Positions 1 through 64,000 of a stretch of 64,000 nucleotides of DNA are shown piece by piece; positions within the stretch are counted from its first letter, which is position 1, and each line of letters begins with the position of its first letter. The notes below the pieces were generated by a model. That model did not search any database. It was not told where the DNA came from and worked only from the letters and a program-made list of their open reading frames with translations. The position numbers and the translations under genes were made by a program. Source of the stretch: Pseudoflavonifractor sp. An44 (lineage in GTDB: Bacteria > Bacillota > Clostridia > Oscillospirales > Oscillospiraceae); NCBI RefSeq assembly GCF_002161675.1, contig NZ_NFIH01000001.1:124001-188000 (forward strand), in the 5' to 3' direction.

Positions 1-966
1 CGTCGAATCGCTCCCTCGGAACAGCTCATGCGCAAGAGCGTTGCATTCCTCCGGGAGTATCTGGGCGCCATGGACATCCCCTCAGACGAAGACGGTCTGG
101 TGCGCTATGTCCTGGACACCTTCGAGTATAAACTGGCCCACTATCAAGACCTGCTGGAGCATTACGAACAGAACCAGTATCCGGAACAGGCCATCGTCTC
201 CGCTGCCCGAGATTTGGCCCAAGATGTACTCAGCCAGCGCAAGGACAATGTAGCTCTCCTCACCCGCATGGTGCAAAAGCAAGATGATCTGCTGGACGCC
301 AAAGAGGATTTGGAAGATGTGGAGCTGTTTTTCAAAAGCCAACGTGGTGTCTTTGACGAGGCCGTCAGCCAGATGCGCCGTGTCAGCCGGGAGCAAGACT
401 ACTTCGCCACCGACCCGGCCACCCAGGAGATCATCCACACCATTTCCACCATTCTGGCCATGCCAAAGCCCTATCGCCGCATTGGGGAACTGCCGGAACT
501 CATCGGCAAATTGAAGGCAGCCTATCAGTCTCTGCTGGAGTTGAAACAAGCGGAGGTTGCCGAGACCATCCGCCAGTGCATGCAGGACGTTCACCAGTTG
601 GCCGGAGAAGCCCGGAATACAGAAAGCCTGCTGCAACAGGCCGACCACCACTTTGCCGAAAAGCGAGACGCCGCCCAAGCAGCGTGCTCTCTCACCGAGC
701 TGGACGCCATGATTACCCAGCTGCTCAACTACAAGGACAGCGTCTGCAGGCGCATGGAAGTTCTGGCAGCACCTGTCCCGAACCCTCAGAACAAAGAAGA
801 CAAAGATCCCTCCCCTACTCCCAAGAAAATTACAACCGTGCGCCGCTATGACCTGTGTTCCGTGAAGCGGCTGCAATCCAAGGAGGACATTGACGCCTAT
901 GTGGAGGGCATCCGGCAAAAGCTGTATCAGACCCTGGAGAGCTGTGACGGCGTGCAGGTCAACTAA
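1..966 (+). CDS. brxC: BrxC C-terminal part (BREX P-loop ATPase), cut by window start
   Basis: The frame is open from base 1, so this is the 3' end of a longer gene; BrxC proteins are usually about 1,200 residues and only about the last 320 are here. The visible part is mostly long charged helices, probably coiled coil, and ends with a conserved-looking tail (SKEDIDAYVEGIRQKL) of the kind that closes BrxC of type 1 BREX. It stops 14 bases before pglX, which has its own strong AAAGGAGGT site. BrxC is the large AAA-type ATPase that BREX needs for both phage exclusion and host methylation. Identity rests on the tail and on the pglX-pglZ-brxL genes that follow. The Walker motifs lie outside the window and could not be checked. 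Confidence 0.85.
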   Translation, partial: RRIAPSEQLMRKSVAFLREYLGAMDIPSDEDGLVRYVLDTFEYKLAHYQDLLEHYEQNQYPEQAIVSAARDLAQDVLSQRKDNVALLTRMVQKQDDLLDAKEDLEDVELFFKSQRGVFDEAVSQMRRVSREQDYFATDPATQEIIHTISTILAMPKPYRRIGELPELIGKLKAAYQSLLELKQAEVAETIRQCMQDVHQLAGEARNTESLLQQADHHFAEKRDAAQAACSLTELDAMITQLLNYKDSVCRRMEVLAAPVPNPQNKEDKDPSPTPKKITTVRRYDLCSVKRLQSKEDIDAYVEGIRQKLYQTLESCDGVQVN

Positions 967-980
967 AGGAGGTACCTGGG

Positions 981-3425
981 ATGAACAAATCTGCGATACA
1001 AAAATTTGCCGTATGGGCCCGCACCACGCTCATGGAGCAGGTGGCCCAGCGGGCCTACCAATACGGCATCATCAAAGACGGCTATGGCGATGCAAACGCC
1101 GTCACTGTCAACGGCAAGGCCCTCTCCACCCAGGAGCAGGGCCAACGCCGGGAGCTGGTGCGGGAGATTCAGTCCAAGGGCTATGACCAAGTGATAGAAG
1201 AAGTGGCCTATACCTGGTTCAACCGCTTCATCGCCCTGCGGTACATGGAGGTCAACAACTACCTGCCCAGCCACATCCGGGTGTTCTCCAATGCCCAGGG
1301 GGAGTTTGACCCAGAAATTTTGAAGGAGGCCCTCCACATGGACCTGCCGGGGCTGGACCAAAGCCAGGTGGCGGAGCACATCGAGAAGAACGAAACCGAG
1401 GCTCTGTACCGCTACCTGCTTCTCACCCAGTGCAACGCCCTCAACGAGGGCCTGCCCAAGATGTTTGAGAAGATGGGCGGCTATACCGAGCTGCTCTTTC
1501 CCAACAACATTCTCCGCCCAGATAGTGTACTGGGGCATATGGTGTCCGACATTCCCGAGGAGGACTGGACCGATCAGGTACAGATCATCGGGTGGCTGTA
1601 CCAGTATTACAACACCCAGTTGAAGGCTGAAACCTTCGATCTACTGAAGAAGAATGTAAAAATCACCAAGGAGCGCATCCCCTCTGCCACCCAGCTCTTT
1701 ACCCCCGACTGGATCGTGCGCTACATGGTGGAGAACTCTCTGGGCAGACTGGTCATTGACAATTTGAACTATGACATCTGGGCAGAGAGTGAAAAGGCAA
1801 AGATTGATCTTTTAAAAGCCAAATGGAACTACTATGTGGAAGAGGCCGAACAAGACCCGGACGTGGATACAGAGCTACGTATTTTTTCACACAACAAATA
1901 CGCCAGAGGGGACAAACTGCCCTTTGTAGACACCACATTTTTTGATCCCTGTATGGGCAGCGGCCACGTTCTGGTCTACGCCTTTGATGTGTTCATGGAC
2001 ATCTACACCTCCCAGGGGTGGAATCCCCGGGACGCCGCCCAGCGGATTGTAGAAAAAAATCTGTACGGCTTGGATATTGACAAGCGTGCGGCCCAGCTGG
2101 CCTATTTTGCCGTGATGATGAAAGCCCGGCAATATGACCGTCGATTTCTCACCCGTGGCATTCAGCCAAACCTATACAGCCCTGGAAGCTATGCCGATGG
2201 ACAGGAGTATGGCTCCCTGCTGGTGGTAGACGAACTGGAACCCAAACCCGAAGCACCAGAAGAGTTCACCCTGTTTGATGCGGATTACGAAGATCAGTTG
2301 AACAGCTGGAACTTCCGCCGCCTTCTCTCTCAGGAGTACGATGTGGTAGTGACCAACCCGCCCTACATGGCGGTGAGCAATGGAAATGCCGCACTGAACA
2401 AATACATTAAAAAAAATTATCCAGACAGCAAAGGCGATTTGTTTGCAGCATTTATCGAACGCTGCTGGAAGTACTCCTCTCAATACCTGGCCATGATTAC
2501 CCAACACAGTTGGATGTTCTTGTCCAGCTTTGAGAAGCTGCGCACCAAGTTACTCCTCTCCACTGACATTGTCAACATGGCTCACCTGGGAGCCAGAGCC
2601 TTCGAGGAGATCGGCGGTGAAGTGGTACAAACCACCAGTTTTGTGCTGCGCATGGGCTATCACGAAGGCTACAGAGGAACTTACTGCCGCTTGGTGGAGC
2701 CCACTACTCAGCAGGGCAAGGAAGATATGTTCCTGGGTGGCGAGAGTCGGCATATAGCAGTACAGACTAATTTCTTCAAAATTCCTGGTTCTCCGATTGC
2801 GTACTGGATAAGTAGGACACTCCTATCCATATTCTCCGAAAATAAAAACGTCGGGCAGCTTTCACAACCGAGGCAAGGTTCTACTTTAGGTGACAACGCA
2901 TCCTTCTTGAGATTTTGGTTTGAAATTAGAGAAAAAGGAACAAAGTGGTTTAATTGCATGAAAGGAGGGGAATATCGTCGATGGTACGGGAATATCTTAT
3001 ATGTTTTAGACTGGGAAAATAATGGTGCCCATATTAAATCTACTGGAAGAGCGACTATTCGTAGTGAAAATATGCTTTTCCGTGAAGGAATCACATGGTC
3101 AAATATTACATCTGGAAAATCATCTTTTCGCTATATGCCAGAAGGATTTTTCTTTGAGAGCACAGGATCTGTTTGCTTTATAGATCAAGAGTTGCTGAAC
3201 TATCTACTCGGATTTTTGAATTCTCCAATTACTGATAAAATAAACTATATAATAAATCCAACATTACATTTACAATCTGGAGACATTGCAAAAATTCCGC
3301 TAATCATATCCAATGATAAATTAAGTGATATTTCTTATTCTGTTTCAGAAAATATCACCTTTTCCAGAATAGATTGGGATTCTAACGAAACCTCCTGGGA
3401 TTTCAAGCGGCATCCATTGGTGTGA
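981..3425 (+). CDS. pglX: PglX N-terminal part: BREX adenine-specific DNA methyltransferase and specificity region
   Basis: 814 residues. It contains an SAM-binding motif (FDPCMGSGH, about residue 321) and the amino-methyltransferase motif NPPY (about 459), the signature of N6-adenine methyltransferases that mark host DNA at BREX sites. The last 220 residues form the target-recognition region and are written in clearly more AT-rich DNA than the first 580. The protein ends at SWDFKRHPLV followed by TGA, a point where a full-length PglX (about 1,200 residues) would continue. The missing C-terminal domain is encoded at 4259-5332. ATG at 981 follows AAAGGAGGT. Together the two parts total 1,171 residues, the normal family length, so this looks like a split of one gene. 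Whether the two parts reassemble is unknown. Confidence 0.9.
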   Translation: MNKSAIQKFAVWARTTLMEQVAQRAYQYGIIKDGYGDANAVTVNGKALSTQEQGQRRELVREIQSKGYDQVIEEVAYTWFNRFIALRYMEVNNYLPSHIRVFSNAQGEFDPEILKEALHMDLPGLDQSQVAEHIEKNETEALYRYLLLTQCNALNEGLPKMFEKMGGYTELLFPNNILRPDSVLGHMVSDIPEEDWTDQVQIIGWLYQYYNTQLKAETFDLLKKNVKITKERIPSATQLFTPDWIVRYMVENSLGRLVIDNLNYDIWAESEKAKIDLLKAKWNYYVEEAEQDPDVDTELRIFSHNKYARGDKLPFVDTTFFDPCMGSGHVLVYAFDVFMDIYTSQGWNPRDAAQRIVEKNLYGLDIDKRAAQLAYFAVMMKARQYDRRFLTRGIQPNLYSPGSYADGQEYGSLLVVDELEPKPEAPEEFTLFDADYEDQLNSWNFRRLLSQEYDVVVTNPPYMAVSNGNAALNKYIKKNYPDSKGDLFAAFIERCWKYSSQYLAMITQHSWMFLSSFEKLRTKLLLSTDIVNMAHLGARAFEEIGGEVVQTTSFVLRMGYHEGYRGTYCRLVEPTTQQGKEDMFLGGESRHIAVQTNFFKIPGSPIAYWISRTLLSIFSENKNVGQLSQPRQGSTLGDNASFLRFWFEIREKGTKWFNCMKGGEYRRWYGNILYVLDWENNGAHIKSTGRATIRSENMLFREGITWSNITSGKSSFRYMPEGFFFESTGSVCFIDQELLNYLLGFLNSPITDKINYIINPTLHLQSGDIAKIPLIISNDKLSDISYSVSENITFSRIDWDSNETSWDFKRHPLV

Positions 3426-3434
3426 GGTGACACC

Positions 3435-4247
3435 ATGCTGAAGCAAAAACTAAAGCTCAAATGGATAGTTATAGTAGCAATAGCAGCCATCCTTATATTC
3501 ATGCCAAAGATAGTGGATTGGTTATTCAGCATTTATGTCTGTGATTTTACTGCTTTAACAGTTGTTAATGCTCACGATGTGATCGGGTATGTTGGGGCTG
3601 TTTTTGGAGGACTATGTGCTTTAGTTGCCGTAGCAATTGCTGTACGACAATTCTCCATTGAAAAGTGTCCAATTATTATTCCACAAAATAAAATCATCTA
3701 CTATTACCAAAATTTCGACAGAAAATATGCATTCCAGGATACGCCGGATATGGAGAAACAGCCCCCTAATTTTAGTCCGCAAATACTACAATATTTCGTT
3801 TTAGAGAACGCTTCAAACAGTCCTGCAATAGCATTTGACATCGTGATTCGCTATCATAACGGCGAATGGTATCGTTCAATCTGCAATCTAATCGGTGGCG
3901 CCCCTGATGAGATTTTGAACTCTTCGTTTGAAGATGATAAATATTTCAACCAAGGTGTTTTTAATGCAAATTCAACCAGAAAGCTAGTAATCCCTATTAA
4001 TGTAGAATACATCACAAAAGGAATAAGTTACAGATTATATGAACCAACTGCAGCCCCCAAATGTAAAGCAGGACGTTGGGATCACTTTTTGCGCAAAACC
4101 CACAAAATAGCAGAAATCCGGATTTGCTCACAGGATGTACTTGGTAAATTACGAACGGATTCATATGATATGCAGATTGGAATCACAGATTGCATGGATA
4201 AACCAGTGTACGAAATCTCATTTACATTCGTAAGCAAGAAAAAGTGA
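3435..4247 (+). CDS. 270-residue two-helix membrane protein embedded in split pglX
   Basis: Not recognised as a named family. Two hydrophobic segments lie near the N terminus (about residues 9-35 and 47-70), followed by a soluble domain of about 200 residues with no motif I can name. The layout suggests an anchored cytoplasmic domain. The DNA is AT-rich, unlike the GC-rich pglX segments before and after it but like the pglX specificity region just upstream. The ATG follows a GAGGTG site that overlaps the stop of the upstream pglX part, so translation is probably coupled. The stop lies in GTGAGG, again just ahead of the next gene's ATG. Its position inside pglX suggests it arrived with the foreign specificity segment. 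A role in BREX is inference only. Confidence 0.75.
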   Translation: MLKQKLKLKWIVIVAIAAILIFMPKIVDWLFSIYVCDFTALTVVNAHDVIGYVGAVFGGLCALVAVAIAVRQFSIEKCPIIIPQNKIIYYYQNFDRKYAFQDTPDMEKQPPNFSPQILQYFVLENASNSPAIAFDIVIRYHNGEWYRSICNLIGGAPDEILNSSFEDDKYFNQGVFNANSTRKLVIPINVEYITKGISYRLYEPTAAPKCKAGRWDHFLRKTHKIAEIRICSQDVLGKLRTDSYDMQIGITDCMDKPVYEISFTFVSKKK

Positions 4248-4258
4248 GGCTCTAAACC

Positions 4259-5332
4259 ATGGGACAATTAATTTCCAACAAATTCACCGCCTGGCAGGCG
4301 GAATGTGAAGCCCGGTTTCAGCAGCTCAAAGCCAATGAGGAGGAGCTGAACCGCATTTTCATTGACATCTACGGTCTCCAGGACGAGCTGACCCCCGAGG
4401 TGGCCGACAAGGATGTCACCGTACATCGGATTTTCAACACCAAGGACGATGTCCCCGAGTCCATGAAGGGGAGCAACTACGTCCGCACCCTCCGGGATGA
4501 GATTGTGTCCCTTCTCTCCTATGCAGTGGGCTGCATGTTTGGCCGCTACTGCCTGGACAAGGATGGGCTGGTCTTTGCCGGCGGGAACTTTGACGATGTG
4601 TACTGGCTGTTCAAAGGCCCTGCCCCCTGCAACAAAGACGGCTCTCTCCTCCCAGGTGCTGGCTATGCAGGCGTGAGTCTGGCCCAAGCGCATTACTACA
4701 AGCTGCGTGACAACGACGATCCCGACAAAGCCACCACGCTGACGTTTGAGCCAGACCGTGACAACATCATCCCCATCTGCGACGACGACTACTTTGACGA
4801 TGACATCACCGGGCGGTTTGTGAAGTGGGTCAAGGCCGTGTACGGTGAGGACACTCTGGAGGAAAACCTGAGATTCATTGCCGATGCTCTGGGCGGGAAA
4901 GGCTCTCCCCGGGAAGTCATTCGGTCCTATTTCCTGAGTGACTTTTTCAAAGGCCACTGCAAGACCTATCAAAAGCGGCCCATCTACTGGCTGTTTGACA
5001 GCGGCAAAAAGAATGGTTTCAAGGCCCTCATCTACCTGCACCGCTATCAGCGGGATTTGCTGGCCCGGATGCGCACCGACTATGTCCATGAGCAGCAAGA
5101 GCGCTACCGCACCCAGCTCTCCCATCTGGCCGATTCCCTGGAGCACGTCTCCGGATCCGACCGTGTCCGCCTGACCAAGCAGCAGAAAAAGCTCCAGGAA
5201 CAAAGCCTAGAGCTGCAAGCCTACGAGGAAAAGATTCACCACCTGGCGGATCAGAACATTGAAATTGACCTGGATGATGGGGTAAAGGTGAACTACGCCA
5301 AATTTGGCGATGTGCTGGCAAAGATTAAGTGA
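4259..5332 (+). CDS. pglX: PglX C-terminal part as a separate gene
   Basis: 357 residues. The N terminus (LKANEEELNRIFIDIYGLQ) and the DELTPEV-DKDVTV stretch match the conserved C-terminal domain of BREX type 1 PglX, which in other hosts is fused directly behind the methyltransferase and specificity region. The DNA is GC-rich like the first part of pglX. It has its own ATG, but the ribosome site is weak (GTGAGG 9 bases upstream, shared with the stop of the embedded gene), which favours coupled translation. The reading frame is intact throughout, so decay is not obvious. No catalytic motif is expected in this domain. Possible states: a functional two-subunit PglX, or an inactivated methyltransferase. 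Confidence 0.85.
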   Translation: MGQLISNKFTAWQAECEARFQQLKANEEELNRIFIDIYGLQDELTPEVADKDVTVHRIFNTKDDVPESMKGSNYVRTLRDEIVSLLSYAVGCMFGRYCLDKDGLVFAGGNFDDVYWLFKGPAPCNKDGSLLPGAGYAGVSLAQAHYYKLRDNDDPDKATTLTFEPDRDNIIPICDDDYFDDDITGRFVKWVKAVYGEDTLEENLRFIADALGGKGSPREVIRSYFLSDFFKGHCKTYQKRPIYWLFDSGKKNGFKALIYLHRYQRDLLARMRTDYVHEQQERYRTQLSHLADSLEHVSGSDRVRLTKQQKKLQEQSLELQAYEEKIHHLADQNIEIDLDDGVKVNYAKFGDVLAKIK

Positions 5333-5341
5333 GGGATTGTT

Positions 5342-6247
5342 ATGGGTAATGTCTTTGCGGATTTTTTGCAAAACAGTGGCTTATATGATGAAATAGCTAT
5401 AACACAAGAAAATATTCAGGATTTAATTTCACTGATTGCTGGAGATGTTCGGCTGGATGTCTATTGCAAAGAATGTGGTGCAAATCGCATTTTTACAATG
5501 GCACCCCTCCCATGTTTTCTTGGCGCAGAAGAGAACACCTATACTGCCGAAAAACTCTCTAATGTTCTACAACAAATCCAAAATAATCAAGCAACTGATA
5601 AAGCGTTTTCATTAGTACCTCGATATGGTACGGAATGGGTCTGGAACACATTGGTCACTGATTACTATACGGGTGTAATTTCATTTCAATTTGTATGCAC
5701 TCTGCATCCAGAACATCATTTAGACTATATTGTGACTACGCGTTCTAACAAAATGCGCAAAATTGGCCAATACCCATCGGTAGCAGACTTGACATTTCCC
5801 GAACTTGATGTCTACAAAAAAGATATTTCAAGTGAAGATCGAAAGGAACTACGTAGAGCGATTGGTCTGTATGCCCAAGGTATTGGAGTAGGATCCTATG
5901 TTTATCTTCGCCGGGTCTTTGAACGCATCATTGATAAAGCGAAAGATTATGCTATCGGGGACCAAAAGTTTAATCTTGATAACTATCAAAAAGCAAAAAT
6001 GGATCAAAGAATTCATATGCTTCGTGGCTACCTCCCCGCTATACTCACAGAGAACAAAGGGATCTATGGTATAATCAGCAAGGGAATCCACGAACTTGCA
6101 GAGGAAGATTGCATTGAATATTTTCCTATCATGCAAGAAGCAATTTTTATGATCCTGCGACAGTGGAAGCAAAAGCGAGAGGAACTTGAGTCCACAAAGG
6201 CCATTGCATCAAAAATAGCAAAGATTGCGGAGAAAGTGAAAGAATAA
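5342..6247 (+). CDS. 301-residue zinc-ribbon plus helical (HEPN/DUF4145-like?) protein in BREX operon
   Basis: Not a standard BREX component. The N-terminal half has a possible split zinc ribbon (CKECG near residue 40 and CTLHPEHH near 120). The C-terminal half is helical, with ARG-like and KGIHELAEEDC segments that recall the DUF4145/HEPN group seen in many defence islands; no clear R-x4-6-H nuclease motif was found. The DNA is AT-rich, unlike pglZ downstream. It starts 9 bases after the C-terminal pglX part and ends 15 bases before pglZ, so it is co-transcribed with BREX. It could be an accessory effector, a regulator, or a hitchhiker. The family assignment is tentative; co-directional placement in the operon is the firm observation. 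Confidence 0.65.
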   Translation: MGNVFADFLQNSGLYDEIAITQENIQDLISLIAGDVRLDVYCKECGANRIFTMAPLPCFLGAEENTYTAEKLSNVLQQIQNNQATDKAFSLVPRYGTEWVWNTLVTDYYTGVISFQFVCTLHPEHHLDYIVTTRSNKMRKIGQYPSVADLTFPELDVYKKDISSEDRKELRRAIGLYAQGIGVGSYVYLRRVFERIIDKAKDYAIGDQKFNLDNYQKAKMDQRIHMLRGYLPAILTENKGIYGIISKGIHELAEEDCIEYFPIMQEAIFMILRQWKQKREELESTKAIASKIAKIAEKVKE

Positions 6248-6262
6248 TAGGAGGAGTCCACC

Positions 6263-8851
6263 ATGTCCATCGAATCCATACAATCTAACCTGAGCGAGCG
6301 TTTTGCCGCTCCCCTGCCCGAATTTCATCAACGTCACATCATCTTCTGGCAGGATGAGGACCGGGAGTTCGAGGCCATGGTGGACGAGCTGGATCTGCCA
6401 GGTGTGCAGATCATCAAGCTCACTGGCTCCAACAACTTTGCAGTCAAGAAGCTGCTGCTCCACGACGATCTCACCAGCCATTTTCTCATCTACAACCCCT
6501 TTGCCTACGAAAACTCCAAAGAGAACTGGCTGAGAGATATTGAGCTATTCAGCGAGGAGTACCGGGCAGACTATATATCCATGCTCATGAGCGAGCTGAA
6601 CGTTGCCTCTGGGCCTGCCATGCGCAAAACGGTGAAGCTCTACACTAAATTTCTGGATAGCAAAGAGCGCAAGGCCAAGCTGCAAAAGATCGGACGCAGC
6701 TATGAGGCCCCCATCCAGTTTCACATTGATGTGATGGCCGTCTTGGCAGGCGTCCCCGGCGGATCTGCTCAAGATGTCTTCATTGCCGTCCTCTCCCACG
6801 GGATGGATGCATCGGAAAACATGCCCTTGGTCAACATCGGCAAGTTTGGCAACATAGACGCCTTCTGGCAGCTGGTGCGCAAATACACCGGATACCAGTA
6901 TGAAGAAGGCCGTTCCCTGGACGGCTTTGCCGCTCATGTGCTGTTGACCGCACTGTCTCAGACCATGAGCGCCAGTGTGTTCAACGGTCTGGAACGTTTT
7001 CTCTCTGACTCCAACCGTGCCTATTGTTACAGCATGATCCACGAATGGCAAAATCGAGAGGACAACGCCATTTTATTGGAGCTCTGCCGCAATGTGGAGC
7101 AAGCGTTGCAGCTCCCAACCCGCTTTGACAAGCAGGAGGTGGAGGCGCTGCTCACCGGTGACATTTTCCCCGCTCTTCACGAGAGCATTCTAAAACGCTT
7201 CTTTGACGAGATTTCCAACCAGGTCGTTCGGACAGAGCTGATTTTAAAAGTTGTGGAAAACCGCCGCACCTCCGGTTGGTATGAACTGTTTGCCCCCTAT
7301 TACGAGTGTCTCTATTATGTGGCTCGAATGCAGCATTACTACCAGGACAACGCAGGCGGATTCCACATCGTGGAGCCACAGTCCATCTGGAAGCTCTACA
7401 CCGAAAGCGCCTACCAAATGGATTCTGATTACCGCCATTTCCATCTTCACTTTGGTACCTCCCTCAAGGATAGCAATGCTGTTTTGGAGGATAAGCTGAA
7501 GCATACCTCTCAGTATGTGGAGGGACTATATCAGAACTGGTTCCTTCGGGAACTGACTGCCAGCTGGACCAACGCAAGTGCGGACGACTGGGCCGCTCTG
7601 GGCTATGTGTCAGAGATCCGCAGGCAACGGGATTTTTACAGCCGCTATATTCGGCCTCTGGCCAGTAAAAAGGCCCGCGCCTTTGTCATCATCTCTGACG
7701 CCCTCCGCTACGAGGTGGCCTCAGAGCTGTGTGAGACGGTGGTGCGCACCACAAAAGGCAACGCCAAACTGGAGTCAGTACAGGCCACCTTCCCCTCTAT
7801 TACCAAGTTTGGTATGGCAGCATTGCTGTCTGGTAAGGAACTGTCCATTACCGACGACATGGAGGTATTGGCCGATGGAATGCCCACCCGCTCCACTGCG
7901 GAACGCCAGAAAGTTCTCTGTGCTGCCAATCCCAAGAGCGTGGCCGTCCAGTACAGCGATGTTTTGAGCATGAAGCGCGCAGAGCGGCGGGAATTGGTCA
8001 CCGGGATGGATGTGGTCTACATCTACCACAACACCATCGACGCCATCGGGGACAAGTCCGCCACAGAGCAAAAGGTCTTTGAAGCCTGCGAAGACACCGT
8101 CCAGGAGCTTTCCAACCTGCTGCGCATCATCATCAACGATATGCAAGGAACCGACATTTTCATCACGTCAGACCACGGTTTTCTCTACACTTACAGCCCT
8201 CTTTTGGAGCGTGACAAGCTGAGCAAGGATGCCTTTGAGGGGAGCGTTCTGGAGCTGGGCAGACGCTATGCTCTGACCACACCAGATACCACTGCCAACT
8301 ATCTGTTGCCCATTCAGTTGGATGGGCAGTTGAGGGGCACCCCTGTCCAGGGATATGCCCCTCAGGACACCACCCGTATCAAGGTGAAGGGCGGCGGAGA
8401 AAATTACGTCCACGGCGGAATCAGCTTGCAAGAGATGGTAGTCCCAGTGATCGTCTTTAAGAATCTGCGCACCAGCAGCAAGCAATTTGTGGAGCTCTCT
8501 AATGCACAGTTGGGTCTGCTCAGTGAAAGCCGAAAGATCACCAACCTGATCTTCTCTCTGGACTTTTTCCAGCGCCAGCCCATCAGCGATAAGGTTCAGC
8601 CCTGTACCTACACCATCTATATGACGGATGACCAGGGCGTCTTAGTCAGCGATCGCCAGAGCATCATCGCCGATCGCACCAGCAGCAACGCCTCGGAACG
8701 AGTCTTCCGGGTCCGGTTTAATCTGAAGGCTGGCAGCTACGACCGAAACGAGATTTACCGCCTGGTCATCAGCAATAACGTGGATGTGCCAGAAGAGGCT
8801 GAATTTCACATCGACATTGCCCTGGCAGATGATTTTGGGTTTGACTTATAA
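6263..8851 (+). CDS. pglZ: PglZ, BREX alkaline-phosphatase-superfamily protein
   Basis: 862 residues, normal for type 1 PglZ. The central phosphatase-like domain shows a first metal-binding segment (IISDALRYE, Asp near residue 477), YHNTIDAIGDK, and a second metal site (TSDHGFLYT, near 634), the pattern of alkaline phosphatase superfamily members. PglZ is a core BREX protein essential for both defence and methylation and is thought to act in complex with PglX and BrxB. It follows an AGGAGGAG site and ends 12 bases before brxL. The DNA returns to the GC-rich composition of brxC and the first half of pglX. Confidence 0.95.
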   Translation: MSIESIQSNLSERFAAPLPEFHQRHIIFWQDEDREFEAMVDELDLPGVQIIKLTGSNNFAVKKLLLHDDLTSHFLIYNPFAYENSKENWLRDIELFSEEYRADYISMLMSELNVASGPAMRKTVKLYTKFLDSKERKAKLQKIGRSYEAPIQFHIDVMAVLAGVPGGSAQDVFIAVLSHGMDASENMPLVNIGKFGNIDAFWQLVRKYTGYQYEEGRSLDGFAAHVLLTALSQTMSASVFNGLERFLSDSNRAYCYSMIHEWQNREDNAILLELCRNVEQALQLPTRFDKQEVEALLTGDIFPALHESILKRFFDEISNQVVRTELILKVVENRRTSGWYELFAPYYECLYYVARMQHYYQDNAGGFHIVEPQSIWKLYTESAYQMDSDYRHFHLHFGTSLKDSNAVLEDKLKHTSQYVEGLYQNWFLRELTASWTNASADDWAALGYVSEIRRQRDFYSRYIRPLASKKARAFVIISDALRYEVASELCETVVRTTKGNAKLESVQATFPSITKFGMAALLSGKELSITDDMEVLADGMPTRSTAERQKVLCAANPKSVAVQYSDVLSMKRAERRELVTGMDVVYIYHNTIDAIGDKSATEQKVFEACEDTVQELSNLLRIIINDMQGTDIFITSDHGFLYTYSPLLERDKLSKDAFEGSVLELGRRYALTTPDTTANYLLPIQLDGQLRGTPVQGYAPQDTTRIKVKGGGENYVHGGISLQEMVVPVIVFKNLRTSSKQFVELSNAQLGLLSESRKITNLIFSLDFFQRQPISDKVQPCTYTIYMTDDQGVLVSDRQSIIADRTSSNASERVFRVRFNLKAGSYDRNEIYRLVISNNVDVPEEAEFHIDIALADDFGFDL

Positions 8852-8863
8852 GGAGAAACCGAT

Positions 8864-10933
8864 ATGGATGACTGGAAAACAGAAAATCAAACAGATGACG
8901 CCAATGCTGTTTTAAACCAAAAGCTACGGCAATACTTTGACGGACGCATCGTCCGTAAAGATCTGACCAAGTCCATCAAAGAGGGTGCAAATGTCCCTGT
9001 CTATGTGCTGGAGTTCCTGTTGGGACAGTATTGCAGCTCAGACGATGAAGAAGTGATTGAGAAGGGTGTGCAAAATGTAAAACACATTCTCTCAGACAAT
9101 TTCGTTCGGCCCGATGAGGCCCAAAAGGTACTCTCTCTCCTGCGAGAACGAGGCAGCTATACTGTCATCGACCGGCTCACCGTCAAACTCAACATCAAGC
9201 TGGACCGTTATGAGGCAGACTTCTCCAATTTGGGCATTAAAAATATTCCCATTGCAGCAGAGTATGTATCTCAATATGACCGACTGCTCTGTGGCGGTAT
9301 CTGGTGCATCGTGCAGCTAGATTATGAATTCTGCGAGGAGGACAAACACAACTCCCCCATTCAGATTCGCAAAGTCACCCCTATTCAGATGCCCCATATC
9401 GACCTGTCCGAAATCAAAAATGCCAGGAAATATTTTACCAAAGAGGAGTGGTTGTCTCTGCTTCTCCGCTCCACCGGCATGGAAGCTGATAAATTCACCC
9501 AGCGTGAAAAGTGGCTTCTCCTGGCCCGTATGCTTCCCCTGGTGGAAAACAACTTCAATCTCTGCGAGCTTGGTCCTCGAAGTACCGGCAAGTCCCACCT
9601 CTACAAGGAGATCTCCCCCAACAGTATTCTGGTATCCGGCGGTCAAACCACGGTGGCCAATCTCTTTTACAACATGAGCACCAAAACAGTTGGATTGGTT
9701 GGACTTTGGGATTGTGTGGCCTTCGACGAAGTGGCTGGTATCACGTTCAAAGATAAAGACGGCGTACAGATCATGAAGGACTATATGGCCTCTGGCTCCT
9801 TTGCCCGTGGAAAAGAAGAAAAATCCGCCAGTGCCTCCATGGTCTTTGTGGGCAATATCAACCAAAGTGTGGATGTGTTGCTCAAGACTTCACATCTTTT
9901 CGAACCCTTTCCCTACGCCATGGCATATGATACTGCCTTTTTGGATCGCATGCATTGTTACATACCAGGTTGGGAAATTCCAAAGTATCGCCCCGACTTT
10001 TTCACCAATGACTACGGGTTTATCACTGATTATCTGGCCGAATTTATGCGGGAAATGCGCAAAGAGCCCTGGGGCGATGCCTGCGACCGGTACTTCCGCT
10101 TTGGCCGCAACCTCAACCAACGAGATACCATTGCCGTTCGCAAAATGGTCTCTGGCTTTACCAAGCTTCTCTACCCTGATGGCATCTTTTCACGGGAAGA
10201 CATGGAGGAAATCCTGACCTATGCCTTGGAAATGCGCCGGAGAGTAAAGGAACAACTCAAAAAAATTGGCGGCATGGAGTTCTATGATGTGAACTTCTCT
10301 TACATCGATAATGAGTCCTTCGAAGAGCGTTTTGTATCTGTGCCAGAACAAGGCGGAGGCAAGTTAATTCCGGAAGGCATGGCCAACCCTGGCACCGTCT
10401 ATACGGTATCCCATGGAAAATCTGGCATGGTTGGTGTTTTCCGTCTAGAAACCCAAATGTTGCCCGGGAATGGTAAATTCGAACGCACTGGGCTAGGCAG
10501 TGATCGAGAAGCCAAAGAAGCTGCCAATACCGCCTTCAACTTTCTCAAGGCCAATGGCAGTGGCATATCCCGTTCCATCAGCACCACCCAAAAGGACTAT
10601 ATCACCAATTATCAGGATCTCAATGGGATTGGCATGACCAAGTCTCTCGCTCTTCCCACAGTGATTGCCATTGCTTCCGCAGCCTTAAACAAGCCAACCC
10701 TCAGCAGTCTTGCGGTTTTGGGCGAGATCAGCATCAGCGGGGCCATCACCAAAGTGGATGAGTTGGCCAATGTCCTCCAAGTTTGTCTGGACAGCGGTGC
10801 AAAAAAGATTCTGCTCCCAATTACCTCAGCTGTAGATCTGGGCAGTGTTCCTCCAGATTTGATGGGATCTTTTAGTATCATCTTCTATACAACTGCGCAG
10901 GAAGCCGTATTTAAGGCACTGGGTGTGGAATAG
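8864..10933 (+). CDS. brxL: BrxL, Lon-like AAA+ ATPase of type 1 BREX
   Basis: 689 residues. An AAA+ module has Walker A (GPRSTGKS, about residue 238) and Walker B (VAFDEVAG, about 285). A Lon-protease-like C-terminal domain ends the protein (about 580-689). The canonical Lon Ser loop is not recognisable, in line with BrxL being described as a DNA-binding AAA+ ring rather than an active protease. BrxL is the last gene of type 1 BREX and is needed for phage exclusion. The order brxC-pglX-pglZ-brxL fixes the type. A strong hairpin lies 20 bases after the stop and ends the operon. Confidence 0.95.
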   Translation: MDDWKTENQTDDANAVLNQKLRQYFDGRIVRKDLTKSIKEGANVPVYVLEFLLGQYCSSDDEEVIEKGVQNVKHILSDNFVRPDEAQKVLSLLRERGSYTVIDRLTVKLNIKLDRYEADFSNLGIKNIPIAAEYVSQYDRLLCGGIWCIVQLDYEFCEEDKHNSPIQIRKVTPIQMPHIDLSEIKNARKYFTKEEWLSLLLRSTGMEADKFTQREKWLLLARMLPLVENNFNLCELGPRSTGKSHLYKEISPNSILVSGGQTTVANLFYNMSTKTVGLVGLWDCVAFDEVAGITFKDKDGVQIMKDYMASGSFARGKEEKSASASMVFVGNINQSVDVLLKTSHLFEPFPYAMAYDTAFLDRMHCYIPGWEIPKYRPDFFTNDYGFITDYLAEFMREMRKEPWGDACDRYFRFGRNLNQRDTIAVRKMVSGFTKLLYPDGIFSREDMEEILTYALEMRRRVKEQLKKIGGMEFYDVNFSYIDNESFEERFVSVPEQGGGKLIPEGMANPGTVYTVSHGKSGMVGVFRLETQMLPGNGKFERTGLGSDREAKEAANTAFNFLKANGSGISRSISTTQKDYITNYQDLNGIGMTKSLALPTVIAIASAALNKPTLSSLAVLGEISISGAITKVDELANVLQVCLDSGAKKILLPITSAVDLGSVPPDLMGSFSIIFYTTAQEAVFKALGVE

Positions 10934-10952
10934 AAAAATGGATGTGATTGCA

Positions 10953-10982
10953 AACGGCCCAGCCTCCATTGGCTGGGCCGTT
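10953..10982. terminator. hairpin between convergent brxL and CHAP gene
   Basis: A 12-bp perfect inverted repeat (AACGGCCCAGCC and its complement) with a 6-base loop lies between the 3' ends of brxL and the ICE gene at 11,029. T-tracts on both sides are short, so it may work weakly in both directions. It separates the BREX operon from the ICE backbone. Confidence 0.7.
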
Positions 10983-11028
10983 CTCTCATATTGTCTACAG
11001 ACATTGCAGCTCTGCCAAAAGAGCACTT

Positions 11029-12765
11029 TTAGCACATAGGCACCCCGTACCCCATAATCTCATAATACCCAACAGGATAGCTTCGCTGTCTGCAGGCGTC
11101 TCCGGAGTTTCCTTCAATGGTGTACACCCGCCCGTCTTCCACCTTCTCCACAATGCCAACATGGTCAGGGACACCGTCCTGCGAGCCAGAGATGCCGCTA
11201 GGATCATCCCAATCGAAGAAAATCAGTGTACCAGGCGATGGTTCCATGCTGTTGTCCGCCCACTGCCCTCGTTCCTTAAACCATCTGACACCGGTAACGC
11301 AGCCCGCAAACTTGGGAATCACACCGTTCTCAATATATCCGCACTCATTGGCGCACCAGGACACAAAACAAGCGCACCACTCCACATGGGAGTGGAATCC
11401 ATACCAGGACCAGTACGGTTCACCCCCCAAGTTCCCCACTTGGGAGAGTGCAACGGCGACAATCTGTCCATCGGACGCTGTGATGCCGTACAGAACCGAT
11501 GACCAGAGAACAGAATTTTCATCAGCCAGCAATTCCCCCAGCATCTCCTTCTGTTCCTGGTGAAATCCGTATTCTTCCGCCATCTCCTGGGCCGTCTTGT
11601 GACTGACGGTGATTCGGAGATAGGTATTGGTCACACTCACCTCTTCCTCTATAATCGTTCCGTTCCCATCATCTGTCTCCACAAGTTTCTTCTCTACCTT
11701 GTCCTCCAAATCGTAATCAATTCGATTCATTGCCCAGAAGATTTCCTCCAGCAGCTGCTGCTTTTCTTCTGTCATAGTGGCCACTTCCTGGGGCCGCTCT
11801 GGGTCCATGGTGGTCTTGACCGCATAAACAGCAAGCACTTCCGGCCACACCGCACGAGAGCCCGACATTTCCAGCACATCGTAGCTCACCGATGCCTTGA
11901 TGTCATCTAATTTATTCTGATACTTCTCATTGATTGTCTGCACCACCTGTCTCATGGTCAATTCGTCACCTCTGCCCTCATTGGAAAAGAAGATGCCAAA
12001 GCAAGAGGCGACAACCCATGCGATGACACAGATTACGACTACGATGGCCACTACCACCCATCCACCTGCCGCGATTGCAGTCACCAGAGACTTTGTCCCG
12101 GCCATGACGGCCTTAGCCGCAGAGGCCGCAGCACGCCCTGCTGTACGGAGCGTCACAGGAGACTGTTTCACCGTACCTCCCGCCCGCTGCAGTGCCATTC
12201 GAGATGCTTTCCAGGTGGTAACAGCAGATTGTTTGGCTGCCTGAGCGGCCTTTTCAGGGGCTTCCGGTGAAATTCTGGCCGCATGTTTTGCAGTTGTTTT
12301 CGTGGATTTCGGTGTAGTCTTTACCGATTTCCCGACACCAGTCGGTTGTGATGTTTCGGTTCTCGTCTTGATTCTCTTGGTCTTGGTCCGCTTACTGTCC
12401 TGCCGGTCTGGTTGGGGGCATGCTCCACCTCTGTCTTCCGTCTCAGGCGTCCACTCTCCCCTTGCTATTTCCATCTTTTCTGCCTGCTTGCGTCGTTTCC
12501 GGTGCATATAAGCTGTCCTGCCCTTCTCCACCGCCTTTACTCCTGTGGACCATCCAGCATGACCGGCATCGGCGATGCCATCCTCTAAGGCACTTTGCAG
12601 ATTGTCGGATGCATACTCTGAAGGGGAGTTCTGTTCACCACCAGATAAACGGTCTGCTCGCGCACGGATGCGATCGGCCGCCCCCCGCATGTGCTGCCCT
12701 GCTGCGGCTGCTCTGTCCAGTATCTTAATGTTTTGCATCTTTTCCCTGGTTTTGATATCTGCCAC
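11029..12765 (-). CDS. CHAP-domain peptidoglycan hydrolase of the conjugation machine
   Basis: 578 residues. The first 220 residues are Lys/Arg-rich, Ala-rich and probably cytoplasmic. One membrane helix follows (about 232-260), then a linker domain and a C-terminal CHAP amidase/endopeptidase domain with its Cys (CACFVSW, about 460) and His (DHVGIVE, about 538). Such VirB1/TcpG-type proteins open the cell wall for the mating channel. GTG at 12,765 has an AAAGGAAAG site. It is the last gene of the transfer operon seen here and converges on BREX; the usual downstream ICE genes are absent at this spot. Confidence 0.85.
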   Translation of the reverse strand: MADIKTREKMQNIKILDRAAAAGQHMRGAADRIRARADRLSGGEQNSPSEYASDNLQSALEDGIADAGHAGWSTGVKAVEKGRTAYMHRKRRKQAEKMEIARGEWTPETEDRGGACPQPDRQDSKRTKTKRIKTRTETSQPTGVGKSVKTTPKSTKTTAKHAARISPEAPEKAAQAAKQSAVTTWKASRMALQRAGGTVKQSPVTLRTAGRAAASAAKAVMAGTKSLVTAIAAGGWVVVAIVVVICVIAWVVASCFGIFFSNEGRGDELTMRQVVQTINEKYQNKLDDIKASVSYDVLEMSGSRAVWPEVLAVYAVKTTMDPERPQEVATMTEEKQQLLEEIFWAMNRIDYDLEDKVEKKLVETDDGNGTIIEEEVSVTNTYLRITVSHKTAQEMAEEYGFHQEQKEMLGELLADENSVLWSSVLYGITASDGQIVAVALSQVGNLGGEPYWSWYGFHSHVEWCACFVSWCANECGYIENGVIPKFAGCVTGVRWFKERGQWADNSMEPSPGTLIFFDWDDPSGISGSQDGVPDHVGIVEKVEDGRVYTIEGNSGDACRQRSYPVGYYEIMGYGVPMC

Positions 12766-12806
12766 AGTATCACTTTCCTTTCTCTGTTCCGCCCATAAAG
12801 CGCAAA

Positions 12807-12835
12807 AGGAGGACAGGCATCACGCCTGTCCTCCT
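12807..12835 (-). terminator. attenuator-like hairpin at the end of virB4
   Basis: A 12-bp perfect inverted repeat (AGGAGGACAGGC and its complement, 5-base loop) followed on the minus strand by a short T run. It overlaps the stop codon of virB4 and sits just before the CHAP gene, so it may lower expression of the hydrolase. Confidence 0.45.
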
Positions 12836-15156
12836 GCAAAATCACCCTCGCCGGGTCGGGTCGTCATCCGCTGATACATTTTTGTATCCTTGGGAAAATG
12901 GTTGACAAACGGCACCAAGGCACCGCCATATTTGATCAGTCCGCATCCAGGCTCTGCATTGGTCACATAGCTCATCTGTTCATTGGAGATATTCAAAAGC
13001 TTGGCCAGCTTCTCCCGGTCCTGAGCCGCCTGGTTGAACATCACAATGAATTCACTGTTGGAAAGCATGGTACTGGCCTGCACAGAGTCCAACAGGTACT
13101 CTACATTCTGGGTAATGGCCGTGGGGTAGGCATTGCGCTTGCGGAACTGACGCCAGGCGGAATTGAAGAATGCAGCTGAAAATTCATTCTCAAACACCAC
13201 ATGGAACTCATCGATAAACACATGCGTCCGCTTTCCCTTCTTCCAGTTCAGAGTCACACGGTTGAGCATGGTATCGGTAATCACCAGAAGTCCCGCAGGC
13301 TTCAGCTGCTCCCCCAGCCCGTGAATGTCGAATACCACCACCCTCTTATCCAGGTCCACATTGCTGTGATGTCCGAAGATATCCAGCGAACCTGTGGTAT
13401 ACAGCTCCAGGGACAGTGCAACTTGCTTTGCCTCCGGTTCCGGCTGCTCCAACAGCTTCAGCCGCAGGGTATTCAGAGTGGGCACGATCCCGCTCTGTTC
13501 TGCTTCATGGTACACCGCAGCAGTACAGCGGTCGATGATAGACTTGTGCTGAGGCCCCACGCCTTTCTTATCGATCTGCTCTACCAGGGACATAATGAAT
13601 TGAGATTTCACCACAATGGGATTGTTCGCTCCATACCCCTCCACCATATACATGGCATTCAGCCTGTCCCCTCCACTGGCAGAAACATGGATGGTGGAGA
13701 CGTCCTGAAGGCCACGCAGCATGGTTGCATACTCGCCTTCTGGATCGCAGATCAAAATGTCGTCTTCTGTGCTCAGAAGCAGAGAGAAAATCAGCATCTT
13801 GGCCGAAAACGATTTTCCGGACCCAGACACGCCCAACATAAAGGTGGACTGGTTCATCAAATTTTCCCGGTTGCACATGATGGGATTGTGGGAGATGGCG
13901 TTTTCTCCGAAGTAGATACCGCCCTTGTCCATAATTTCCTGGACCTTGAAGGGCATGAACACCGCGACGGACTCGGTTGTAAGGGTGCGAAAGGCATGGA
14001 TCTTACGTACTCCAAACGGCAAAACCGTCTTCAATCCATCCAACTGCTGATACCGGAGCACCGCCATTTGGCACATATGCTTACGGGCAATGGCCAGGAT
14101 GGCCTCCGTGTCGCTGTCCAACTGCTCCTTGGTGTTCGCCACATGAACCATTGTGATAACGGCAAACATCATTCTCTGGTCTCGTACCGTCATGTCATTG
14201 AGATATTCCTTGGTCTCCTTTCTCTGCATCTCCATGTCATAGGGGACCACAGCAGAAAAATTGTTGTTGGCGTTCTGGCGCCTCTGCCAATCGGTGATGT
14301 TCTTCTCCACACCCAGCAGGGTATTCTCGATACCGCGAATGGCCTCATCGGTGGGCACCGGGTTGATGTCAATGGAGAGCATCAGGCTCCGGTTCAAATC
14401 GGTCAACTCGGTCACCATAGAGTCCTTGATATAGGAGGCGTAGTCCTTGAGATATAGCACCCGAGCATATCGTCCCCCAATTCTCAAATAGTCACTGTGT
14501 TTTTCCAGGGAGTCCGGACAGATATAGTCCCGGAAATCATGTCCTTTCTTCATCATATCCTTGAGGTCCAGATGAAACTCTGCGGTGTCACCGGGATGGA
14601 AGAACGTGTGGAAGATTTTCAGGCGGTCTACGGCACTCAGTTCCGCACACTTGGAGCCCAGAACGGCAAAGTGGCTGGAAAAATCCGCTCCAACCCGTGC
14701 AAAGTAGGTGCGGGCTTCCTGAATATCTTTCTTTGGCACAGAAGTTGTAATGAATTTTTCCTGCACCATCCTGGTTCCGCCGGTAGCTTTATCCAGGAGC
14801 ATCTGGTTGCACTCCATACAGTATTCGTCCAGCTCATTTCCTCGAAGCGGCATGAGAATGGACTCCTCGAACTCTCCTCGGTTGACCACATGGTTAAAAA
14901 TCGTAATTTTAGTGCTGGCTCCGCTGTCCAAGCTATTCAGCAATTCAGAATAGTCCAGGAACATAGCCTCTTTATCTTCTTTGGATGCTACCAGGTAGTT
15001 GATGTCCTGGAAGCGAAAAGTCTTGGAAAACTTGCTTCCAGACTGGAAGATTCCATCCTCCCACATGGTCTGAATGGGAATCACGTCCTGTACCTTGCCA
15101 GGCAGTCGATACCGTTCTTTTTCCTGATGCATCAGTCTTCTGATCGTCTTAATCAT
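12820..15156 (-). CDS. virB4: VirB4/TraE-type conjugation ATPase
   Basis: 778 residues, typical for VirB4 of Gram-positive ICEs. Walker A (GVSGSGKS) is near residue 443 and Walker B (HVFIDEFH) near 647. The N-terminal half is the VirB4 substrate/assembly domain. VirB4 powers assembly of the type IV secretion channel at the membrane. Its ATG overlaps the end of the PrgI gene by four bases (ATGA), showing tight coupling, and the CHAP hydrolase gene follows. GC content fits the ICE backbone. Confidence 0.95.
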   Translation of the reverse strand: MIKTIRRLMHQEKERYRLPGKVQDVIPIQTMWEDGIFQSGSKFSKTFRFQDINYLVASKEDKEAMFLDYSELLNSLDSGASTKITIFNHVVNRGEFEESILMPLRGNELDEYCMECNQMLLDKATGGTRMVQEKFITTSVPKKDIQEARTYFARVGADFSSHFAVLGSKCAELSAVDRLKIFHTFFHPGDTAEFHLDLKDMMKKGHDFRDYICPDSLEKHSDYLRIGGRYARVLYLKDYASYIKDSMVTELTDLNRSLMLSIDINPVPTDEAIRGIENTLLGVEKNITDWQRRQNANNNFSAVVPYDMEMQRKETKEYLNDMTVRDQRMMFAVITMVHVANTKEQLDSDTEAILAIARKHMCQMAVLRYQQLDGLKTVLPFGVRKIHAFRTLTTESVAVFMPFKVQEIMDKGGIYFGENAISHNPIMCNRENLMNQSTFMLGVSGSGKSFSAKMLIFSLLLSTEDDILICDPEGEYATMLRGLQDVSTIHVSASGGDRLNAMYMVEGYGANNPIVVKSQFIMSLVEQIDKKGVGPQHKSIIDRCTAAVYHEAEQSGIVPTLNTLRLKLLEQPEPEAKQVALSLELYTTGSLDIFGHHSNVDLDKRVVVFDIHGLGEQLKPAGLLVITDTMLNRVTLNWKKGKRTHVFIDEFHVVFENEFSAAFFNSAWRQFRKRNAYPTAITQNVEYLLDSVQASTMLSNSEFIVMFNQAAQDREKLAKLLNISNEQMSYVTNAEPGCGLIKYGGALVPFVNHFPKDTKMYQRMTTRPGEGDFAGGQA

Positions 15157-15515
15157 CTATGTTTCTCTCCTCTCTTCTTCCGCTCTGTCTTGATGCTCTT
15201 CCATGCTTCGTAATAGATGTTATTGCCTCGGAATACCAGCTGTTTCGGCTCCAGGATCTCGGAACGAATCCATGCCCAGAAAAACTTCTCTGCCGTCATA
15301 CCGTGGTAACGGACAAACCCCATCGCGCCAAAAGGAAGCGCACTGAGCACGCATAGCCAGCTCACCCCCTGTGTCCCCACATAGGGTTTGAGCCAAAAAT
15401 AAAAGCCGACTGCGACTGCAATGGCCAAGATTGAAAAAAAGGACTGTCGCATGGACAGCCCGAAGAACAGCGACTCGGTGTAATCCCGAATTTCCCGATT
15501 GATTTTTACTTCCAA
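15153..15515 (-). CDS. PrgI-family channel membrane protein
   Basis: About 120 residues with two adjacent membrane helices (about 25-65) and a basic C terminus, the shape of PrgI/VirB3-like proteins that always sit directly before virB4 in Gram-positive ICEs. I chose TTG at 15,515 because AAGGAGG lies just upstream; an earlier GTG at 15,539 would run through that site. It overlaps virB4 by four bases. Role: inner-membrane part of the mating channel. Confidence 0.85.
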   Translation of the reverse strand: MEVKINREIRDYTESLFFGLSMRQSFFSILAIAVAVGFYFWLKPYVGTQGVSWLCVLSALPFGAMGFVRYHGMTAEKFFWAWIRSEILEPKQLVFRGNNIYYEAWKSIKTERKKRGEKHR

Positions 15516-15602
15516 AGTTCTGCCTCCTTGTATTTGCACATTTTACATTCACTTGCTTGTCTGGTATGATGGGGCCATCCAACAAAAAAGAGGTGTACGA
15601 TT

Positions 15603-15995
15603 ATGACCGCAATGCTTCTTCTGTCTCTTTGTATCTCCATTGGGCTGGCCGTTCTCTCTCTAATCCTCAAAGTCGCCGGCAAACTCCGCCTGACCATTCC
15701 CGTGCTGTATCTGCTCATCGCTTCCTTCACCACCCCATTCAACAGCTGGGTCTCCCGGCATGAAGCGCTGGTGATGGCCGTGTTCTATTTCCTGCTGGCC
15801 GCTGTGATACTCTCCTGGATTGTCACTCTGGCCCGAACCATTCGGCACAGACGCTTCATGGAAGAAGATATGCTCTGGCAGATCCATCGCGCCCGGGAAC
15901 AGGGCGTGCCCATGGACGGTATTACTTTTGATGAAAACGGAAATCTCATTGACCCCAGGACTGGGAAACCAGTCATTTACGGCACCGACCGCTGA
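15603..15995 (+). CDS. small membrane protein, opposite strand to the transfer operon
   Basis: 130 residues with two to three hydrophobic helices in the first 80 and a short polar tail (DENGNLIDPRTGKPVIY). AGAGGTG lies 8 bases ahead of the ATG, and a strong terminator begins at the stop codon, so this is a real single-gene unit although it lies against the direction of the flanking ICE genes. Family not recognised. Its place between prgI and the VirB6-like gene suggests a link to the transfer apparatus, for example exclusion or regulation, but this is a guess. Confidence 0.7.
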   Translation: MTAMLLLSLCISIGLAVLSLILKVAGKLRLTIPVLYLLIASFTTPFNSWVSRHEALVMAVFYFLLAAVILSWIVTLARTIRHRRFMEEDMLWQIHRAREQGVPMDGITFDENGNLIDPRTGKPVIYGTDR

Positions 15996-16011
15996 GTCGG
16001 TGCCGTTTTTT
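15981..16011 (+). terminator. rho-independent terminator of the small membrane gene
   Basis: Stem GGCACCGAC/GTCGGTGCC with a 6-base loop followed by six T residues. The stop codon of the upstream gene lies in the loop region. It ends within two bases of the 3' end of the convergent VirB6-like gene. Confidence 0.9.
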
Positions 16012-16012
16012 C

Positions 16013-16849
16013 TTACAGCCCCATCATCTCCCGCACCACCCGGTCAGCCATCTTTACAGCGCCTACCAGGATCAGCATGTTGAAGATCAGCTCTCCCACA
16101 TAGCTCCACACCATGGTTGCCGCTTCTGCATCCGGGTTGACCACCGGCGGTGATGCGGCAAACACAGAGAAAATAATACAAGCCAGCACAATGATGGCCC
16201 CTTCAAGGCAGACAGCGGCGTAGCTCTTTAAAAAACTGATTCCTACGCTCTGGCTGGGCGCACCTGCAAACGTGGACAGCGGAATGGGCGCAATGGCTGT
16301 GTACATATACATCCGAAAGAAGCGGCCATATACACTGAGAATCATGACAAAGGACAGCACCCACACAAACAGGCCTCCAATCAAGGTAATGGCCCAGAGT
16401 GGTATGCTGTCCACAAAACTGCACGCTTCGATGGCATCAACAATCTCTGAGGGAAGAACAGTCTCCTGTATCACGCCCAGTCCTGCGGCATTCATGATAG
16501 TGGAGATTGTTCCCTGGACAACGGCCAGCAGCGCCAGCATCAGTTCCATTCCGTACGTGATCGCCCCTTTGGCGATGGCAAACCGAACGAACAGTCTGAC
16601 CACTTGCTCCGGCCGTTTTGCTTCGGCAAACGACCCGCAGGTTCTGACCAGCCCCGTGAGGAAAAACAGCACCAGCAGTGCATATCCAATGGCCTGCAAA
16701 GCTCCGTGGATATTGACCACAACCTGCCAAATCTCACCACCCTTAAAGCTCTCCGGAGACTGTGTAATGAGGGTCCATATTTCGCCCAGCTTTCCGTTCC
16801 AGGTGTCCAGAGCATTCTGCAAATTTTGAACCACCCAGTTATCCGACAT
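16013..16849 (-). CDS. VirB6/TrbL-like polytopic channel protein
   Basis: 278 residues with about six hydrophobic helices spread along the chain, in the position (between Maff2 and PrgI/VirB4) where Gram-positive ICEs encode their VirB6/TrbL-like inner-membrane channel protein. The motif content is low, as is usual for the family; the assignment comes from topology and context. A 48-base gap separates it from the Maff2 gene upstream. Confidence 0.8.
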   Translation of the reverse strand: MSDNWVVQNLQNALDTWNGKLGEIWTLITQSPESFKGGEIWQVVVNIHGALQAIGYALLVLFFLTGLVRTCGSFAEAKRPEQVVRLFVRFAIAKGAITYGMELMLALLAVVQGTISTIMNAAGLGVIQETVLPSEIVDAIEACSFVDSIPLWAITLIGGLFVWVLSFVMILSVYGRFFRMYMYTAIAPIPLSTFAGAPSQSVGISFLKSYAAVCLEGAIIVLACIIFSVFAASPPVVNPDAEAATMVWSYVGELIFNMLILVGAVKMADRVVREMMGL

Positions 16850-16897
16850 TCCAGCACCTCCTTTCCCGACAGTTACGTGTGATTCTTCTTCCAGCCA

Positions 16898-17257
16898 TCA
16901 ACCCACAATCAAGTTCAGGATCTCTTTGGCAAAAGTGACGACAATTCCGCCAGCCACAGTCAGAAATCCATTGGCCCGCTGAGAGGGGTCATGGGCATGG
17001 AACGACAGGCCCACCTGGACAATGCCCCACCCCAAAAGGATTAAGCCAATCGCCCGGATGAGGCCGAAGATAAACTCCGACAGGTTATTGACCACAGTGA
17101 GGGGATCATTCCCTGCGGCGAAGGCGGGACTGGCCAGTCCACAGACAATGGCCGCAGAGAGCACTGTCATGGCATAGCGGCGGAACCCTTTCTTGACCTC
17201 ATCATGGGTTGTCAGCTTTCGATGAGCGCTCTGCTTATTCTTGATGTTGTTTTTCAT
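16898..17257 (-). CDS. Maff2-family (VirB2 prepilin-like) protein
   Basis: 119 residues: a basic N terminus, a signal-like helix ending in ASPAFA (about residue 48), then two hydrophobic helices with the AGGIVVTFAKEIL ending typical of Maff2 proteins of Firmicute mobile elements. It resembles VirB2/TrbC in size and topology and probably forms a small membrane subunit of the mating channel. Its start overlaps the end of the virD4 3' fragment by 23 bases. Confidence 0.85.
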   Translation of the reverse strand: MKNNIKNKQSAHRKLTTHDEVKKGFRRYAMTVLSAAIVCGLASPAFAAGNDPLTVVNNLSEFIFGLIRAIGLILLGWGIVQVGLSFHAHDPSQRANGFLTVAGGIVVTFAKEILNLIVG

Positions 17258-18562
17258 GTTCTTCCTCCAAATGATTCAAATATTCTTCCAGCTCCTCTTC
17301 AGAGAGAAGCTCAAATTGTGTCTCAGCCTCTGCATATTCCAAGGCGTTGCTCAACAGTTCCGGGTCAAATGTGATGCTGGCATAGCTATGGGTGTCCGCT
17401 CCGTGGATATAGGCAGGTGACCCTCCGTCTGCAGTAAGGGCCAGGTTGGGATGCCTCATTATGTCATATTTCAGGTCCATAATGGGGCGCTCGCCTCGAA
17501 TAAATAAAAGCGCATATCGGTTATCCAACATGCGCACTTCATCCGGGGTCATAAGCTCTCGGCCTGCCAGCTGCCAGTTGGTGGAGTAACTGCCATTTCG
17601 GCCTCTGGACTGCCCATAGGTGTTGGTGTCAATGGTCTCCTTGCCCAGCAGTTTGGACACATACTCATGGGTGGACTGTTCATTCCCTCCCAGATAGAGA
17701 AACTCATCGCAGTTTCCCACGATACTTTCCCACTGCTTTTCAAACAGAGCCTTCAGCTGGGCCAGGTTCTGAATGATGATGGATACAGAGATCTCACGGC
17801 TTCTCATGGTGGCCAGCAGCTTGTCAAATTCATCCGGCAGTGCCACATTGGCAAACTCGTCCATGACAAAGTGCACATGGACTGGAAGCCGTCCTCCATG
17901 CACCACATCTGCCTGGTAGTAAAGCTGCTGGAACAGCTGGGTATACAGCATTCCAACGATGAAATTAAAGGAGCTGTCATTGTCCGGGATCACCGCAAAA
18001 ACCGCAGTCTTACGCTCCCCCAGGTCTCCCAGCTCCATCTCATCAGTTTGGGTAATTCCCGCCAGTGACTCCAGATTAAACTTCTCCAGGCGGGAAATCA
18101 GGGTAATCTGGATGGACTTCAAGGTCTTCGCCGAGCCCGAGTGGTAACTGCGGTAGTACTTCAAGGCGATGTGCTCCGGATTGCGGCGTTCCAGCCGGTC
18201 AAAGAGCTCATCCAAGGGAGATTGGTAGCTCTCATCTTCCTCCCGAACCTCGCCTGCTCGAATCATCTCCATCACCATGGGAAAGTTCTGCTCATCTTCC
18301 GGCGCTTCGTAGTGAAGATAGAACACCAGCGCCAGCAAAAGCATGGTGGCAGCCTGGTCCCAAAATGGGTCCTGACTTTGCGTCCCTTTGGGGGTGGTGT
18401 TCTTAAAGAGGTTTGTCACCAGGCGCTGGATGTCGTTGTCACTGCGCAGATAGACAAAGGGATTGTAGCAATGACTCCGATCCATGTTAATGAGATCCAC
18501 GACCTTAATCACATAGCCCTGTGCTTTGAGCAGATTCCCGGTGTCTCGTAAGAGCTCGCCTT
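17235..18562 (-). pseudogene. virD4: virD4 coupling protein, 3' fragment (interrupted by the transposon)
   Basis: This codes for the C-terminal 442 residues of a VirD4/TraG coupling ATPase: the strand after Walker A (KGELLRDTG), the all-alpha domain, the Walker B region (HFVMDEFANVALPDEF) and the QNLAQLKALF sensor helix. Upstream the frame meets a stop inside the transposon at 18,563. The 5' part lies at 26,766-27,264. Joining the two at the shared GA gives exactly 609 codons with no frameshift (DP-KGE at the junction). A truncated product could start at the internal Met at 18,512 but would lack Walker A. The coupling protein is therefore inactive while the transposon is present. Confidence 0.95.
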
Positions 18563-18625
18563 TCTGTCAAGTGGTTTTCCGATAAATTTTCAAAAAGTTC
18601 ATAAATCAGCTTCGGGTAGAAAAAT

Positions 18626-18790
18626 TCAAGCGGCGGTTTCGACTTCCAAAGCCATCGCTTCTTTCTCAATCAAAGCCTTTACGACTTCTTCCTGCGTTCG
18701 CTTTGCGCTTTCCGACGGTAGCGCATTGACAATGAATGTCGTGCCGCCGATTTTCTCGACAAAGCAGGTTTCCTTTTCTTTCACGGTCAT
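18626..18790 (-). CDS. tnpW: TnpW-family small transposon protein
   Basis: 54 residues, too short for most gene finders. It begins with MTVKEKETCFVEKIGG, contains FIVNALPS and ends in an acidic helix, the pattern of the TnpW proteins at the end of Tn4451-like elements. A GGGAGGTG site precedes the ATG. It is the last gene before the transposon end. Function is unknown; TnpW is not known to be required for excision. Confidence 0.8.
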   Translation of the reverse strand: MTVKEKETCFVEKIGGTTFIVNALPSESAKRTQEEVVKALIEKEAMALEVETAA

Positions 18791-18804
18791 CACCTCCCTT
18801 CATA

Positions 18805-18836
18805 GAAAAACGGGACACCCGTTCCCGAATGTCCCG
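18805..18836 (-). terminator. terminator after mobV
   Basis: CGGGAC/GTCCCG hairpin with extended partial pairing, followed on the minus strand by TTTTTC. It lies between the mobV stop and the tnpW start. Confidence 0.65.
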
Positions 18837-18852
18837 TCAAAGACCGATATTT

Positions 18853-18897
18853 AAGTGTTGATGAAGTTATAAAGTCGGCAATACAGTCGAAGGAGTT
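18853..18897 (-). repeat. imperfect 45-bp repeat, copy A (tail of mobV)
   Basis: Read on the minus strand this segment matches copy B (24,097-24,141, plus strand) at about 37 of 45 positions by eye. It begins at the last bases of mobV. Translated in another frame both copies give an NSFD/TSFD-ADF-TS peptide, so they may be remnants of a common mobilization-gene tail. Confidence 0.6.
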
Positions 18898-20146
18898 ATC
18901 TTTCCAAACCGTCTTTGCCTTTTCTGCGGCGTTCAGATCGGGCGGCGTTCCTGTCCTCCCGTTCCTTTCGCTCCTGCGCTTCCTTTGCTCCAAACAGTTC
19001 CTTTACCTTGTCTACAAACGCCTTGACAAGCTGCGGGAAATGCTCCATTGCCTCCAAAAACGGACGGCATTTTTCTTTCAGTTCCTCATACCTCGCCTGC
19101 ATTCGTTCCAAAGAACTTGAAGCGTTGAAGTATCTCTGTCGATAGTAGGAAACGCTGTCGTTCAGTTGTCGGATTTCTCCTCGGCTCGTTATGCCCTCCT
19201 TTGCAAGAGCCGTGAGCTTCTGATAATCTTCTTTTGTCACAGCCACCTTTCCTGTTATGGTTTTCTGTCCCATTTCCTCGATTTCATTTACCGTCTTAAA
19301 GACTTCGTGGGCAGGCTCGTATTTCGTTTGTTCGGCTTCTATGCGCCGCTGAATGTCGGCAAGCCGTTCCTTGTCTTTCTCAATCTGGAAGTCCAGACCT
19401 TCCAAATGCTCCGCCGTACTTCCCAATTCGCCACGCTCAAAGCCCGTAAAGCCCGCCGCCGTCATATGCTCAAAAAGCTGGTCTTGCAGGACGGAATAGG
19501 ACTTGCGGAACACAGGCTTTCCGTATTTGTTCACTTCCTGCTTTCCGTTTTCATCGAGGACAGGGACGTTGTTCTTCCACTTTTTGGAGTGGGAGACTTG
19601 ATTGATGACCTCCTTGACCGTACCCCTCAACGCCTCGTCCTTACATCGTTTCGACCAGCGTATCTCTTTTCGGACGGTGGGTATCGCCACGATATGGAGG
19701 TGGTAATGGTAGACGGGTTTCCCCATCTGCTCCGATACCGCCTTGTTGATTTCATCGGCGTGCATGACCGCCGAGACGATATTTTCCTCGCCGTAAATCC
19801 CGCAGGCGAAACGGTAGGCTTCTTCATAGAACGACCTGGCATACTCATAGCCGCCCCGTTCCTCAAAGTACCTTGTGTTCACGTCAACGACCAGTTCATT
19901 GAAGATTGTCGCTCCTTCTTTCTGTCCTCTGGTGGAGATTTTGCCCTCGTCGATGAGCTTCTGAAAAAGCTCGTTGTAGGTCAGACCGCCCGTGTCCTTG
20001 AAGTGGACATTGAGGGGCGAACGCTCCAAATCTACATTGATATTTCCGTAACTTTCGTTCTTGCGCTCGTTGTGCCTTTCGACTTTCTGCGCTCCCGAAG
20101 CGGTGATTTTATCCACCCGGACAACGCTGAAATTTCCTTCCGCCAA
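18896..20146 (-). CDS. mobV: MobV-family relaxase (TnpZ-like plasmid recombination/mobilization protein)
   Basis: 416 residues. The N-terminal Pre/Mob domain has the conserved RVDKI and ERHNERKNESYGN segments and the histidine motif HYHLHIVAIP (about residue 145) that binds the metal. The rest is coiled coil with a basic tail. MobV relaxases nick at a single-strand site upstream of their own gene; a matching oriT lies just before this gene. TTG start chosen because GGAGGTGAT lies upstream. It would let the transposon be mobilized by a resident conjugation system such as the ICE it sits in. Confidence 0.92.
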   Translation of the reverse strand: MAEGNFSVVRVDKITASGAQKVERHNERKNESYGNINVDLERSPLNVHFKDTGGLTYNELFQKLIDEGKISTRGQKEGATIFNELVVDVNTRYFEERGGYEYARSFYEEAYRFACGIYGEENIVSAVMHADEINKAVSEQMGKPVYHYHLHIVAIPTVRKEIRWSKRCKDEALRGTVKEVINQVSHSKKWKNNVPVLDENGKQEVNKYGKPVFRKSYSVLQDQLFEHMTAAGFTGFERGELGSTAEHLEGLDFQIEKDKERLADIQRRIEAEQTKYEPAHEVFKTVNEIEEMGQKTITGKVAVTKEDYQKLTALAKEGITSRGEIRQLNDSVSYYRQRYFNASSSLERMQARYEELKEKCRPFLEAMEHFPQLVKAFVDKVKELFGAKEAQERKEREDRNAARSERRRKGKDGLER

Positions 20147-20183
20147 TCACATCACCTCCAGTTCTGCAGAAAGGGCGGGGGAA

Positions 20184-20245
20184 CGGTTACGCAACTTTTT
20201 CAAAGTGCGTAACCCACTATGACACTTTCAGCAAGCTGAAAGATG
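20184..20245 (-). other. oriT of the MobV relaxase
   Basis: Directly upstream of mobV, the minus strand reads TAGTGGGTTACGCACTTTG, close to the pMV158-type nick region (TAGTGTG/TTA followed by CTTT). An 8-bp inverted repeat GTTACGCA/TGCGTAAC (20,186-20,213) and a second CTTTCAGC/GCTGAAAG repeat (20,224-20,242) flank it. By analogy the nick falls after TAGTGGG. Confidence 0.7.
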
Positions 20246-20287
20246 TCGTGGGCGAGGCGTTCCCCCTCGACTCCCTTTACGGCTCGC

Positions 20288-21343
20288 TCAAAAAGGCAGT
20301 CCGTCATTGTCTGCGACAGCCTGCCTTTTATCGTTCGCTTCGTCAACCTCTCGCAAAGACCAGTACCAAGAAAATCCGTCCTTCACAGAATGAACGCCGA
20401 TTTTCTTTTTGGCCTTTTTGTAGGTTGACTTCTTGAAGCCTGCGGCTTCAAGTTTTGCTTCGCATTCAACAGCGGAACGGTAGCCGTCCGAGAGAAGCTC
20501 ACGGATAAATTCCGCCGCCGCTTCTTCACGCTCGTTCGGTCTGCCAATTCTCGGAGCGATTTCCTTGAAAGCGTCCTCCGCCGTCAGCTCCACCTCGTCC
20601 AAAAAGTTTACGCCTTTGTCGGCAACCTCAAAGAGAATTGCCGAGCCGGTCGGCGCAAGGTTTGATTTTACCTGCACAAGATAACGCTCTGCGGGATTGG
20701 ATTTGTTCGCCGTCCTCGTAACGGCAAGAATACTTCTCGCCGCCCCCGCAATATCCACCGAACCGTTGGTGCGGTATAGCGGGCTTGTATCTTTCATCTT
20801 GTTCATGTGGGCGATAATAACGATAGCACAGCCCGTGTCCCTCGCCACCGTAATCAAGTGGTTAAACTCGGCTCTCGTTTCGTTGGCGTTGTTCAGAGAA
20901 CACTCGCCGCCGATATACGAACTCATAGGGTCAAGTATCAGCAGCTTTGCGCCGTACTGTTCCACAGCCTTGCGAATACGACTATCGCCAAAGGTCAGAT
21001 TTTTCTTTTCCTCTCGGATAAAGATGAGCCTTTCACCGTCGCCCCCTGCGGCGTTGAACCTCGGCACAACGGTATCGTCCGCATCGTCCTCCGTAGTCTG
21101 ATAGATGACGGTCAGCGGCTCGGTCTGTTCTTCATCGGAAAAGGGCAGATCTTCGCCTTTGGAAAGTAAAGCGGCAAGAGAAAGCATTAACTTACTCTTG
21201 CCGTCGCCGGGATCGCCTTGCAGAAGCGTGACTTTCCCGAATGGGATATACGGATACCATAGCCATTTGACCTCTTTCGGCGTGACCTCGCTTGCCTTGA
21301 TGATTTCAAGCTCCACGCCTTCGCTTGTTTGATTGTCAGTCAC
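20288..21343 (-). CDS. RepA-like AAA ATPase/helicase of the transposon
   Basis: 351 residues with Walker A (GDPGDGKSK, about residue 41) and a Walker B-like LLILDPMSSY (about 135), matching the AAA_25/RepA group of hexameric helicases common on mobilizable elements. GTG start with AAGGAG 9 bases upstream; it overlaps the small gene before it by 8 bases. A possible role is unwinding or replicating the excised circle. The C-terminal 70 residues look like a small winged-helix domain. The assignment to replication is inference from the family. Confidence 0.8.
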   Translation of the reverse strand: MTDNQTSEGVELEIIKASEVTPKEVKWLWYPYIPFGKVTLLQGDPGDGKSKLMLSLAALLSKGEDLPFSDEEQTEPLTVIYQTTEDDADDTVVPRFNAAGGDGERLIFIREEKKNLTFGDSRIRKAVEQYGAKLLILDPMSSYIGGECSLNNANETRAEFNHLITVARDTGCAIVIIAHMNKMKDTSPLYRTNGSVDIAGAARSILAVTRTANKSNPAERYLVQVKSNLAPTGSAILFEVADKGVNFLDEVELTAEDAFKEIAPRIGRPNEREEAAAEFIRELLSDGYRSAVECEAKLEAAGFKKSTYKKAKKKIGVHSVKDGFSWYWSLREVDEANDKRQAVADNDGLPF

Positions 21344-21518
21344 TTTGATTTTCTCCTTTTCGTTTTGATAGATAGTTCGGGCATTCGATAACCGTCACCC
21401 GAAAACTCTGCTTGCAGTCGTGTTGACACCTCCTGCAAAGCTCGTTGTAGGTGATACGGTTTCGCTCATTGAGAAACAGCGCCCATTCCTGTTTCCGTTT
21501 TTTGCTCATTCTCGGCAC
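21336..21518 (-). CDS. 60-residue Cys-containing small protein
   Basis: A basic protein with an N-terminal KKRKQEWALFLN segment and CRRCQHDC, which could bind zinc. GGAGGTGG precedes the GTG start and the stop overlaps the ATPase gene, so the two are translationally coupled. Family not recognised. Being basic and upstream of the ATPase, it may be a DNA-binding regulator, but nothing beyond context supports this. Confidence 0.6.
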   Translation of the reverse strand: MPRMSKKRKQEWALFLNERNRITYNELCRRCQHDCKQSFRVTVIECPNYLSKRKGENQSD

Positions 21519-21560
21519 ACAGACACCACCTCCTTTCCGTTTCTGCCAGAGAATAAGAAC

Positions 21561-21721
21561 CTGTCAAGGGTCTTTGACCGCTTTGCGGCTTACGCCCTTG
21601 ACAGAACCTTGTTTCGGGTGTGTTTTACACCCGAAATAGAACAAGCCCTTGCTTTCTGTAAATTCTCGGGGCGATTTTCGAGCTTTTTTCGCTCTGTAAT
21701 CGCCTTTGAAAGCAAGGGCTA
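21561..21721. repeat. three consecutive hairpins upstream of the ATPase operon
   Basis: Three inverted repeats follow each other: CTGTCAAGGG/CCCTTGACAG (21,562-21,605), TTTCGGGTGTG-type (21,612-21,637) and a long-range pair AGCCCTTGCTTTC/GAAAGCAAGGGCT (21,645-21,721) with a nested GCGATT/AATCGC. The 350-bp stretch 21,519-21,869 has no gene. On the minus strand this would be the 5' leader of the 60-residue protein and ATPase genes. Confidence 0.55.
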
Positions 21722-21771
21722 TGTATTCTTATTCAGTCGTAGCCATACGCCATAATGGAGCGTTTGGGGGA

Positions 21772-21821
21772 GAAAAAGACCGTTGACTTTTTCACCGGGG
21801 AGCCGATGTGTCAACGGTCTG
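21772..21821 (-). terminator. terminator after the Nudix gene
   Basis: 11-bp perfect stem AGACCGTTGAC/GTCAACGGTCT with a 22-base loop, followed on the minus strand by a T run. The bases at its 3' side (21,755-21,778) repeat at 23,129-23,152. Confidence 0.7.
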
Positions 21822-21869
21822 TCTTTCGGTATTCAGTTGTTGCGTTCAGTTCGGCAAGCGGGAATATGA

Positions 21870-22346
21870 TTATCCCCTTGAAACAAAATGTTTCGTTGGT
21901 TCGTTTAGATGATAGATTTCTTCTTTCAAAAACGCAGGATATATCGTTACTTTTTGGAGTTCTTCAATAGGCATCCAACCAAGAATCACATTGCAATTAT
22001 CTTTCTGTGAAACAAACTCGTTGCATTCGGGAATATCCAATTCATCACAAAGATTGATCTGATAATAAAAAGCAATTGTGTGAGCTTGCTTGCCATTCCA
22101 TTCCCAAAAAGATTCTTCGCTCCACAAAAGACGAACGCATCGTATTCCAACCCCCAATTCTTCCATTGTTTCACGAATTAAACCATCCTCCAGTGTCTCA
22201 CCTACTTTTATATGACCACCCGGCAAAGCATATTCATTTCCGTCTATTTCTCTCTGCACTAAAATCGTATTATTCCGAATCAGAACTCCGGCGGCTCTAA
22301 GACCACACACATATCCATCACTGGTAAATAACCAATCTTTATTCAT
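21870..22346 (-). CDS. Nudix hydrolase
   Basis: 158 residues. The Nudix box GHIKVGETLEDGLIRE-x-MEELG (about residues 38-60) is complete, so hydrolysis of a nucleoside diphosphate derivative is likely; the substrate cannot be told. ATG at 22,346 chosen because TTGGAGG lies upstream; a longer frame reaches 22,397. It is AT-rich and lies just downstream of relE (19-base gap), so it belongs to a small cargo cluster of the transposon. Related genes on clostridial elements are usually annotated only as Nudix domain protein. Confidence 0.88.
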   Translation of the reverse strand: MNKDWLFTSDGYVCGLRAAGVLIRNNTILVQREIDGNEYALPGGHIKVGETLEDGLIRETMEELGVGIRCVRLLWSEESFWEWNGKQAHTIAFYYQINLCDELDIPECNEFVSQKDNCNVILGWMPIEELQKVTIYPAFLKEEIYHLNEPTKHFVSRG

Positions 22347-22365
22347 AAAACCTCCAAATCCCAGT

Positions 22366-22707
22366 TTATCGTTCATTGTTATCCGGTGGCATATCACGCA
22401 ACGCTGAAATTTGATCCCTCCGCCCGTAGATCACCGCCGTGACCCATACGGTTTTCTTTTCCTCATCAACAAGATAGTAAACGAGAAAGTTTTTAACGGG
22501 CATTCTGCGGATTCCCTTCGTGTGCCACGGTTCTTCCTCAGTAAGAGGATATCTTGACGGCATAGAATCCAGCTTTTGAATTTCACTTTGCAGCGTATCC
22601 GCCCACTTCCGTGCGATTTCCGGTTCCAAGAGAATTTTGGAAATATACTGTACCGTTTCCTCGATTTGCCCAAAAGCCTGCGGAGTCAACTTCACTTCAT
22701 ACCGCAT
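22366..22707 (-). CDS. relE: RelE/ParE-family toxin
   Basis: 113 residues with the RelE/ParE fold pattern: a helical first half (IEETVQYISKIL, RKWADTLQSEI) and a strand-rich second half (IRRMPVKNFLVYYLVD, VWVTAVIYGRRD). RelE types cut mRNA at the ribosome and ParE types block gyrase; the sequence does not decide which. The start overlaps the antitoxin stop region, the usual arrangement. It forms a toxin-antitoxin pair that would stabilise the transposon. Confidence 0.9.
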   Translation of the reverse strand: MRYEVKLTPQAFGQIEETVQYISKILLEPEIARKWADTLQSEIQKLDSMPSRYPLTEEEPWHTKGIRRMPVKNFLVYYLVDEEKKTVWVTAVIYGRRDQISALRDMPPDNNER

Positions 22708-22709
22708 AC

Positions 22710-23009
22710 TCAAATGCCCTCACGGATTTTGGCAAAGGCTTCGTCTACGGACAGTCCCTCGCCGGATTTCGCTTGATTGTAGCCTTTTTCCATCATGGCA
22801 TTAAACTGCTCATCGGTCAAGCTGTCTCTTGTTGGCAGTTTGGGGACGGTAAGAGAATACGGAACGCCGCCCGTCATAATAATTTGTCTGTATAAGGTAT
22901 CGATCAGAACCGAAACAGGCAAGCCGATTCTGTCCAAAACCGCCTCCGCCTGCCGTTTGATTTCCGGCTGAACACGAGCCGTTACATTTGCGCTTTTTGT
23001 TGCCATCAT
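22710..23009 (-). CDS. relB: RelB/DinJ-family antitoxin
   Basis: 99 residues with an N-terminal ribbon-helix-helix DNA-binding segment (NVTARVQPEIKRQAEAVLD) and the LPVSVLIDTLYRQII helix typical of RelB/DinJ. The C-terminal half would wrap the toxin. First ATG chosen (AAAGGCAGG upstream). It precedes relE with near-overlap. The pair should repress its own promoter, probably within 23,010-23,060, where TATACCATATTG could serve as operator. Confidence 0.9.
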   Translation of the reverse strand: MMATKSANVTARVQPEIKRQAEAVLDRIGLPVSVLIDTLYRQIIMTGGVPYSLTVPKLPTRDSLTDEQFNAMMEKGYNQAKSGEGLSVDEAFAKIREGI

Positions 23010-23143
23010 AAGCACCTGCCTTTCTGTTTCTGATTATACCATATTGTATGGCGAATTGCAATACATTATTCAGAAGTTCATTAAAAATTCGCAGATGTGT
23101 TTTCGCAGGGCATTCCTTCACACGCAAAAATGAAGCGTTTGGG

Positions 23144-23177
23144 GAAGAAAAAAGCGTCCAAGTTTTCGCTTGGACGC
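23144..23177 (-). terminator. terminator after the XRE regulator gene
   Basis: 9-bp perfect stem GCGTCCAAG/CTTGGACGC, 6-base loop, followed on the minus strand by TTTTTTCTTCCCC. Confidence 0.85.
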
Positions 23178-23215
23178 CATCTCGCTTTTATATGACTATA
23201 ATTATTTATTTGCCC

Positions 23216-23836
23216 TTATCGCAAAAGGGTTTGTACTGTAAATTCAAAGTTGCCTACATCAAATTTGTCTCCCTGCTTATGACTCGCCTGCCTCGCCAAC
23301 CGCCTTACCTCGATAAAATCCTTTGTTACCGTCGCTAAATACTGCTTTTCGTTTTCCTCCACAAGATAAAACCATTTGTCGGTGTTTTGCAGCGACTGAA
23401 TAAATTCCATCATATTGGCAAACGGCGTGGTCAACCACAAAAATACCCCTATTTTCTTTTCTTTCTTCGTCATTATTTGCTTGTGCATGAGCATATAGAT
23501 TTCGGCTTTCGGAAACCTTTTTCTGACTACTTCGTCCCGTAGCTTATCCCATTTGAACCATCGGTTTTTGCCCGTCGCGTTCAGGCTTTTGTAATCATCC
23601 AAATTGATAGGTTCTCGGATAACGGACATATCCAGTTTGTTTCCGTCATCCAGAAGATAGTCAATACTCACGGAAAGCGCCTGTGAAATCAGTTTGAGAT
23701 TTTCCACATCGGGTATGCCTTTATCGCTTTCCCATTTTGTGATTGCCTGTCTTGACACGGACAAGATATCTGCTAATTGCTCCTGTGTCATTTTTTCCGC
23801 TTTGCGGGCTTCTTTTAATTTTTCGCCAAATGTCAT
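23216..23836 (-). CDS. XRE-family transcription regulator
   Basis: 206 residues. The N-terminal helix-turn-helix (KLKEARKAEKMTQEQLADIL, SRQAITKWESDKGIPD) is a textbook Cro/C1 type. The C-terminal 130 residues form an unrecognised domain with WFKWDKLRDEVV and long helices. ATG at 23,836 follows GGAGGTA. Three repeats spaced exactly 21 bp lie 60-110 bp upstream and are good candidates for its own operator. It probably controls transposon functions. Confidence 0.9.
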   Translation of the reverse strand: MTFGEKLKEARKAEKMTQEQLADILSVSRQAITKWESDKGIPDVENLKLISQALSVSIDYLLDDGNKLDMSVIREPINLDDYKSLNATGKNRWFKWDKLRDEVVRKRFPKAEIYMLMHKQIMTKKEKKIGVFLWLTTPFANMMEFIQSLQNTDKWFYLVEENEKQYLATVTKDFIEVRRLARQASHKQGDKFDVGNFEFTVQTLLR

Positions 23837-23895
23837 AGCGTATACCTCCAATTTGTTTTTCGGTTTCCCGTCGTTTTCATTGTAGTAGCAGACTA

Positions 23896-23946
23896 TGTGG
23901 CATTCAAGAAATGTCCTGTGGCTACGATGCAACGCTCTGTGGCATT
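23896..23946. promoter_or_regulatory. three TGTGGC repeats at 21-bp spacing (operator candidate)
   Basis: TGTGGCATT (23,896), TGTGGCTAC (23,917) and TGTGGCATT (23,938) are spaced exactly 21 bp, two helical turns, so a protein would meet all three on one DNA face. They lie in the 362-bp gene-free stretch between the XRE gene and tnpV, upstream of XRE. Confidence 0.6.
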
Positions 23947-24096
23947 ATCATTTGTCGGGTAATCCTGTATAGTATGATGCTATGAATAAAGCAATATAAA
24001 TTCGCGTTTATCGAACGGTTGCACACTCAACGCCAATCATTATAGCACTCAAATGTGAAGAAATCTACCGCAAACAGCTATTTTCTCGGCAAGAAC

Positions 24097-24141
24097 ACTT
24101 CCTTCGACTATACTGCCGACTTTATGACTTCTTGAACACCT
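24097..24141 (+). repeat. imperfect 45-bp repeat, copy B
   Basis: Inverted partner of 18,853-18,897. It forms the 3' part of a short open frame (24,055-24,135, GTG start, 26 codons, no clear ribosome site) ending TSFDYTADFMTS. It is more likely a leftover tail of another mobilization gene than a working gene. Confidence 0.55.
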
Positions 24142-24149
24142 GCTGAAAA

Positions 24150-24177
24150 GGAAAAGCCGCCATCGGTTGACAGCGGC
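24150..24177 (-). terminator. terminator after tnpV
   Basis: GCCGC/GCGGC stem with an 11-12 base loop, followed on the minus strand by TTTTCCTTTT. It lies 20 bases past the tnpV stop. Confidence 0.7.
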
Positions 24178-24198
24178 ATTTCCCTATGTGGTCGAGCG

Positions 24199-24573
24199 TC
24201 AGTTGTAAATCAAGTCGTTGTAAACGACCTCTGCGGCTCGGTTGCGGATGTTGTTCATAGCCTGCACCCAAGCCATTTGGTCTTTCGCTTTGAGGGTTTC
24301 GGTCACGCCTTCTTTTTCGGCAAGTTCCTTTACCAGCCGAGAAAACATTGCTTCGGCGCTCTCGTCCAACTCGGCAAGATAATCGTTCAGCCTGCCGCTT
24401 GTCAGAAGCTCGGAATAGAGGATTTTCTTGTGTTCTCGGATATACCGTAACCGTCTTTGCCCCCAAATGCCGATGGGCTTTCCCTCCGGCTCGTCCTCGC
24501 CTGCGATAAGGTAGTAGTCCCCGACAAGCTCGTACTTCAAGCCAGTTTTCTCGTCCGTGATGAATTTTTCCAT
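24199..24573 (-). CDS. tnpV: TnpV-family transposon protein
   Basis: 124 residues, matching the TnpV family of Tn4451-like elements: an N-terminal TGLKYELVGDYY segment, IGIWGQRRLRYIREHK, a helical middle and the ending WVQAMNNIRNRAAEVV. GGAGG precedes the ATG. It lies 23 bases downstream of tnpX, in the same operon. Its biochemical role is unknown in the family. Confidence 0.88.
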   Translation of the reverse strand: MEKFITDEKTGLKYELVGDYYLIAGEDEPEGKPIGIWGQRRLRYIREHKKILYSELLTSGRLNDYLAELDESAEAMFSRLVKELAEKEGVTETLKAKDQMAWVQAMNNIRNRAAEVVYNDLIYN

Positions 24574-24596
24574 TGTGTTTGCCTCCTTGATTTAAG

Positions 24597-26678
24597 CTAA
24601 ATTTCCGGCTTCACGCTCGGATTTTTTTTACGGTGGTAGTATTCAAGTTGCCTGCGCCTGCGGTTCTCTGCCTTGCATTCTTCGGAGCATAGTACCTCTT
24701 GTCCATTTACAGGCCAAAATGGTTTGCCGCAGAGTATGCAGTTCTTTTGGCGGAAGGTGTGATCGCCTTTTTCGGCATAGCGTTTTCTTTGCTTTTCCGC
24801 CTGTTGATACGCCGTAGTACACTCCTTCGTGCAAAAGCGTTGTTTGTTCCCGTTAGGCCAAAATTCCTTGCCGCAATACTCGCAAACACGCTTCGGGAAT
24901 TTGTGTCCCTCGTTCGCAGACCAACGCTCTGCTTTCGCTTTCGCTCGAAAAGCGGCGCTGCGTTCTTTTTGTCGTTCCCGCTTGCGGAGTTGCGCTTCCG
25001 CAGTTTTTCGCTCGGCGTTCGCTTTTGCCTGTGCGATTTCTTCTGCGGTGAGTGGTAAATCAAACTCGCCAATGAAGTTATAGTAGATGTCTACCTGCTG
25101 CTGTCTGTTCGGCTTTTTGCCCTCCGCTTCGTGAACGACGATTTTATCAATCAGTTCGCAAGCCATTTCTCTTGTCAGTTCGGTCGGCTCTTTGTATTTC
25201 TTGATGAGCTTGATAAAACGCTCCGTCTGTATAGGCGATACCGCCGTTTCAGAAAGTCCTTTTTCAAGTGAAGCCGCCTTGCTTTCAAGTTCCGTCTGCT
25301 CCGCAGAATACTTCTGCATAAGCGATTTATACTGCTTTTCGGGAAGCAAATCAGAGATATAGTTTTCGTACAACCCTCCAATCAGTCGGTCAAGTTCGTC
25401 AAGCCTGCGCTTCACCGTGAGTAGTTCTTCCTGCTCCTTTTTCGGCTTGTCGTCGGCTTTCGCCTGCCAACGCTTACGCAGTTCCTCGGCAAAAGCCTGC
25501 TCGTCTGCAATCACTCGGTTCGATATTCGCTGAATGGAGCGCAGAACAATCTGATGAAGCGTCTTTTCGCTGATATAGTGAACGGTGCAGCTTGAAGTAT
25601 CGGTTGAATATTTGCCGCAACGGAAGCTGTGATAAACTTCTCCGCTTTTGTAGTAATGCGCTTCATACGCCATTCGACTGCCGCAGTCAGCGCAGAACAC
25701 AAGCCCCGGCAAAAGGCAATCCGTCTGATGAGTGCCGTCTTTCAGTCGGCGCATAGTGTGTTTCAGACCTTTCTGCGCCTTGTCCCAAAGCTCTCCGTCA
25801 ATGATAGGCTCGTGCGTGTTTTCAAACACAAGTCTTTCCTCGTCGGTTGCGAAACGGCGGGCGTCGGTCTTGAAATTGACGCCTATGGTTTTTCTCAGCA
25901 CGGTATGACCGAGATATTCCTGCCTGTTCAGTATCTCTCGCACGGTGTTCGCATTCCACTTCGTGTTGCCGATTTCCGCTTTCCTGTTGCATTGTTCGGG
26001 GTGGTATTGAAGCGTATAAGCGGACGGTATCAAGACCTTTTCTTCGGTCAGTTGTCGTGCGATAGCAGGAGGGGAAACGCTCTGCGCCGCAAGTTCAAAG
26101 ATGTGCTTTATCACTTTGGACGCAACAGGGTCTACCACCAATGTCTGCTTGTCTCCGGGCAGTCGATTATAGCCGTATGGAATACTGCCCGAACAACGCT
26201 TTCCGTCGTTCATACGGGATAGGAAAATGGACTTGATTTTGTTGCTTGTGTCTTTGGCATACCACTCGTTCATAATGTTAAGGAACGGCGTGAAATCATT
26301 GTCCTGCGGGTTTTCGCTGTCAACGCTGTTGTTCACGGCGATGAAGCGCACGCCTTTTTGCGGGAAAAGGATTTCCGTATAAAAGCCTACTTGCAGATAG
26401 TTTCTTCCGAAACGGCTCATATCCTTGACGATGACCGTTCCGATTTTCCCCGCCTGAATGTCGGCAAGCATTGCCTGAAATCCGGGACGGCTGAAATTGC
26501 GACCTGTGAAGCCATCGTCCGTGAAATGCTGAATATTCGTAAAGCCGCTTTTATGTGCGTAGTCTTGCAGATACTTTTTTTGATTGAGTATGCTGTTCGA
26601 CTCGCCCTGCTGTTCATCGTCTTTTGAAAGTCTTTCGTAGAGAGCAGTAATCCTGTTCAAGTCTCGGATTTTAGGCAT
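24597..26678 (-). CDS. tnpX: TnpX-type large serine recombinase
   Basis: 693 residues. The resolvase domain has the catalytic serine in YERLSKDD (Ser18) and the arginine-containing DMSRFGRN. Next come the recombinase domain (IPYGYNR, about 165-290), a zinc ribbon (CADCGSRM ... CGKYSTDTSSC, about 330-375) and a long coiled coil (about 410-480). The C-terminal 110 residues carry two more zinc-finger-like modules (CEYCGKEFWPNGNKQRFC and CILCGKPFWPVNG-EVLC). TnpX alone excises and inserts its element via a circle at GA dinucleotides, matching both junctions here. AGGAGGT precedes the ATG, 87 bases from the transposon end, so a promoter could form only in the circular junction, as known for Tn4451. 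Confidence 0.95.
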   Translation of the reverse strand: MPKIRDLNRITALYERLSKDDEQQGESNSILNQKKYLQDYAHKSGFTNIQHFTDDGFTGRNFSRPGFQAMLADIQAGKIGTVIVKDMSRFGRNYLQVGFYTEILFPQKGVRFIAVNNSVDSENPQDNDFTPFLNIMNEWYAKDTSNKIKSIFLSRMNDGKRCSGSIPYGYNRLPGDKQTLVVDPVASKVIKHIFELAAQSVSPPAIARQLTEEKVLIPSAYTLQYHPEQCNRKAEIGNTKWNANTVREILNRQEYLGHTVLRKTIGVNFKTDARRFATDEERLVFENTHEPIIDGELWDKAQKGLKHTMRRLKDGTHQTDCLLPGLVFCADCGSRMAYEAHYYKSGEVYHSFRCGKYSTDTSSCTVHYISEKTLHQIVLRSIQRISNRVIADEQAFAEELRKRWQAKADDKPKKEQEELLTVKRRLDELDRLIGGLYENYISDLLPEKQYKSLMQKYSAEQTELESKAASLEKGLSETAVSPIQTERFIKLIKKYKEPTELTREMACELIDKIVVHEAEGKKPNRQQQVDIYYNFIGEFDLPLTAEEIAQAKANAERKTAEAQLRKRERQKERSAAFRAKAKAERWSANEGHKFPKRVCEYCGKEFWPNGNKQRFCTKECTTAYQQAEKQRKRYAEKGDHTFRQKNCILCGKPFWPVNGQEVLCSEECKAENRRRRQLEYYHRKKNPSVKPEI

Positions 26679-26765
26679 TTTCCGACCTCCTTTCTATCGT
26701 ATATTATTGCCGTATCCCTGCGGTATGAACCGCTTGCAAGAATTAGAGTAATACTTTTTTTCCGT

Positions 26766-27264
26766 TCGGGTCCAATACCACAAAGCTGGTATTACAGTTC
26801 ATGATATTGTCCTTGGCAAAAAACCTGGTTTTACCCGCTCCGGAGCCGCCACAGCACAGAATATTGAGATTTCTTCTGTGTTTTCTTCCATCCAAGCCGA
26901 TGGCCACATGCTGGGTCAGAATCTTGTTTTCCGTCTTGACCTTATCTGCATATTTGCTGTTGATGGCTTTGGGATTTCCCCACCGAGCGGAGCCGTGCTC
27001 CTCCCGTCTGCGGTAATTCCGCTCGCTGGATAGAAATACCCCTAATGCCACCCCGTATAACGTCAGAAAAGCGAGGACAGCTTTTCCGCTGTCCTCGCAT
27101 AATGTCACCTGAAACGGATGCTGAAATGCCTCCCCTGCGTGGGTCACCAGCCCTGGCAGGCCGTCTCTGAGATAGGGGGCCAGAAGCAGCGCCTCCCAGA
27201 TCACCACAATCAATCCACAGAGATAGAGCGCCAAATAGGGCTTGGAAAGCTTATCTTGTCTCAC
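26766..27264 (-). pseudogene. virD4: virD4 coupling protein, 5' fragment
   Basis: Codes for the first 166 residues: two membrane helices (about 8-28 and 52-75) and Walker A (GGSGAGKTRFF, about residue 142), then VVLDP, where the transposon begins. In the transposon the frame adds a few residues (NGKKVLL) and stops. GTG at 27,264 preceded by GGGAGGAG is the probable start; an upstream TTG at 27,303 also keeps the frame. The remaining 442 codons are at 17,235-18,562. VirD4 links the relaxosome to the channel, so its loss should stop conjugation. Confidence 0.95.
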
Positions 27265-27436
27265 GGCCCGGCCATCTCCTCCCCTTCTTTGTGGGGGCGT
27301 CAATGACCTTCAGGATCACATGGTCCACATCCTCTGTAGGTTTCCCATCCTGAATCAAGTCGTTGCGGAACTCGTTCATCCCCCGCACCAGGACCCGCTG
27401 TTCAAAATCGGTAAGCGTCAAAATCTTCTCGTCCAT
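27251..27436 (-). CDS. 61-residue ICE protein between PcfB and VirD4
   Basis: A small charged protein (starts MDEKILTLTDFEQRVLVRGM, basic tail). It lies between the pcfB and virD4 genes and overlaps the virD4 start by 14 bases. No family recognised. Conserved placement suggests an accessory factor of the coupling step, but that is inference. A longer frame to 27,499 overlaps pcfB and was not used. Confidence 0.65.
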   Translation of the reverse strand: MDEKILTLTDFEQRVLVRGMNEFRNDLIQDGKPTEDVDHVILKVIDAPTKKGRRWPGRETR

Positions 27437-27440
27437 CCGA

Positions 27441-28199
27441 TCACTGCCCCCTCCCTTTTGGAACCTTCGGCTTCTTGGCAGGCGCGTTGTGCCCGGCATA
27501 TTGCCGTCTACTCTGATCCCGGCTCTTCGCCGCCGCAGCCTTTGCCTGTTCTGCCCGGATATTCCGCAGGTCCTGCCTCACAGACGGACGGGGAGACCGC
27601 TCCACATCAGAGATACCCCCTGCGGTGCTCTCTCTGGGCTTTGAGGTAAGCTCGGACGGACGGGACAGTCCCGTCCGCCCCTCGGTGGGGTTTCCCTGCT
27701 GTTCCTCCTTACGGTGATCAGACTTCTCTTTCTGGGAAGCCGCCCCACCGGCTTTCTCATCTCCACTTCGCTCTGCCGTGGGCCGTTCCACCGCCCGCTC
27801 GATTTCACTTTTGATGGTCCCCATATCCACGGTGGCCAGATGAAACCGCTCATAGATGCGGTTGATCTTTGAGGCGTCCTCTGCCCGTATCATCACATCC
27901 GTGACCCCGTCTTTTGCGTGTTTGTTTTTCAGCACACAGTAGAGGGCCCCGTATGCCTTTGCCTCCTGACAAAAGAGTTTCAGGTCCTGATCCTTCACAG
28001 CAAAGACCTTCAGTTCTTTTCCCGAGCGCAGCATATTTGCCAAGCGGGTCTTTCCCTTGGTCTTCTTCTGATCCCTCAGGATTGCATAGAGCAGCACAGC
28101 CAGCTCTTTGGCCGCTGCGCCCGTAATTCTTGCGGCAACTTCAACGCCGTTGAGTGACATCCTCACGACTTGATCCACTGCTTCTCCAGATGTGTTCAT
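27441..28199 (-). CDS. PcfB-family (DUF3801) conjugation protein
   Basis: 252 residues. The first 140 residues match the PcfB/DUF3801 pattern (SGEAVDQVVRMSLNGVEVA, AKELAVLLYAIL, FCQEAKAYGALYCVLK); the rest is charged and low-complexity. PcfB of pCF10 is a DNA-processing/coupling accessory protein acting with the relaxase and coupling protein. The ATG at 28,199 has AAGGAG at 9 bases; it overlaps the relaxase 3' end by about 60 bases. Confidence 0.85.
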   Translation of the reverse strand: MNTSGEAVDQVVRMSLNGVEVAARITGAAAKELAVLLYAILRDQKKTKGKTRLANMLRSGKELKVFAVKDQDLKLFCQEAKAYGALYCVLKNKHAKDGVTDVMIRAEDASKINRIYERFHLATVDMGTIKSEIERAVERPTAERSGDEKAGGAASQKEKSDHRKEEQQGNPTEGRTGLSRPSELTSKPRESTAGGISDVERSPRPSVRQDLRNIRAEQAKAAAAKSRDQSRRQYAGHNAPAKKPKVPKGRGQ

Positions 28200-29571
28200 T
28201 CTGTACATTCTCCTTTTCGTTGATTTGGGCATCCAAATGCTCCAGGTTTGCAGACACCTGACTGGAGCGCTGCGCTATGTCATCACATAATTTCACCTCC
28301 CTTCGTGTGGTTTTGATTTGACCGGAGATCTGGGCAATCTGAGCCTTCAAGGCTGAAACTTCTGAATCACTTCCCGCTCGAACGGCGGATTTCAAACTGT
28401 TGCGCAGTTTGCTCCGCTCCTCTGCCAGGCTTTTCATCCTCTCCTTTAGGGACCTCCGGAACTCTTTCAGCTCTATTTCTGTATCAATTCCCTCCCGGGC
28501 CAGGAGTCGAGTCTGGGCAATATAGCGCTCCATCTTGGACACATCCTCACGCAGCAAAAAAGACACCCGTTTGACGGATGCCGGATGCTTGACAATGATG
28601 TGCAGTTCATAGCAGTAGCGAAAGTACAGCGCCCGCAGTCCCTTGCATTTCATCATGGGATGAGCCCGCATCTCCTTGCGCAGCCGCTCAGCCGCCTCCT
28701 GTTCTGCCTCCGGGAAGGGGACCTGTCTTCTCGAATTCTGATAAATCCGATCCATCACCTCGTCCAATGTGTAGCCCTCCCCCAGGCGGTGGAAGCGGAA
28801 GAACCCTTTGGCGCCCGGCGGCTTCAGCGCCGGGTATTTCAGCCGCTCCCCGGTAGACGTCCGGGTCTTGAACACGTACCCCATGGCCTGCATGGTCTGG
28901 ATAAATCCCCGTTCCGTGGTGGCCGATGCAATGGCCCGGTCAATGTCCGCCCGAATGCTCCCTCTCCGGGTGGGAAGCCCGTTTTTCTCCGCCCGCCACT
29001 CTCCATAGTGCTTGGACCTGGCTCCGGCCTGGTCAATCACCGAGAGTTTTGCCTCCCGGCACAGCCGGTCGGACACCTCCCGCATACGCCGGTAGTCCTC
29101 TCTGGAGTTATAGAATTTGCGGCCATCCATGTAGGAGACAGAGTTGATGACAAAGTGGTTGTGATAGTGGTTGGTGTTGCAGTGGGTGGCCACTACCACC
29201 TCAAATCGATCTCCCCACAATTCCTTTGCCAAGGCCACTCCGATTTGATGGGCCTGCTCTGCGGTGACCTCTCCCTCCCGGAAAGACTGATACCCGTGAT
29301 AGCAGACCCGCCCATCCTCCTTGCCCCAAAACCGCTTGGTCTGCATGAACTTCTCAGCGGCTGTCTCCTCCGTACATCCAATCCCGCTGACATAGCTCCG
29401 CTTCTCTGTCTTGACTTCATCCATGGTGTACTCCATCACGTCACGGATGGCATGGAGCGCCGTCATATCCGGCAGAAAGGCCTCACTGGTCTTTTCCGGA
29501 TTTCGCACATAGGTGATGACCTGGTCAAACCGCCCTTTGATGGGCCAAATGGAGGTGACTGCCACGGTCAA
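28141..29571 (-). CDS. MOBP-like relaxase of the ICE
   Basis: 476 residues. The relaxase/mobilization nuclease domain has the three-histidine motif THCNTNHYHNHFVINS (about residue 135) and the YHGYQSF segment, which with an N-terminal Tyr form the nicking site. The C-terminal half is helical with a coiled coil. It starts at TTG (29,571) or GTG (29,565) overlapping mobC. It nicks oriT and pilots the ICE strand; the palindrome cluster just upstream of mobC is the likely target. Confidence 0.92.
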   Translation of the reverse strand: MTVAVTSIWPIKGRFDQVITYVRNPEKTSEAFLPDMTALHAIRDVMEYTMDEVKTEKRSYVSGIGCTEETAAEKFMQTKRFWGKEDGRVCYHGYQSFREGEVTAEQAHQIGVALAKELWGDRFEVVVATHCNTNHYHNHFVINSVSYMDGRKFYNSREDYRRMREVSDRLCREAKLSVIDQAGARSKHYGEWRAEKNGLPTRRGSIRADIDRAIASATTERGFIQTMQAMGYVFKTRTSTGERLKYPALKPPGAKGFFRFHRLGEGYTLDEVMDRIYQNSRRQVPFPEAEQEAAERLRKEMRAHPMMKCKGLRALYFRYCYELHIIVKHPASVKRVSFLLREDVSKMERYIAQTRLLAREGIDTEIELKEFRRSLKERMKSLAEERSKLRNSLKSAVRAGSDSEVSALKAQIAQISGQIKTTRREVKLCDDIAQRSSQVSANLEHLDAQINEKENVQNEHIWRSSGSSREDVTQRR

Positions 29572-29879
29572 TCCTCTCTGGCATACGCTTGGGCAATCAT
29601 GCGCTCCACCCTATGAAGCTCCTCCATGGTCCTGCTCACGCCGGTCTGGTCCGGCAGGCCTCTGGACTTCAGAAGCTGATCGAGGCTGAGTTCAATCTGG
29701 CGCAGTTCCCGAATGAGGACAGGGATATCTGCAGAAGGAGCCTGACGCACCTCCGAGTCATTGAGGACACGGCGGCAATACCCTTCCCGGGAAAGCCCGG
29801 ACTTGCGCACCTTCTTGGTGAGGGTCTCCAGCTCACTGCGGGTGAAGTAGATCTCAATGCGGCAATTTCGTTTTCTCAT
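29568..29879 (-). CDS. mobC: MobC-type relaxosome accessory protein
   Basis: 103 residues: a ribbon-helix-helix-like N terminus (IEIYFTRSELETLTKKVRKS) and the GYCRRVL segment, as in MobC proteins that bind oriT and help the relaxase. AAAGGAAG precedes the ATG. Overlap with the relaxase gene shows one operon. Confidence 0.85.
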   Translation of the reverse strand: MRKRNCRIEIYFTRSELETLTKKVRKSGLSREGYCRRVLNDSEVRQAPSADIPVLIRELRQIELSLDQLLKSRGLPDQTGVSRTMEELHRVERMIAQAYARED

Positions 29880-29911
29880 GATGCGAGCTTCCTTTCTTAC
29901 ACTGGGGTCTT

Positions 29912-29994
29912 AGGGGCTGAGCCCCTGAAAATTCTGAATTGCGCAAGCCAATTCGTTGCTTGCGGAGCCAGTGCCGCGCATGGCGGCACGGCTC
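29912..29994. other. candidate oriT of the ICE
   Basis: The 128-bp gap upstream of mobC holds three palindromes in 83 bp: AGGGGCTGAGCCCCT (29,912-29,926), CGCAAGC/GCTTGCG (29,942-29,964) and GAGCC-GTGCCGC/GCGGCAC-GGCTC (29,965-29,994). Position next to mobC and relaxase plus palindromes fits oriT. The nick site cannot be placed. Confidence 0.5.
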
Positions 29995-30007
29995 ATGGGC
30001 ACTTCCG

Positions 30008-30757
30008 TTATCTCTCCCGCTCCTTCCGGTCCGGCACATACGGGATGGCAAGGATCTCTCCGTTGAGGCTGGCAAACCGCTCCGGGAACCGGAACATGTC
30101 CAGGTATTCCTGCGTCTGCCTGGGCGACAGGCTCCCGAAGTTTTCCCCGCTGCAGTCGCAGATCAAGAAGGGGCCGGCAATGATATCCACCAGCTCCCGT
30201 CCGCCCTGCTCGTCCTCTCTCTGGACATACACAGCCCGGTTGAGAGGCATGCCGTTGAGCTTTCCCTCTTCATTGCAGACGATGCACACCTGTTCCTCGA
30301 AGGGGTAACAGGCCTCGATGTAGCCGCCCACCACCTTCTGCAGGCCCTCCAGGCTGCCGTCAATTTCTGCAGCTCGTGCCATCTTGCCAGGCTCCAGCAG
30401 CACCACGTGGAGGGTCTTTTCATGTTCTGTGGTCAGCTCCGGACGGAACTCCACAGGCTGAAACCCGACACAGTCGCAGAAATAGAACCCGGGTGTCATC
30501 CCAGCTCCCTCCACAACCTCCACCACGTCCGACACAGAAAGAGAGTGTCCCTTGAAATTCAGGGGACACTCCGTGTTGAACACGCGGTAGACATCTTCCA
30601 GGGATGCCGCTTCCACGTTCCCCTGGTATACCCTGTCATAGATTCTGCTGTTGATGTCCGGAGTGCCCTGGAGATCCGCAAGGCTGTCCAGGCCCAGAAA
30701 TTTGATCCGGTCTGTATCCCGAGTGTAGTTAATCTGATAGATCTTGATATTCATCAT
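30008..30757 (-). CDS. YodL/DUF3846 domain protein of the ICE
   Basis: 249 residues. The N-terminal YodL-like part (MNIKIYQINYTRDTDRIKF, about 1-100) is followed by a DUF3846 region (LEPGKMARAAEID, GYIEACYPFEE, NGMPLNRAVY, about 125-215). These two are often fused on Firmicute conjugative elements next to relaxase and antirestriction genes; the function is unknown. It overlaps the upstream TOPRIM gene by four bases. Confidence 0.8.
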   Translation of the reverse strand: MMNIKIYQINYTRDTDRIKFLGLDSLADLQGTPDINSRIYDRVYQGNVEAASLEDVYRVFNTECPLNFKGHSLSVSDVVEVVEGAGMTPGFYFCDCVGFQPVEFRPELTTEHEKTLHVVLLEPGKMARAAEIDGSLEGLQKVVGGYIEACYPFEEQVCIVCNEEGKLNGMPLNRAVYVQREDEQGGRELVDIIAGPFLICDCSGENFGSLSPRQTQEYLDMFRFPERFASLNGEILAIPYVPDRKERER

Positions 30758-31695
30758 CGCTGAAGTGTCCCCTTTCCTTTTATCAGCCCCACACGCAGCA
30801 TCAGCATCTCGTTGACATCTTTGCCCCGTGCAGGTGGTTCATCGTATATCTCGTATTGATCCTGCAGTCCCTCCATGATTCCTTTCACAGCACCGCGTCC
30901 CACCTGGTCATTGTCCAGATGCAGATGCAGGCTCCGGATGTTGGGATGGTCTTTCAAAAACTGTTCCAGCGCCACAGGCACTACCTTCTCCCGTTTGGTG
31001 ACAAACACCCCGGCCAGTGACAGCAGGGCATCCTCCTGCCAGGGTCTTCCCTTCAGCAGCTCCAGGGTGGCGTGGCTCATGGCATCAATGGCCGACTCAA
31101 ACACATGCACCCGAGTGCTGTCCGGGCACTCTGCCAGGGAAAAAGAGAATCGTTTGTCACTGCCTGTGGCCTCGCCCTTATAGGCTCCTGACGTGCCCCG
31201 TATTGCGGCGTAGCGCGGGACTCCGGAGCGGTCTCTGCCCACGAAAACCGCGCTGTGATAGGGCTTGGATTCATACAGGGAACCGTTCTCCAGACAGTGG
31301 CGGATGACCACAGAATGGATGCCGCGCCCCTTCAAATACCGCTGGACGCAGAGGCTGGTCTCATTGGCCGGAGGCAGCAGCAGTTTCCGCTCCTGCTTCT
31401 GTTGGGCACACACCGGAGCTGGGTCATTTCTGGCCCGCTGGCCCTGAACCGCCTCCATGGCCTGGATAAAGGTATAGCCCTGGACCTTGATCAGGTAATC
31501 CAGCGCCGTTTTTCCTCCCACCCCTCGGGAGAACCAGTGCCATTTCCCGTTGCTGATTTTCAGGCTGTCATGTTCCCGGGTGCAATAGGTGCCCCCAGAG
31601 AGGCGCACCAGCTGATGCGGCTCACAGCTTTGCAGATAGGACAGCAGATCCACCTCTCTGGCCCGGGCAATCTCTTCTGCCGTGAAGTATGCCAT
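30754..31695 (-). CDS. DUF3991/TOPRIM primase-like protein
   Basis: 313 residues. The N-terminal part resembles a CHC2-like/DUF3991 module (LLSYLQSCEPHQLVRLSGGTY, HWFSRGVGG, ALDYLIKVQGY). The C-terminal part is TOPRIM-like, with VFESAIDAMS (about 190) and LHLDNDQVGRGA (about 265) as Glu and Asp-x-Asp metal sites. Likely a primase or DNA-processing protein for conjugative replication. The ATG sits just after a 17-codon leader frame and seems to depend on coupling. Confidence 0.85.
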   Translation of the reverse strand: MAYFTAEEIARAREVDLLSYLQSCEPHQLVRLSGGTYCTREHDSLKISNGKWHWFSRGVGGKTALDYLIKVQGYTFIQAMEAVQGQRARNDPAPVCAQQKQERKLLLPPANETSLCVQRYLKGRGIHSVVIRHCLENGSLYESKPYHSAVFVGRDRSGVPRYAAIRGTSGAYKGEATGSDKRFSFSLAECPDSTRVHVFESAIDAMSHATLELLKGRPWQEDALLSLAGVFVTKREKVVPVALEQFLKDHPNIRSLHLHLDNDQVGRGAVKGIMEGLQDQYEIYDEPPARGKDVNEMLMLRVGLIKGKGTLQR

Positions 31696-31699
31696 GCCC

Positions 31700-31753
31700 T
31701 CACGCCCCTTTCCCGCTCAGGGCGAGGCGCTGGCACAGCGTTTGTATTTTCAT
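31700..31753 (-). CDS. 17-codon leader frame before the TOPRIM gene
   Basis: ATG at 31,753 has a strong GGAGG site, and the frame stops five bases before the TOPRIM ATG, which itself lacks a clear site. It therefore looks like a translational coupling leader rather than a functional peptide. Confidence 0.4.
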   Translation of the reverse strand: MKIQTLCQRLALSGKGA

Positions 31754-31776
31754 TTGAATTCCTCCCCATCATGTGC

Positions 31777-31807
31777 GACAGCCGCCTAACGCAGGCAGGC
31801 GGCTGTC
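31777..31807. repeat. intergenic hairpin after ardC
   Basis: 11-bp perfect inverted repeat GACAGCCGCCT/AGGCGGCTGTC with a 9-base loop directly after the ardC stop. There is no T run, so it may be an mRNA-stabilising or processing hairpin rather than a terminator. Confidence 0.5.
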
Positions 31808-31812
31808 TGGAT

Positions 31813-32820
31813 TCATCGCTCTCGTTCCCGGCGCTTCTGCTGGACCTCCAGCACAGAGCCCCGGGCCCTTTCATACTCCTTGTCCGTAATCAGCCCCGCC
31901 TTCCAGTCCATGAAACTGGCCGCCGCCTGGGCATCCCGAATGGCTTTCACCAGCGTCTCCGGCTTCTCCCGGATGGACTGCACCCAGGCCTGCACATAGG
32001 CCTTGTGGTTGTCGATGTGCGCCGGTGTGGCCTCCGCTGTGAGGTTCACCCCCACAAAGCAGGAACACATCTCCGCCACCAGCTCCTCATAGGCATATGC
32101 GGCGCTGCCAAAGCCCCCGCCCTGCTCCCGGCCCAGACGGCTGGGGTGGCCGGTGGCATGGGCCAGCTCGTGGAGCGCAGTGGCGTTGAAGGCGTACGCA
32201 CTGAGGAAGGACTCCGGCGCAGGCAGGTGGATCTGATCGTGAGCGGGAGAGTAGTAGGCCCGGTCTCCCCCATCCGTGAAAACCGGCACTCCCATTCCTC
32301 GACTCAGCTTTCCAATCAGTTCATCCGCCGAAATATCTCCCGCCTCAGGGCGTTCCCACGGGGGCATTCCCTCCACATCCCTGGCGTTGAACACTGGAGT
32401 ATACCGGGTGGAGAGCCGGAACTCTGTGTCCTTTCTTCCATGGCTCAGCTCGTCCCGGTACTGCTCCCAGGTCAGAGCCTTCCGATTCTTTGTATCATAG
32501 GGATACCAGTACTCCACATAGGTGGCTTTGCTCCCCTTTTTCAGGTGCCACTTCTCCTTGGGGTGGTACTTCCCGCCCTGGTCCATGATCTGCACCATGG
32601 TCACCCAGCGGGGATCGTCATACCCTTTGACCATGGAAATCAGGGACAGCCAGAAGGCGTTGGTGCCCCGGTAGCAGGCTCGGGTGACACCGTTGTGGGG
32701 GGCCTCTCCGCCCCGGCCGCTCCACTCCTTTTTCCACTCCAGGCCGTGTTCCTCCAGCACGTGGGCAAAGGCCTCGGCCAGCTGGGCCCGGTACTCATCC
32801 TTGTTCATTGGTCTGGCCAT
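31813..32820 (-). CDS. ardC: ArdC-type antirestriction protein
   Basis: 335 residues. The N-terminal ArdC ssDNA-binding domain (about 1-130: GVTRACYRGTNAFWLSL, KGSKATYVEYW) is followed by a zincin-like metallopeptidase domain with the HELAHATGH motif (about residue 220) and a downstream Glu-rich helix. ArdC proteins protect incoming single-stranded plasmid or ICE DNA from host restriction. It is the first large gene of the DNA-processing operon after the small genes upstream. GGGAGG precedes the ATG. An antirestriction gene on the same element as BREX is worth noting. Confidence 0.92.
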   Translation of the reverse strand: MARPMNKDEYRAQLAEAFAHVLEEHGLEWKKEWSGRGGEAPHNGVTRACYRGTNAFWLSLISMVKGYDDPRWVTMVQIMDQGGKYHPKEKWHLKKGSKATYVEYWYPYDTKNRKALTWEQYRDELSHGRKDTEFRLSTRYTPVFNARDVEGMPPWERPEAGDISADELIGKLSRGMGVPVFTDGGDRAYYSPAHDQIHLPAPESFLSAYAFNATALHELAHATGHPSRLGREQGGGFGSAAYAYEELVAEMCSCFVGVNLTAEATPAHIDNHKAYVQAWVQSIREKPETLVKAIRDAQAAASFMDWKAGLITDKEYERARGSVLEVQQKRRERER

Positions 32821-32887
32821 GGTTTCCAGCCTCCCATTCCTCTGCCGTCAGGGTGTCTTCATCCACAAACACCAGTTCCTTTTTCAC
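32795..32887 (-). CDS. 30-residue acidic protein
   Basis: GTG at 32,887 has an excellent GAGGAGG site at 7 bases and shares a GTGA overlap with the stop of the upstream gene; its end overlaps the ardC start. The acidic peptide (VFVDEDTLTAEEWEAGN) has no family I know. Tight coupling on both sides argues that it is translated. Confidence 0.55.
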   Translation of the reverse strand: MKKELVFVDEDTLTAEEWEAGNHGQTNEQG

Positions 32888-33312
32888 TGCTTGTCCTCCT
32901 CTGCCATTCGAATGACGATATCCAGATCCACCTTGGCCGGAAACAGGGACGCAAACAACAGCCCCGTCCGGGCATTGGACACCCCTGTCACCAGGCCGTT
33001 GAGCCTGCACACCGTTTGGTTGATTTCCTTCTGACTGTCCGCATAGTAGTAGCCGGAGTCATCACTGCAGATGGGGTGTCCCTGCTGGCGCAGAACACTG
33101 ATTTTCCGGCGTAAGCCTCTTCCATCCACAGAAAAAAGCCGTTCCAGTTCTCGGCTGGATACGGCTCGTTCTTTTCCCGTATGATATTCCCTCAGATAGG
33201 CGCAGATGGCGGCTCGTTTCCCCGGGCCTTCCAACCCTTTGGCTTCACAGATGGGACACACCATGCGCCCCTCCGGCACATAGCGCCCACAGCATACACA
33301 GTTATCGCTCAT
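32884..33312 (-). CDS. zinc-ribbon/winged-helix-like ICE protein
   Basis: 142 residues. An N-terminal zinc ribbon (CVCCGRYVPEGRMVCPIC, residues 5-22) is followed by a segment like a winged helix (SSRELERLFSVDGRGLRRKISVLRQQG). ATG at 33,312 overlaps the end of the upstream gene. Likely a small DNA-binding regulator of the ICE; the longer frame to 33,411 runs over the upstream gene and was not used. Confidence 0.7.
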   Translation of the reverse strand: MSDNCVCCGRYVPEGRMVCPICEAKGLEGPGKRAAICAYLREYHTGKERAVSSRELERLFSVDGRGLRRKISVLRQQGHPICSDDSGYYYADSQKEINQTVCRLNGLVTGVSNARTGLLFASLFPAKVDLDIVIRMAEEDKQ

Positions 33313-33955
33313 GCCCACACCTCCTGTGTGTCTTTGTGGTTTCCGGCAACTGAAATCCGTAGATTCTGGCAATGTCATCCCCCAGCCTGCAGGTGACCCG
33401 TTCCAGGTCATCCCGGTTCATGGTATGGCCCATAATCGTTTCCAGAAATACTTCCCGGGCCTCATCGCTGATCCCGGGGCGGAACTTGCGGTACAAGTAG
33501 TGGTTGTGCCCGTCGTGGTGGTACCCATCCATGCGGAAGTCCCCTTGGCGGTCCACATACCAGGTGACCCCGTCCAGCTCACTATACAGGCAGTCCCGAA
33601 GATTCCCGCTTGGAATCTCCCGGTAGCCCGTGTGCCGCCCATCCCACAATCCCAGATCTGCAATCAGAAGGATGGGCGCCCCCACATTCACATCCAGATT
33701 CATGCGCTCATCCCCCAGGTATTGGTCGTTGAGCTCGCTCATCATTTCATACAGCTTGTCCTCCGGTACGGGGCCGCAGTCTGCAAAGGCATCTTTCCAC
33801 TTCTCCCAGTCCAGCTCCTCATTGGACCAGATGACAAATACGGGTTCCATTCTCATCCTTCCTCCCTCCATTTCTTTTGACTGCGCCCCAGTATACGGCC
33901 TTCCATCGCTTCCATTCCGGCCTCGCTCTGCCAGCTCACAGATGTAATTTTCCAT
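33302..33955 (-). CDS. ICE protein of unknown function, 217 residues
   Basis: Not recognised. It has an acidic N-terminal half and a HDGHNHYLYRKFRPG segment followed by a helical tail. Two starts are possible: ATG at 33,955 (AAGGGAG upstream, overlaps the sortase stop) or ATG at 33,856 (GGAGGGAGGAAGG upstream). Overlaps on both ends place it in the ICE operon between the sortase and the zinc-ribbon gene. Confidence 0.65.
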   Translation of the reverse strand: MENYICELAERGRNGSDGRPYTGAQSKEMEGGRMRMEPVFVIWSNEELDWEKWKDAFADCGPVPEDKLYEMMSELNDQYLGDERMNLDVNVGAPILLIADLGLWDGRHTGYREIPSGNLRDCLYSELDGVTWYVDRQGDFRMDGYHHDGHNHYLYRKFRPGISDEAREVFLETIMGHTMNRDDLERVTCRLGDDIARIYGFQLPETTKTHRRCGHER

Positions 33956-34820
33956 TTGTTATCTCCCTTCTTTTTCTCTGCTCAGCGGCAATGGTTAACA
34001 TCAGCACCACCGCCGTGCAGGCGCTCAGTCCAAACGCCACAACTTGCAGCCTGGATTCCAGAACAATCTCTGGTTGGGAGGTCTCTGCCGGTGTCTCCTG
34101 GACGTCTGGTTTGTCCCCAGCAGGCTCCCGGACAGAAGGCTCCTCCTCCACCCTCTGGCAGTACACCAGGTACCGATAGGTGCCCACAATATAGGGGTGA
34201 CAGGTGAGCAAGGTCACCATGTCCTGGCCCGGCTCAACGGCCACAGCCTCCACTTCGTCGGGCCAGATGATGGAGATTCCCGTCACCTGATAGGTCAGGG
34301 TCTCCCAGAGGTTTGTGAGGTACACCAAGTCCCCCTCCTGAAGCAGCTCCACATCCCGGAACATGGCCTTGCCATTCCAGCCCCGGTGGGCGGCAATGAC
34401 ACAGTTGGTGGAGTTTCCCCCGATGGGCATGCTGGTCTGACCCAGCACCGCCGCCCCGTCGCTCATGTGCGCTCTGGAGGCGCCCAGGTAGAGGGGTAAA
34501 ATGACATCCATGGCGGGGATTTCTACATAGCCTACTGCATCATCAGCCCTCATTCCGTAGTCCTCCAGGTTCAGCCCCGGCGCTTCATAGCTGTCCACGC
34601 TGTCCAGGCCGGACTGGTCCTGGGCCAGCTGGAGATTGTACTTCTCCATGACTTCTCTCAGGTCTTGGTGAATACCCGGGTCTTTCTGTTTCTGCTCCAC
34701 CACGGCAATCTCCTCTTTCACCCCCTGCTCATACACCATGGGGGCAGCGATGGGCTGGCACAGAATCACCATCAGCGCCAAATCCACCGCCAGGGCCAGC
34801 CCCAGCAGCCATCTAGCCAT
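33936..34820 (-). CDS. sortase, class C-like, at the head of the ICE operon
   Basis: 294 residues: an N-terminal helix (4-24), a helical lid region, then the sortase fold with catalytic His (CVIAAHRGWNG, about 140), Cys (TLLTCHPY, about 206) and Arg (YRYLVY), and a C-terminal helix (about 262-282). Two membrane anchors and the lid suggest class C, which polymerises pilins. It has a weak ribosome site of its own and overlaps a 15-codon leader frame. It is the second sortase near the pilus genes; it could instead anchor an ICE surface protein. Confidence 0.85.
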   Translation of the reverse strand: MARWLLGLALAVDLALMVILCQPIAAPMVYEQGVKEEIAVVEQKQKDPGIHQDLREVMEKYNLQLAQDQSGLDSVDSYEAPGLNLEDYGMRADDAVGYVEIPAMDVILPLYLGASRAHMSDGAAVLGQTSMPIGGNSTNCVIAAHRGWNGKAMFRDVELLQEGDLVYLTNLWETLTYQVTGISIIWPDEVEAVAVEPGQDMVTLLTCHPYIVGTYRYLVYCQRVEEEPSVREPAGDKPDVQETPAETSQPEIVLESRLQVVAFGLSACTAVVLMLTIAAEQRKRREITNGKLHL

Positions 34821-34860
34821 GCCGCAACTGCTTCTGGGGACAGTTTGTTTTGTAATTCAT
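34813..34860 (-). CDS. 15-codon leader frame overlapping the sortase start
   Basis: ATG at 34,860 with AAGGAG upstream; its TAG overlaps the sortase ATG (ATGGCTAG). The sortase gene lacks its own clear site, so ribosomes probably reach it through this frame. Confidence 0.4.
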   Translation of the reverse strand: MNYKTNCPQKQLRHG

Positions 34861-34889
34861 TTCATTCACTCCTTTTCTGTTGCAAAGAA

Positions 34890-34921
34890 AACGCAGGAAA
34901 TCTCGAAAGATTCCCTGCGTT
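34890..34921 (-). terminator. hairpin upstream of the sortase leader
   Basis: Stem AACGCAGG/CCTGCGTT extended by AATCT/AGATT, 4-base loop, followed on the minus strand by TTTCTTT. It should end transcription from the pilus/DUF3267 side before the ICE operon. Confidence 0.65.
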
Positions 34922-34976
34922 CGGCATAATTATAAAATTATATTCATTTATCCAATGATTTTTCAAATGTGGTGGA

Positions 34977-35186
34977 CTATCTGTCCAGCTTTACCTTTTG
35001 TGGTTCATTTGCGATCAGCTCAATATGTCCACATACCGGACACACATAGCATGTCACACCACTGATTCGCTCGCTTTCAAAGATGCCCTTTTTCTTATTC
35101 GAAAGATATGCGCCTGTCCGCACAGCATCTGCACAGAATTTCGCTGTAAACATTTCTGCCTTACACCTTAGACACTCCATACGCAC
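34977..35186 (-). CDS. 69-residue zinc-ribbon protein
   Basis: Two CxxC pairs (CLRCK near the N terminus, CYVCPVCGHIE near residue 48) indicate a zinc ribbon. GTG start with AAAGGAG upstream. The DNA is AT-rich. It lies after the DUF3267 gene, with which it probably forms a unit. Function unknown. Confidence 0.65.
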   Translation of the reverse strand: MRMECLRCKAEMFTAKFCADAVRTGAYLSNKKKGIFESERISGVTCYVCPVCGHIELIANEPQKVKLDR

Positions 35187-35213
35187 ATTGCTCCTTTATT
35201 GGAAAATCAGAGT

Positions 35214-35846
35214 TCATTTCTCACGTTCAAATACCACCGTGCCGCATTCGTAGGGGTGGTCATAAATCATGACATCTTTTCCACCTGTTTTGTACGTCAA
35301 AAGTTTCCAGACAATCAGGAAATCTCCACAGCCTGCAAAGAGCATAACTTCAGACAGAAGAAATAGCAGGTCGGACTTCAAAACAACAGAAGCAACAGCC
35401 ATTCCAAATCCTAGAATGAATGTTGGCATCAATCCCCCAAGAACATATTGCCATCTTTTCAACGGTTCCCCGCAGGTACAGTATGGGGTAAGAGCACTCC
35501 AAATCACCCCGAATGCGATCGACCTCAGGTGGTCTTTTGCAAAAAACCCCCACGTGAGCCCGTGTATCACCTCATGTAAAACAATCAGGACAATCAACAG
35601 AGGAAGGAAACTCCATCCGATATGAAAGGACAAAATATCTCCCGAAAATTTAGTGCAGAGATATATCACTCCAACAATCACACAGAATGGCAGCATAACC
35701 AGAGGCCCCACAACATTGGCGAAAACAACCCCCACAGTCAGGTCCTGCCTACGATAACCTTCTGCACTCATTTTTTGAGAAATCTGTTCCAATCGTGCTT
35801 TTCGTTCCTGCTCTTTACGCGTTAGTTTTCGTTCCTGTTTTTGCAT
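35214..35846 (-). CDS. DUF3267-type membrane metalloprotease-like protein
   Basis: 210 residues with four to five membrane helices and HEVIHG (about residue 93), the HExxH zinc motif of the DUF3267 zincin-like family, plus GCGDFLIVW near the end. The N terminus is a charged, coiled-coil-like segment. AT-rich and inserted between the pilus cluster and the ICE operon. DUF3267 proteins resemble site-2 proteases; substrate unknown. Confidence 0.8.
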   Translation of the reverse strand: MQKQERKLTRKEQERKARLEQISQKMSAEGYRRQDLTVGVVFANVVGPLVMLPFCVIVGVIYLCTKFSGDILSFHIGWSFLPLLIVLIVLHEVIHGLTWGFFAKDHLRSIAFGVIWSALTPYCTCGEPLKRWQYVLGGLMPTFILGFGMAVASVVLKSDLLFLLSEVMLFAGCGDFLIVWKLLTYKTGGKDVMIYDHPYECGTVVFEREK

Positions 35847-35889
35847 GAACCGTTCCTCCTAATTGGAGCTTGATGTTTGCCTCAGAATA

Positions 35890-36771
35890 TCACAGACTAC
35901 TCTTGCTGTAAACTGCTTTTCTCCGCTTAACCCACCAGAGCCCCACCGGCACAACCACCGCCAGCATGGCAAGGTAAATGCCAAATCCGATGCACAGAGC
36001 TGTGCGGTATTCGCTCCACCAACTGCTTTCGTGGTTCTTAGTCTCTGCGGCTGGAATCGCTGAGTCCTCCGCTGTCCACTCCGTCCGGGTGCCACGCACC
36101 AGCAGACGGTGGGAGTTCACGCCGTAAGGAGTGCAGGTGAGCAGGGTCACATAGTCGCCCTGCGGATCAATTTCAATCTGACTCACATCGTCGGGAAGCA
36201 CCACAGAAATCTGGTCCACCTCATAGGCCAGAGTTTCGTCCAGCACCCGCAGGAAGAACACATCACCTTGTGTGAGCTGATCTAGGTCGGAGAGGAGACG
36301 GGATGAGGCCAGTCCGCTGTGACCAGCTAGAACTGCATGGCTTCCTGTACCTCCCACCGGCAGGGAACTGCCCTCCACCACCCCCACACCGGCGGTGAGG
36401 GTGGTGGACTGAGTTCCGTAGTACACGGGGAGAATCACGTCGATGGCGGGAATCTCCAAGGTGGCCAGCATCCCGCCTCCGGTGGGGTCTAGGGCGGTGA
36501 GAATATCCTCGTCCGGGGCTGGGGCTCCGGAGACAGAGAATCCGGCAATGGAACAGCTCTGCTCCAGCAGATCCCGGTTATAGGCTTGGGCCAGCCCCAG
36601 GGCTTGTTGGGTGGCCTGGTTGTCCAACACCTCCACCGCCGTCTCATATTCCGTGATGACCTGGGAGCGGCTTTGCCCCGAAAGCCAGTTGCTGGCCATG
36701 GGGTAGAGCATCATCCCCACAGCCAGCACACAGCCCAGCCCCAACAAAAGGGACACTTTACTTCTTTTCAT
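35890..36771 (-). CDS. srtC: class C sortase (pilin polymerase)
   Basis: 293 residues: an N-terminal helix, a lid segment with LDPTGGG, the sortase core with His (VLAGHSGL, about 150), Cys (TLLTCTPYG, about 215) and Arg (SHRLLVRG), and a C-terminal helix plus basic tail. This two-anchor form with a lid is the pilus-building class C. ATG at 36,771 (GGAAGG upstream) overlaps the pilin gene stop, so it serves the pilin directly upstream. Confidence 0.92.
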   Translation of the reverse strand: MKRSKVSLLLGLGCVLAVGMMLYPMASNWLSGQSRSQVITEYETAVEVLDNQATQQALGLAQAYNRDLLEQSCSIAGFSVSGAPAPDEDILTALDPTGGGMLATLEIPAIDVILPVYYGTQSTTLTAGVGVVEGSSLPVGGTGSHAVLAGHSGLASSRLLSDLDQLTQGDVFFLRVLDETLAYEVDQISVVLPDDVSQIEIDPQGDYVTLLTCTPYGVNSHRLLVRGTRTEWTAEDSAIPAAETKNHESSWWSEYRTALCIGFGIYLAMLAVVVPVGLWWVKRRKAVYSKSSL

Positions 36772-38698
36772 CCAGCTCACCCTTCCGCTTCCAGAAGCGA
36801 AGGGCGATGCACCCGGTGAGCATCCCGCTGACCAGCACGATGCCCACCACAGTGGTCACCATGGTGCCCTTGCCGCCAGTCTTCGGCAGGTCAAATCCAC
36901 GGGTGTTGAGCACAGTCAGGGGAACCAGGGCATTGCCACTGTCCCCCATGGCCTCCATGGTGGCGGAATAGCCGTCCACGGTGGCGGTGGCAGTGAGGGT
37001 CCCCACCTGCACACCGGGGGTGTACTTGGTGTGGATGTCCACGGTGATCACATCTTCCAGCAGGGTGTAGCCAGCATCGGTCTGGGTCTCCGTGAGCTGA
37101 TAGGTGTCCTCCTCCAGGCCATACAGATACAGGTGGCCGCTCTCATCAGGGGTCATGCGGGTGGCCTCGTCCACGTTGGTGGTGGTTCCGGTGGCGTAGT
37201 ACACACCCTTGGCAGGGTTGGCCTCTGCCACCACATAGTAGTTTCCGGTGACGTTGGTCACGTTCTGGGCAATGAACCGGACGGCGTCAAAGTTGGTGCC
37301 TCCGGCGGAGAACTTCTTGGTGAGGTGGATGCCATAGCTGTACACCTTGGCTTCATCGGTGAGGGTGTCCATATAGTCCTGGCTGGTGCGCTTCCAGGTG
37401 AGGGTAACGGTGTTGGGGTTGCCCTTGTCGCCCAGGATCATGTCCTTGGTACTGTTGATCTTGGCAGTGTAGTACACCACACAGGTCCAGTCGGAGTACC
37501 ACCCTTCCTGCTGGCTGTTGTCCACGGGGGTGTTGATGCGTTTCAGGCCCGCTTCATTGAACTGAAGGGTCATCCTGGTGGCGCCACCATCAGTATCGGA
37601 GTAGGACACATCAAAATAGGTGCCCTGTCCCTTTTCGTTGCACTCCCAGGTCTCCACAGCGTTGGCCCCCTGGGTAGCGGCGGCACCGGACGTGGCCACG
37701 GTGTAGTCCTTCTTGGCCGCCTCATAGCTCTCATACCAACACACCATCACGTCGTTCCGGTTGTATTCCAGTCCAGGAGACAACACATCCTCGAAGCGGT
37801 ACTGGGTGAGCTGGGTGGCGTTGGAGGTGATGGTGGGCAGGGTGGACAGGTAGCGGTAGCCCATCACATCTCCGGTGCTGCCGGTGGCCACATCCCGGTA
37901 GCCCAGCCCGTCCATGTCTCCGGAGAAGCCGATGCCGTGGGCCAGGTCTGCCACCTCTTTCTCCAGGGTGGGGTTCCCGCTCTCGTTCTTGGGGTAGACA
38001 TGGACATCGTAGAACCAGCCGTCGGCTGTCTGGGTGTCTGTCATGGGCAGGGACACCAGGAAGGGGTTGACGGTGGAGGTGACATTCTCAGGCACCTTGG
38101 TTTCCACCACCAGATAGAGGCCAAGTTCCAGGCTGTCCACGGAAGTGGTGCCGGTAATGTCATCGGTGAGGGGCATAGCGGTGCCGCTGTGGTTGGCCTC
38201 CGCCTCCAGAGCATCCTTGGCGGACCGGCGGTTGGCTGTGAGCTGCCCCTCCAGGGCATCGATCAGGGTATCAGAGGTATACCAGGGGATGCCATCCTCG
38301 GTTTTCACCACGTTCTTCTCCGTGAGGCCCAGGGTGTCCCGCACGGCCTGGTTGTCCACCCCGTAGATGACCTGGACGGTGGCATTGGCGGCATTCTGAT
38401 CCGAGTACATGTCGATACCCCCCAGGCGCAGGTAGGTAAACTCCACACCGCCCAGGGTGTAGTCCTGAAGCATGGTCTCTGCCTCGTGGTTTCCCTTGCC
38501 GGTGGACACCAGCCCGCCGGTGCTCACCCCCGCCTGAGTGGCGGCGGTGAGGTCATACTTGGTGACAGTGAGACTGGCAGTGCGTCCATTGTTGATGGTG
38601 GCATCCTGGGGGGTATAGGCCAGGGCCGTTCCGGACAGGCCAAGGGCGGCACACAGGGCCAGACCCATGGCGGCAAAGCGATGCATCTTCTGTTTCAT
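36758..38698 (-). CDS. LPXTG major pilin, SpaA/FimA type
   Basis: 646 residues: signal peptide (ends near AYT, residue 28), pilin motif WFYDVHVYPKN (about 232, the Lys used for polymerisation), several Ig-like CnaB domains, an E-box YQLTETQTDAGY (about 555) for an internal isopeptide bond, and the LPKTGG wall-sorting motif followed by a helix and basic tail. Class C sortase joins the pilin Lys to LPKTG of the next subunit. It follows the tip adhesin gene by 15 bases. Confidence 0.93.
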   Translation of the reverse strand: MKQKMHRFAAMGLALCAALGLSGTALAYTPQDATINNGRTASLTVTKYDLTAATQAGVSTGGLVSTGKGNHEAETMLQDYTLGGVEFTYLRLGGIDMYSDQNAANATVQVIYGVDNQAVRDTLGLTEKNVVKTEDGIPWYTSDTLIDALEGQLTANRRSAKDALEAEANHSGTAMPLTDDITGTTSVDSLELGLYLVVETKVPENVTSTVNPFLVSLPMTDTQTADGWFYDVHVYPKNESGNPTLEKEVADLAHGIGFSGDMDGLGYRDVATGSTGDVMGYRYLSTLPTITSNATQLTQYRFEDVLSPGLEYNRNDVMVCWYESYEAAKKDYTVATSGAAATQGANAVETWECNEKGQGTYFDVSYSDTDGGATRMTLQFNEAGLKRINTPVDNSQQEGWYSDWTCVVYYTAKINSTKDMILGDKGNPNTVTLTWKRTSQDYMDTLTDEAKVYSYGIHLTKKFSAGGTNFDAVRFIAQNVTNVTGNYYVVAEANPAKGVYYATGTTTNVDEATRMTPDESGHLYLYGLEEDTYQLTETQTDAGYTLLEDVITVDIHTKYTPGVQVGTLTATATVDGYSATMEAMGDSGNALVPLTVLNTRGFDLPKTGGKGTMVTTVVGIVLVSGMLTGCIALRFWKRKGELDEKK

Positions 38699-38713
38699 AA
38701 TTCATTGTCCTCC

Positions 38714-40333
38714 TCATTTGTGTAATTGTCTCTTCTGATGCACGGCCAGCCCCGTGGCGCACAGGAAAGCCAGGGCCAGTCCGGCACTCATCAGCCAGAC
38801 GGCATAGCCTCCTGTGGCAGGCAGACGGTACACCAAGGTGTTGCGCAGGTCGTAGGTGAGATGGTAATAGTAGTTGGTGCCATTGCTGTAGTACACCTCA
38901 TCACTGGTGGTATCCTTAGCTCCGGCTGCCCCATAGGGCAGGGTGATGGTGACGGGCTGGGGCAAAAGCTGATAGCCTTCCTCTGTCTGGATTTCCCGCA
39001 AGGTGTAAGTTCCAAAGGGAATGTTGACCAGCTCCACCCGGCCCTGCGGGTCTGTGATCAGCGTGTCGGTGTCCTGTCCCTCCACAAACTGACCGTTCTG
39101 CACCACCAGAGCGGCATAGCGTCCATCTGCCTGCTGGCTCCAGGTCACCACATTTCCCTGGTTATCCAGCAGTTGGAGCTTCACTCCAGACAGGTCCTGG
39201 TCTCTTTGACCGGACTTGTGAATGGTGAGCATCCCCAACGGCTGGGTGCGCAGCTGCAAATAAAAAACCACCGGGTCTTGCACTCCGGTGGCTAAGGTCT
39301 GGCCCACACCGTTGGACCAGATGAGCAGGGCTCCTGTATTTTGGGGAACATCTTTCTGTACCGTTAGGGTAACAGGGTCAGTGATGCTCTGGGTGGTGGA
39401 AAAGGTGTAGGTGTTTCCCTGACGGGAAACGGTAATCCCGCTGGTGGAGGGGAAGGCGATGTCACAGCCGGTGTTGTTGGTATCTGTGAGGGTCACTGTG
39501 TATTTACCGCTGATGGCATCATACTGCATGGCATGGGCGGTCACGCTCCCGGCATCAGTGGATGCAAAACTGGGAACAGTGCGGTGCTGGGCCATTTGTG
39601 CCAGAATCCAGTCATAGCAGTTCTTGGCCGGATGTCCCTCAATCCACTTCACATAGTTGTCTGCCTCGATGGTTTTTCCTCCATAGGATAGAGCGGAAAT
39701 AGAGGTGGGGCTGGTGCGGATGCCGCTCTGGGCCTCCCAGATGATGATCTGGGTGGCAAAGGCAAAGTCGTCCACGTTAAAGGCGCATCCCACCTCACTT
39801 TCGGCGGGCATATAGCTGGGGTTCGCCGGGTTATAGCCGTAGAGCATGGCAAGCATAATGCCTTCACGGGCCGTGGGAGACAATAGTTTGAGATAGTCCG
39901 ATGTGCCAGCTTCTCCAGAGGTATAGTCTCCTCCGTCAAAGGCCTTACCGGACTCAATGCAGTAGGCCAGGGTGTTTCCCACATAGTACTTGTTGTTGGT
40001 GTAGCCACTGGCCTGTGTGCTGGTGATAATTATTTTGGTGCCGTCGCTGTAGTAGCGCATGAAGCTGAACTTCATCAGAGCGTACTTATGGCCGGTAATA
40101 GAGGTGTATGGCTCTCCCTCCCAGGTGTTGACCACCTGGCCGGGAGACCAGGCAGACATGGTGGCCAGCAAAGGCATTTCTTCCTCTGTGATAGCCTCAA
40201 CGGTGGGTTCGTCCGCCTCTGTCACTACCTCTTGGGACGGCTGTACTTCTGGTGGTGCCGCTGCTCCAGGCAGTACCGCAAGGCACAGGGCACTGCAGAG
40301 GACAACCGCGAATAGACGTCGAATACGTGTCAC
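38714..40333 (-). CDS. pilus tip adhesin with thioester domain
   Basis: 539 residues from GTG at 40,333 (AAGGGATG upstream): signal peptide, then a thioester domain with AYCIESGK (Cys about 125) and QIIIWEAQSG (Gln about 200), which form the Cys-Gln thioester used to bond covalently to host or substrate surfaces. An FctA/CnaB-like domain with HKSGQRDQDLSGVKLQLL and an LREIQTEEGYQL E-box follow, then LPATGG, a helix and a basic tail. Such proteins sit at pilus tips. Cargo of the ICE; likely aids attachment in the gut or cell-cell contact during mating. Confidence 0.9.
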   Translation of the reverse strand: MTRIRRLFAVVLCSALCLAVLPGAAAPPEVQPSQEVVTEADEPTVEAITEEEMPLLATMSAWSPGQVVNTWEGEPYTSITGHKYALMKFSFMRYYSDGTKIIITSTQASGYTNNKYYVGNTLAYCIESGKAFDGGDYTSGEAGTSDYLKLLSPTAREGIMLAMLYGYNPANPSYMPAESEVGCAFNVDDFAFATQIIIWEAQSGIRTSPTSISALSYGGKTIEADNYVKWIEGHPAKNCYDWILAQMAQHRTVPSFASTDAGSVTAHAMQYDAISGKYTVTLTDTNNTGCDIAFPSTSGITVSRQGNTYTFSTTQSITDPVTLTVQKDVPQNTGALLIWSNGVGQTLATGVQDPVVFYLQLRTQPLGMLTIHKSGQRDQDLSGVKLQLLDNQGNVVTWSQQADGRYAALVVQNGQFVEGQDTDTLITDPQGRVELVNIPFGTYTLREIQTEEGYQLLPQPVTITLPYGAAGAKDTTSDEVYYSNGTNYYYHLTYDLRNTLVYRLPATGGYAVWLMSAGLALAFLCATGLAVHQKRQLHK

Positions 40334-40364
40334 TTCTTTCACATCCCTTCGAAATTTTAAGATC

Positions 40365-40415
40365 ACCTGGCTGAACAAGACTCTTGGTCTTCTCTTCTTA
40401 CTTGTTCAGCCAGGT
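40365..40415 (-). promoter_or_regulatory. 15-bp perfect inverted repeat in the leader of the pilus operon
   Basis: ACCTGGCTGAACAAG and its exact complement, 21-base spacer, lie 30 bases upstream of the tip adhesin start. As RNA it forms a strong hairpin without a T run; as DNA it is a candidate operator. A smaller CTTTCAGC/GCTGAAGG repeat follows at 40,425-40,443. The 180-bp gap to parB holds no gene. Confidence 0.55.
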
Positions 40416-40513
40416 ACTTCTACCTTTCAGCCTAGCTGAAGGGGGAGAGTGTGAGAGGGGGAAACAATGCCCCTCCGAAAAGGACGCACCTCCCCCCTGG
40501 CGTCCTGAATGAC

Positions 40514-41452
40514 TCATCTTCCCCGGTCCTTCTGCCACTCCAAAAAGCGGTTGTAGTGCTCAAGGGCCTTGCAGATGAAATCCTCTGTCTGACTGTACGG
40601 CACCGACTTGGGAATCAGTGGCCGCAGTCGCTCCGCCCGGAAGGTGTACTTTTCCTTCTGATTAGGCTTTTCTTCCCCCATGATGGACTCGATGACCTCC
40701 GGGCTCAGCTTGCCGTTTTTGGAAAACTCCTTCATCTTGATGGCTTGTGCCAGGGACGGCGTTGCGTCCGCACACGCCATGGCATCTGCCAACACCTTCT
40801 GTTCCCCTGCCGTCAGATAGGACAGCTCCACCGCAGGACGGAAGGCAATCTTGCCTTCGTCCACCATTTGGAGGATGGTGGGAATCAGCTCGGTCAAGCG
40901 GATATAGCGATGAATTTGATTTCTACTGTCTCCTGTTTGCTGAGCAAGTTCTGAATCAGAACGTAAATTCGTCCCCACTGGGGACACATTTTCTTTGGGT
41001 GGTCTTCCCGCCTGCCGCTTCATAGCCTCCAGCCGCATTTTGTACGAGAATGCCTTTTCACTGGGCAGGATGGTGGAGCGCTGAAGATTGGACTCTACCA
41101 TCAGAATGATCGCTGAATCCCGGTCCAGTTCCTTGATTTCAGCTGGAATGGTGGTGATACCAGCCAGTTCGCAGGCCTTTCGCCTCCGGTGGCCGGACAC
41201 CAGCTCATACCGCCCATCTTCCTTCTGGCGCAGAGTCACCGGCGTAATGACGCCTCGTTCCTTAACGCTCTGCACCAGCTGATCCATATCCTCATCCAGG
41301 CGCACCTGGAAGGGATGGTTGGGAAAGTCGTCAATCTGCTCCAGTGGAATTTCATAGATATGGGGCAGACGCGCCTCCTTCCGACTGTCGTCGGTCATGA
41401 AAAGTTCATCGTACCCAGTCAGACCGAGATCGATGTGTTTCCTTGCGCTCAA
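40514..41452 (-). CDS. parB: ParB-family partition protein
   Basis: 312 residues. The N-terminal ParB nuclease-fold domain has IYEIPLEQIDDFPNHPF and the arginine motif GHRRRKAC (about residue 92), now known as a CTP-binding site; the middle helix-turn-helix includes SRNQIHRYIRL. It overlaps parA by 47 bases. ParA/ParB on an ICE helps keep the excised circle. TTG start. Confidence 0.92.
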   Translation of the reverse strand: MSARKHIDLGLTGYDELFMTDDSRKEARLPHIYEIPLEQIDDFPNHPFQVRLDEDMDQLVQSVKERGVITPVTLRQKEDGRYELVSGHRRRKACELAGITTIPAEIKELDRDSAIILMVESNLQRSTILPSEKAFSYKMRLEAMKRQAGRPPKENVSPVGTNLRSDSELAQQTGDSRNQIHRYIRLTELIPTILQMVDEGKIAFRPAVELSYLTAGEQKVLADAMACADATPSLAQAIKMKEFSKNGKLSPEVIESIMGEEKPNQKEKYTFRAERLRPLIPKSVPYSQTEDFICKALEHYNRFLEWQKDRGR

Positions 41453-42233
41453 GCTCTATCACCTCCTTGGTCAGCGCGTCATAACTCTGGGCCACTTTGC
41501 TGGTTTTGTCATGGGCAAAAATACTCTTCCCTTCGTTGCTGCACTCAGCGGCCCGGACAGAGTACGGAATTTCCGACTGAAATACCCGGAGGTTCTGCCC
41601 CACCGTGGATCGCAGAGATGCAATGATGGATTTTGCGTTGTTGGTACGGCTGTCCACCATGGTCAACAGAATGCCATCCATGGTCAGCCCCGGATTGATC
41701 TGCCGTTTCACCCGGGCAATAGACCGCATCAGCAGATTCAGGCCCTTGGTGGACAGGAAATTCGGCTGGGACGGTATGAGCACGCTGTCCGCAGCCACCA
41801 GTGCATTGATGGTCATCATCCCAAGAGACGGCATACAATCGATCAAAATATAATCGTAGTGCTTGCGTAGGTGGCTGACATGACTTTTCAACACATACTC
41901 TCGGCTCATGGTGTTTACCAGGTTGACCTCAATACCAGACAACTCAATGTTAGCGGGAATAAAGTCCACACCTTCGGCATGGTGATGCACCCCGCACTCC
42001 ACGGGAACCGACTCTTCCTCCATGACCTTCTGCAAAATCGTTGCCAGAGATACCGGCAAGTCGTCCGGCTGCTTGAGGCCAAGGCTCACGGATAAGCTGC
42101 CCTGGGGATCCGCATCCAGCAAAAGGACTCGATACCCCTGACGGGCCAGCCCTACACCCAGATTGACGGTGGTGGTGGTTTTCCCCACACCGCCCTTTTG
42201 ATTGGTAATAGCAATTACCTTACACTGTTCCAT
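41406..42233 (-). CDS. parA: ParA-family ATPase (Soj-like)
   Basis: 275 residues with the deviant Walker A KGGVGKTTTTVNLG (residues 13-26), LLLDADPQGSLS and LIDCMPSLGMMTINAL (Walker B). It is the first gene of the ICE from its right end and pairs with parB. The 450-bp leader upstream is structured. Confidence 0.95.
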   Translation of the reverse strand: MEQCKVIAITNQKGGVGKTTTTVNLGVGLARQGYRVLLLDADPQGSLSVSLGLKQPDDLPVSLATILQKVMEEESVPVECGVHHHAEGVDFIPANIELSGIEVNLVNTMSREYVLKSHVSHLRKHYDYILIDCMPSLGMMTINALVAADSVLIPSQPNFLSTKGLNLLMRSIARVKRQINPGLTMDGILLTMVDSRTNNAKSIIASLRSTVGQNLRVFQSEIPYSVRAAECSNEGKSIFAHDKTSKVAQSYDALTKEVIELERKETHRSRSDWVR

Positions 42234-42680
42234 TTCTTTCCCCCCTTTCCATTCATATTAGGTCTCTTGACCCACCGAAACGCAAAGAACATTTCTTTGC
42301 GCTTCGGTAGGTGCATTTCATTCGGCCACGCCCCCAAAATGCACAAAAGGAAATCAACAGGCGCTCGGCTGCTACCGAACTCATAGGCTCATCACCTCTG
42401 CCGGGTCCTCCGCCAGCTCCGTAGAGAAGTATCATAATGCCCTGTGCTTGTCATCGCCACCACCGGAGGCAATCCGGCTTCCCTCCGCTTCGGTTTCATC
42501 GCTCGTGTCTTTCGACCGTTTTGGCGCACCGGCGGACCAGGCTGGAAGATTCCTTCCACACAGGGAACGTACCTGTTGAATGTGTCTTCAATTTTCAAGG
42601 TACATGAGGGCCTTTTGCCCTTCACTTACCTACCGCACGGTTTGACTTACAAAACGAAAGCTAAACGCAGAAAATTTTTG
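42234..42680 (-). other. gene-free structured leader of parA
   Basis: No convincing gene. It holds a 16-bp inverted repeat with one mismatch (42,274-42,308, ACCGAAACGCAAAGAA and partner), a candidate operator or parS-like site. Open frames on both strands here have no ribosome sites and unusual composition. Confidence 0.5.
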
Positions 42681-42715
42681 AAAAGAAAAAATCCCGCCGA
42701 TCGCTCGGCGGGATT
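42681..42715 (-). terminator. rho-independent terminator at the ICE edge
   Basis: 11-bp perfect stem AATCCCGCCGA/TCGGCGGGATT, 4-base loop, followed on the minus strand by a T-rich tract (TTTTTTCTTTTC). The flanking TTTCGAATCCC on the minus strand resembles a tRNA T-loop, but no tRNA gene is present. Confidence 0.85.
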
Positions 42716-42753
42716 CGAAACCCAAAGACAGATTCACTTATGGCTATTCGGGC

Positions 42754-42792
42754 AAAAAAAATAGAGCCCCGTGAACCAAACGTTCACGGGGC
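42754..42792 (-). terminator. terminator of the greA-lysS operon
   Basis: 11-bp perfect stem GCCCCGTGAAC/GTTCACGGGGC, 5-base loop, then TCTATTTTTTTT on the minus strand, 120 bases past lysS. A short open frame (KFLRTVKEYEEWLRAP) ends in this stem and could be the tail of a lost gene. Confidence 0.9.
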
Positions 42793-42855
42793 CCTGAGCC
42801 ATTCTTCGTATTCCTTCACGGTGCGCAAGAATTTGCAGATTTCTTACACATGTCC

Positions 42856-42895
42856 TGGAGAAACCGTGGAGAAGATTGGAGAATTAATTGGAGAA
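42856..42895. repeat. four TGGAGAA direct repeats next to lysS
   Basis: TGGAGAA occurs at 42,856, 42,867, 42,877 and 42,889, spacing 11, 10 and 12 bp, about one helical turn each. Located in the 120 bp between lysS and its terminator, they resemble arm-type binding sites of a tyrosine integrase and may mark the ICE end. Confidence 0.5.
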
Positions 42896-42915
42896 TCCGG
42901 GTTAAATCGGGATTC

Positions 42916-44868
42916 TTAGTACAGCTTAGCACCGGCGGGGATGTGGTTATCCACCATCAGCAGATGTAGCTTCTCCACGCCCTCCTCGTGGTGGACAGCG
43001 GAAATCAGCATGCCGCAGGAGTCGATGCCCATCATGGGACGGGGAGGCAGGTTGGTGATGGCAATGCAGGTCTTGCCCACCAGCTCCTCGGGCTCATAAT
43101 ACTCATGAATTCCGCTCAAAATCACCCGATCGGTGCCGGTTCCGTCATCCAGAGTGAACTTCAGAAGCTTCTTGGACTTCTTCACGGCCTCACAGGCCAG
43201 CACCTTCACGGCACGGAAATCGGACTTGGAGAAGGTCTCAAAGTCCACAAAATCGGAGAACAGAGGCTCGATCTCCACCTTGGAGAAATCAATCTTCTCC
43301 TCCACCTTCTCAGGGGCAGCAGCAGCGGCCACAGGGGCGCTCTCGGACTTCTTGGGCATGTCCAAGGGTTTCATTGTGGGGAAGAGCAGCACCTCACGGA
43401 TGGAGTCGTTGTTGGTGAGCATCATGACGCAGCGGTCGATGCCGATGCCCAGGCCGCCCGTGGGAGGCAGACCGTACTCCAGAGCAGTGATATAGTCCTC
43501 GTCCATCATGCCGGCTTCCTCGTCGCCGTTTTCCCGCAGCTCCACCTGACGCTGGAAGCGCTGCTTCTGGTCGATGGGGTCGTTGAGCTCGGAGAAGGCG
43601 TTGCCCATCTCACTGCGGCAGATGAACAGCTCGAAGCGCTCGGTGAGCCGGGGATCGGCGGGAGAGCGCTTGGCCAGGGGGGACACATCCACGGGGTGCA
43701 TGGTGATGAAGGTGGGCTGAATGAGCTTCTCCTCCACCTTCTGGTCGAACACCTCGTACAGGGCGTTGCCCCAGGTGGCAGGAGCGGCCTCGGGCAGCTC
43801 CACACCGATGGAGGCGGCCAGAGCCACAGCCTCAGCGTCGTCGGTGATGGCCATGAAGTCCAGGCCAGTGTACTGCTTGACGGCCTCAGCCATGGTCAGA
43901 CGGGGCCAGCCGGGGGTCAGGTCAATGTCGTTGCCCTGCCACTGAATCTGATAGGTGCCCAGAATCTTCTGCGCGGCAGAGCTGAGCAGGTCCTCGAACA
44001 GGTCCATCATGTCGTGGAAGTCGGCATAGGCCTGGTACAGCTCCACGGTGGTGAACTCGGGGTTGTGCTTGGTGTCCATACCCTCGTTGCGGAAGATACG
44101 GCCAATCTCGTACACACGCTCCAGACCGCCCACCACCAGGCGCTTGAGGTGCAGCTCAGTGGCAATACGCATGTACATATCAATGTCCAGGGTATTGTGG
44201 TGGGTGATGAAGGGGCGAGCGGTGGCACCGCCGGAGATGGTGTTGAGCACCGGAGTCTCCACTTCCATATAGCCCCGGTTGTCCAGGAAGTCCCGGACGT
44301 GGCGGACGAAAGCGGAACGAATCTCAAAGGTGCGGCGCACCTCGGGGTTGATAATCAGGTCCACATACCGCTGACGGCAACGGGTCTCCACGTCGGTGAG
44401 GCCGTGGAACTTCTCCGGCAGAGGCAGCAGGGACTTGGACAGCAGGGTGATGGTGTGGGCCTTGATGGAGATCTCGCCCCGCTTGGTGCGGAACACATCA
44501 CCCTCCACACCCACAATGTCGCCGATGTCATACTTCTTGAAGGCAGCCAGGGCCTCCTCGCCCACGTCATCCACACGCACGTAGAGCTGGATGCGGCCGC
44601 CGCCGTCCTGGAGGTCGGCAAAAATGGCCTTGCCCATGCCGCGCTTGCTCATGAGACGTCCGGCCAGGCGCACCACCTGGCCCTCCATGGCCTCGAAGTT
44701 GTCCTTCACTTCGTTGCTGTGGTGGGTGACATCGTACTTGGTCACCTGAAAGGGGTCCTTGCCCGCTGCCTGGAGGGCAGAGAGCTTGTCCCGGCGAATT
44801 TGCAGCAGCTCAGACAGAGAGGGCTCGGCCTGGGCGTTCTGCTGGTTCTGGTTGTTGTGTTCCGACAT
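42916..44868 (-). CDS. lysS: lysyl-tRNA synthetase, class II, with C-terminal tRNA-binding domain
   Basis: 650 residues against about 500 for the usual enzyme. The first 500 residues hold the OB-fold anticodon domain, class II motif 2 (YEIGRIFRNEGMDTKHNPEF) and motif 3 (GLGIGIDRCVMML). After a linker, about 540-650 form an EMAP/MetRS-type tRNA-binding domain (FSKSDFRAVKVLACE, MGIDSCGMLISAV). The extra domain raises tRNA affinity in other synthetases. It follows greA by 36 bases in one operon. Confidence 0.95.
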   Translation of the reverse strand: MSEHNNQNQQNAQAEPSLSELLQIRRDKLSALQAAGKDPFQVTKYDVTHHSNEVKDNFEAMEGQVVRLAGRLMSKRGMGKAIFADLQDGGGRIQLYVRVDDVGEEALAAFKKYDIGDIVGVEGDVFRTKRGEISIKAHTITLLSKSLLPLPEKFHGLTDVETRCRQRYVDLIINPEVRRTFEIRSAFVRHVRDFLDNRGYMEVETPVLNTISGGATARPFITHHNTLDIDMYMRIATELHLKRLVVGGLERVYEIGRIFRNEGMDTKHNPEFTTVELYQAYADFHDMMDLFEDLLSSAAQKILGTYQIQWQGNDIDLTPGWPRLTMAEAVKQYTGLDFMAITDDAEAVALAASIGVELPEAAPATWGNALYEVFDQKVEEKLIQPTFITMHPVDVSPLAKRSPADPRLTERFELFICRSEMGNAFSELNDPIDQKQRFQRQVELRENGDEEAGMMDEDYITALEYGLPPTGGLGIGIDRCVMMLTNNDSIREVLLFPTMKPLDMPKKSESAPVAAAAAPEKVEEKIDFSKVEIEPLFSDFVDFETFSKSDFRAVKVLACEAVKKSKKLLKFTLDDGTGTDRVILSGIHEYYEPEELVGKTCIAITNLPPRPMMGIDSCGMLISAVHHEEGVEKLHLLMVDNHIPAGAKLY

Positions 44869-44904
44869 ACTTGTCTTCTCTCCTTCTATCTGTCCGTCTT
44901 CCGC

Positions 44905-45381
44905 TTAGCGCTGGATGCTGACGACCTTGTATTCAATGTTTCCGGCGGGGGCGTCCACAATCACGGTGTCCCCGATGCGCTTGCCCAGCAGGGCCTTGCC
45001 GAAGGGAGACTCCTCGGAGATGCGGCCATTCATGGGGTCGGCCTCCTGAGAGCCCACCACCTGGTAGGTCTCCTCCTCGTCCAGCATGGTGTCCATGACG
45101 GTGATCTTGCTGCCCAGACGCACGGTGTCGGGGTCGCTGTCGGCCTCCTCCTCGATGACGGAGCAGTTGGCCAGAATGTTCTCGATCTCGGCAATGCGGG
45201 AGTAGAGCTTACCCTGCTCGTTCTTTGCCTCGTCGTACTCGCTGTTCTCAGACAGGTCGCCGAAGGAGCGGGCCTCCTTGATCTGGTCGGCCACTTCCTT
45301 CTCACGAACGGTCTTGAGGTAGTTCAGTTCCTGCTTCAACTCTTCCAAACGCTCTGCGCTGAGCTTGTATTCCTTGGCCAT
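44905..45381 (-). CDS. greA: transcription elongation factor GreA
   Basis: 158 residues: an N-terminal coiled coil with the acidic tip (GDLSENSEYDEAK, about 43-55) that reaches the RNA polymerase active site, and the C-terminal globular domain. ATG at 45,381 chosen (GAAAGGATG upstream) over 45,390. GreA rescues backtracked polymerase. First gene of the greA-lysS operon, behind a near-consensus promoter. Confidence 0.96.
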   Translation of the reverse strand: MAKEYKLSAERLEELKQELNYLKTVREKEVADQIKEARSFGDLSENSEYDEAKNEQGKLYSRIAEIENILANCSVIEEEADSDPDTVRLGSKITVMDTMLDEEETYQVVGSQEADPMNGRISEESPFGKALLGKRIGDTVIVDAPAGNIEYKVVSIQR

Positions 45382-45470
45382 GATGTTCATCCTTTCAACG
45401 ATAAAAATAGAAGCCGCAACAGATGGCAGCCCACAAAAAGTCCATTATATTATTATAGTTGTTCCTACGA

Positions 45471-45499
45471 ATTATAGAGAGTTTCTCCCCAAATGTCAA
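45471..45499 (-). promoter_or_regulatory. sigma-A promoter of greA-lysS
   Basis: On the minus strand TTGACA, 17-base spacer, TATAAT: a perfect consensus match, about 90 bases upstream of greA. Confidence 0.9.
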
Positions 45500-45507
45500 G
45501 GGTTTTG

Positions 45508-45534
45508 GCAGAGGGAAATGGCTCCCTCTGCCAA
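45508..45534 (-). terminator. hairpin after the TIGR04086 gene
   Basis: TTGGCAGAGGGA/TCCCTCTGCCAA inverted repeat with a short loop, just downstream of the membrane protein gene; only a weak T tract follows. Confidence 0.6.
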
Positions 45535-45547
45535 ATTCTCCACTCCC

Positions 45548-46000
45548 TCACACACGACTGCGCCGGACGCTGGAAGGCTTCTTTCGCCCAAACCGCAGGC
45601 ACAGCAGCCCGGCCAGGGCTCCGCCGCACAGGCAGGAGGTAAGCACCACCATCCCACGCACCTCCAGCACCTGTCCCCCGCCCCGGGCCGCACTGATGAC
45701 CCACAGCAGCACCCCACAGGTCAGGCCCGCAGCCAGGCCGCCCAACAGCTTCCGGGCCGGCCAGCGGCAGGCGCACACCACACCGCCCACCAGGCCGCCC
45801 AGCACACAGGCCATGGCCACCAGCTGCAACTGGGCATTCTCCCGCAGCAGCCCGGAGGAAATGGCCGCCGCCCCGGCCAATAGCACCAGCAGCTCCACCA
45901 CAATGGCCACCACGCCCCCCAAAGCCACGCCCAAAACCATCTGGGTCGGGCCTCCCGGTTTTACATCGTCTTTGCGCAAAAAAAGCACCCCTTTCCACAT
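45548..46000 (-). CDS. TIGR04086-family membrane protein
   Basis: About 150 residues with four membrane helices and small-residue-rich loops, as in the TIGR04086 family encoded next to yajC in Clostridia. ATG at 46,000 gives MWKGVLFLRKDD; part of this start region is also the stem and T tract of a terminator after yajC, so translation may start later. Function unknown. Confidence 0.75.
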   Translation of the reverse strand: MWKGVLFLRKDDVKPGGPTQMVLGVALGGVVAIVVELLVLLAGAAAISSGLLRENAQLQLVAMACVLGGLVGGVVCACRWPARKLLGGLAAGLTCGVLLWVISAARGGGQVLEVRGMVVLTSCLCGGALAGLLCLRFGRKKPSSVRRSRV

Positions 46001-46030
46001 GGTTATTTCACCATATGCAAAGGGGTTGCT
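45976..46030 (-). terminator. terminator after yajC
   Basis: AGCAACCCCTTT pairs with AAAGGGGTGCT across a 24-base loop and is followed by a T8 run on the minus strand. The loop and stem include the proposed start of the next gene. Confidence 0.7.
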
Positions 46031-46043
46031 TCTCATGCGGACC

Positions 46044-46361
46044 TTACTTATCCTTCTTGTCCTTCTTCTCCTGAGCGGTGACATCCTGCTCAGCCTGGGT
46101 GCCCTTGCTGGAGATGGCCCACTTGGTGAACTCGATGCGCACACGGTCGGCGCCGGTCTCCATGACGATGGTCTCCTCCTTGATGGCACAGATGGTACCC
46201 ACGATACCGCCGATGGTGGTGATCTGGTCCCCCACCTTCAGGCTGGCGCGCATGGCGGCCGCTTCCTTCTTCTTCTTGCTCTCGGGACGGATGAGCAGGA
46301 AGTAGAACACGGCGATCATGATGAGGATCATAAGAACGCTAGACATTGCTTCGGCAGGCAT
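46044..46361 (-). CDS. yajC: preprotein translocase subunit YajC
   Basis: 105 residues: one N-terminal helix (about 6-24, ending FLLIRPESKKKKE) and the conserved SLKVGDQITTIGGIVGTI segment, then a charged tail. It joins SecDF at the Sec translocon. Located after tgt, as usual. Confidence 0.95.
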   Translation of the reverse strand: MPAEAMSSVLMILIMIAVFYFLLIRPESKKKKEAAAMRASLKVGDQITTIGGIVGTICAIKEETIVMETGADRVRIEFTKWAISSKGTQAEQDVTAQEKKDKKDK

Positions 46362-46462
46362 ACAACGATTCTCCTTCTATGTGTGGATTGTAAAAAGATA
46401 CATCACGTGTCATTATACCCGGATTATCCCTGAAACACAAGCCCTATTTTCCGCTCCAGACG

Positions 46463-47596
46463 TCAGGGCATCCGCTGAGCCAGTTTCTCCGAGTATTCCG
46501 CCCGGAACTGCTGGAAGGTGCCCTCGTCCAGGGCCTGACGGATGCGCTCCATGAGCTTATTGTAGAAGTACAGGTTGTGCATGACAGCCAGGCGCAGCCC
46601 CAGCATCTCCCCGGCAGTAAACAGGTGGCGCACATAGGCCCGAGAGAAGTTGCGGCACACAGGGCAGTCACACTCGGGGTCGATGGGTAACTCGTCGGTC
46701 TTATACCGCTCATTTTTCATATTCATCCACCCGCTCCAGGTAAACAGCTTGGCGTGGCGGGCGTTGCGGGCGGGCATGACGCAGTCGAAGAAATCCACGC
46801 CCCGGGCCACCGCCTCGATGATGTTGGAGGGGGTGCCCACCCCCATGAGGTAGCGGGGCTTGTCCTGGGGCATATAGGGCTCCACCGCGTCGATGATGTC
46901 GTACATCACCTGGGTGGGCTCGCCCACCGCCAGGCCGCCGATGGCGTAGCCGTCGCACTCCACCTTGGCCGTCTCCTGCATGTGCCAGATGCGCAGGTCC
47001 GGGAAGGTGGCACCCTGGTTGATGCCAAAGAGCATCTGGCCGGGGTTGACGCAGTCGGGCTGGCCGTTGAGCTTGTCGTGCTCGTCCTTGCACCGCTTCA
47101 GCCACCGCAGGGTGCGCTCACAGGAGGCCTTGGCATACTCGTAGGTGGCGGGGTTCTCCACGCACTCGTCAAAGGCCATGGCAATGTCGCTGCCCAGGTT
47201 GGACTGGATGCGCATGGACTCCTCGGGACCCATGAAGATCTTGCGCCCGTCCAGGTGGGAGGCAAAGGTCACCCCTTCTTCGGTGATCTTGCGCAGCCCG
47301 GACAGGGAGAATACCTGGAAGCCACCGGAGTCGGTGAGCATGGGACCGTCCCAGCGCATAAACTTGTGCAGGCCGCCCATCTGGCGCACCACGTCGTCGC
47401 CGGGCCGCAGGTGGAGGTGGTAGGTGTTGGACAGCTCCACCTGGCAGCCGATGTCCTTGAGGTCAAAGGCGGACAGGCCACCCTTGATGGCCCCCTGGGT
47501 GCCCACATTCATGAACACCGGGGTCTGGACGGTGCCGTGGGGAGTGGTGAACTGGCCCCGGCGGGCCTTTCCCTCGGTTTTCAACAATTCAAACAT
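46463..47596 (-). CDS. tgt: queuine tRNA-guanine transglycosylase
   Basis: 377 residues. Contains DSGGFQVFSL (about 98) with the catalytic Asp region, GGLAVGEPTQVMYDI (about 225), the PRYLMGVGTP segment and the zinc site CDCPVCRNF plus a distal His (about 315-345). It swaps guanine-34 for preQ1 in tRNAs with GUN anticodons. ATG at 47,596 chosen; the frame continues upstream into queA. It follows queA by 23 bases. Confidence 0.97.
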   Translation of the reverse strand: MFELLKTEGKARRGQFTTPHGTVQTPVFMNVGTQGAIKGGLSAFDLKDIGCQVELSNTYHLHLRPGDDVVRQMGGLHKFMRWDGPMLTDSGGFQVFSLSGLRKITEEGVTFASHLDGRKIFMGPEESMRIQSNLGSDIAMAFDECVENPATYEYAKASCERTLRWLKRCKDEHDKLNGQPDCVNPGQMLFGINQGATFPDLRIWHMQETAKVECDGYAIGGLAVGEPTQVMYDIIDAVEPYMPQDKPRYLMGVGTPSNIIEAVARGVDFFDCVMPARNARHAKLFTWSGWMNMKNERYKTDELPIDPECDCPVCRNFSRAYVRHLFTAGEMLGLRLAVMHNLYFYNKLMERIRQALDEGTFQQFRAEYSEKLAQRMP

Positions 47597-47619
47597 GTGT
47601 GTCTCCTTTTCGCTGCATG

Positions 47620-48642
47620 TCAAGAGATGAACATGGCATCTCCAAAGCTGAAGAATCGGTATCGGTTCTCCACCGCCTCCTTGTAAGCCGCCAACACATG
47701 CTCCCGGCCCGCCAGGGCGGACACCAGCATGATGAGGGTGGACTCGGGCAGGTGGAAGTTGGTGATGAGGCCATCCAGCACCTTGAAGCGGTAGCCGGGG
47801 TAGATGAAGATGTTGGTCCACCCCGCCTTGGCCTCCATGGTGCCGTCCTGGTTGGCCCAGCTCTCAATGGTGCGGCAAGAGGTGGTGCCCACACAGATGA
47901 CCCGGCCCCCGGCGGCGCGGGTCTCATTGATGACGTCCGCCGTCTCCTGGGAGATGACGCAGTACTCCGAGTGCATCTCGTGGTCGGTGACCTCCTCCGC
48001 CTTCACCGGGCGGAAGGTGCCCAGGCCCACGTGGAGGGTAACATAGCACACCTTCACCCCCATATCCTGGACCTGCTGCAATAGCTCCGGGGTAAAGTGC
48101 AGACCAGCGGTGGGGGCTGCGGCAGAGCCCACCACCTTGGAGTACACGGTCTGGTATCGCTCAGAGTCCTCCAATTCCTCCTTGATGTAGGGAGGCAGGG
48201 GCATTTTGCCCAGCTTCTCCAAAGTCTCCAAAAAGATGCCCTCGTAGTCGAAGCGGACCAGGCGGTTGCCGCCCTCCACTTCCCCCACCACCTCGGCGGT
48301 GAGTTCTCCGTTGCCGAAGGTGATTTTGGCCCCAGTGTGCAGCTTCTTACCCGGGCGCACCAGGCACTCCCAGACCTTCTCCCCCCGGTCAATGAGCAGC
48401 AGCACCTCACAGGCCCCGCCGGTGCTGCGGTGGCCCAGCAGACGGGCGGGCAGCACCCGGCTGTCGTTGAGCACCAGGCAGTCCCCTGGCCGCAGCAGAC
48501 GGGGCAGGTCGTAGAAGTGCATGTGCTGGGTTTGGCCCGTCACCTTGTCCAAGGTCAGCAGCCGGGAGGCATCCCGCCGCTCCAGGGGCGTCTGGGCAAT
48601 GAGTTCTTCCGGCAAATCAAAATAAAAATCAGATGTTTTCAC
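47620..48642 (-). CDS. queA: S-adenosylmethionine:tRNA ribosyltransferase-isomerase
   Basis: 340 residues, normal length. Conserved [21 protein letters not shown] at the N terminus, [28 protein letters not shown] and HMHSEYCVI mark QueA, which makes epoxyqueuosine from preQ1-tRNA. GTG at 48,642 chosen because family members begin with this short MKTSDF-like start; the open frame extends further upstream without support. Confidence 0.96.
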
Positions 48643-48792
48643 AATTTTCCCACCGTTCTCGCCATCATTTCCCCGGCATACCTTCTTGAGCGCACACATA
48701 CAATGCTCTGTCCCCTCCCCGCTTCCACCTTGGGGCGGGCCGGGGGACACGAAAAAAATTTCCTTTTTTTCGCCGGATATGGAAATGATAAA

Positions 48793-48821
48793 TTGACACT
48801 TTAATGCGATAATGTTATGAT
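48793..48821 (+). promoter_or_regulatory. promoter of asd-dapA-dapB
   Basis: TTGACA, 17-base spacer, TATGAT. A weaker second box set (TTGACG at 48,872, TATAAT at 48,893, 15-base spacer) lies closer to the gene. The 314-bp region 48,643-48,956 holds no gene, and no lysine-riboswitch core was recognised. Confidence 0.8.
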
Positions 48822-48956
48822 GTCTAGTAAGTATTTCGTCGAACTGGGTGGACAGCGGATGTCCCTCTACCTTGACGCATACACTGTTCTATTATAATAC
48901 AACATCCGCCCACGTTTCAACCACTTCTTTCCCGTGGGCAGGAGGAGGTCATTTCC

Positions 48957-50045
48957 GTGCATGAATACAAAGTAGGTATCATCGGCGCCACCGGCATGGT
49001 GGGCCAGCGTTTCGTCACCCTGTTGGCCAACCACCCCTGGTTCCGCCTCACCGTTCTGGCCGCCAGCCCCCGCTCTGCCGGGAAGCGGTATGAGGAGGCC
49101 GTAGCGGGCCGCTGGGCCATGGACGTGCCCATCCCCGAGGTGGCCAAGGACATGGTGCTGCTCAGCGCCCAAGACGACGTGGAGAGCATCGCCAGCCAGG
49201 TGGACTTTGTCTTCTCCGCTGTGGACATGTCCAAGGACGCCATCCAGGCCCTGGAGGAGACCTATGCCCGCCACGAGTGCCCGGTGGTGTCCAACAACTC
49301 CGCCCACCGCTGGACCCCCGACGTGCCCATGGTGATTCCCGAGGTCAACCCCCAGCACCTGGAGGTCATCCCCGCCCAGAAGCAGCGGCTGGGCACCCAG
49401 CGTGGCTTTATCGCCGTGAAATCCAACTGCTCCATCCAGAGCTATGTCCCCGCCCTCACTCCCCTGCTGGGCTACGGCATTGAGAAGATTCTGGTGTGCA
49501 CCTATCAGGCCATCTCTGGGGCCGGTAAGACCTTTGAGACCTGGCCGGAGATGGTGGATAACCTGATCCCCTACATCGGCGGCGAGGAGGAGAAGAGCGA
49601 GCAGGAGCCCCTGAAGGTGTGGGGCCGGGTGGAAAACGGGGTCATCGTCAACGCAGACGCCCCCGCCATCACCGCCCAGTGCCTGCGGGTGCCCGTGTCC
49701 AACGGCCACACCGCCGCTGTCTTTGTCACGTTTAAAAACAAGCCCACTGAGGAGCAGATGAAGGAGGCCTGGCGCACCTATCAGGGCCGAGCCCAGGAGC
49801 TGAAGCTGCCCACCGCCCCTGAGCAGTTCCTCCACTACTTTGAGGAGCCCGACCGTCCCCAGGCCAAGCTGGACCGGGAGCTGGAGGGCGGTATGGCCGT
49901 CTCCGTGGGTCGTCTGCGCCCCGACACCCAGTACGACTACAAGTTTGTCTCCCTCTCCCACAACACCCTGCGGGGCGCTGCTGGCGGCGCGGTGCTGCTG
50001 GCCGAGCTGTTGTGCGCGGAGGGGTACATTGAGCCCGTCCGCTAA
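48957..50045 (+). CDS. asd: aspartate-semialdehyde dehydrogenase
   Basis: 362 residues. NADP-binding GATGMVGQRF (residues 10-19), the catalytic Cys in KSNCSIQSYVPAL (about 160) and SGAGKTFETWPEM fit the archaeal/fungal-type enzyme. It reduces aspartyl phosphate to the semialdehyde that feeds lysine/DAP and threonine synthesis. GTG start with AGGAGGAGG upstream. First gene of asd-dapA-dapB. Confidence 0.95.
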   Translation: MHEYKVGIIGATGMVGQRFVTLLANHPWFRLTVLAASPRSAGKRYEEAVAGRWAMDVPIPEVAKDMVLLSAQDDVESIASQVDFVFSAVDMSKDAIQALEETYARHECPVVSNNSAHRWTPDVPMVIPEVNPQHLEVIPAQKQRLGTQRGFIAVKSNCSIQSYVPALTPLLGYGIEKILVCTYQAISGAGKTFETWPEMVDNLIPYIGGEEEKSEQEPLKVWGRVENGVIVNADAPAITAQCLRVPVSNGHTAAVFVTFKNKPTEEQMKEAWRTYQGRAQELKLPTAPEQFLHYFEEPDRPQAKLDRELEGGMAVSVGRLRPDTQYDYKFVSLSHNTLRGAAGGAVLLAELLCAEGYIEPVR

Positions 50046-50078
50046 TCCATGAATTTGAAAAAGAAAGGAAGTTGCCCT

Positions 50079-50966
50079 ATGCGCACACCCGTGTTCACCG
50101 GTTCCTGTCCGGCGCTGGTCACCCCCTTTGACCAAAACGGCGCCATCAATTACGACGCCTTCGGCAAACTCATCGACGCGCAAATTGAAGCCGGGGTGGA
50201 TGCCGTGTGCGTCTGCGGCACCACCGGCGAGTCCGCCACCATGTCCATTCGGGAGCACATCGCCGCCGTGGAGTTCTGCGTCAAGCGGGTCAATCACCGG
50301 GTCAAGGTAATTGCCGGGGCTGGCAGCAACGACACCTCCGCCGCGGTCTACCTGTCCCAGCACGCCCAGGACTCCGGAGCCGACGCCCTGCTCCACGTCA
50401 CCCCCTACTACAACAAGGCCAGCCAGACCGGCCTCATCCGCCACTACGAGTACATCGCCGACCGGGTGGACCTGCCCATCATCCTCTACAACGTGCCCAG
50501 CCGTACCGGCGTGTCCTTCACCGCCGAGACCTACCGTCACCTGTCCCAGAACCCCCAGTTCAACGGCGTGAAGGAGGCCTCCGGCAACTTCTCCCTGCTG
50601 GCCCACACCCGTTTCCTGTGCGGGGATGACTTCTACATCTGGTCGGGCAACGACGACCAGGTGGTGCCCATGATGGCCCTGGGGGCCAAGGGCGTCATCT
50701 CGGTGGCCTCCAACCTCATTCCCGAGGTGATGGTGAAGATGACCAAGCTGTGCCTGGACAACGACTTCGCGGCCGCCTCCAAGCTGCAAATCAAGTACAT
50801 GGACCTCATCGACGCCCTGTTCCTGGAGGTCAACCCCATTCCCATCAAGGCCGCTTTGAATCTGGTTGGCATGGAGATGGGCGGACTGCGCCTGCCCCTG
50901 TGCGAGATGTCCGAGAAGAACCTGGAGACCCTGCGTAGTTCCATGGCCCGTATGGGTCTTCTGTGA
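50079..50966 (+). CDS. dapA: 4-hydroxy-tetrahydrodipicolinate synthase
   Basis: 295 residues, TIM barrel. CGTTGESATMS (about 45) binds pyruvate and aspartate semialdehyde, the catalytic Tyr is in YNVPSRTG (about 135) and the Schiff-base Lys in NGVKEASGN (about 163). First committed step to diaminopimelate and lysine. ATG at 50,079 (AAAGGAAG upstream) chosen over 50,049. Confidence 0.97.
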   Translation: MRTPVFTGSCPALVTPFDQNGAINYDAFGKLIDAQIEAGVDAVCVCGTTGESATMSIREHIAAVEFCVKRVNHRVKVIAGAGSNDTSAAVYLSQHAQDSGADALLHVTPYYNKASQTGLIRHYEYIADRVDLPIILYNVPSRTGVSFTAETYRHLSQNPQFNGVKEASGNFSLLAHTRFLCGDDFYIWSGNDDQVVPMMALGAKGVISVASNLIPEVMVKMTKLCLDNDFAAASKLQIKYMDLIDALFLEVNPIPIKAALNLVGMEMGGLRLPLCEMSEKNLETLRSSMARMGLL

Positions 50967-50976
50967 GGGCTGCCCC

Positions 50977-51729
50977 ATGCAAAAGATAATCATTTCCGGC
51001 TGCAACGGCCATATGGGCCGTGTGGTCGCTGACATCTGTGCCACCGACCCCCAGGTGGAGGTGGTGGCGGGCATCGACATTCTGGGCCAGTCCAACCCCA
51101 ACTTTCCCGTGTTCTCCTCCCCCGCCGCCTGTGACGTGGAGGCGGACGCCGTCATTGACTTCTCCCATCCCTCCGCCCTGGCCCCTCTGCTGGAGATGTG
51201 CCAGGCCCGGAATCTGCCGGTGGTGCTGGCCACCACGGGCTATGACCAGCAGCAGCTGGATGCCATTGCGGAGGCCGCCCATCACATCCCCGTGTTTCGC
51301 TCGGCCAACATGTCTCTGGGTGTGAATGTGCTGCTGGACTTGGTGAAGAAGGCCGCCTCGGTGCTGGGGCTGGACTACGACGTGGAGATCGTGGAGCGGC
51401 ACCACCACCGGAAGGTGGACGCCCCCAGCGGCACCGCCCTGATGATCGCCGACGCCGCCGCCTCTGCTCTGCCCTACGAGCCGGAGTACGTGTACGACCG
51501 CCACAGTGTGCGCCAGCCCCGTGGGCCCCATGAGATTGGCATCTCCGCCGTGCGTGGGGGCACCATTGTGGGAGACCACACGGTGATCTTCGCCGGACGG
51601 GACGAGGTCATTGAGCTCAGCCACCACGCCGCCAGCCGCGAGGTGTTCGCCAGCGGTGCGGTACGGGCCGCCAAATTCCTCACCGGGGTACAGGCCCCGG
51701 GCCTCTACGACATGTCTTATTTGGTGTAA
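50977..51729 (+). CDS. dapB: 4-hydroxy-tetrahydrodipicolinate reductase
   Basis: 250 residues. NAD(P)-binding GCNGHMGR (8-15), ATTGYD, SANMSLGVN and the substrate motif ERHHHRKVDAPSGTA (about 140) identify DapB. It follows dapA by 10 bases and ends the operon at a strong terminator. Confidence 0.97.
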   Translation: MQKIIISGCNGHMGRVVADICATDPQVEVVAGIDILGQSNPNFPVFSSPAACDVEADAVIDFSHPSALAPLLEMCQARNLPVVLATTGYDQQQLDAIAEAAHHIPVFRSANMSLGVNVLLDLVKKAASVLGLDYDVEIVERHHHRKVDAPSGTALMIADAAASALPYEPEYVYDRHSVRQPRGPHEIGISAVRGGTIVGDHTVIFAGRDEVIELSHHAASREVFASGAVRAAKFLTGVQAPGLYDMSYLV

Positions 51730-51774
51730 AAAAAACCTCTTGGACAGCAGCTGCTGTCCAAGAGGTTTTTTTCT
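51726..51774. terminator. bidirectional terminator between dapB and tyrS
   Basis: 17-bp perfect stem (51,734-51,767) flanked by A8 and T7 tracts, so it serves both convergent genes. Confidence 0.95.
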
Positions 51775-53003
51775 TATTCGGCAATCTTCACGCAGTGGAA
51801 TACTTTCTTGCCCTTCTTGATGATGGCACCGTCGGCGCCGCAGTCCTGGCAGCAGAACTGGGCATTGACGTCGGTGACCTTGGCGTCGTTGACGGACACG
51901 CCGCCCTGCTGCACCAGACGGCGGGCCTCACCCTTGGAGGGGCACAGGCCGCACTTGACCAGCAGGTCCAGAAGGCCGATCTTGCCCTCGCAGAAGTCGT
52001 CCTGGCACAGGGTGGTGGTGGGCATGCTGGAGCGGTCCCCGCCGCCGGCAAACAGGGCCTTGGCAGCGGCCTGGGCCTTCTCTGCCTCCTCCTTGCCGTG
52101 GACCAGGGCGGTAAGCTCGTAGGCCAGAATCTCCTTGGCACGGTTCAACTGGCTGCCCTCCCATTGGTCCATCTCATCGATCTGCTCCAGAGGCAGGAAG
52201 GTGAGCATACGGATGCACTTGAGCACGTCGGCATCCTCCACATTGCGCCAGTACTGGTAGAAGTCGTAGGGGCTGGTCTTGTTGGGGTCCAGCCACACGG
52301 CACCCGCGGCAGTCTTGCCCATCTTCTTGCCCTCGCTGTTGAGCAGCAGGGTGATGGTCATGGCGTGGGCGTCCTGGCCCAGCTTGCGGCGGATGAGCTC
52401 AGTGCCGCCCAGCATGTTGGACCACTGGTCGTTGCCGCCAAACTGCATGTTGCAGTTGTAGTGCTGGAACAGGTAGTAGAAGTCGTAGGACTGCATGATC
52501 ATGTAGTTGAACTCCAGGAAGCTCAGGCCCTTCTCCATGCGCTGCTTGTAGCACTCGGCCCGGAGCATGTTGTTCACCGAGAAGCAGGCGCCCACTTCCC
52601 GCAGCAGCTCCACATAGTTGAGGTTCATCAGCCAGTCGGCGTTGTTGACCATCATGGCCTTGCCCGCGCCGAACTCAATGAACCGCTCCATCTGCTTTTT
52701 GAAGCAGTCGCAGTTGTGCTGGATGGTCTCGGGGGTCATCATGGTGCGCATGTCGCTGCGGCCGGAGGGGTCGCCCACCATGCCGGTGCCGCCGCCAATG
52801 AGGGCGATGGGGCGGTTGCCCGCCATCTGCAGCCGCTTCATGAGACACAGGGCCATGAAGTGGCCCACGTGGAGGGAGTCGGCGGTGGGGTCAAAGCCGA
52901 TGTAGAAGGTGGCTTTGCCGTTGTCGATCATCTCTCGAATTTCTTCCTCGTTGGTGACCTGGGCGATGAGGCCACGGGCCACCAGTTCATCGTACAATTT
53001 CAT
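51774..53003 (-). CDS. tyrS: tyrosyl-tRNA synthetase
   Basis: 409 residues. Class I signatures HVGHF (about 45, HIGH type) and KMGKT (about 230, KMSKS type), QFGGNDQW substrate loop and a C-terminal S4 RNA-binding domain ([18 protein letters not shown]). ATG at 53,003 follows AAGGAG. It is transcribed behind the EamA gene and a tyrosine T-box. Confidence 0.97.
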
Positions 53004-53019
53004 TTGGTCTACTCCTTTG

Positions 53020-53889
53020 TTATGATTTTGCCGCCACGGCCTGGGCCGCATCGGCTTTGGTCTTCCACACATTATACCCAACCACGCCGCCAATGACGAT
53101 CACCGCACCCACCAGGGACACGGGACCGATGGTCTCGTGGTAAATGAGGGCCACCAGAATGGGGTTTAAAATGGGCTCGATGCCCGACACCAAGCTGGCC
53201 GTCACCGCCGAGGTGCGGGCCAGGCCCAGGGTGAGCAGGATATAGGCCAAGGCCACCTGGAACACACCCAGCACCACCAGACTCAACAGAGTCACCGAGC
53301 TAACCCTTGTCTCCCCCATCAGCCAGGGCAACCCAATGAGGGCGCTGCCCACATTGCCCCAGAACACTGAGGAGATGGGGTCGGAGTCCGGCATATCCTG
53401 GAGGAGAAACACGCCCGCATAGCTGAACCCGGACAGCAGGGCCACCACGTTGCCCCCCATGCCCCCTGCCTGGAGGCTGTCCACGAAAAAGCACAGCACC
53501 CCCAGCACCACCACACCGCAGGCCACCAGCTCGCCCTTCCGGGGCATCTTCCGCCACACCAGGGCGGTGAGCAGCAGCACGAAGATGGGGGCAGTAAATT
53601 GCAGCACAATGGCGTTGGCCGCCGTGGTCATCTTGTTGGCCAAGGTAAACAGGGTGTTGGTGCCGCAGATGGCCACAGCACCCAGCCCGATCCAGGGATT
53701 GAACCGGGGCCGATGTCCCACCCGCCACAGGTAGAGGCCGATGACCACCAGGGCGATGAGATTGCGCCCGCTGTTGATGGACATGCCGCTCCAGGGGATC
53801 ACCTTGATACACACCCCACCCAAGCTGTACAGGATGGCCGCCAGAAATACCAGCACCACACCACTGCGTTCTTCCTTTTCTTTTGACAA
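53020..53889 (-). CDS. EamA/DMT-family transporter in the tyrosine T-box operon
   Basis: About 280 residues, ten membrane helices in two EamA repeats (about 12-140 and 150-275), the drug/metabolite transporter fold. The longest frame starts at TTG 53,889, which lies in the T tract of the T-box terminator; GTG at 53,859 with AAGGAAG upstream is a better start. It lies between a Tyr T-box and tyrS, so tyrosine or another aromatic compound is a plausible substrate, which is inference from regulation only. Confidence 0.9.
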
Positions 53890-54163
53890 AAAAACACCCC
53901 CTGTCCCGTAGGACAGAGGGCGTGAAACAACGCGGTACCACCTCTGTTTGCCGCTTCCTCACGAAAGTCGGCCTCAGGGAGTTTCCTTCAAACTCCAACG
54001 CGCAATATCGGGCGCACCCGTCCGTTCCTACTTGCAGCCCCAAGGGGGCCGTTTCAGAAGGCTGCTCCAAGGTGTATTCCCTCCCCGACGCTCTCTTCCT
54101 TGCACCCACCGGAAGCTCTCTGGGCAGCGGTCTGGGGAGATACTTCTCCTCTTCTCTGCATTG
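53888..54163 (-). promoter_or_regulatory. tyrosine-specific T-box leader
   Basis: On the minus strand the antiterminator box TGGTACCGCG (53,931-53,942) is followed by the terminator (stem 53,897-53,919, T run). Upstream, stem I holds an AGAGAG and a GGTGGGTGCAAGG-type loop, and the specifier position reads GAATACACC with TAC (54,074-54,076), a tyrosine codon. Uncharged tRNA-Tyr would switch on the EamA gene and tyrS. Confidence 0.92.
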
Positions 54164-54169
54164 TCACTG

Positions 54170-54198
54170 ATGATAGCACAGTTGTCTGTGCTTGTCAA
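54170..54198 (-). promoter_or_regulatory. promoter of the T-box operon
   Basis: Minus strand TTGACA, 17-base spacer, TATCAT, immediately before the T-box leader. It overlaps the last bases of the HAD phosphatase gene; a GCACAG/CTGTGC repeat lies in the spacer. Confidence 0.85.
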
Positions 54199-54992
54199 AC
54201 GCTTTCTGCGGGCAGCAGCGAGAAGTGGCGCAGGGCCTTGGAAATGCCCTCCTCCTCCACGGTGGCGGTGACGTAATCCGCCAATTCCTTCACCCGCTGG
54301 TCTGCCCCGCCCATGGCCACACTGGTTCCCACCAGGGCCATCATGGTCAAGTCGTTCTCTCCGTCTCCGAAGGCCATGGTCTCCTCGGGGCTTAAGCCGT
54401 AGTGGGCCATGGTGGCCCGAATGCCGTCGGCCTTGCCCTCCCCTTTGGACATCACGTCGATGCCCAGTGGGTGCCAGCGGCTGTAGCTGCACCCGGGCAT
54501 GACGGAGACGAACAGGTGCTCCTCCTCCTGGTTGACCAGGGGAATGAACTGATACACTTTTCCTTCCAGCATCCGCTGGGCGGACAGGACGGGGTACTGC
54601 TTGGTGTGCAAAAACTCGAACACCTCGTCCACCCGTCGATTGTGGCAGGTGAGATAGCTCACCCCGTTCTCCTCCACCAGGGCAGCCAGTTCCGGGTGGG
54701 CCTCCAGCACATCCTTGGCATTCCGCAGGTCCTCCAGGGGCAAGGGGTTATCCCGATATACCCCCTGGGCATTGAAGCAGCACTGACCATTCAAGGTGAT
54801 GTAACCGTCAAACACCACATCCCGCAGCATTCCGGTGCTCTCCAGGTCCTGGGGTGCCCGTCCGGAACAGACGAAAATGCGAATGCCCGCCCGCTGGAGG
54901 GCAAACAGGTCATCTCGGAGCTGTTGGGACATGATCTTGTTTTTATACGAGACCATGGTGCCGTCAATGTCAAAAAAGATCGCGCGTATCAT
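54195..54992 (-). CDS. Cof-type HAD-superfamily phosphatase
   Basis: 265 residues. Motif I FFDIDGTMVS (residues 5-14), motif II CSGRA, a C2B cap and motif IV AFGDGENDLTMM (about 205) define the Cof/YbiV group that dephosphorylates small phosphorylated metabolites or flavin precursors. Substrate cannot be told. Last gene of the long minus-strand cluster. Confidence 0.92.
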   Translation of the reverse strand: MIRAIFFDIDGTMVSYKNKIMSQQLRDDLFALQRAGIRIFVCSGRAPQDLESTGMLRDVVFDGYITLNGQCCFNAQGVYRDNPLPLEDLRNAKDVLEAHPELAALVEENGVSYLTCHNRRVDEVFEFLHTKQYPVLSAQRMLEGKVYQFIPLVNQEEEHLFVSVMPGCSYSRWHPLGIDVMSKGEGKADGIRATMAHYGLSPEETMAFGDGENDLTMMALVGTSVAMGGADQRVKELADYVTATVEEEGISKALRHFSLLPAESV

Positions 54993-55014
54993 GGGTTAGT
55001 TCCTCCGTGTATGG

Positions 55015-56706
55015 TTATGCTTGTGTCTGTTTCCAGGCTTCCGCCTTTTGCAGCAACTCCTCCGCCCCTTCCAACAGGATGGCGGTGGAAGCGCCGCCGC
55101 TGAGGCGGGCCAGCTCTTCCCGGCGGCGTGGCCGGTCCAACTGCTCCACCCGGGTGTAGGTGCGGCCATCCCGCTCCCCCTTCTCCACCGAGAAGTGCAC
55201 GTCGCCCATGGCGGCGATCTGGGGCAGGTGGGTGACGCACAGCACCTGGCGGCCCCGGGCCACCTGGCTGAGCTTCTGGGCCACTTTGGTGGCGGCTCGA
55301 CCGGATACTCCAGTGTCCACCTCGTCAAAGACCATAGTAGTAACGCAGTCGGTCTCGGCCAGCACGTTTTTCAGCGCCAGCATGATGCGGCTGAGCTCGC
55401 CGCCAGAGGCGATGCGGTTGATGGGCTTCAAATCCTCCCCCAAGTTGGCGGACATGAGGAACCGGACCCGGTCCATGCCGAACTCATTGAGGCCGTCCTC
55501 CCCTTCCACGGGGCCAAATTCCACTTCAAACCGCACCCGGGGCATGTCCAGGTCGGACAGCTCCTGCTGAATGCGCCGGGACAATTCCTTGGCCGCCTTC
55601 TGACGGGCCTTGGACAGTTGTTCAGCCTCCTGTTGGGCCGCCTGCACCGCCTGGGCCACTTCCCGCTCCAGCTTCTCCCGGCGCTCGTCGGAGAACTGGA
55701 TGTTGTCCAACTCGGTCTGGCACCGGTCCAGATAAGCCAGCATCTCCTCCTCGTCCGCTCCGTACTTGCGCTTGAGGCGGTGGAGCAGGTCCAGCCGCTC
55801 CTCCACGTCGTCCAGCTGGCCGGGATAGAAGTCCAGGCCGCTGCGGGCGTCCCGCACCAGTTCCGCCACATCGTCGGCGGCGTAGCGCAGCTGGGACACC
55901 TTCTGGGCCAGCTCGGACAGCTCGGCGCTGTACCGCCCCCCCTGGGTCAGGGCGTTTTCAGCGCTTGTCAGCAGGGCCACCGCTCCGTCGGACATCTCGC
56001 CCCCGGTGAGGGCCTGCCACGCCTGGTCCACGGCATCGGTGATGCGCTCGGCGTTGCGGAGAATCTCCCGCTGGGCGGTGAGCTCCGCCTCCTCACCCAC
56101 CCGCAGCTGGGCCCGCTCCAGCTCTCCAATCTGGTGCTGGAGGGTGTCCATGCGCCGGGCCTTCTCCCCCTCGTCCATCTGCACCGCTTTGAGCTGGGCC
56201 CGCAGGTCCTTCACACGCTCATAGGCCGCAGTGTAATTCTGGCGCTGGGGAGCCAGGTGGGCGAAGTTATCCAGGCTCTCCAGGTGGGTCTCCTCGTCTA
56301 AGAGCTGCTGGCCGTCGTGCTGGCCGTGGATGTTCAAAAGCTGGCTGCCCAGCTCCCGCAGCTGGGTCACCAGCACCGGGTGCCCGTTGACCCGACAGGT
56401 GTTTTTCCCGTCGGGGTGGATGACCCGCTCCACCAACAGCTCCCCGTTTTCATCAGGGGCAATGCCGTACTGTTCAAACCAGTTTAAGGCGGGCAGTCCG
56501 CCAAACACCCCCGTCACCCGGGCACACTTGGCCCCGGTGCGGATGAGGTCCCGGCTGGTCCGCCCGCCGATGATGGCGCCGATGGCGTCCACCACAATGG
56601 ATTTACCCGCTCCCGTCTCGCCGGTAAGCACGTTAAATCCCTCTCCAAAGGCGATTTCCGCCTGGGAAATCACCGCAATATCCTCAATGTGAAGCAAGGA
56701 AAGCAT
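55015..56706 (-). CDS. recN: DNA repair protein RecN
   Basis: 563 residues. SMC-like: N-terminal Walker A GETGAGKSI (about 30), long coiled coils (about 150-370), the ABC signature ASGGELSRIMLAL (about 430) and Walker B MVFDEVDTGVSG. RecN acts early in double-strand break repair. Placed after argR as in many Firmicutes. Confidence 0.97.
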   Translation of the reverse strand: MLSLLHIEDIAVISQAEIAFGEGFNVLTGETGAGKSIVVDAIGAIIGGRTSRDLIRTGAKCARVTGVFGGLPALNWFEQYGIAPDENGELLVERVIHPDGKNTCRVNGHPVLVTQLRELGSQLLNIHGQHDGQQLLDEETHLESLDNFAHLAPQRQNYTAAYERVKDLRAQLKAVQMDEGEKARRMDTLQHQIGELERAQLRVGEEAELTAQREILRNAERITDAVDQAWQALTGGEMSDGAVALLTSAENALTQGGRYSAELSELAQKVSQLRYAADDVAELVRDARSGLDFYPGQLDDVEERLDLLHRLKRKYGADEEEMLAYLDRCQTELDNIQFSDERREKLEREVAQAVQAAQQEAEQLSKARQKAAKELSRRIQQELSDLDMPRVRFEVEFGPVEGEDGLNEFGMDRVRFLMSANLGEDLKPINRIASGGELSRIMLALKNVLAETDCVTTMVFDEVDTGVSGRAATKVAQKLSQVARGRQVLCVTHLPQIAAMGDVHFSVEKGERDGRTYTRVEQLDRPRRREELARLSGGASTAILLEGAEELLQKAEAWKQTQA

Positions 56707-56734
56707 ATCAAATCTCCCCGTTTGGCGCCTGCTC

Positions 56735-57190
56735 TCAGTCCAGCATGGCCGCCATTTCTCGACAAAATTCTTCCGCCAGGTGGTTGGTGCGCATGATGAT
56801 GATCACCGTGTCGTCCCCGGCCAGAGAGCCCACGAATCCGTCGATATCCATCCCGTCCAGGGCGGCTCCTGCCGCAGAGGCAAGCCCCGGCATGGTCTTG
56901 ACCACCACGATGTTCTGGGCCACGTCAAAGGAGGTGACGCCTTCCTTGAAAATGTTGCGCAGACGGCCGGCAAAGTTGTGGTGAGGCTGTTTGTTTTGCG
57001 CCACCACGTACTTGTAGGTCCCGGCCCCGGTGGGTTGCTTGACCAGGTTCAGCTCTTTTATGTCCCGGGAAATGGTGGCCTGAGTGGCCAAAATCCCACA
57101 CGCCCGCAGGCTCTCCAGCATCTGTTCCTGGGTCTCAATGTCCTGCTCGGCGATGATACGCAGAATTTCCGACTGTCGCTTTGACTTCAT
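56735..57190 (-). CDS. argR: arginine repressor ArgR/AhrC
   Basis: 151 residues: an N-terminal winged helix (RQSEILRIIAEQDIETQEQML, ATQATISRDIKELNL) and a C-terminal arginine-binding and hexamer domain with GTIAGDDT-like SLAGDDTVIIIMR. Regulates arginine metabolism genes. Lies between nadK and recN, the usual place. Confidence 0.95.
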   Translation of the reverse strand: MKSKRQSEILRIIAEQDIETQEQMLESLRACGILATQATISRDIKELNLVKQPTGAGTYKYVVAQNKQPHHNFAGRLRNIFKEGVTSFDVAQNIVVVKTMPGLASAAGAALDGMDIDGFVGSLAGDDTVIIIMRTNHLAEEFCREMAAMLD

Positions 57191-57194
57191 CCTC

Positions 57195-58064
57195 TCACGC
57201 CTTTCCCAATTTCTGATTGATAACCTCGTAGAAGGTCCGTCCGGTGAGCTTGACCAGCCGGGTCACGTGGCGGGACCGGCGGCACTCCACCCAGTCCCCC
57301 GGCTGGACCTTGAACGCCCGGCCGCCGTCCACCGACAGGCTGGCATTTTTCCGGCTGCCTGGGGCCAGCCGCACCCCCACTGACCGCTCACTGCCCAGCA
57401 CAAAGGGCTTGGCGTGGAGGGAGTGGGCGCAGATGGGAGTGATGATCATATTCTCCGCTGTGGGCTCCACAATGGGCCCCCCTGCCGCCAGAGAGTAGGC
57501 AGTGGACCCGGTGGGGGTGGCGATGACCACTCCGTCCCCAGAGAAGGAGGAGATCACCGTCCGGTCCCCCGTCACTTGCAGGTCCAGCACCCGGGCCACC
57601 GAGGTGCCCTTGGTGATCACGGCGTCGTTGAGGGCGGTCTCAGAGAACACCCACCGCCCGTCCCGGCGCACAGTGATGTCCAGCATCATCCGCTTCTCAA
57701 TGGTGTACTTTCCCGCCGTCAGGCGGCTGAGCATGGACAGCTCGTGCTGCTCCAGCTCGGCCATAAAGCCCACGCTGCCCAGATTGATGCCCAGCACCGG
57801 AATCTGGTGGGCGTTTGCGTCCCGGGCGGCGTGGAGGATGGTGCCGTCCCCGCCAAAGCACACCAGCACGTCGGTGTCCTCCAGCTCGGCGCTCATCTGC
57901 CCAAAGGGCTGGTGGGCGGGCAGGTGGACCCGGCTGGAGTCCTCCAGATCAAAAGGCAGGCAGATGACCACCTGGGCCCCGTTGTCCTCCAAAATCCGCT
58001 TGGCGGTCATGGCTGTTTTAAGCCCCCGGTCCCGGTAAGGGTTGGGGCTGAGTAGCACCTTCAT
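57195..58064 (-). CDS. nadK: NAD kinase
   Basis: 289 residues. The GGDGT motif (FGGDGTILHAA, about 63), NLGSVGFM and the TPTGSTAYSLAAGGPI segment (about 165) are diagnostic. It phosphorylates NAD to NADP. ATG at 58,064 overlaps the tlyA stop by four bases; the longer frame to 58,124 runs inside tlyA. Confidence 0.97.
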   Translation of the reverse strand: MKVLLSPNPYRDRGLKTAMTAKRILEDNGAQVVICLPFDLEDSSRVHLPAHQPFGQMSAELEDTDVLVCFGGDGTILHAARDANAHQIPVLGINLGSVGFMAELEQHELSMLSRLTAGKYTIEKRMMLDITVRRDGRWVFSETALNDAVITKGTSVARVLDLQVTGDRTVISSFSGDGVVIATPTGSTAYSLAAGGPIVEPTAENMIITPICAHSLHAKPFVLGSERSVGVRLAPGSRKNASLSVDGGRAFKVQPGDWVECRRSRHVTRLVKLTGRTFYEVINQKLGKA

Positions 58065-58870
58065 GGGTTCTCTCCTTCCATCTGGGCGTGGGAGCGGCGT
58101 ACCAAGTCCTCCAGGTCGCCCCACTCCGGCTCTCCCGGCTTGGCCTGCATATACCCCAGATACTCGATGTTGCCCTCTGGGCCACGGATGGGAGAGAAGT
58201 CAATGCCCTTGACGGTAAAGCCCGCCTCGGCGGCGTGCTGGGTGAAGTGCTCCAGCACCTCCAGGTGGACGGCGGGGTCCCGGACCACGCCCTTTTTGCC
58301 CACCTTCTCCCGTCCGGCCTCGAACTGGGGCTTGATGAGGGCCACCACCTCCCCGTCCTCGCTCATGAGTTGGCGCAGGGCGGGAAGAATCAATTTCAAA
58401 GAGATAAACGAGACGTCAATGGAGGCAAAGTCCAGCACGTCAGGGATCTCGTTATGAGACAGGTACCGGGCATTGGTGCGCTCCAGCACCACCACCCGCT
58501 CGTCGCTGCGCAGAGACCAGGCCAGCTGGCCATAGCCCACGTCTACGGCGTACACCTTGGCCGCCCCGTTTTGCAGCATACAGTCGGTGAAGCCTCCGGT
58601 GGAGGCGCCAATGTCCGCCGCCGTCTTGCCCTTAAGGTCAATGGGGAAGTGCTTCATCGCCTTCTCCAGCTTCAACCCGCCCCGGCTGACGTAGCGCAGG
58701 GTCTGGCCCCGCACCTCCAGGGCCGTATCCTCATCCAGGGTCATCCCCGCCTTGTCCAGGCGCTTCTCCCCAGAATACACCTGTCCGGCCATGATGATGG
58801 CCTGGGCCTTTTGGCGGCTCTCCACCAGCCCCTTCTCCACCATCAGCACATCCAAGCGTTTTTTAGCCAT
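58061..58870 (-). CDS. tlyA: TlyA-family rRNA 2'-O-methyltransferase
   Basis: 269 residues: an N-terminal S4 domain (RLDVLMVEKGLVESRQKAQA) and an FtsJ-type methyltransferase (DIGASTGGFTDCML, about 85; ALIKPQFEAG). Family members 2'-O-methylate ribosomal RNA; older annotations say hemolysin A. It overlaps dxs by 8 bases. Confidence 0.95.
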   Translation of the reverse strand: MAKKRLDVLMVEKGLVESRQKAQAIIMAGQVYSGEKRLDKAGMTLDEDTALEVRGQTLRYVSRGGLKLEKAMKHFPIDLKGKTAADIGASTGGFTDCMLQNGAAKVYAVDVGYGQLAWSLRSDERVVVLERTNARYLSHNEIPDVLDFASIDVSFISLKLILPALRQLMSEDGEVVALIKPQFEAGREKVGKKGVVRDPAVHLEVLEHFTQHAAEAGFTVKGIDFSPIRGPEGNIEYLGYMQAKPGEPEWGDLEDLVRRSHAQMEGENP

Positions 58871-60698
58871 TGGCGATCACCTCCATTGCTTTTTGACAAA
58901 TTCCTGCCCCGTCGATGCCGGTCATCTCCCGCAGCTGGGCCACCGAGCCCTGGGGCACAAACTGGTCTCCCAGATTCATCAGGGCCGCCTTCACAGGCAC
59001 CCCGGCCAAGGCCAGCTCCGAGATGATGGTACGTCCCACGCAGCCGGAGTCGTTGCACTCCTCGGCTACGATGAGCCGCCCGGTTTGCTCACACAGGCGG
59101 CGGATGGGGCCCATATCCAGGGGACGGATGCTGTTGAGCTTCACCACCGCTACGGAGTGCCCCCGCTGCTCCAAGAGCTGGGCGGCCTGGAGCACCTGGT
59201 CCACCATAGTGCCATAGGCCACCAAGGTCACATCGGTGCCCTCTTGAATCACCGTGGTGCCGTCCACCCCGGCCACCTGGGTCCACTGCCCTTCCCCGCC
59301 CCGGGGATAACGAATGGCCACCGGGCCGGTCATCTCACACACCGCATGGCGGAGCATGGCCCGCAGCTCGGCAAAGCTGGCAGGGCATAAAATCTGCATC
59401 CCGGGCACCGTGGACAAAAAGCCCACATCAAACACGCCGTGGTGGGTCTCGCCGTCCTCTCCCACCAGGCCCGCCCGGTCCACGGCCAGGATGCCGTGGA
59501 GGTTTTGCAGGGCCATGTCGTGGATGAGCATGTCATAGCCCCGCTGTAAGAACGTAGAGTACACCGCAAACACCGGCAGGGCTCCCTGCTTGGCCAGACC
59601 TCCAGTCATGGCCACCGCGTGGCCCTCGGCGATACCTACGTCAAAGAATCGTTGGGGATAGCGGCGGGCAAACTCGTCCAGGCCAGTGCCCAGCCGCATA
59701 GCTGCCGTGATGGCCACCAGCTCCGGTTTTTCCTCAGCCAGCTGGCACATGGTCTCCCCAAACACCGAGGAGAAGTTAGCGCCCCCTGCCTTGGACACCG
59801 CCAGCCCCTTCTCCACATCAAAGGGGCCCACCCCGTGGAACTGATCCGGTTGGCGTTCTGCCGGTGTATAGCCCTTCCCCTTTACAGTTTTGACGTGGAG
59901 CAGCACCGGGCAATTGAGCTCCTTGGCGTAGCGGAACATCCGGGTAAGGTAGCTCACGTCGTGGCCGTCCACAGGGCCCAGGTAGGTAAAGCCCATGTCC
60001 TCAAACATGGAGTAGCCCAAGATGGCGTCCTTCACCATCTTCTTGGCCCGGTGGGTGACCTTGTAAACCGCTTGTCCCACGGCATTTTTCCCGGTGACAC
60101 TGCGGTAGAGCTTTTTCAGGTGCAGGTACTGGGGTTTGAGGCGCTGGCGGGACAGGTGGGCGGCCACGCCGCCCACGCTCTTGGTGATGGACATGCCATT
60201 GTCGTTGAGGATGACAATGATGGGCTCGCCGCTGCTGCCCGCATCGGCCAGGCCCTCAAAGGCCAGTCCACCGGTGAGCGCGCCGTCCCCGATGAGGGCC
60301 AGCACGCTGTAGTCTTCCTTGTTGACGGTACGGGCCCGGGCCATGCCCAGGGCCACGGACACCGAGTTGGAGGCGTGGCCGGCAATGAAGGCGTCTGCCC
60401 GGCTCTCGTGGGGCTTGGGGAAGCCGGACAGGCCGCCGAACTTCCGCAGGGTGTTCATGGCCGAGCCCCGCCCGGTGAGGAGCTTGTGGGCGTAGCACTG
60501 GTGGCCCACGTCAAAGACCAGACGGTCCACATCCAGGTCAAAGACCCGGTGCACCGCCACCAAGATCTCCACCACGCCCAGACTGGAGGCCAGGTGTCCC
60601 CCGGTCTTGGAGACCGTCTGGATCATCTGTACCCGCAGCTGCTGGCACAGCTGTCTGGCCTGTTGGTCTGTCATCTCGCTGTATTGCTGAGGCAACAC
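58863..60698 (-). CDS. dxs: 1-deoxy-D-xylulose-5-phosphate synthase
   Basis: 611 residues. TPP-binding GDGALTGGLAFEGL (about 140) and LNDNGMSI, the transketolase His/Glu segments GIAEGHAV and DRAGLVGEDGETHHGVFD fit DXS. It makes DXP for the MEP isoprenoid pathway and thiamine. Together with ispA it supplies isoprenoids. Confidence 0.97.
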   Translation of the reverse strand: MLPQQYSEMTDQQARQLCQQLRVQMIQTVSKTGGHLASSLGVVEILVAVHRVFDLDVDRLVFDVGHQCYAHKLLTGRGSAMNTLRKFGGLSGFPKPHESRADAFIAGHASNSVSVALGMARARTVNKEDYSVLALIGDGALTGGLAFEGLADAGSSGEPIIVILNDNGMSITKSVGGVAAHLSRQRLKPQYLHLKKLYRSVTGKNAVGQAVYKVTHRAKKMVKDAILGYSMFEDMGFTYLGPVDGHDVSYLTRMFRYAKELNCPVLLHVKTVKGKGYTPAERQPDQFHGVGPFDVEKGLAVSKAGGANFSSVFGETMCQLAEEKPELVAITAAMRLGTGLDEFARRYPQRFFDVGIAEGHAVAMTGGLAKQGALPVFAVYSTFLQRGYDMLIHDMALQNLHGILAVDRAGLVGEDGETHHGVFDVGFLSTVPGMQILCPASFAELRAMLRHAVCEMTGPVAIRYPRGGEGQWTQVAGVDGTTVIQEGTDVTLVAYGTMVDQVLQAAQLLEQRGHSVAVVKLNSIRPLDMGPIRRLCEQTGRLIVAEECNDSGCVGRTIISELALAGVPVKAALMNLGDQFVPQGSVAQLREMTGIDGAGICQKAMEVIANG

Positions 60699-60725
60699 GC
60701 GGCTCCACTCCTTCCTGTATGGGGG

Positions 60726-61163
60726 TTACAGCAGAAAATACGCTCCAGCTGTCCCCACGACGACACCCAGAACTGCCCCGGCTGCCACTTGCAGCGGGGT
60801 GTGGCCGATGAGCTCCTTGAGTTCCTCGGCAAACAGCTCTGGCTTGTATTCATCCCAGTTTTTCATGATGTAGTTGAGGATTTTGGCCTGCTCTCCCGTC
60901 TCCTTGCGGACGTTGGCGGCGTCGTACATCACCACAAAGGCCACCACCACCGCCAGGGCGAACACCGGCTGGTCAAACCCGGCGGTCATGCCGATACCAG
61001 AGGCACAGGCACACACCAGAGCCGAGTGGGAACTGGGCATTCCGCCGCCGGTGAACAGGTAGCTCCAGTCCACCTTGCGGTAGACCACCACGGAGATGAG
61101 CATCTTCAACGCCTGGGCAATGGCCCAGGCGGCCACAGCCAGAAATAAGATGGGTGAGATCAT
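60726..61163 (-). CDS. divergent PAP2-family (YuiD-like) membrane protein
   Basis: 145 residues, four membrane helices, with MPSSHSALVCA (about 40) and MYDAANVRKETG, the marks of the divergent PAP2/YuiD group. It may act on isoprenoid or lipid phosphates, which fits its place between ispA and dxs, but activity is unproven. Confidence 0.88.
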   Translation of the reverse strand: MISPILFLAVAAWAIAQALKMLISVVVYRKVDWSYLFTGGGMPSSHSALVCACASGIGMTAGFDQPVFALAVVVAFVVMYDAANVRKETGEQAKILNYIMKNWDEYKPELFAEELKELIGHTPLQVAAGAVLGVVVGTAGAYFLL

Positions 61164-61180
61164 GGCGTATACCTCCCTTT

Positions 61181-62068
61181 TTAGTGGTCCCGCTTGGCCA
61201 GGGCATCCGCCAGAGCGCAGAGGAACTCACCTGTGTCCGGGAACGCCTCCTGCACCGCCAGCTTGGCCCGGTGGGTATACCGCTGCACCAGCTCCTGGCA
61301 GGAGTCCAGGCCATACAGGGTGACATAGGTCACCTTGCCGTTCTCCCGGTCAGACCCCACGGGCTTGCCCAGCTGCTGGGTGGTGGACTCCTCGTCCAGC
61401 ATGTCGTCCCGAATTTGGAACGCCATACCCAGGCCCTGGGCGTACTCCTTGGCCGCCTTCCACTGTGCCATGGTGGGAGCCACCGGGGAGGCAGTCAGGC
61501 CCAGCAGGCAGGCGGCCTTGAGAAGGGCCGCCGTCTTCCAGCTGTGCACCAGGTTCAGCCGCTCCTCGGTCTGGTTGTCCCCGTTCATGTCCAGGTACTG
61601 CCCGGCGCAGATGCCCTGGATGGCACCCGCCGCCTGGGCCAGCACGGCACAGGCCTCGCCGTTGGATTCCACACGCTGGGTACGCCGGGAGGTGGCCAGC
61701 CGGGAAAAGGCCTCCGCCTGGAGGGCATCACCGGCCAGCACAGCGGTGCACTCTCCGTACACCTTGTGGCAGGTGGGCTTGCCCCGGCGCAGGTCATCGT
61801 TGTCCATACAGGGCAGGTCGTCGTGGATGAGGGAATAGGTATGGAGCATCTCCACCGCCACGGCGTAGTCCACAGCGGGCTCCATGGACCCGCACAGGGC
61901 CTCACAGAACTTCAACACCAGCACCGGACGAATCCGCTTGCCCCCGGCCAACAGGCTGTACCGCATGGCCTGCAACAGCTCCTGGTGGGGGCCCATATCC
62001 AAAAGGCTCTCTTTCAGGGCCTGCTCCGCCATCTGGCGGGCCTGCTCATATTGTGCCTCATAGTCCAT
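61181..62068 (-). CDS. ispA: polyprenyl (farnesyl) diphosphate synthase
   Basis: 295 residues. First aspartate-rich motif SLIHDDLPCMDNDDLRRGK (about 85), second FQIRDDMLD (about 225) and GGKRIRP (about 45). Condenses IPP with DMAPP/GPP to farnesyl diphosphate. Its ATG overlaps the end of xseB. Confidence 0.96.
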   Translation of the reverse strand: MDYEAQYEQARQMAEQALKESLLDMGPHQELLQAMRYSLLAGGKRIRPVLVLKFCEALCGSMEPAVDYAVAVEMLHTYSLIHDDLPCMDNDDLRRGKPTCHKVYGECTAVLAGDALQAEAFSRLATSRRTQRVESNGEACAVLAQAAGAIQGICAGQYLDMNGDNQTEERLNLVHSWKTAALLKAACLLGLTASPVAPTMAQWKAAKEYAQGLGMAFQIRDDMLDEESTTQQLGKPVGSDRENGKVTYVTLYGLDSCQELVQRYTHRAKLAVQEAFPDTGEFLCALADALAKRDH

Positions 62069-62300
62069 CGTTTTGTTCTCCTTCCTGGAAGGGGACCTCC
62101 TCCTGGGCCTCCCCGCCCAGCAGCAGGCGGACCTTCTGCTCGGCCTGGTCCAGCATCTGGGTGCAGTGGGCGGCCAGACCGGTCCCCTCTTCAAACAGTT
62201 TCAGCGACTGGTCCAGGCTGGACTCGCCTCGCTCCAGCTGGGAGACAATCTCCTCCAGCCGCTTCATGGATTCCTCAAAGCTCTTCTTCTTTACCGCCAC
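62058..62300 (-). CDS. xseB: exodeoxyribonuclease VII small subunit
   Basis: 80 residues with the family pattern SFEESMKRLEEIVSQLERGE and SLKLFEEGTGL, forming a helical hairpin. It pairs with XseA. Overlaps both xseA and ispA by about 10 bases. Confidence 0.96.
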   Translation of the reverse strand: MAVKKKSFEESMKRLEEIVSQLERGESSLDQSLKLFEEGTGLAAHCTQMLDQAEQKVRLLLGGEAQEEVPFQEGEQNDGL

Positions 62301-63511
62301 TGCTGTTCCTCCTTTTCTTCCACCCGGCAGTGGTACACGCCATCTGCCACCAGCACGTCCATGGCCTGGCCAGGTTGTACCTGCTCCACCGTAGTCACCG
62401 CCCGCCCCTCTGCCTTGGCGATGGCATAGCCCCGGCTGAGCACCTTCAGCGGGCTCATGGCGTCCACCCGGCCCGCCAGCCCCGCCAGCTCCACTCGGCC
62501 CCGGCGCAGGGTACGCTCCAAGGCCATGGCTAGACGGCGCTGCACACCATCCAAACGCATACGCTGGTCATCCACCACCGCCACGGGGTTGCGCAGCACA
62601 CGGCTCTGCTCCAGACGGGTCAGTTCCTTCCGGTCCCGGTCCAGCTGGACCTCCATGGCCTGTCTCAGCCGGAGGGTGAGCCCCTCCAGCCGCTGCCGCT
62701 CCTGTTGCTGGTCTGGCACCGCCAATTCGGCGGCGTTGGAGGGAGTGGAAGCCCGCAGATCCGCCACGTAGTCGGAGATGGTCACATCCGGCTCATGGCC
62801 CACCGCCGAGATGACGGGGATGTTGGACAGGGCAATGGCCCAGGCCACCGGCTCCTCGTTGAAGGCCCACAGGTCCTCCCGGGAGCCGCCGCCTCGGCCG
62901 GTGATGATGAGGTCGATGTCGTCTCGGTTGTTCACCTGGTGGATGGCGGCGGCGATCTCCTCTGCCGCCCCCTCCCCCTGCACCCGCACCGGCACCACCA
63001 ACACCTGGGTCAGGGGCCAGCGCTGGCGCAGAATGCGAATCATATCCCGCACCGCAGCTCCCGCCGGGGAAGTCACCAGGGCGATGCGCCTGGGATAGGC
63101 GGGCAATGGCTGCTTCTTGGCCGGGTCAAAGAGGCCCTGGGCCTCCAGCTTCTTTTTCAGCTCCTCGAAGGCCCGGTCCAGGGCTCCCCGCCCATCCTCC
63201 ATCAGCTGGGTACAGTACAGCTGATACTGGCCGTCCCGGGGATAGACGGACACTCGGCCGTAGGCAATCACCGACAGGCCGTTGACGGGCTTAAAGCGCA
63301 GCCGGGCCGCATCCCCCCGGAACATAACGCAGCGGATACTCCCCTGCTCGTCCTTGAGGGAAAAGTAGTGGTGCCCGGAGGGGTAACACTTGTAGTTGGA
63401 CACCTCGCCCCGCACCAGCAGTCCCCGCAGCAGGGGGTCGCCGTCCACCAGCTCCTTGAGATACCCGTTGACCTGGGAGACGGAATAGACGGGAAGCTGG
63501 GCGCCGCTCAC
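62291..63511 (-). CDS. xseA: exodeoxyribonuclease VII large subunit
   Basis: 406 residues: an N-terminal OB fold (SVSQVNGYLKELV, GEVSNYKCYPSGHHYFSLKD), the catalytic core with TSPAGAAVRDMI, GRGGGSREDLWAFN (about 195) and SAVGHEPDVTISD, then a coiled-coil tail. Degrades single-stranded DNA. Overlaps the upstream tsaD-like gene by four bases. Confidence 0.96.
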   Translation of the reverse strand: MSGAQLPVYSVSQVNGYLKELVDGDPLLRGLLVRGEVSNYKCYPSGHHYFSLKDEQGSIRCVMFRGDAARLRFKPVNGLSVIAYGRVSVYPRDGQYQLYCTQLMEDGRGALDRAFEELKKKLEAQGLFDPAKKQPLPAYPRRIALVTSPAGAAVRDMIRILRQRWPLTQVLVVPVRVQGEGAAEEIAAAIHQVNNRDDIDLIITGRGGGSREDLWAFNEEPVAWAIALSNIPVISAVGHEPDVTISDYVADLRASTPSNAAELAVPDQQQERQRLEGLTLRLRQAMEVQLDRDRKELTRLEQSRVLRNPVAVVDDQRMRLDGVQRRLAMALERTLRRGRVELAGLAGRVDAMSPLKVLSRGYAIAKAEGRAVTTVEQVQPGQAMDVLVADGVYHCRVEEKEEQQWR

Positions 63512-64000
63512 GGCTCAATCCCCCGTTCCACCGCCCGGTGGGCCAGGATGGCCACACCCAGGGCGTTGTCCGTGGAGTACTGGGGCGGCGCAAAGATGGC
63601 CCCCAGAGGCTCCAGGCGACTGCGCAGCAGAGAGTTGGAGGCCACGCCGCCGGAGCACAGCACGGGCAGGTTTCCGTATTTTTTCTGGGCCCAGGCAGTG
63701 GTGCGGGCCAGCACCGAGGCCAGGGTCTCAAAGGTGAATCGGGCCACGTCGGCGGGAGCTACCCCGGCCTCTGCCATGCCCTTGATCTTATTCTCCATGC
63801 CGGACAGGGAGAAGGAGCCCTCCTTGGTCTTCACCACAAAGTACTTCTCCTCCTGAGAGTCCCGGCTGAGCACGTCCATGGCCTTTCCCGCCGGGAAGTC
63901 CAGGCCCAGCATGACGCCGATGCGGTCCACCAGCTGGCCCGCGGAGATGTCCGAGGTGCCGCCGATGAGCTCGGCTTGGACGGTGTGCCCGTGGGGGTGC
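63508..64000 (-). CDS. TsaD/Kae1-family paralogue, cut by window end
   Basis: The C-terminal 163 residues are visible; the frame is open at base 64,000. It shows the ASKHA-type nucleotide segments HPHGHTVQAELIGGTSD, GLDFPAGKAMDVLS and VLCSGGVASNSLLRSRL, as in O-sialoglycoprotein endopeptidase (peptidase M22) family members. The TSDISAGQLVDRIG variant differs from canonical TsaD and fits the second clostridial paralogue found next to xseA. Role unknown. Confidence 0.8.
   Translation of the reverse strand, partial: HPHGHTVQAELIGGTSDISAGQLVDRIGVMLGLDFPAGKAMDVLSRDSQEEKYFVVKTKEGSFSLSGMENKIKGMAEAGVAPADVARFTFETLASVLARTTAWAQKKYGNLPVLCSGGVASNSLLRSRLEPLGAIFAPPQYSTDNALGVAILAHRAVERGIEP

Follow-up and report, generated by a model that had tools for sequence, protein, structure and literature searches.

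The type I BREX operon of Pseudoflavonifractor sp. An44 carries its pglX gene as two separate pieces with a complete gene between them, and we consider it likely that the two products form a working two-subunit PglX, in which a constant C-terminal subunit serves exchangeable recognition subunits and an accessory gene lies behind the recognition subunit. PglX is divided at this same point in 30 further loci distributed over four phyla, far more often than chance would allow.

By the window we mean the whole 64-kb stretch of DNA that was analyzed. Its BREX genes all lie on the forward strand and are separated by short spacers. The window opens within brxC, whose 3' part occupies positions 1-966 and whose start lies upstream. 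In the window's locus as extended upstream (L131), brxA, brxB and brxC are complete within L131:6228-10966, with matches to Pfam BrxA at L131:6228-6845 and BrxB at L131:6833-7414, both just upstream of the window, and to NCBIfam BREX_BrxC at L131:7430-10966 (1254 bits). There follow pglX-N (981-3425), a gene for a 270-aa membrane protein (3435-4247), pglX-C (4259-5332), a gene for a 301-aa protein (5342-6247), type A pglZ (6263-8851; TIGR02687, 615 bits) and brxL (8864-10933; TIGR02653, 1074 bits). All six genes of the type I set (brxA, brxB, brxC, pglX, pglZ type A and brxL) are therefore present in order and in one cluster, with pglX in two pieces. The 301-aa gene, between pglX-C and pglZ, is a second low-GC accessory gene; its product has Cys pairs near the N-terminus and a weak match to PHROG 25239 (function unknown), and its position is the one where other BREX loci have Schlafen, AAA or DUF2971 genes. 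On the reverse strand just after brxL (11029-15156) are genes that appear conjugative-element-like, including those for a long protein with an endopeptidase-like C-terminus and for a VirB4-like ATPase; these neighbors suggest that the BREX operon may be located on or beside an integrative conjugative element.

We compared the two pieces with one-piece PglX by several means. PglX-N (814 aa) consists of an N-terminal bundle, an N6-adenine methyltransferase and a target recognition domain (TRD), and ends in SWDFKRHPLV; PglX-C (357 aa) contains spacer helices, a winged HTH and a coiled-coil end. Against the NCBIfam BREX_1_MTaseX model of 1210 positions, PglX-N aligned from model position 1 with 910 bits and PglX-C over positions 906-1209 with 391 bits. 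Using phmmer against the solved PglX/BrxX proteins, PglX-N corresponded to residues 1-885 and PglX-C to about residues 889-1195; together the two parts span the one-piece enzyme from end to end. Their summed length of 1171 residues, against 1205-1225 for one-piece PglX, bears out an earlier reading of the sequence alone, which had the halves adding up to normal length. In solved PglX the TRD ends at 837-849 and is followed by two spacer helices (PMC11842806, PMC11341690), which places the cut close behind the TRD and before the bulk of the spacer helices. As in type 1 PglX/BrxX, PglX-N has the SAM-binding (DPCMGSGH) and NPPY motifs in its methyltransferase, followed by the TRD, and PglX-C has the spacer helices and D-D-I-D-Y metal site of the C-terminal domain, with the ligands retained as D166, D168, I170, D181 and Y275; type 1 PglX/BrxX is a single polypeptide, whereas here there are two genes with a complete gene between them. 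The fold model of PglX-C (pLDDT 86) gave strong Foldseek matches to PglX structures only, with TM scores of 0.74-0.79 to 9ewz, 8c45, 8q56 and 8zek. In two other loci (L063:10001-11299 and L061:10001-11299), about 130 additional residues separate the N-terminal helix region of PglX-C from its metal-site region.

The sequence-only reading had also proposed that the halves are separated by a membrane-protein gene, that coding resumes some 830 bases later, and that the genes are linked by GTGAGG-type junctions. These points hold in detail. The open reading frames 981-3425, 3435-4247 and 4259-5332 are each intact, the gap between pglX-N and pglX-C measures 833 bp, and the junctions on either side of the embedded gene read GTGTGAGGTGACACCATG (3420-3437, forward strand, with a GAGGTG ribosome-binding site overlapped by the pglX-N stop) and AAGTGAGGCTCTAAACCATG, the stop in each case overlapping or abutting a GAGG-type ribosome-binding site. 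The TGAGGTG context of the pglX-N stop is also found in L004, L005 and the second N copy of L063. Over the stretch from about 2740 to 4255, which comprises the TRD and the embedded gene, GC content drops from approximately 55% to 35-40%, and third-position GC is 0.33 in the TRD (2740-3425) versus 0.69 in the preceding part of pglX-N.

When GTDB genomes were searched with the C half, 67 loci were obtained; a script classified these and the window's own locus. N and C were separate in 31 loci (window included) and fused in 28, and C stood alone in 9. In the 30 split loci besides the window, N preceded C in 25 and C preceded N in 5. The split loci belong to Bacillota, Actinomycetota, Spirochaetota and Melainabacteria, and their hosts are gut and anaerobic bacteria: Oscillospiraceae and other Clostridia, Coriobacteriia, a spirochaete and a melainabacterium. 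The cut point is conserved, with N ending in SWDFKRHPLV and a stop, or a close variant, and C starting with Met-xxLIxDKY. One example is a Collinsella aerofaciens replicon recorded as complete (NZ_OY725717), in which the order is brxA, brxB, brxC, pglX, a hypothetical gene, a second hypothetical gene that is PglX-C, pglZ and brxL.

Among sampled members of the family to which the window belongs, standalone C frames (n = 8) outnumbered clearly fused ones (n = 4); across the class as a whole, the clear cases were of the fused kind. The tree of the C domain requires four to five changes of state, and a single split clade was rejected by the AU test (p = 0.0165). These changes may represent separate splits, refusions or transfers. 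The apparent splits in L051, L052, L054, L067 and L130 were excluded, each being a contig end, a frameshift, a deletion or an unclear case, and L032, L129, L065 and L068 were also removed from the cleaned tree. Two of these loci have unusual arrangements. The pglX frame at L067:9815-10933 has lost its methyltransferase by internal deletion, so that the N-terminus is joined directly to the TRD end and C-terminal domain; L032:405-10966 has a fused pglX plus a second, standalone pglX-C adjoining pglZ, and between the two are genes for an AAA-like protein and several small nucleotidyltransferase/HEPN-like genes.

Comparison of closely related loci indicates that the parts of the system are exchanged separately. 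Between the window and its nearest relative, L002, the N-terminal and methyltransferase domains are 94% identical, the TRD 47% and the C subunit 90%, and the embedded genes are unrelated; relative to L002, the low-GC TRD of the window has been replaced. The same pattern holds when this pair is taken with the Collinsella pairs L030/L034 and L037/L039 (N-terminal and methyltransferase domains 93-95%, TRD 41-47%, C 90-98%), and the opposite pattern is seen in L064/L005 and L027/L030, where the methyltransferase domains are 49-59% and the TRDs 77-85% identical. For L005 and L006, the N and C trees are discordant. We rejected the idea that the TRD and the embedded cargo gene move as one cassette: L064/L005 and L027/L030 share a TRD without sharing cargo, and L002 and L006 have cargo in common with different TRDs. 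The halves, the TRD and the cargo exchange independently, and N, TRD and cargo do so against a conserved C. In L023 and L063 a single C is accompanied by two N genes, both with SAM and NPPY motifs intact, and L012 has one full N and one N cut by the contig end. The five loci with C before N are all from Actinomycetota, and in other loci C is kilobases from N. In two of the five C-before-N loci, L050:10975-15689 and L053:12406-16976, pglX-N is followed by inverted partial copies (methyltransferase end and TRD) with inverted repeats of 122-159 nt that are 77-85% identical, an arrangement that would fit an invertible specificity locus.

The product of the embedded gene in the window has two TM helices (approximately residues 10-28 and 52-70, by hydropathy) and a soluble part with predicted strands. 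It had no match in Pfam, NCBIfam or PADLOC, including the HEPN RNase, DUF2971 and SIR2 profiles of families found in other gaps; its single-sequence fold model was poor (pLDDT 39), and its sequence matches in the PDB were weak. No relatives above the cut-off were found in 300 sampled genomes of the phylum, plasmids, phages or IMG/VR, and an order-level search of 295 genomes gave one weak partial match (G272; 35% over 66 residues, E = 8e-5) in a frame with a stop. Among BREX loci, a relative occurs only in the gap of one other split locus (L005:8496-9323), and its similarity is weak and confined to the TM part. The proposal of the sequence-only reading that the membrane protein is an accessory belonging to the two-subunit form is not supported. 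Because the other split loci have unrelated genes or none in this place, the protein is cargo of the window's locus and not part of the enzyme; we regard an accessory or back-up effector as its most likely role.

The gaps of the other split loci point to a cargo slot at the junction, filled by locus-specific and often toxin-like genes. In most cases the distance from the N stop to the start of the cargo gene is about 20 bp or less. Related proteins with an RNxxAH motif, some of them weakly matching a HEPN profile, are encoded in 7 gaps, RiboL-PSP HEPN proteins in 3, and DUF2971 proteins in 3 and also behind the second N of L063; DUF2971 is a defence candidate in PADLOC. Further contents are SIR2, Schlafen AlbA_2, RhuM, DUF4760 and a weak RES match, and the gap is nearly empty in L046, L061 and behind the first N copy of L063. 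The slot most often holds a HEPN-RNase or DUF2971 gene and sometimes nothing. In L053:12406-15606, the pglX-N frame extends about 230 residues past the TRD and has a weak DUF2971 match there (E = 0.04), making it a possible natural fusion of a recognition subunit with a cargo domain.

We propose the following model. PglX is known from E. coli and Salmonella as a Pacman-shaped enzyme, and the N and C subunits would most likely assemble non-covalently into the same shape. PglX-N, comprising the helical bundle, methyltransferase and TRD, would select and methylate the 6-bp site; PglX-C, with its HsdS-like spacer helices, winged HTH and coiled coil, would provide the DNA-gripping part of the lower jaw, closing around the DNA, and would contact the other Brx proteins BrxB, BrxC and PglZ. 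As C is separate and constant, N could be exchanged or duplicated without touching it, and several N subunits may share one C. The junction would serve as a landing place for cargo genes, within the same operon and just behind N, with translation probably coupled across the junctions. Analogy with the effectors described across BREX loci in one survey (PMC12839542) suggests an accessory or back-up effector role for the cargo. A more elaborate version, which we offer tentatively and think quite doubtful, is that one constant PglX-C is common to several exchangeable and sometimes invertible N subunits, each with a translationally coupled, toxin-like partner that intact PglX restrains and that is set free once a phage disables PglX.

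Several explanations of the split as damage or artefact were weighed, and none fits well. That pglX was broken by insertion of a foreign gene and is decaying would explain a low-GC insert within a higher-GC gene, and we nevertheless find it very improbable: the same cut is present in 30 other loci, some of which (L046, L061, L063) have nearly empty gaps, the frames are intact with their own ribosome-binding sites, the neighboring core genes are complete, and dN/dS is low on both sides of the cut. On undisturbed parts it is mostly 0.03-0.28, and between the window and L002 it is 0.066 for N and 0.21 for C, values that place both halves under purifying selection where they have not been replaced. 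The earlier suggestion of a two-gene PglX rather than decay is upheld by this evidence, by the conserved catalytic and metal residues, by the completeness of the operon, and by the matching layout of NZ_OY725717, a replicon recorded as complete. An error of assembly or sequencing is scarcely credible given that independent isolates (L002, L003, L064) and the complete-recorded NZ_OY725717 share the layout and that three different stop codons terminate the N half. Equally little weight falls on production of a single protein by stop-codon recoding, intron splicing or intein splicing, which we rejected. N ends in TGA, TAA or TAG at different loci, and C has its own start and ribosome-binding site, with a Shine-Dalgarno match at 32 of 36 standalone C starts compared with 11% at the same place in fused genes; unrelated genes occupy the gap, C precedes N in five loci, and Rfam detected no intron above threshold.

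The main rival accepts two working genes and holds that PglX-N alone is the methyltransferase, with PglX-C a separate regulatory or docking factor that joins the restriction complex only. Streptomyces type 2 PglX, in which the C-terminal domain is absent and flanking domains are lacking, is active alone in vitro (PMC12707154), so C need not belong to the enzyme; variants of the PglX C-terminus can uncouple restriction from modification (PMC12707154); and the C gene comes ahead of N in five loci and lies kilobases from it in others. Against this, the groove of the C-terminal domain for the 3' tail of the DNA has been called essential for stable binding (PMC11842806), and the detached C retains all of the metal ligands, and we judge this rival distinctly unlikely. 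A further alternative concerns the cargo only and is compatible with a two-subunit PglX: the gap genes would be neutral passengers, brought by recombination at the variable TRD and without a role in BREX. Near relatives do differ in cargo, some gaps are nearly empty, and the window's cargo has no close relative; yet gap families recur across phyla (the HEPN proteins of L033 and L030 are 37% identical, and the RNxxAH family occurs in seven loci), cargo usually begins about 20 bp or less from the N stop, and auxiliary effectors of this kind are reported across BREX loci (PMC12839542). We consider the passenger explanation rather doubtful.

The two-subunit PglX has consequences for annotation and for experiment. 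The C subunit is missed by database annotation: the 391 bits of the window's PglX-C fall below the curated cut-off of 500 for the NCBIfam PglX model (NF033452), and the PglX-C of NZ_OY725717 is named a hypothetical protein. Split systems are therefore probably under-counted in databases. The natural cut site makes the role of the C-terminal domain directly testable by omitting or swapping one natural subunit, the exchanges suggest that BREX specificity can be changed without rebuilding the enzyme, and the PglX gap is a new place to seek defence effectors. No description of a split PglX was found in the open-access BREX papers searched, in keeping with the earlier impression that this form was without a known description; it is apparently an undescribed form of type I BREX.

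Auxiliary and back-up effectors of HEPN and Schlafen types have been described inside BREX operons (Rakesh and Krishnan 2026, PMC12839542); that paper presents BrxX as one protein and has none of the words split, fission or fragmented, and its accessible part makes no mention of a cargo slot between PglX halves. Compared with the one-piece type I PglX/BrxX of E. coli HS and Salmonella D23580 (PDB 9ewz, 8c45), the split systems have the same six core genes in the standard order and keep the catalytic and metal-binding residues, but their PglX comes from two genes: the break falls after the TRD and ahead of most of the spacer helices, and a further gene occupies it. Type I restriction-modification (HsdM and HsdS) likewise divides a methyltransferase among subunits and has a helical spacer of the HsdS kind and exchangeable recognition parts; in split PglX, however, the TRD stays with the methyltransferase, and the spacer and C-terminal part form the separate, constant subunit. 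Finally, lactobacilli have invertible or duplicated pglX genes that, as far as is known, encode a one-piece enzyme. The inverted partial N copies and long inverted repeats of L050 and L053 resemble these, except that in split loci the switching would be confined to the N gene and leave C unchanged.

Follow-up and report, generated by a model that had tools for sequence, protein, structure and literature searches.

What does a permease gene do between a tyrosine T-box and the gene for tyrosyl-tRNA synthetase, and how far does that position reveal what the permease carries? Such a gene, of the EamA family, lies in the 64,000-nucleotide stretch of Pseudoflavonifractor sp. An44 analysed here (the window). 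The original prediction, which placed the locus correctly, held that a full T-box with its own promoter and with TAC at the specifier position precedes the EamA gene and then tyrS, and that regulation by uncharged tRNA-Tyr implies transport of tyrosine or an aromatic precursor.

A covariance-model search with RF00230 recovered the leader over the full length of the model and above the gathering score of 93 bits, which bears out the claim of a full T-box (Table 1). The specifier loop has the context GGGAATACACC, from which TAC is read, and the model alignment confirms this codon. By pattern search we found one tRNA-Tyr in the window genome, with anticodon GTA and an A as the base before CCA; the specifier and bulge contacts thus both fit. 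The same genome holds 12 T-box matches, and inspection of the genes that follow them showed that the EamA leader is the only one preceding tyrS. The others, with proteins judged by eye, stand before valS, glyS, leuA, an acetolactate synthase gene, ileS, pheS, a substrate-binding ABC gene, a MetQ-like gene, thrS, cysE-cysS and alaS. The T-box before the substrate-binding ABC-type gene (G000:C1:231461-231708, locus L007) has an apparent TGG specifier, and this is likely a tryptophan uptake system.

Table 1. Features of the tyrosine T-box, EamA and tyrS locus (window coordinates).
Feature	Position	Strand	Evidence
Leader promoter TTGACA-17-TATCAT	54170..54198	-	TG before -10; 11/12 consensus matches
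T-box leader RNA (RF00230)	53913..54165	-	Covariance model, 105.1 bits, E 3.7e-22, full model 1-219
Specifier codon TAC (tyrosine)	54074..54076	-	Read in sequence and covariance-model alignment
T-box bulge UGGU, complementary to tRNA-Tyr acceptor end ACCA	53937..53940	-	
Intrinsic terminator hairpin then U-run	53894..53923	-	13 pairs
Shine-Dalgarno AGGGGGTG of EamA, inside terminator 3' arm	53895..53902	-	Sequence, Shine-Dalgarno pairing, folding
EamA/DMT permease, 289 aa, TTG start in terminator U-run	53020..53889	-	Pfam PF00892, E 5.9e-33
Possible weak internal tyrS promoter TCGTCA-17-TATAAT, in 3' end of EamA	53071..53099	-	Promoter scan
tyrS, tyrosyl-tRNA synthetase	51774..53003	-	TIGR00234, 407.8 bits

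The promoter, terminator and gene calls agree with a single operon in the predicted order, with tyrS beginning 16 nt downstream of EamA. The promoter elements TTGACA...GTGCTATCATCA are present in loci L013-L018 as well. Across the scanned stretch, two promoter-like sites were found against 0.8 expected from shuffles, and five terminator-like sites against 2.9. A separate promoter that would make EamA independent is excluded by position, since the EamA start codon sits in the terminator U-run and leaves no space for one. The promoter-like site inside EamA reads TATAAT in six of the seven genus-level sequences and TACAAT in L014, and it could supply some T-box-independent transcription of tyrS. 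Elsewhere in the window, a pemK RNA (Rfam RF02913, 51.2 bits) lies at 42381-42438 (-), roughly 150 nt upstream of an ORF for a ParA/Soj-like ATPase, so named by eye, at 42233-41406 (-).

We put at about 70% the reading that one promoter, a tyrosine T-box, a terminator, EamA and tyrS would together form a tyrosine-tRNA-starvation operon; this figure covers the operon and its regulation, not the substrate. By the established T-box mechanism, uncharged tRNA-Tyr would make two contacts, GUA anticodon to UAC specifier and ACCA end to UGGU bulge. These contacts would stabilise the antiterminator and let RNA polymerase read into EamA and tyrS, and with charged tRNA-Tyr the terminator would stay.

The comparative survey supports the arrangement well beyond the window. 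A scan of a species-genome collection gave 188 EamA relatives, and we built a tree of 103 different proteins from the best 80 of these 188 loci together with the family genomes. The window protein falls in a clade of 56 rows, about at least 56% identical to it, with support of 100/97. In 51 of the 56 rows the T-box lies directly upstream of EamA, in two (L019 and L020) it lies between EamA and tyrS, and in three (L030, L037 and L044) there is none; tyrS follows EamA in nearly all loci of the clade where the contig reaches that far. The specifier is TAC in 53 of 53 different leaders, four of which were missed by regular expressions and read directly, and the bulge motif GGTGGTACC is likewise found in all 53, so that none of these leaders offers a specifier for another amino acid. 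On the tree the arrangement label changes five times, against a mean of about 35 after shuffling. More distant EamA homologs, which fall outside the clade at about 29-55% identity, lack both an upstream T-box and a neighbouring tyrS, as do eight further homologs from other families of the order. Profile, regular-expression and Rfam searches found no T-box upstream of the unlinked homologs, with L091, L092 and L104-L122 covered by profile and regular expression only. On its simplest reading, the arrangement would have been gained once inside the family, with few losses afterwards.

The exceptions are of several kinds. In L019 and L020, EamA is downstream of recN and upstream of the leader, and it therefore seems to be out of tyrosine control; the order there is EamA, T-box, a Zn-ribbon gene and tyrS (L019:5876-6489 and L020:2478-3092). 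In L044, EamA is freestanding behind a TATAAT-type sequence, without a T-box. The EamA-tyrS locus of L037 keeps promoter and terminator and lacks the T-box body (L037:600-700), perhaps because of a deletion or of faulty assembly; the sample includes contigs of metagenome origin, where misassembly is possible. In L103, a T-box of 85.7 bits with an apparent ATC specifier (L103:2428-2664) adjoins an unlinked EamA homolog. The gene behind this T-box begins like an XRE/cupin protein and has an AMP-binding-ligase-like sequence (names by eye). The T-box lies downstream of EamA and is part of another operon.

The leader has a further feature that the original prediction did not contain: the Shine-Dalgarno sequence and the TTG start of EamA are embedded in the terminator. 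The TTG is the best start, 4 nt past the hairpin, with a Shine-Dalgarno pairing of -10.7 kcal/mol; the GTG 30 nt downstream, which is the following in-frame start in the window gene, reaches -3.3. In all seven genus-level leaders the Shine-Dalgarno sequence is wholly paired in the free fold (unpaired probability 0.00), and its mean unpaired probability rises to 0.27-0.65 with the antiterminator imposed. Barrick and Breaker (PMC2258182) define a dual transcription and translation platform by a hairpin-to-start distance of at most 10 nt and a ribosome site in the 3' side of the hairpin; the window leader, with 4 nt and its Shine-Dalgarno sequence in the 3' arm, has both. Should EamA instead start at the downstream GTG, the overlap would not be a real platform and the leader would act on transcription only. 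We consider this improbable: the GTG is in frame, but its pairing is much the weaker, the overlap is kept in seven of seven genus-level leaders, and in L015 an ATG is found close to where the TTG would be.

More widely, a distance of at most 10 nt was found in 17 of 49 EamA leaders and in none of 19 leaders directly before tyrS. The first count started from 51 leaders, less L064 (no hairpin call) and L033 (no start), and the second from 22, of which L149 and L174 lacked a core match and L146 a hairpin call. The platform is absent from the other 32 of the 49 EamA leaders, and L051, L052, L054 and L060 have a later start that is roughly as good a candidate as the one near the hairpin. The overlap may possibly be chance compaction. 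If it is functional, the terminator fold should also keep EamA from being translated on read-through transcripts, since the Shine-Dalgarno sequence lies in the 3' arm and the TTG in the U-run; in the genus-level leaders, the separate ribosome site of tyrS would remain free. Transcripts that read through with the terminator formed would then feed tyrS and not EamA, and the platform should gate EamA more tightly than tyrS.

A major question is whether the place between a tyrosine T-box and tyrS is informative about substrate. We took 60 tyrS upstream regions, picked down the ranking and not at random from the 106 genomes of the family in which tyrS was matched; this sample leaves out G000, G066, G045 and G014, all of which have the EamA operon. 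A T-box was found in 42 of the 60 regions; the T-box profile was trained on EamA leaders and may therefore have overlooked some T-boxes among the other 18. The 42 leaders stand directly before tyrS in 22 cases, have EamA in between in five and other genes in 13, and are unclear in two, which were left out of the 13 (L131, with only a spurious-looking ORF, and L181, with a 185-nt gap without an ORF). The other genes encode Zn-ribbon, metallo-beta-lactamase-fold, C_GCAxxG_C_C redox, RibD-like and NUDIX proteins and an M28 peptidase; those of L132, L139, L140, L162, L169, L172 and L173 were assigned by eye from similarity to the scanned proteins. The metallo-beta-lactamase fold and C_GCAxxG_C_C proteins recur together in L124, L140 (fused) and L172. 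Extra genes also follow EamA in some loci (a cupin in L123 and a GNAT acetyltransferase in L027). None of the genes in the 13 slots evidently points to tyrosine. With varied, unrelated genes occupying it in relatives, the slot is permissive, and since such genes outnumber EamA in this sample (13 against 5 of 42), the position says little about substrate. Thus the tyrosine-specific T-box operon of the original prediction is supported, and the step from regulation to a tyrosine or aromatic substrate is weak.

The protein itself belongs securely to the DMT superfamily: PF00892 matches it in two stretches, and DMT structures head the fold search. A structure model built from 55 sequences has a mean pLDDT of 90.6. 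Its best solved match, with Z 28.6, 277 residues and 14% identity, is 5i20, the Starkeya YddG amino-acid exporter as we take it, which the sequence profile of EamA finds weakly (E 0.029); the choline importer LicB is close behind (Z 25.3, 16% identity). For all the shared fold, these identities are low, and the score against the YddG aromatic amino-acid exporter model (NCBIfam NF050091) is 19.4 bits, far under the cut-off of 300; the carboxylate/amino acid/amine transporter model TIGR00950 gave 76.5 bits against a cut-off of 230.2. With an amino-acid exporter and a choline importer among the top matches, the modelled fold gives no direction: it fixes the superfamily, not the substrate or the direction of transport.

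All ten EamA-operon genomes in a 120-genome sample carry tyrA and pheA (PF02153 and PF00800 matches, present in 99 and 100 of the 120), so by gene content these organisms would not be tyrosine auxotrophs, and we dropped a link with auxotrophy. The NhaC-type family PF03553 has matches in 71 of the 120 genomes and none in the window genome. Since it occurs in four of the ten EamA-operon genomes (G014, G039, G077 and G087), the two transporters are not simple substitutes, and the idea of mutual replacement was dropped as well. The neighbours of unlinked EamA homologs share no metabolic theme across the 27 of 31 loci that could be read, the other four being without a clean ORF call.

How does the locus compare with known systems? 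It shares the leader class, the TAC specifier and tyrS in the operon with the tyrosine T-box-tyrS units of Firmicutes, but has a DMT-type permease between leader and tyrS, with a start codon that overlaps the terminator. In the accessible part of Wels et al. 2008 (PMC2494555), seven transporter families are placed under T-boxes, NhaC and NSS among them for tyrosine; here too a transporter is under a tyrosine T-box, but EamA/DMT is outside those seven families and shares its operon with tyrS. The metabolite-riboswitch platforms described by Barrick and Breaker 2007 have the same short distance from hairpin to start. In the present locus a T-box is the sensor, and of the two genes the first alone would be gated. 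The T-box review PMC7583486 divides T-boxes into a transcriptional and a translational class, the latter mostly from Actinobacteria. As in translational T-boxes, the Shine-Dalgarno sequence is predicted to be exposed when uncharged tRNA binds, but a terminator with its U-run is still present, which should place transcription under control as well. Individual EamA-type leaders may be listed in TBDB, which covers 23,535 T-boxes with their downstream genes (PMC7778990); the part of PMC3766115 available to us classes T-box regulons and does not mention the EamA-tyrS case. In the open-licence literature we found no paper that joins EamA with a T-box, and an earlier mention in other surveys is possible.

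What the permease does under this control can be put only tentatively. Most likely it would take up tyrosine or a related aromatic amino acid when tyrosine is short, as an importer of tyrosine, or of tyrosine and phenylalanine, raised together with TyrRS to restore charged tRNA-Tyr. The invariant tyrosine specifier, the direct succession of T-box and EamA in 51 of 56 rows, a predicted translational gate on EamA that tyrS does not have, the precedent of tyrosine T-box transporters in other families (as PMC2494555 reports) and the lack of a PF03553 match in the window genome all argue for uptake. We hold just as tentatively that EamA is a passenger whose substrate has nothing to do with tyrosine, a permease gene that entered the permissive slot on one occasion and was retained. 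To this the 13 leaders holding other genes with no evident tyrosine link, the further genes after EamA, the distant homologs away from T-box and tyrS, and the freestanding EamA of L044 all lend weight, but a single gain, long retention over many genera and the recurring tight overlap of terminator and start suggest that the control matters. Uptake, for its part, has to contend with the unrelated slot genes, the lack of a link with auxotrophy, the PF03553 matches in four of ten EamA-operon genomes and the low YddG score. The starvation-operon reading as a whole faces the slot genes, tyrA and pheA in the EamA-operon genomes, and the loci where EamA is off the T-box (L019, L020 and L044) or the T-box core is missing (L037).

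Many DMT members are exporters. That exporters occur among DMT permeases counts against the best explanation, and export of tyrosine during tyrosine shortage would be senseless. EamA might instead rid the cell of something that interferes with tyrosine charging, for example a tyrosine analogue or surplus phenylalanine, and would therefore be useful when tRNA-Tyr is uncharged. The top fold match is consistent with export, as is the presence of tyrA and pheA in the EamA-operon genomes, a sign that these make their own aromatic amino acids, but no particular compound is indicated, an importer follows closely in the fold search and the fold gives no direction; we regard this as unlikely.

More speculatively, and with rather small odds, one T-box could give two strengths of response, with leaky read-through always feeding tyrS and EamA requiring the antiterminator, in what would be the first DMT-type amino-acid importer shown to be run by a T-box. 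On this two-strength reading the terminator hairpin would also hide the EamA ribosome site, and EamA synthesis would depend on uncharged tRNA-Tyr keeping the antiterminator in place; if true, EamA would be silent until tyrosine really fails. The locus also carries a caution: genes between a T-box and a synthetase are often unrelated cargo, and substrate assignment therefore needs a count of the other occupants of the slot. The proposed tyrosine-starvation operon gives common gut Oscillospiraceae a conserved candidate for a tyrosine-responsive permease, and its dual platform suggests that one T-box can control the two genes of an operon with unequal stringency.
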